Below, piece by piece: positions 1 to 12,270 of a DNA stretch of 12,270 nucleotides. A model generated the notes under the pieces. The model saw only the letters and a program-made list of their open reading frames with translations, was not told where the DNA came from and made no database searches. A program made the position numbers and the translations under genes. Numbering within the stretch: position 1 is the stretch's first letter; the number at the start of each line of letters is the position of its first letter. Origin of the DNA: Nitrospirota bacterium (lineage in GTDB: Bacteria > Nitrospirota > Thermodesulfovibrionia > Thermodesulfovibrionales > UBA6898); the NCBI GenBank assembly GCA_021787505.1, contig JAJYLU010000012.1:1-12270 (forward strand), given 5' to 3'.

Positions 1-540
1 CTTAATGAGACAGGTGCAAATCTCAACGCAACTGTCAATGCCGGCAATAGCAGCACGGACGTCACTTTCGAATATGGGGCAACCACCTCATATGGAAGCA
101 GTGTCGCGGCAGTCCCGGCCACGGTTGCCGGGAGTTCGGATGCGGCGGTAAGTGCGGCACTCGCAGGGCTTACAGCGGGCACTACATATCACTACCGTGT
201 AGTGGGCTCGAGCATTGCAGGCCTCTCGTATGGCGGAGATATTACGTTTGTCACATGCTCACCCGAGCAAATAAGGATTGGCGCAAGCGCATACCCGTCG
301 ATCCAGGCGGCCATTACAGCTGCGGCGGACAACAACGCCGTCATCGAGGCGAAGGCCGGAGATTTCGCTGAAGACCTCACCTTCACCGGGGCGGGGACGG
401 TGACCCTTAAAGGCGGCTACGACTGCGCGTTTGTCTCGAATCCGGACTTTACCACGATAACCGGCGCAGGCGGCACCAGCGGCTCGGTCACCATAGAGGG
501 ATCGGGTAAGGTCATCCTCGAAAACATTGTTGTGCAGTGA
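1..540 (+). CDS. Surface protein C-terminus: fibronectin-III-like plus beta-helix-like segment (5' partial)
   Basis: Frame 1 is open from the first base to the TGA at 538-540, giving 179 residues of a protein that begins outside the window. Residues about 1-83 look like one fibronectin-III or similar beta-sandwich repeat: it is Gly/Ser/Thr/Ala rich, has the signature GLTAGTTYHYRVVG, and ends in a TFVTC-like edge strand. Residues 84-179 contain YPSIQAAITAA, then TFTGAGTVTLKGGYDC and VTIEGSGKVILENIVVQ, which resemble the entry strands of a right-handed parallel beta helix as in pectate-lyase-like surface proteins. The chain stops soon after the first helix-like turns, so the helix is short or incomplete. 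There is no membrane anchor or sorting motif at the C-terminus. Export to the cell surface is inferred from composition. Binding partner and function are unknown. It lies 154 bp upstream of the glycosyltransferase pair and is probably a separate unit. Confidence 0.8.
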   Translation, partial: LNETGANLNATVNAGNSSTDVTFEYGATTSYGSSVAAVPATVAGSSDAAVSAALAGLTAGTTYHYRVVGSSIAGLSYGGDITFVTCSPEQIRIGASAYPSIQAAITAAADNNAVIEAKAGDFAEDLTFTGAGTVTLKGGYDCAFVSNPDFTTITGAGGTSGSVTIEGSGKVILENIVVQ

Positions 541-694
541 CATCTGCTTCACGGCCATCGCTGTTCTATCGGAATCGTCGTCCGAGCTTTGCATATGCGC
601 AGCTGTTTTTAAAATCAGCTGCTGTGATAAAATTTTATATGGCGACTCCTGATTTCAAGAATAATCTGGCTCTTCCCGAAAAGGCCCTCGGCAA
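541..694. other. Intergenic region with a 24-bp near-perfect palindrome
   Basis: This 154-bp gap separates the surface-protein gene from the glycosyltransferase pair. At 599-622 it holds GCAGCTG and CAGCTGC arms (7 bp) around a TTTTAAAA core, so the whole block is almost perfectly self-complementary apart from two T-T mismatches. No T-run follows the right arm, so it is not a standard intrinsic terminator. It could be an operator or a weak terminator. AT-rich sequence at 625-642 may hold the promoter for the downstream gene, but I cannot fix -35 and -10 boxes with confidence. Confidence 0.4.
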
Positions 695-1798
695 TTGAAG
701 ATAGGCATCAATGCAACATTCCTTCACGATACACCGACAGGTCTCGGGGTCTTCACGCAGGAGGTTTCACGTTGTCTTGTTGAGCGCGACAGGGACACAC
801 TTATCTTCTCACCTTTCCATTTTGACGGCGTTCCCCGGTCGGCAATTTCCCTTGTCCCCTCTTCGGTCAGGGGGTCGGTGCATCTTTGGAACAACCTTTT
901 GAGAGTGTCTTATCAAAATACGGTCCTGCCGCTTATGTGCAGGGCCACGAATCGTGATCTCCTTTATTGTCCTATGATGGAATATCCCTTTCTCCCCATG
1001 GTGCCGCTTGTAGTCCAAGTCCATGACCTGCACCCTCTCAGGTTTCTTCCTCAATTCGGCAGGGCCGGACTCTATTTTAAACTCTCGCTTGACCGCCTTG
1101 GCAAAACGGCCCGTCGCATAACCGTTATTTCCGATTATGTAAAAAAGGAATTGCTTCGTGAAACAGATATTCCCGAAAACAGGATTGATGTGGTGCTGAA
1201 CGGATACAACAAGAAATGGTTTTACCCACGACCGCTTCAGGAGAGAAAGGAGTTTCTGCGCAGATATTCTTTAGGAGACCGATATATACTTTTTGTCGGA
1301 AATCTTTTTCCGTACAAAAATGTCACCTTGCTCATTGAGGCATTTCTGCGCATAAAGGAGGAGGTTCCCCATGATCTCGTCATCGCAGGCAGGAGAGAGT
1401 TCTTCAACGGGACTCTTCCACGGGATGGAAGAGTGCGTTACCTCGACTATGTTCCCCAAGCAGACCTTCCCGGGCTTTACACTTATGCCGACATACTTGT
1501 CCACCCATCCCTCAGCGAGGGGTTCGGTCTGACGCCTCTGGAGGCTATGGCCTGCGGCACGCCGGTCATATGCTCAAACCGCACTTCATTACCTGAGGTG
1601 ATTGGAGACGCGGGGCTGCTTTTTGATCCGGCTGACAGTATCACCCTTGGAGAGATCATCCTGACGACCCTCGGGAATGAAGGGCTGAGGAAGACGCTCT
1701 CGGCCAAGGGGCTCAAGAGGGCTGAGCTATTTTCCTGGGAAAAGACCGCACAGGGAATTCTTCATTCATGTGAGAAGGCCCTGCAGGGCAGCGCATGA
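695..1798 (+). CDS. Glycosyltransferase family 4 (GT-B fold)
   Basis: This 367-residue protein has the usual length for a GT4 enzyme, which transfers a sugar from a nucleotide-sugar to a growing glycan on the cytoplasmic face of the membrane. The N-terminal acceptor-side domain opens with KIGINATFL and a glycine loop TPTGLGVF (13-20), with VQVHDLHPL at 108-115. The C-terminal donor domain starts near 197 with YILFVGNLFPYKN, where the N and K residues match the donor-phosphate site of the family. The EX7E motif is seen as E275 and E283 in SEGFGLTPLEAMACGTP. The start is TTG at 695; no in-frame ATG precedes it after the stop at 662, and KIGINATFL is the natural first strand. No strong Shine-Dalgarno is visible. 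Its stop overlaps the next gene's start (ATGA), indicating translational coupling. It resembles mannosyltransferases of O-antigen and EPS loci, but the sugar cannot be read from sequence. Confidence 0.93.
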   Translation: MKIGINATFLHDTPTGLGVFTQEVSRCLVERDRDTLIFSPFHFDGVPRSAISLVPSSVRGSVHLWNNLLRVSYQNTVLPLMCRATNRDLLYCPMMEYPFLPMVPLVVQVHDLHPLRFLPQFGRAGLYFKLSLDRLGKTARRITVISDYVKKELLRETDIPENRIDVVLNGYNKKWFYPRPLQERKEFLRRYSLGDRYILFVGNLFPYKNVTLLIEAFLRIKEEVPHDLVIAGRREFFNGTLPRDGRVRYLDYVPQADLPGLYTYADILVHPSLSEGFGLTPLEAMACGTPVICSNRTSLPEVIGDAGLLFDPADSITLGEIILTTLGNEGLRKTLSAKGLKRAELFSWEKTAQGILHSCEKALQGSA

Positions 1799-2904
1799 AG
1801 ATACTGCATCTTCTCTACGAAAGCGAAAGGGATTATTTCGGGATCGGCGGTGTCGGCGTCAGGGCCTATGAGATCTACGGGCATCTGAAGGACAGGCACG
1901 ATATCACGTTGCTCTGCAAGAAGTATCCTGGCGCAGCGGACGGGTACAAAGACGGACTGCAACACCTCTTTGCCGGGACCGAGAGCAAAAGCCTCACAAA
2001 AACGTTCCTCGCATATGCGTATAAGGCAGCGCAGCTGGTCAGAGATCGTGGAGACTTGTACGACATCATAGTCGAGGAATTTTCTCCTGCCATCCCGACG
2101 TTTCTCCATGCGGTCGCGGGGAAACCGGTAGTGCTCCAGGTCCAGGGATACACGGGAGCGCTCTATTTCAGGAAATACAATCCTATCTACGCATCGGCCC
2201 TCTCCCTTATGGAACAGCTGCGGCCGGCCTGCTACCGGAACTTTATCTTCATCAACGATGAGACGGCGGCCAGGTTCCGCAGAAACGCGGGAAGCCGCAC
2301 CGCAATAATTGCCAACGGTGTTTCACCGGAACTTCTCCGCACTCCCGCATTCGAAGGAGACTACATTCTCTACTTCGGGAGGATAGACATATACGGCAAA
2401 GGGCTTGACCTCCTCCTCGCCGCCTACAAAGAACTTTCGCAATGGCTTCCTGCCATGAGGCTCGTGATCGCAGGTGACGGAAGGGATATGGAAGAGTTTA
2501 AGAAAGCAATCACGGCTCTCCCAGGGGAAGTACGCAAGAAGATCGAGATCCTCGGATGGGTTTCCGGCAACATGAAGACAGAAGCCCTGAGGAAAGCTGC
2601 ATTCGTGGTATTCCCTTCTCGCCACGAAGTCCAGCCGATCGCGGTCCTGGAAGCAATGGCCTGCGGGAAGCCGGTCGTCGTGAGCGACATACCAGGCTTC
2701 ATCTTTGTGCAAAAAAACGGTGCGGGGCTGTCTTTCAAATCCGGTGACGCCCCCTCCCTAGCACGCTCCATGAGGGAGCTTGCGGAAAGCAAGGATCGGC
2801 GAGATATCGGGCTGAAGGGCAGAGAATCGGCCAAAGACATGACCTGGGAAAAGGTAGCAGCACGGTTCGAGAAGTTCCTTGTCGAAACAGCCGAAATGCG
2901 CTAA
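1795..2904 (+). CDS. Glycosyltransferase family 4 (GT-B fold), second of a coupled pair
   Basis: This 369-residue GT-B glycosyltransferase starts at the ATG that overlaps the TGA of the preceding gene by 4 bp. The N-terminal domain begins MKILHLLYESER and carries a GIGGVGVRAYE loop (residues 16-26), typical of GT4 acceptor domains. The donor domain begins near residue 190 with YILYFGRIDIYGKGLDLLL, where R196 and K202 fit the phosphate-binding site. The EX7E pair is E278 and E286 within HEVQPIAVLEAMACGKPVV. It should act in the cytoplasm or at the inner membrane face, adding a sugar to a lipid-linked glycan together with its partner. Donor and acceptor are unknown. The gene ends 28 bp from the convergent receiver-SPOR gene, and I see no clear terminator in that gap. 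Confidence 0.93.
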   Translation: MKILHLLYESERDYFGIGGVGVRAYEIYGHLKDRHDITLLCKKYPGAADGYKDGLQHLFAGTESKSLTKTFLAYAYKAAQLVRDRGDLYDIIVEEFSPAIPTFLHAVAGKPVVLQVQGYTGALYFRKYNPIYASALSLMEQLRPACYRNFIFINDETAARFRRNAGSRTAIIANGVSPELLRTPAFEGDYILYFGRIDIYGKGLDLLLAAYKELSQWLPAMRLVIAGDGRDMEEFKKAITALPGEVRKKIEILGWVSGNMKTEALRKAAFVVFPSRHEVQPIAVLEAMACGKPVVVSDIPGFIFVQKNGAGLSFKSGDAPSLARSMRELAESKDRRDIGLKGRESAKDMTWEKVAARFEKFLVETAEMR

Positions 2905-2932
2905 GAACTTGTCGTGGTCTTATACTGCGGCC

Positions 2933-4087
2933 TTATTCTGAAAAAATGACCGGCTTAATGTTCTCTTTTTTGCTGATCCGGACTGCCATTTCCCGGGATT
3001 TCTTCCTGTCTTCAAACTTGCCCACCAGTACCCGATATATGACACCCTTGCCTTTAACATCGCTCTTCAGGGTAAATGCATCATACCCTTTTTCCTTCAG
3101 TTTTTTTGAGAGAGTCGCGGCATTTGTCTCATTTCTGAAGACCCCGACCTGGACCGAGTAGACCGTCTTGCCCGAGGATTTTTCTGCCGTGGCGGCCTTG
3201 GCCGCAGGGGCCGGGACCGAAGATGCCGCCGTACTGCCCGCTTTCCCGTCTGCAGCGTGGGGCGCGTTAGCGGTAACCGGCGGTTGGACGGCAGCCGGAG
3301 CAGACGCTGGTTCAGCAACGGGTGAAGCTTCAGGCTTTTTCGGCTTCTCGACTGTCCCTGGCGGCGCCGCCGGAATCTTTGTCTGAAGGCCGGTCCCCGG
3401 TATAATCCCGCTGTAATACAGACCTCCCGCCACACCGACGATCACCAATACCGCAAGGAGCGCCACCAGCGCCTTCCTGCTCTTTCTTCCCCCAGCGGTC
3501 TCTTCTTCAGGGATGTAGGATTCGGCAGGCTCCTCCCGCTCCTCTTGAGGGCCCTTAAGGACTTCTTCGCCCTCTTCTTCCATGTCCGCTATTTCTGACA
3601 AGTCCGACAGACGGGACTTCGGCGAGACCTCTTCTTGCAGTCCGGGGGATGGCGATTCGGCAGCAGGCACTTTGTCTTCCCTGAACTCAGGGGCTTTCTC
3701 CCTGACACGAAGCACGACAGGGGACTTGATGTTAATGGCCTTTTCGGTCTTTTCGAGGAGTTCGGCCGCGCTGGCCGGCATTGACAGGTAGTCGACCGCG
3801 CCGTAGGGACCGAGGTCAGTTCCCCCGGGACCGGAGGCGAGCAAAATAATCGGCACGGTCTTCAGCGACTCATAGCTGCGTATCGTCTTGCAGACCTCCA
3901 TGCCCTTCTCGCCTGTATCCTCGGGATTCACGAAAATCAGGGAAGGCCTGACCTTCTGGGCCATCTCGGCGCCCACGTCACCCCCGGGAACTGCAAAGAC
4001 GAGATAACCTTCGGTTTCCAGAGTAGACGCGATGAACTGTTCTGTTTCGCTATCGGCGTCGATTACGAGGACCGTCTTGCTTGCCAT
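2933..4087 (-). CDS. Degenerate receiver-TM-SPOR domain protein
   Basis: This 384-residue protein has an unusual domain order. Residues 4-118 have the fold pattern of a response-regulator receiver (VLVIDAD at 6-12, PIILLAS at 79-85, DYLSMPAS at 99-106). The phosphoacceptor Asp is replaced by N54 (IFVNPED) and the conserved Lys by M103, so phosphotransfer is unlikely. An acidic linker (about 130-198) leads to one membrane helix at 206-225. A Pro/Ala-rich linker follows, then a C-terminal SPOR domain at 307-384 (YSVQVGVFRNETNAATLSKK through VLVGKFEDR). SPOR domains bind glycan strands stripped of stem peptides by amidases, typically at septa. The receiver is predicted cytoplasmic and the SPOR domain periplasmic. 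The ATG at 4087 has a GGGAG ribosome site 7 nt upstream. It lies 36 bp after the actin gene and is the last gene of the amidase-actin cassette. A role in localising or sensing peptidoglycan remodelling is inferred. Confidence 0.9.
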   Translation of the reverse strand: MASKTVLVIDADSETEQFIASTLETEGYLVFAVPGGDVGAEMAQKVRPSLIFVNPEDTGEKGMEVCKTIRSYESLKTVPIILLASGPGGTDLGPYGAVDYLSMPASAAELLEKTEKAINIKSPVVLRVREKAPEFREDKVPAAESPSPGLQEEVSPKSRLSDLSEIADMEEEGEEVLKGPQEEREEPAESYIPEEETAGGRKSRKALVALLAVLVIVGVAGGLYYSGIIPGTGLQTKIPAAPPGTVEKPKKPEASPVAEPASAPAAVQPPVTANAPHAADGKAGSTAASSVPAPAAKAATAEKSSGKTVYSVQVGVFRNETNAATLSKKLKEKGYDAFTLKSDVKGKGVIYRVLVGKFEDRKKSREMAVRISKKENIKPVIFSE

Positions 4088-4123
4088 GGTAAATCTCCCG
4101 TCTTCAGATGTAGTGAGAGAATC

Positions 4124-5152
4124 TCAAAGAGGTTCCCAGTATTTCGAGGGCATGTCCTGCGCGAGTTTCAGCGCACCGTCGGAGCCCGCAAATAGTGGGT
4201 CTTCGACGCACGACACCTTGCAGGGGCCGTATTCCTTCAGCGCATCCTGAAGGTGCTCGCGAAGCCCCCTGATAAGACTGCCGCCTCCCGCCAGGACGAT
4301 GTTGTTCTTTATCTTCACCTGAAACTCAGGGTCGAATCGCGCGATCATCTCTGCCGTGGTTTCGGCCAGCGCCGGCAGGATACTTTCGCATGCGCGCCTT
4401 ATCTCGTTCTTGATGTCGTGCATCACCGGCTTGCCGTCGACGGGGATTTCCACCCGTATCTCCTCCGGCGTGTCCCGGACAAAGCTGTACTGTTCCTTGA
4501 ACTGCCGGACCATATTTTTGTTGAACTTTGAATTCGGGTATTTCTCGCTGAGGTAACTGAAGAGCTGCTCGTCTATGTAATCGCCCGCCGTCAGGACAGT
4601 CTTCTGGTCCTCTTCCGACGGTATAGACCCGTGCATAATACAGAAGTCCGCCGTGCCGGCGCCGATGTCGATCACCATCGAATTATTCAGGAGGTTCATG
4701 CCGTACGCCACCGCAAAAGGCTCCGTCACAACCATCAGCGAATGGACGAACTCTGTCACCGCCTTTCGGATCGCCAGCTTGTTCACCTTCAGCGTGTCGG
4801 CGGGAACACCGACGACCGCTTGTATCTTTTGTCCCGATGCAGGACCGGAAAGTTCGATCAGGTGTCTGATGATCTCCTTCACCGCCTCATCGTTCCTGTT
4901 GATGCCTTCCTTGATAACGCCGTGTTCAAGGGGCCGGCAGATATCAAGGGAAAGCCTGTTCTGCAAAGCCTCGGAGCCGAACAGCACCGGCTTGCCAACC
5001 ACCTGCATCGCAATAAAATCCTTCGGCCAGCCGACGAAACTTTCTATCCACTCCCGCTTTCCGTTGCCCGCCGAGATCGAACTCCTCGACGTCCCGAGGT
5101 CGATCCCGACAAACAATACCTCATCTTTTTTCCGCGTATCTGTCTGCGCCAT
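4124..5152 (-). CDS. MamK-like bacterial actin ATPase
   Basis: This 342-residue actin-superfamily ATPase matches the usual MamK length. Phosphate-1 loop: FVGIDLGTS at 14-22. Phosphate-2: VIDIGAGTADFC at 160-171. Adenosine motif: NIVLAGGGSLIRGL from 284. E144 in VVTEPFAVAYG corresponds to the catalytic glutamate of MamK. From memory, the FVGWPKDFI stretch, the CVEDPLFAGSDGAL stretch and the SKYWEPL C-terminus resemble Magnetospirillum MamK more than MreB, ParM or DnaK, and there is no Hsp70 C-terminal domain. MamK-type proteins polymerise into cytoplasmic filaments that position magnetosomes; close relatives also occur in Deltaproteobacteria and Nitrospirae. The ATG at 5152 has an AAAGGAG ribosome site 9 nt upstream. 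The gene overlaps the amidase gene by 32 bp. No mam, mad or man neighbours are visible, so I infer a filament linked to envelope remodelling and leave the gene symbol blank. Confidence 0.88.
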   Translation of the reverse strand: MAQTDTRKKDEVLFVGIDLGTSRSSISAGNGKREWIESFVGWPKDFIAMQVVGKPVLFGSEALQNRLSLDICRPLEHGVIKEGINRNDEAVKEIIRHLIELSGPASGQKIQAVVGVPADTLKVNKLAIRKAVTEFVHSLMVVTEPFAVAYGMNLLNNSMVIDIGAGTADFCIMHGSIPSEEDQKTVLTAGDYIDEQLFSYLSEKYPNSKFNKNMVRQFKEQYSFVRDTPEEIRVEIPVDGKPVMHDIKNEIRRACESILPALAETTAEMIARFDPEFQVKIKNNIVLAGGGSLIRGLREHLQDALKEYGPCKVSCVEDPLFAGSDGALKLAQDMPSKYWEPL

Positions 5153-6167
5153 AGCCTGCTTCTCCTTTATTTATATAGTCCAGTATCCCCGCTTCTAGGT
5201 CATGCGCGATATTTTCCCTGTGCGCCTCGGTATTGAGCTGCTTCTCTTCCTGCCTGTTGCTGAGGCATGACACCTCCGCAAGAACGGCCGGCACTTCGGC
5301 GCCGAGGAGCACAACAAAAGGCGCCCGCTTTACCCCAAAGTTGTAGGCATTTCCGTTTTCCTTTTCCATATTTGCAAAAAGGTTCTTCTGTATGGAATAG
5401 GCAAGTTCCCTCGATTCCTGGAGTTTGAGTTTCTGACCGAGCTTCTCGATGATCTCCTTGAATTCACCGAGGCCGTATTGGGAACCGGCGTTTTCCTGTT
5501 CGGCGAGCTCCTGCGTCTTGCTGTCAGCGGATGGACCGAAATAATACGTCTCGATGATATTGATCGGCTTCGAAGGAAGATAATTCAGATGTATCGAGAC
5601 GAAGAGGTCGGCCTTTGCCTCCCTGGCAAGTTCGACCCGCTTGTTGAGGGGCAGCGTGACGTCTTCGCTCCGTGTCATGACAACATGGAAACGTCCGTAC
5701 TTGTCGAGACGGGACTTGAGACGTTTTGCAATATCGAGGGCGATGTCCTTCTCCGCGGTTCCCATCTTCCCCCTTGTCCCCGAATCCACACCGCCATGGC
5801 CCGCATCGATCATGATCGTCTTGACTCCCAAACCGAAAGTGCGGCTTACCGACACGTCCGCATTTGTGATAAAGGCCTTAAAATCCGAGGGGTTCGGCAA
5901 TTCAGCGGACCAAGGGAGCTGACGCATCACTGTCCCCCCCGCTGTCTGCTTTTCGGCAAGCAAGGGGGCATCCAGATAATTACCCCCCGCCAGGACAACT
6001 ATCGCCGCAATACATAATATCAGTAAGAGCCTGTTCGGAGAGAACGTCCGCTGTCTCAAAAGGGCGCCCTTTTTCTTGCCGATTATCCGCAGATTCTCTT
6101 CGTAGATCCCTTTCAGGATCTCCTGGCGAACCCTCAGCTCTTTCTTCCTGAAAAAAGCGGAAATCAT
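5121..6167 (-). CDS. Membrane-anchored N-acetylmuramoyl-L-alanine amidase (Amidase_3)
   Basis: This zinc amidase cleaves the bond between N-acetylmuramic acid and the stem peptide in the periplasm. Numbering from the upstream GTG at 6179, the Amidase_3 domain runs from about 120 to 340. Its zinc ligands are H128 in IDAGHGGVDSG, E143 in TAEKD and H197 in VSIHLN; the catalytic glutamate is E302 in VLAEVSCLSN. Before it lie about 50 mostly basic residues and a single hydrophobic helix (about 51-65, LLLILCIAAIVVLAGG). The enzyme is therefore probably tethered to the inner membrane with a cytoplasmic tail, rather than exported by a cleaved Tat signal as in AmiC. I chose ATG 6167; GTG 6179 adds four residues, and neither has a Shine-Dalgarno. 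It is the first gene of the amidase-actin-SPOR operon and overlaps the actin start by 32 bp, suggesting coupled expression. Septal splitting or localised wall trimming is inferred. Confidence 0.9.
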   Translation of the reverse strand: MISAFFRKKELRVRQEILKGIYEENLRIIGKKKGALLRQRTFSPNRLLLILCIAAIVVLAGGNYLDAPLLAEKQTAGGTVMRQLPWSAELPNPSDFKAFITNADVSVSRTFGLGVKTIMIDAGHGGVDSGTRGKMGTAEKDIALDIAKRLKSRLDKYGRFHVVMTRSEDVTLPLNKRVELAREAKADLFVSIHLNYLPSKPINIIETYYFGPSADSKTQELAEQENAGSQYGLGEFKEIIEKLGQKLKLQESRELAYSIQKNLFANMEKENGNAYNFGVKRAPFVVLLGAEVPAVLAEVSCLSNRQEEKQLNTEAHRENIAHDLEAGILDYINKGEAGYGADRYAEKR

Positions 6168-6179
6168 AATAGTATGCAC

Positions 6180-6208
6180 ACTTTAACAATTTACAGGAAA
6201 AAATTCAA
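6180..6208 (-). promoter_or_regulatory. Candidate sigma70-type promoter for the amidase-actin-SPOR operon
   Basis: On the minus strand TTGAAT (6208-6203) and TAAAGT (6185-6180) are separated by 17 bp, each matching consensus at four of six positions. Initiation would fall near 6173, giving a leader of only a few bases before ATG 6167. That would fit the absence of a Shine-Dalgarno there and would exclude the GTG at 6179 as a start. The match is weak and rests on pattern alone. Confidence 0.25.
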
Positions 6209-6221
6209 TGACGGCACTGCC

Positions 6222-6258
6222 ATCCCGGTGGGCCAGGGGGCCGGACGACGACCGGGAT
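6222..6258. other. Inverted repeat downstream of the GtrB-like gene
   Basis: ATCCCGGT at 6222-6229 and ACCGGGAT at 6251-6258 form perfect 8-bp arms around 21 nt that contain a further GGCC/GGCC pairing. It lies 13 bp past the stop of the GtrB-like gene in its direction of transcription. A T-rich stretch follows only about 15 nt later, so it is a weak terminator candidate or an element of the amidase upstream region. Confidence 0.35.
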
Positions 6259-6270
6259 TCTTGTCGCGGC

Positions 6271-7224
6271 CTATCCCCGGGGCGGGAGGTCCTCCAGGTT
6301 ATGCATCTCCTTGACGAAAAAGAGCGGCCTTCTTTTCACTTCGAGGTATATTTTCCCCACATATTCCCCGATAAGACCCAGGAAGAGTATGTTCAGGCCG
6401 CCGATAAAAAAAAGAGGGATCACCGTCGAGGTCCAGCCGGGGATCGTCCTTCCGGCGAATTTTTCGTAAAAAGCCCACGAGACAAGGCAGAGTGAAGTGA
6501 CAAAGATGGTCAGTCCGACAAGAGAGGCTAGCCTGAGCGGCACATTGCTGAAGGAGGTAATCCCTTCCCATGCAAAGGCCATCATTTTGCGTAACGGATA
6601 TTTGGTAGCGCCTGCAAACCTCCCCTGTCTTTCATAGTAGACGATTTCATGGTCGAACCCGAGATAAGGGAAGATGCCGCGGAGGAAGATATTGGTTTCC
6701 CCGATCTTCCTGAAAGCGGCAACAACCTTTTTCGAGATAAGCCGGTAGTCCGCGTGGTCATATATAAGGTCTACCCCCATAATCTGCATCATCCGGTAAA
6801 AGAACCGCGCAGTCAGCCGCTTGAACATGGTGTCTTTCTCCCTGGTCCTTCGCACTGCGTAGACAACGTCGTTTCCCTGCCGGCATTTTTCGAGCATCTC
6901 CCCGATCAATTCAGGTGGATCCTGGAGGTCGGCGTCGAGACTTACGACCGCGTCGCCCGAAGAGTGGAGTATCCCCGCGGCGAGGGCACGCTGATGACCG
7001 AAATTACGGCTGAAAGAGATAACCTTCACCTTGGGCGATTCTCCCGCAAGTTTTCTGAGGATCTCAAGAGAACGGTCATGGGAACCGTCGTCGACAAAGA
7101 CGATCTCATAGTCGTCGATCAGGCGTTTCCCGATGAGCCCGCCGAGCGTTTCCGTCACCGCGGTGTGAGTAGTAGCTATGACCGCTTCTTCATTAAAGAG
7201 CGGGATGACGACGCTAAGTTTCAT
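6271..7224 (-). CDS. GtrB/DPM1-type polyprenyl-phosphate glycosyltransferase (GT2)
   Basis: This 317-residue enzyme should transfer a hexose from a nucleotide-sugar to undecaprenyl phosphate on the cytoplasmic side of the inner membrane. The GT-A domain begins MKLSVVIPLFNEE, has VFVDDGS at 43-48, SFSRNFGHQ at 70-78, and the metal-binding DADLQDPPE at 97-105. Arg-rich RQGRFAGATKYPLRKM follows at 199-214, as in the family. Two C-terminal membrane helices (about 231-253 and 264-288) give the usual GtrB topology, ending in a short basic tail. I start at ATG 7224; a TTG at 7239 in the same frame is less likely because MKLSVVIPLF is the expected first strand. It lies 59 bp after the methyltransferase gene and about 100 bp upstream of the amidase gene on the same strand. 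A GtrII-type glucosyltransferase that could use its product lies at 8976-10538, but no GtrA-type flippase is visible. ArnC-like or DPM1-like roles remain possible. Confidence 0.92.
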   Translation of the reverse strand: MKLSVVIPLFNEEAVIATTHTAVTETLGGLIGKRLIDDYEIVFVDDGSHDRSLEILRKLAGESPKVKVISFSRNFGHQRALAAGILHSSGDAVVSLDADLQDPPELIGEMLEKCRQGNDVVYAVRRTREKDTMFKRLTARFFYRMMQIMGVDLIYDHADYRLISKKVVAAFRKIGETNIFLRGIFPYLGFDHEIVYYERQGRFAGATKYPLRKMMAFAWEGITSFSNVPLRLASLVGLTIFVTSLCLVSWAFYEKFAGRTIPGWTSTVIPLFFIGGLNILFLGLIGEYVGKIYLEVKRRPLFFVKEMHNLEDLPPRG

Positions 7225-7283
7225 GGCACATGGGGTCAATCCCAGTCAAATCCGTTGCGTTCATGTCTTGTCTGGTTATTATC

Positions 7284-8150
7284 TTATATAGCGATATCAC
7301 TCTTGTCCTCCAAACGCACTTCCTTCCGACTCACCAAAATCTCAATATACTCCGCCCGGATCCCGCGTGATATGTCATCGATATAATTGATTGAAGTAAG
7401 CAAACCGCTATGCTGATAAATAAAATCGCAGATGTCGTATCCCCAGTGCATGGTCACGAGCGAGCCTTTTTCGCTGATCGGATTGCCGTGGTATTCGGGT
7501 TCATGGAGATAGGAAATACCTCCATTTTCATCCCTTTGCGCCCAAATTTCCGAAGGCCTCTCCTTATTAACCAGTGGTACAGAAAAGATATGCGCTCCTC
7601 CGGGTTTCAATGTTCGCGCAATCTCTGTAAATGCCTTGACTGGATTAAATATGTGCTCCATGACGTCCTGGGTAATGACAAGATCAAACGTCTCATCCGG
7701 GAAGGTCTGGTTTTCAAGATCCTGATTCTGAAACCCGGAAGGATGCATGTCACCACTAGGGAAGCCGGCAAAATAGTGCGTCGGGACATAGTGGGCGGCA
7801 TGCCGTCGCAACTTTTCGCTGGCACCACGTGGAGTCGGCGAAGACTCATGAATCGAGAAACTGCGCCATCCCGGAAAGTATTTTTCTATGCAATACATCA
7901 ACGCCCTCTCACGTGGTAAAGATGAACAGTTGCTGCAGAGGTAATGATCCCGGAGCCAGTCATACAGGGAAGCAAAGGTAACCTGCGTGTCACAGCAGAC
8001 GCAATAGCCATCGTTCGAAAGAACGTTGGCGTTCACGTCCCCGTCTGAGGGACCAGAGATAGCTCTCTTTTTCTTTAAGATGCGCTCCCCCCCGGAGAAA
8101 ATATCGCTCAGTTTGCTTAACAGATCGCGACCTATAATCCGGCGTTTCAT
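7284..8150 (-). CDS. Class I SAM-dependent methyltransferase with a four-cysteine knuckle
   Basis: This 288-residue protein has a core resembling Methyltransf_11. The clearest motifs are FDLVITQDVMEHIFNPVKAF (155-174, with D162 and E165-H166) and RTLKPGGAHIFSVPLV, typical post-I and II/III regions. The N-terminal part carries C50/C53 and C72/C75, spaced as a probable zinc knuckle. Motif I is atypical: IHESSPTPRG (100-109) sits where a Gly-rich loop is expected. This is a pattern I associate with methyltransferases in polysaccharide loci. The substrate is unknown; methylation of a glycan or nucleotide-sugar is inferred from neighbours. The start ATG at 8150 follows a GTGAGGGG purine stretch that is unusually close to the codon. 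It is the first intact gene of the minus-strand group that continues into the GtrB-like gene. The IS200 and glycosyltransferase remnants lie immediately upstream. Confidence 0.85.
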   Translation of the reverse strand: MKRRIIGRDLLSKLSDIFSGGERILKKKRAISGPSDGDVNANVLSNDGYCVCCDTQVTFASLYDWLRDHYLCSNCSSLPRERALMYCIEKYFPGWRSFSIHESSPTPRGASEKLRRHAAHYVPTHYFAGFPSGDMHPSGFQNQDLENQTFPDETFDLVITQDVMEHIFNPVKAFTEIARTLKPGGAHIFSVPLVNKERPSEIWAQRDENGGISYLHEPEYHGNPISEKGSLVTMHWGYDICDFIYQHSGLLTSINYIDDISRGIRAEYIEILVSRKEVRLEDKSDIAI

Positions 8151-8171
8151 CCCCTCACTTCCGAGCCGCGG

Positions 8172-8188
8172 CCCTGCCGGCAGCAGGG
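8172..8188. other. Short GC-rich hairpin upstream of the methyltransferase
   Basis: CCCTGC (8172-8177) and GCAGGG (8183-8188) are perfect arms around a 5-nt loop, 21 bp upstream of the methyltransferase start. No T-run follows on either strand. It could end transcription coming from the decayed region or form part of the leader; function is unproven. Confidence 0.35.
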
Positions 8189-8227
8189 ACCGGGAATATC
8201 CCTTGGGGAGTCATTGCAAACCTTCTG

Positions 8228-8450
8228 CAGGATATTCTCCTCATTTCATCGAAAGGATAGTACACTTGCATCTCCTCAAACGGCCTGCCGGGACAGAAGT
8301 CGTTCCATTGCTTCCGCAGGTAACTTTCCCACTTACTGTAGAAGTGATCACCCAGCAGATAAATTATCGAATATGAATCGCTGGACCATGCAGGAAAAGT
8401 CTTCGAGCTTCTTTTCTGTTACGGTCTTGCCGATAACGCTTTCCGCATGT
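8228..8450 (-). pseudogene. Decayed 3' end of a GT2 glycosyltransferase gene (duplicate of the tail at 11.6-11.85 kb)
   Basis: This is a diverged copy of the last ~75 codons of the glycosyltransferase at 11581-12270. Two blocks are exactly identical: 56 nt (8395-8450 with 11793-11848) and 30 nt (8364-8393 with 11753-11782). Translation gives HAESVIGKTVTEKKLEDF, then CMVQRFIFDN; the intact copy has three more residues here, a 9-bp in-frame deletion. One extra base near 8356-8363 then shifts the frame, after which KWESYLRKQWNDFCPGRPFE and YYPFDEMR continue in the next frame. There is no start and nothing of the catalytic domain. The homology stops abruptly at 8450/8451, where transposase sequence begins, so both are remnants of a rearrangement. 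It cannot encode a functional enzyme. Confidence 0.88.
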
Positions 8451-8682
8451 GACGGCCTGGATATAGACTTCATGAAGTCCCCGGACAGATACATGTGCAC
8501 ATGGTCTTCCTTGATTGCCCCATCGAGTATCGTTATCTCCTGCCATTCACATAGCTCCGTTAGTATTCTTTGAGGCGTCCCTTGACCTCGCCCACCAGCA
8601 CTTTGTATCGGTACTTCGGTACCCACACAAAGTGATATTCACACCGATATACTACATGAGACGTCTTAAGAAATTTGCCCAT
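8451..8682 (-). pseudogene. IS200/IS605-type transposase TnpA, frameshifted and truncated
   Basis: From ATG 8682 the frame reads MGKFLKTSH, then YRCEYHFVWVPKYRYKVL and VGEVKGRLK, the classic N-terminus of IS200-type HUH (Y1) transposases. One base is missing near 8564-8570, so this frame ends at the TAA 8560-8562. The next frame continues ILTELCEWQEITILDGAIKE and DHVHMYLSG, where H-V-H is the HUH metal-binding motif. The family then needs a C-terminal helix carrying the nucleophilic tyrosine. Here the sequence stops after FMKSISRPS and joins the glycosyltransferase remnant at 8450. With a frameshift and no catalytic tyrosine it is inactive. A TATAAT box at 8695-8690 and AGAGGT at 8689-8684 remain upstream. 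The intact protein is normally about 130-150 residues; about 78 are left. Confidence 0.9.
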
Positions 8683-8689
8683 GACCTCT

Positions 8690-8800
8690 ATTATATCATA
8701 GGCCCTTACTCACCAACCTCGTTAGTTCGCTGTCGGTGTGGGGCCTTCGCCCCTACTCCCCACCACTGACATTGTCAGTGGTTTAGGCCCATTAATTAAA
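8690..8800 (-). mobile_element. Left-end remnant of an IS200-type element with terminal palindrome
   Basis: Upstream of the transposase remnant lies CCACTGACATTGTCAGTGG at 8763-8781, 9-bp perfect arms around one base. Subterminal palindromes recognised by TnpA occur at this place in IS200/IS605 elements. A second small hairpin, GGGGC-CTTC-GCCCC, sits at about 8740-8753. The exact tip is not defined; it should lie a few to about 20 bp beyond the palindrome, toward 8800. The opposite end of the element is missing, consistent with a deletion at 8450/8451. Confidence 0.6.
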
Positions 8801-8898
8801 TAATTATTGGACATTCTCCCGTTACAGATGACATAGATACCAATGCCGGATTTGACGGTCAAAACGACCATCTGATAGAATTCACCAACTGGACTTAG
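8800..8898 (+). pseudogene. Possible orphan 3' end of an unrecognised gene
   Basis: An open frame runs from after the TAA at 8797 to TAG 8896-8898 and ends VTDDIDTNAGFDGQ followed by NDHLIEFTNWT. The last ~25 residues are acidic, Asn/Asp rich and protein-like. No start codon with a ribosome site is visible, and the left side abuts the IS200 end. It may be the tail of a gene cut off by the insertion or deletion. I do not recognise the family, and chance cannot be excluded for so short a frame. Confidence 0.28.
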
Positions 8899-8930
8899 GG
8901 CCGGGCGGAAGGGCGTTTCCGATTGCGGCC
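8899..8930 (+). terminator. Imperfect hairpin directly after the orphan frame
   Basis: GGCCG (8899-8903) pairs with CGGCC (8926-8930), and CGGAA (8906-8910) with TTCCG (8917-8921), separated by a small internal loop and a 6-nt apex. It begins immediately after the TAG at 8898, where a terminator of a vanished upstream gene would sit. There is no T-run, so it could instead be a leader structure of the GtrII-type gene 45 bp downstream. Confidence 0.3.
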
Positions 8931-8975
8931 ACCTCTACCTCGCGGCTATTTAATTGAGGCAAATGAAAGGTGAAA

Positions 8976-10538
8976 ATGGTACTTGGCGGACACAACAAGT
9001 TCAGGCAATTTGCTGAAGTATCCTTTGACAATCTAAGTAATTGGTATGAAAAGAACAAGACAGTTTTTTGGGCGACTTATGTCGTTACGCTAATCGCTTA
9101 CAGCTATATTTTCACTTCCATAGGATTTACGAATCATACCTTCCCCCAGGCATGGACATATGCATATCCGTCTTACAAGACGAAGATAGAAGGGCGATGG
9201 TTCTCGGATTTGCTGCTTAGGCTTCTTGGCGGCGCAGGCGTGCAGTCCTCGCAAATGTATATTGCAATTGGCCTATTTATTGTCAACGCCATAATCGTAG
9301 CGGAAATGTTTGGTGCTGAAGGCAGGATTGCAACTTTCTTTGCCGCCGCTTTCTTGAGCGTCTACCCGGCAATTTTAGACCGCTATTCCTTCCCGGGGTG
9401 TGAAATTATGTTCGTAACGGCAGATACTTTTGCCGTGCTTGCCGTCTTCGTTTTGCATCGCCAGAGGAACGCATGGAAGGCCTTGGCAGGGGCCGTACCG
9501 CTAATTGTACTTTGCTTGGCTACTTATCAGCCCGCGATTGGGCTAGCGGCGTTTCTTGTCTTGGCTTTCTGCGTGCTGTTGATTTTACGAACACAGGAAG
9601 GCGATTCCCATAATGTTATCCCTGTCGGACGGCTGGCAGCTGCGATAGGGGCTATGGTGCTGGGAATGGCAGCATATTACGCCACAGTGAGGATGACGGT
9701 TAGTCTGAATACGCACCAAAGGACACACGTCAACAGCCTCCAGGAAGTCATCGGTCAAATCATTGGATCGTTTCCAGCGTTCGTCAAATATTTCACCTCG
9801 GGATCGGACTATCTCCCGCCTTCATTGCGATGGTTGCCCCTGACGGTGATTCTGCTCGGGTCTGTTTCGCTTATTTTCATGGCATGGCGCAAAAGGTTTC
9901 CTGCGGTCCTTGCCGTTATATTTCTTCTTGGCCTCATGCCCGTTGCCCTTCGTGCCACCTATATTATCAATTCTCAATCATTTGAGGATGTCGGGCGAAT
10001 TGTTTATCCATATGGATTTGCGCTTCTTTTCTTTCTGCTGGCCAGCCGAAGAATAAGAAGGCTTAGAATGGTTTCGTATTCTGCTATTATTTTGCTGACT
10101 TATTTCTGTCTGGTATTGGCGACTCAAGAAACAAACAAGGCCTACTTAAAGAAAATTTTTGATACGAACAAGATAAATAGAATCGCGGCGAGAATTGAAA
10201 ACGTGGTCCCGGATCTGTATTCGAAAAAACGGCCGCTGGTGGTCGCGGGGTATTTGAGCATGAATGATGCAAATTACAAAAACTATCCGAATACAGGCAA
10301 CCGCTCACAGTTAAACGAAGAAACCTTTATTTTCTATCGACAGCCGGAACTTCTGAACTTCTACTTCGGCCGGGATGTTCTCGATTCTCCAACTATTCAG
10401 CAGCGCGACCGCGCTATACTCAGCATGAAAGGACGGCGGCCATGGCCTGCTCCGGACTCGGTATACGTCGCCGACGGCATAGTTGTTGTACTTCTGGAAG
10501 AATACAAACCCGGAGTTCCGATCACCTGGACCAAATGA
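8976..10538 (+). CDS. GtrII-type multi-spanning glucosyltransferase (O-antigen decoration)
   Basis: This 520-residue integral membrane protein matches the GtrII-type glucosyltransferase pattern in size and motifs. After a ~30-residue cytoplasmic start, the first helix (about 31-50) is followed by a loop with AYPSYKTKIEGRWFSDLLLR (63-82), the region bearing the family's conserved Arg-Trp/Pro. Further helices follow, including one with CLATYQPAIGLAAFLVL (180-196), matching the SYQ-like motif. About ten helices lead to a soluble C-terminal domain from roughly 390. GtrII-type enzymes take a hexose from undecaprenyl-phosphate-hexose and add it to O-antigen in the periplasm; a GtrB-type donor-making enzyme is encoded at 6271-7224 on the opposite strand. 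I start at ATG 8976, which has GAAAGGTG just upstream; a GTG at 8970 lies inside that ribosome site. The attached sugar is unknown. It ends 52 bp before the next methyltransferase. Confidence 0.82.
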   Translation: MVLGGHNKFRQFAEVSFDNLSNWYEKNKTVFWATYVVTLIAYSYIFTSIGFTNHTFPQAWTYAYPSYKTKIEGRWFSDLLLRLLGGAGVQSSQMYIAIGLFIVNAIIVAEMFGAEGRIATFFAAAFLSVYPAILDRYSFPGCEIMFVTADTFAVLAVFVLHRQRNAWKALAGAVPLIVLCLATYQPAIGLAAFLVLAFCVLLILRTQEGDSHNVIPVGRLAAAIGAMVLGMAAYYATVRMTVSLNTHQRTHVNSLQEVIGQIIGSFPAFVKYFTSGSDYLPPSLRWLPLTVILLGSVSLIFMAWRKRFPAVLAVIFLLGLMPVALRATYIINSQSFEDVGRIVYPYGFALLFFLLASRRIRRLRMVSYSAIILLTYFCLVLATQETNKAYLKKIFDTNKINRIAARIENVVPDLYSKKRPLVVAGYLSMNDANYKNYPNTGNRSQLNEETFIFYRQPELLNFYFGRDVLDSPTIQQRDRAILSMKGRRPWPAPDSVYVADGIVVVLLEEYKPGVPITWTK

Positions 10539-10590
10539 TTCTAAAAAGGGCTGCAATATTAAGAGCATGTCCCAGCTTGGGGGTATAATA

Positions 10591-11526
10591 ATGACCATGC
10601 GCTGCTTACTAAAGTCATATATCCAGAAGCTGGCTGGACTCCAAGAGATTGTCTTCGAGCGCGATAAATTTCAGCAAGAACTTGCTCTATTCAAAAAGGA
10701 ACAGCGTTTTGCGCCAGGGCATTACTATTCTCCAATTCCGTCAATGGAAGAAATACGAAGAGATGAACAACGGATTTTTGGAGCTAATGACAAAAATGTC
10801 CCCGGCGTTGATTTTTATGAGTCAGAGCAGTTGAGACTCATTGAACAGTTTCTTCCCCACTATAAGGAAATGCCTTTTCAAGCGCAAAAAGTGGAGGGAT
10901 TACGTTATTATTTCGAGAATCCATCCTATTCGTATTGTGATGCAATCTTTCTGTACTGCATGATCAGATCTCTGAGACCCAAGAGAATTATCGAAGTAGG
11001 CTCGGGCTTTTCGTCATGCGTTACCCTGGATACAAATGAACTTTTCTTCGATGGGACGATCACGACCACGTTCATTGACCCCTATCCAGAACTGCTTATG
11101 TCGCTAATCAAAGGAACGGACAAGGACAAAATTAATATTATTTCGTCGCGGTTGCAGGATGTCGATTTAGATGAATTCAAGAAGTTGGAGTCAAACGATA
11201 TCCTTTTCATTGATTCTACCCATATCAGCAAAATAAACAGCGACGTAAACCGTATCTTCTTCAATATTCTGCCTGTCCTCGCATCTGGAGTATACATCCA
11301 TTTTCATGACATCACTTTCCCATTCGAATATCCTAAAGACTTGGTATACGGAGGAATAGCCTGGAATGAGGCATATATGCTTCGGGCGTTCCTTCAATTT
11401 AACAGTTCATTCCGCGTAGTGCTGATGAACACTTTTATGGAGTTTTACCATACAAACTTTTTTGAGGAAAAAATGCCCCTTTGCTTGAAAAATGGCGGCG
11501 GACATATCTGGGTCCGAAGGGTTTGA
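10591..11526 (+). CDS. Class I SAM-dependent methyltransferase (Methyltransf_24-like)
   Basis: This 311-residue protein begins with a basic, partly coiled N-terminus (about 1-37), then FAPGHYYSPIPSMEEI (40-55), a sequence I associate with methyltransferases of polysaccharide clusters. SAM-binding motif I is RIIEVGSGFSSCVTL (132-146); FIDPYP (161-166) and ILFIDSTH (204-211) are the following acidic strands, and VYIHFHDI (234-241) is the motif III/IV region. This is the Methyltransf_24 arrangement. I chose ATG 10591, which has a GGGGGT ribosome site 7 nt upstream. The frame is open back to 10483, but that would overlap the previous gene. It lies 52 bp after the GtrII-type gene and probably shares its transcript. 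Its codon and base use is visibly more AT-rich than the glycosyltransferases at 0.7-2.9 kb. O-methylation of a sugar is inferred; the substrate is unknown. Confidence 0.87.
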   Translation: MTMRCLLKSYIQKLAGLQEIVFERDKFQQELALFKKEQRFAPGHYYSPIPSMEEIRRDEQRIFGANDKNVPGVDFYESEQLRLIEQFLPHYKEMPFQAQKVEGLRYYFENPSYSYCDAIFLYCMIRSLRPKRIIEVGSGFSSCVTLDTNELFFDGTITTTFIDPYPELLMSLIKGTDKDKINIISSRLQDVDLDEFKKLESNDILFIDSTHISKINSDVNRIFFNILPVLASGVYIHFHDITFPFEYPKDLVYGGIAWNEAYMLRAFLQFNSSFRVVLMNTFMEFYHTNFFEEKMPLCLKNGGGHIWVRRV

Positions 11527-11580
11527 CGGCCGCGAATTACCAGCCGATGCAGTACAGCCCTACTTCAGCTGCATTGCCCC

Positions 11581-12270
11581 TTAAGTTCTCTCTCCTGTAA
11601 GAATCTCCCCTTGCCCCAGGATTCTTTTCCGCATTTCAGCAAAAGGGTAATACGCCTCCAGTTCCTCAAACGGCCTGCCGGGAAAGAAGTCGTTCCATTG
11701 CTTCCGCAGATAGCCTTCCCACTTGACCGAAAAGTCCTCATCCAGCCTGTAGTTATCGAATATGAATCGCTGGACCATGCAGAACTCCCGGAAAAAGTCT
11801 TCGAGCTTCTTTTCTGTTACGGTCTTGCCGATAACGCTTTCCGCATGTCTTCTGTGATAATTAAGTTTAGCGGCATCGTAATGCACTTTACCGCCCTTTA
11901 TAACGTTGACTATGAAGTACCAGTCTCCGGCGATGCGCATTCCTTCAAGCGTCTTCCTAAACTCCTCATCGAACGCCGGCTTTCTGAAAAGAACGGCACT
12001 TATATTCAGAATCGTGTCCTTTACGCCCAGACCGTCATTGATCTCCTCGACCGCAGATGTCAAATAGCTGTTCTTCCATTTGGTGTGCGAAAGTGACATG
12101 AGGTACTCGCCATTTTCATAATCACCCGTCACTCTGTCGTTCTCATCTATGACGTGGGAATTTGTATACGCCAGTTTCACCTCGGGATTCTGGAAGGCGT
12201 GGAGAAGGGATGTCAAGAAACGGGGTTCGCATGCGTCATCCGATTCGGCTATCCAGATGATATCCGCCCT
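11581..12270 (-). CDS. Glycosyltransferase family 2, C-terminal part (5' partial)
   Basis: The frame is open from the right edge to TAA 11581-11583, giving 229 residues of a protein that begins outside the window. The visible start, ADIIWIAESDDACEPRFL, is the DxD-like metal-binding region of GT-A enzymes. It is followed by VKLAYTNSHVIDEND, a SAVLFRKPAFDE stretch, and RIAGDWYFIVNVIKGGKV (acceptor-side W/Y region). Then come LNYHRRHAESVIGKT and the basic tail ending ILTGERT. The N-terminal VSVIIPxYN strand is missing only because of the window edge. The protein is likely a cytoplasmic glycosyltransferase for surface glycan assembly, and could be a domain of a longer multi-domain enzyme. It converges on the methyltransferase gene across 54 bp. 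Its last ~75 codons are duplicated, in decayed form, at 8228-8450. Confidence 0.88.
   Translation of the reverse strand, partial: RADIIWIAESDDACEPRFLTSLLHAFQNPEVKLAYTNSHVIDENDRVTGDYENGEYLMSLSHTKWKNSYLTSAVEEINDGLGVKDTILNISAVLFRKPAFDEEFRKTLEGMRIAGDWYFIVNVIKGGKVHYDAAKLNYHRRHAESVIGKTVTEKKLEDFFREFCMVQRFIFDNYRLDEDFSVKWEGYLRKQWNDFFPGRPFEELEAYYPFAEMRKRILGQGEILTGERT
11620..11848 (-). repeat. Intact copy of the duplicated glycosyltransferase tail
   Basis: This segment within the GT2 gene is the counterpart of the remnant at 8228-8450, in the same orientation 3.4 kb away. It includes the exactly matching 56-nt and 30-nt blocks. Because it keeps the reading frame, it probably represents the ancestral state of the 3' end. 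The pair is a potential substrate for recombination that would remove the GtrII-type and methyltransferase genes between them. Confidence 0.85.

Follow-up and report, generated by a model that had tools for sequence, protein, structure and literature searches.

The septal system of FtsA, FtsN and the amidases AmiA/B/C consists of an actin homologue inside the cell, a bitopic SPOR protein and an autoinhibited amidase that makes the SPOR ligand. For MamK, the adaptor in magnetospirilla is MamJ, encoded immediately upstream of mamK, while in MV-1 it is Mg-1g50, encoded upstream of mamK-II, that substitutes for MamJ; a MamK adaptor outside magnetospirilla may exist yet have been overlooked (PMC10653835, in part). 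Relatives of MamK are also described away from magnetosomes. Bbp (big bacteria protein) comes from Electrothrix gigas, Desulfonema and Beggiatoa relatives, in a paper whose main text does not contain the word amidase (PMC10580974, in part), and BeeR of Verrucomicrobiota is a MamK-related actin from outside the magnetotactic bacteria, carrying an N-terminal extension of 30-50 residues (PMC11929497, in part).

The window analysed here, a stretch of 12,270 nucleotides from a Nitrospirota bacterium, is the whole of contig C391, so that nothing lies just outside it in this assembly, a MAG with a stated completeness of 67%. Three minus-strand genes, for an Amidase_3 protein, a MamK-type actin and a receiver-TM-SPOR protein, stand where an earlier sequence-only reading had placed them, and the tight spacing it gave (an overlap of 32 bp between amidase and actin, a gap of 36 bp between actin and receiver-TM-SPOR gene) is exact. 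The features are as follows:

5121..6179, minus strand: membrane-anchored Amidase_3, AmiA/B/C type (Pfam 151 bits; probable true start ATG at 6167)
6084..6128, minus strand: cytosolic tail motif of the amidase, aa 18-32, RQEILKGIYEENLRI, a proposed filament-docking motif (pattern match 6091-6119)
5973..6029, minus strand: predicted single TM helix of the amidase, aa 51-69 (hydropathy 2.47; model helix 48-65)
5160..5828, minus strand: periplasmic Amidase_3 catalytic domain with autoinhibitory insertion, aa 118-340 (by alignment)
4124..5152, minus strand: MamK-family actin of a separate, amidase-paired clade (NCBIfam NF040964, 411.4 bits, and trees)
5015..5050, minus strand: clade-specific aromatic cluster W35, W42, F46 of the actin, a candidate docking site
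2933..4087, minus strand: pseudo-receiver-TM-SPOR protein, an optional third component (profile and locus comparisons)
3713..4087, minus strand: degenerate receiver domain, aa 1-125, with Asn54 at the phospho-acceptor position
3416..3472, minus strand: predicted TM helix of the SPOR protein, aa 206-224 (hydropathy 2.59)
2945..3166, minus strand: SPOR domain, aa 308-381 (PF05036, 53.3 bits, cut-off 21)

For the amidase, the in-frame ATG at 6167 is a likelier start than the GTG at 6179, with Met in that column in 38 of 46 aligned rows. A Shine-Dalgarno-like AAAGGAG precedes the actin ATG, and a promoter scan gave 6 sites against 3.3 expected, none of them directly before the amidase.

By its sequence, the amidase is an AmiA-type, membrane-anchored enzyme, predicted to be autoinhibited by conserved latch residues. 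It has, by alignment, the zinc ligands and blocking-helix Glu of the autoinhibited AmiA/B/C type, and these, together with E302, are kept in all 79 aligned amidases (the window and 78 of the 80 named loci, excluding L169 and the frame-disrupted L160). Fold, zinc ligands and blocking-helix Glu are common to E. coli AmiA (8c2o; PMC10268282, in part), whose Glu167 corresponds, on our reading of the alignment, to E229 of the window, whereas the membrane anchor and the conserved cytosolic tail set the window amidase apart. The position of AmiA Asp135 is Asn199 in 79/79 window-type amidases, which carry a conserved sequence of their own at the site of the AmiA interaction helix. A second hydrophobic stretch (aa 288-306, hydropathy 1.95) lies within the folded domain.

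The conserved unit is the pair of amidase and actin, not the triplet. An adjacency peculiar to this genome would have refuted the sequence-only reading, but an amidase ORF lies directly upstream of the actin in 78 of the best 80 named loci of 326, a set that leans toward close relatives and yet spans several phyla; one of the other two has broken frames and one has no amidase. The cultured Desulfosarcina cetonica is among the carriers of the pair. Of the amidase-actin-SPOR triplet that the reading described, the pair recurs widely, while the SPOR gene was seen only in Nitrospirota-type loci. Within the actin clade, a same-strand amidase is directly upstream in 119 of 122 loci (L160, despite its broken frames, counted as present), so the arrangement is not due to chance; some contigs were fetched twice, and the distinct actins number 92, 89 of them with the amidase. 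The three exceptions are L068, where the contig ends, L169 and L190. Other MamK-family actins have no upstream amidase in any of 38 fetched loci. Protein searches drew on 120 matches listed of several thousand. The family amidase is absent from L169 and L190, so the actin may work without it; a search of three genomes for further relatives of L169 recovered L169 itself and no other. The paired enzyme is an extra amidase of its genomes: Amidase_3 genes number three in each of seven pair genomes (the incomplete window genome left out) and two in three MamK genomes.

Neighbouring genes can travel together, and a regulated AmiA-like enzyme could have been co-inherited with an unrelated actin, linked in an operon without functional coupling; the correlation of amidase and actin distances (Pearson 0.93, Spearman 0.75) is also expected from simple co-inheritance. 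However, no other neighbour was found to be kept across phyla while the pair stays, the two genes overlap and the amidase carries the tail motif, and we consider mere linkage highly improbable. The nearby glycosyltransferases are unsupported as part of the module, none being kept across phyla: the distance of the upstream GT2 gene to the module varies within the genus, and the two downstream genes recur in the genus and otherwise only in L050 and L054.

The actin passes the MamK family model NF040964 (411.4 bits against a curated cut-off of 400), and its solved relatives by sequence are, best first, MamK (5jyg, E 1.8e-88), BeeR and MreB. In a tree that used 44 of the 80 named loci, 45 pair actins fall on one side of a branch (92/93), and a second tree recovers a 49-row pair-actin clade with an SH-aLRT of 100; the deeper order is uncertain because 5jyg and BeeR sit on long branches. 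The pair actins do not branch inside the magnetosomal clade. We therefore place the actin, from these trees, in a clade of its own beside magnetosomal MamK as its sister, apart from Bbp, BeeR and MreB; it is a relative of MamK, not MamK itself. Nor is it an MreB or a plasmid actin: it scores 93.3 and 76.6 bits on MreB models with cut-offs of 293 and 365.75, and the 20 plasmid matches listed of 61 are 25-28% identical. The BeeR model NF053558 gives 226.9 bits against a cut-off of 530, and the N-terminal extension of BeeR (PMC11929497, in part) is absent from the window actin, although both are MamK-related actins from outside magnetotactic bacteria. Bbp, too, is a non-magnetosomal MamK-like actin (PMC10580974, in part), but an assignment to it was rejected: the named Bbp organisms group with L187 in a separate clade that is 37-39% identical to the window actin and has no amidase neighbour. 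The window genome also has a separate MreB of its own.

Six actin positions are specific to the clade: W35, W42, F46, V91, V114 and V132. The three aromatic residues are found in 89/93, 93/93 and 93/93 clade members and in 0/43, 5/43 and 0/43 other MamK-family actins, respectively, and may form a docking site. The structure model is of middling confidence (pLDDT 69.7, with residues 40-86 under 50), too low to place the cluster.

Could the window actin be a magnetosome MamK whose companion genes are missing from the assembly? It passes the MamK cut-off and the MAG is incomplete, and the sequence-only reading had raised magnetosome genes beyond the window as a possible true context. However, a magnetosome marker is found in none of 30 pair-bearing genomes, 24 of them at least 90% complete, and the pair actins form a separate clade, which leaves this reading with a negligible likelihood. 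Of 61 genomes, the five with MamK carry the marker and no others do. Magnetosome-type genes lie near 15 of 17 MamK-type loci of the window's phylum, while the pair actins are not encoded in magnetosome gene clusters, only 2 of 118 pair loci having one weak match each to a protein of magnetosome type, in the generic families TPR and CDF. A MamK in a broken magnetosome cluster is likewise refuted for the relatives by the absence of the marker. The proposal of a non-magnetosome MamK relative tied to a membrane-anchored amidase is thus upheld by the missing marker and the 119 upstream amidases. MamK type and pair (19 and 35 of 395 genomes, respectively) share no genome, which is no evidence either way since, by our own arithmetic, only about 1.7 shared genomes are expected by chance.

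The conserved cytosolic tail, which does not figure in the sequence-only reading any more than its twin in MamK-upstream proteins does, offers the best evidence for a putative coupling of amidase and filament. Among the 78 full-tail rows of the alignment (L096 is cut by the contig start), Asn29 is kept in 78, Leu22 in 76 and Ile21 in 71, a conservation on a par with the active site, while the flanks and the TM helix are variable. The 15-residue pattern reads [KR]xx-hydrophobic-L[RK]x[VI]-hydrophobic-x[ED]Nxx[IL]. A tail profile matches 115 of 119 amidase loci, and its best match outside the amidases, at E 0.054 in a set of 40,012 ORFs, is to the ORF that precedes the actin in L169, the only named locus without the amidase. 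Searched as a DNA pattern in 61 genomes, the motif gave 22 matches in 21 genomes, 21 of them at the amidase, and a backwards control gave none; the extra match (G006, C91) was rejected as out of frame over a start codon.

The tail and TM helix encoded directly before the actin might mainly anchor or nucleate the filament at membrane and wall, with the amidase domain seating the anchor in peptidoglycan and hydrolysis secondary. The L169 ORF, which retains the motif upstream of the actin and has no catalytic domain, would fit such a role, but it is a single, frame-disrupted case, and a mere anchor would not need the zinc ligands, E302 and blocking-helix Glu kept in 79/79 amidases; we regard a primarily anchoring role as unlikely.

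In most MamK clusters of the window's phylum, the gene immediately before magnetosomal mamK codes for a protein that ends in the tail motif (17 of 20 MamK-type places were examined for context). With a matrix built from amidase tails only, the 17-locus MamK-upstream family has a mean of +10.6 at the C-terminus, the next of 19 families reaching -7.6, and 13 representatives differ from 1366 C-termini at p 1.4e-7. The reverse matrix places its best window on the tail in 78 of 79 amidases, and 22 of 32 representatives score above the 99th percentile set by 2234 other ORFs. Both this comparison and the p values are post hoc, because the match was already known when they were computed. For L080 the rule for choosing the upstream gene selected a spurious ORF, and for L078 an unrelated gene; both remain in the statistics of the amidase-tail matrix. 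The C-terminal motif also scores in at least three of four sampled Bbp upstream proteins, L192 reading a variant. The motif is absent upstream of alpha/gamma-type MamK, though these also sit among magnetosome genes, and from C-termini upstream of two other MamK-family clades, where one tandem-clade protein (L181) scores 10.3 internally. Because members within each carrier class are homologous, the independent carriers number about four: the amidase, the MamK-upstream family, the Bbp-upstream protein and one CheW protein.

The binding of tail to actin is itself inferred, and a short basic helix might touch the membrane, so that the tail could have another target (a lipid, MreB, FtsA or a divisome protein), the two genes being only co-regulated. 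The motif is, however, common to MamK- and Bbp-upstream proteins and rare elsewhere, and no amidase with the tail was seen in G005, G028 and G040, which are MamK genomes (by amidase count), or in G780 and G560; another target thus seems quite unlikely.

We favour, as the probable reading, that a cytoplasmic MamK-type filament binds the short cytosolic tail of the single-pass inner-membrane amidase, and so would hold and cluster the autoinhibited AmiA-type wall hydrolase, possibly triggering it, along the filament or at its end. The sequences show the coupled genes, a predicted topology, the conserved tail motif, intact catalytic and latch residues and the separate clade; that the tail binds the filament, that the enzyme is activated there, the feedback, and where in the cell the module acts are what we infer. 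Docking through the tail is suggested by the motif common to MamK-upstream proteins, and by MamJ filling that slot in Magnetospirillum. As with MamK and MamJ, the actin is of the same NCBIfam family and the partner is encoded directly upstream; here, however, the actin belongs to a separate clade without magnetosome genes, and its partner, a transmembrane wall amidase, bears the motif on the N-terminal tail. The gene directly upstream would be the cargo-adaptor slot of the MamK family, occupied in this case by a peptidoglycan amidase in place of a magnetosome. Somewhat more tentatively, though on balance we lean towards it, such slots would encode a carrier of the 15-residue motif, and the same kind of filament would be re-purposed by exchanging one carrier for another, be it a wall amidase, a magnetosome adaptor, a Bbp partner or a CheW chemotaxis protein, the MamK-upstream protein of the window's phylum being the missing MamJ-like adaptor of deep-branching magnetotactic bacteria.

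If true, a magnetosome-type filament family would also position a cell-wall hydrolase from inside via a single-pass anchor, a wall-remodelling route distinct from MreB-RodZ and FtsA-FtsN, and the MamK-upstream protein would become a candidate adaptor for MamK beyond the magnetospirilla. One short, mutable motif would make filament docking directly testable, and suggests that one docking tag may plug different cargoes onto one bacterial filament family.

The earlier interpretation is partly supported. The receiver-TM-SPOR gene is an optional third component, lying beside the pair in 30 of 38 loci of the window's phylum (among the misses, L083 is truncated by its contig end) and in 27 of the 80 best named loci, every one of the 27 bearing a Nitrospirota or Thermodesulfovibrio-type label; loci from other phyla, some of them ending just after the actin, yielded none. 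Paralogues in genomes without the pair show that the protein is not exclusive to pair genomes, and it lacks the tail motif. In Nitrospirota-type loci, this third protein would have its pseudo-receiver in the cytoplasm and its SPOR domain in the periplasm. It would probably bind the stripped glycan strands that the amidase produces and feed back on the module, much as in the septal system of FtsA, FtsN and the amidases. The module would work like that system without being homologous to it as a system, and differs in that the amidase itself bears the cytosolic tail and the SPOR partner is optional; the protein is not an FtsN (32.1 bits against an NCBIfam cut-off of 107.65). The SPOR domain scores 53 bits and the receiver 31.0 bits, barely above its cut-off of 30.2. 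The phospho-acceptor Asp of the receiver is mostly lost across relatives, position 54 being D in 2/31 and N in 17/31, and the window protein, with Asn at this position, lacks the acceptor of a response-regulator receiver.

The three minus-strand genes that the sequence-only reading placed in tight order, an Amidase_3 amidase (5121-6179), a MamK-family actin (4124-5152) and a receiver-TM-SPOR protein (2933-4087), are real and their coordinates exact. The window spans all 12,270 bases of its contig, which comes from an incomplete MAG, and its closest named relatives are Nitrospirota MAGs. Across 61 genomes (that of the window and 60 relatives), a MamK-family actin scored above the cut-off in 35, and 30 of these, the window's genome and 29 relatives, carry an actin of the window type (62-98% identical). 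Among the best 80 of 326 relatives, obtained from a named scan of genome contigs and assigned to Nitrospirota, Desulfobacterota, Acidobacteriota, Aminicenantes, Rokubacteria and Alpha-, Beta- and Gammaproteobacteria (by labels that can be wrong for MAGs), an ORF of the amidase family lies directly upstream of the actin on the same strand in 78, counting L096, where the contig start cuts the amidase. The two exceptions are L160, with the amidase in broken frames, and L169, without one. Over all fetched loci of this actin clade, the amidase is upstream in 119/122 (89/92 distinct actins), where the 122 include some contigs fetched twice and L160 counts as amidase-positive; it adjoins other MamK-family actins at 0/38 loci within the stretches fetched. 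In 108/119 loci the amidase stop precedes the codon for the initial Gly in GIDLGTS by at most 31 bases, so that the genes overlap or almost do. Searches of an open-access library of papers for MamK with amidases and for MamK-like actins listed no report of the pair.

Of the amidase-actin-SPOR triplet proposed earlier, the amidase-actin pair recurs across phyla but the SPOR gene does not, and no third neighbour kept across phyla was found. Of 38 loci in the window's phylum, 30 have the receiver-SPOR gene next to the pair, as do 27 of the 80 named loci (best 80 of 326), and paralogues occur elsewhere, including genomes without the pair. A second receiver-SPOR family lies away from the actin pair (G000:C45:3820-5001), with like genes in many relatives. 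FtsA and FtsN form a parallel to an actin with a SPOR protein. Denuded glycans are bound by SPOR domains (PMC6895207), and the SPOR protein might recognise what the amidase produces.

True MamK (463-470 bits; 42-45% identical to the window actin) occurs in five of the 61 genomes (G005, G028, G040, G051 and G060), where it adjoins homologues of the MamP, MamB, MamA and MamE-like proteins of L038. A protein of that magnetosome cluster (L038:12502-13158), taken as a marker, is present in precisely these five genomes and in 0/30 pair-bearing genomes (24 of them at least 90% complete), in keeping with the earlier remark that no magnetosome genes are visible. In the fetched stretches, magnetosome-type neighbours accompany 15/17 MamK-type loci of the window's phylum, neither actin of genome G185 (L078, L079) and none of four loci of Bbp, a non-magnetosomal MamK-like group; 2/118 pair loci show a single weak match.

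In the cytosolic tail of the amidase, 15 residues N-terminal to the TM are conserved to the degree of the active site within a variable region (Asn29 78/78, Leu22 76/78, Ile21 71/78, Tyr26 66/78). A first regular expression recovered 65/79 amidases and one other ORF among 10,099, while a tail profile matched the amidase in 115/119 loci; the four missed are two cut at contig ends, one broken and L191, a recognisable variant. At the DNA level, a degenerate pattern matched 22 times across the 61 genomes; 21 of these matches lie at the amidase and one arose by chance, and the control gave none. The top non-amidase match of the profile among 40,012 ORFs (E 0.054) lies directly upstream of the L169 actin and is possibly a remnant or a shortened partner. 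The next-ranked ORFs, after the amidases and this one, adjoin MamK, directly upstream. The non-amidase carriers are:

L169:4085-4336, plus strand, motif-bearing ORF without amidase domain upstream of the actin, its hydrophobic stretch continuing in a different frame
L034-L038, L070-L077, L080, L089, L171 and L173, MamK-upstream family, directly upstream of MamK
L184, L187, L192 and L194, small Bbp-upstream proteins (121-136 aa), C-terminally motif-like in three, variant in L192
L079:8529-9251, plus strand, CheW-domain protein (120 bits), followed by a MamK-type actin at 9363-10442, plus strand

All 17 members of the MamK-upstream family (15 loci in the window's phylum, plus L171 and L173 in Desulfobacterota) have the motif or a variant of it at the C-terminus; the one member scanned, from L038, received no NCBIfam name. 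All motif-sharing tests were post hoc, run after the match was seen. With a matrix from amidase tails only, the C-terminus of this family averaged +10.6 and the next of 19 families -7.6 (13 representatives versus 1366 background C-termini, p 1.4e-7, post hoc, with two loci kept in although the upstream rule failed to pick the family there). A matrix built in reverse, on 13 MamK-upstream C-termini, and applied to the first 130 residues with Asn at position 12, chose the tail as best window in 78/79 amidases, the 79th lacking its N-terminus, and 22/32 representatives scored above the 99th percentile set by 2234 other ORFs. Three of the four Bbp-upstream proteins score with the amidase-tail matrix (p 0.0012 over all four, post hoc; L192 is the variant), and may be partners of Bbp. 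The CheW-domain protein ends in KKAILSELIKDNLLIK directly upstream of an actin without magnetosome-type neighbours, possibly as chemotaxis cargo on a filament. The motif was not found upstream of alpha/gamma-type MamK (four loci, all in magnetosome-type clusters) or of a small Desulfobacterota clade (five loci), nor a C-terminal motif upstream of the tandem clade (five loci). Because members within each carrier family are related, independent motif-carrying units number about four.

As described in PMC10653835, mamJ lies directly upstream of mamK in Magnetospirillum and encodes its adaptor to magnetosomes, mg-1g50, upstream of mamK-II in MV-1, can replace mamJ, and adaptors beyond magnetospirilla may have been overlooked. 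The amidase would sit in the MamJ slot, directly upstream of the actin, which would account for the gene order, the tail and the tail's match; the MamK-upstream family is a candidate for the adaptor of MamK in deep-branching magnetotactic bacteria. The actin clade is marked by W35 (89/93), W42 (93/93) and F46 (93/93), versus 0, 5 and 0 of 43 other actins, and these residues are a possible partner of the Tyr special to amidase tails. The amidase keeps an autoinhibitory latch, which suggests that the enzyme depends on an activator.

In the window's phylum, a MamK-family actin is present in 54/395 genomes. Divided by score, 35 have the amidase-paired type and 19 the MamK type, with context checked for all 35 and for 17 of the 20 places of MamK type. 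Among genomes sampled around carriers, a MamK-family actin occurs in 15/345 Desulfobacterota and 12/274 Gammaproteobacteria genomes, amidase-paired in 3/15 and 3/12 (seeds included), and L190 is one further clade member, without amidase. Tandem MamK-family actin pairs without amidase occur in Desulfobacterota (L176, L178, L179, L180 and L181). Elsewhere in the window, a stretch of about 234 bp is duplicated at 84% identity (8228-8450 and 11617-11848) as a piece of a glycosyltransferase-like gene (11581-12270) that has no Pfam hit. The remaining feature is:

1-540, plus strand, open-ended ORF for a repetitive, surface-type protein, presumably fibronectin-like in sequence
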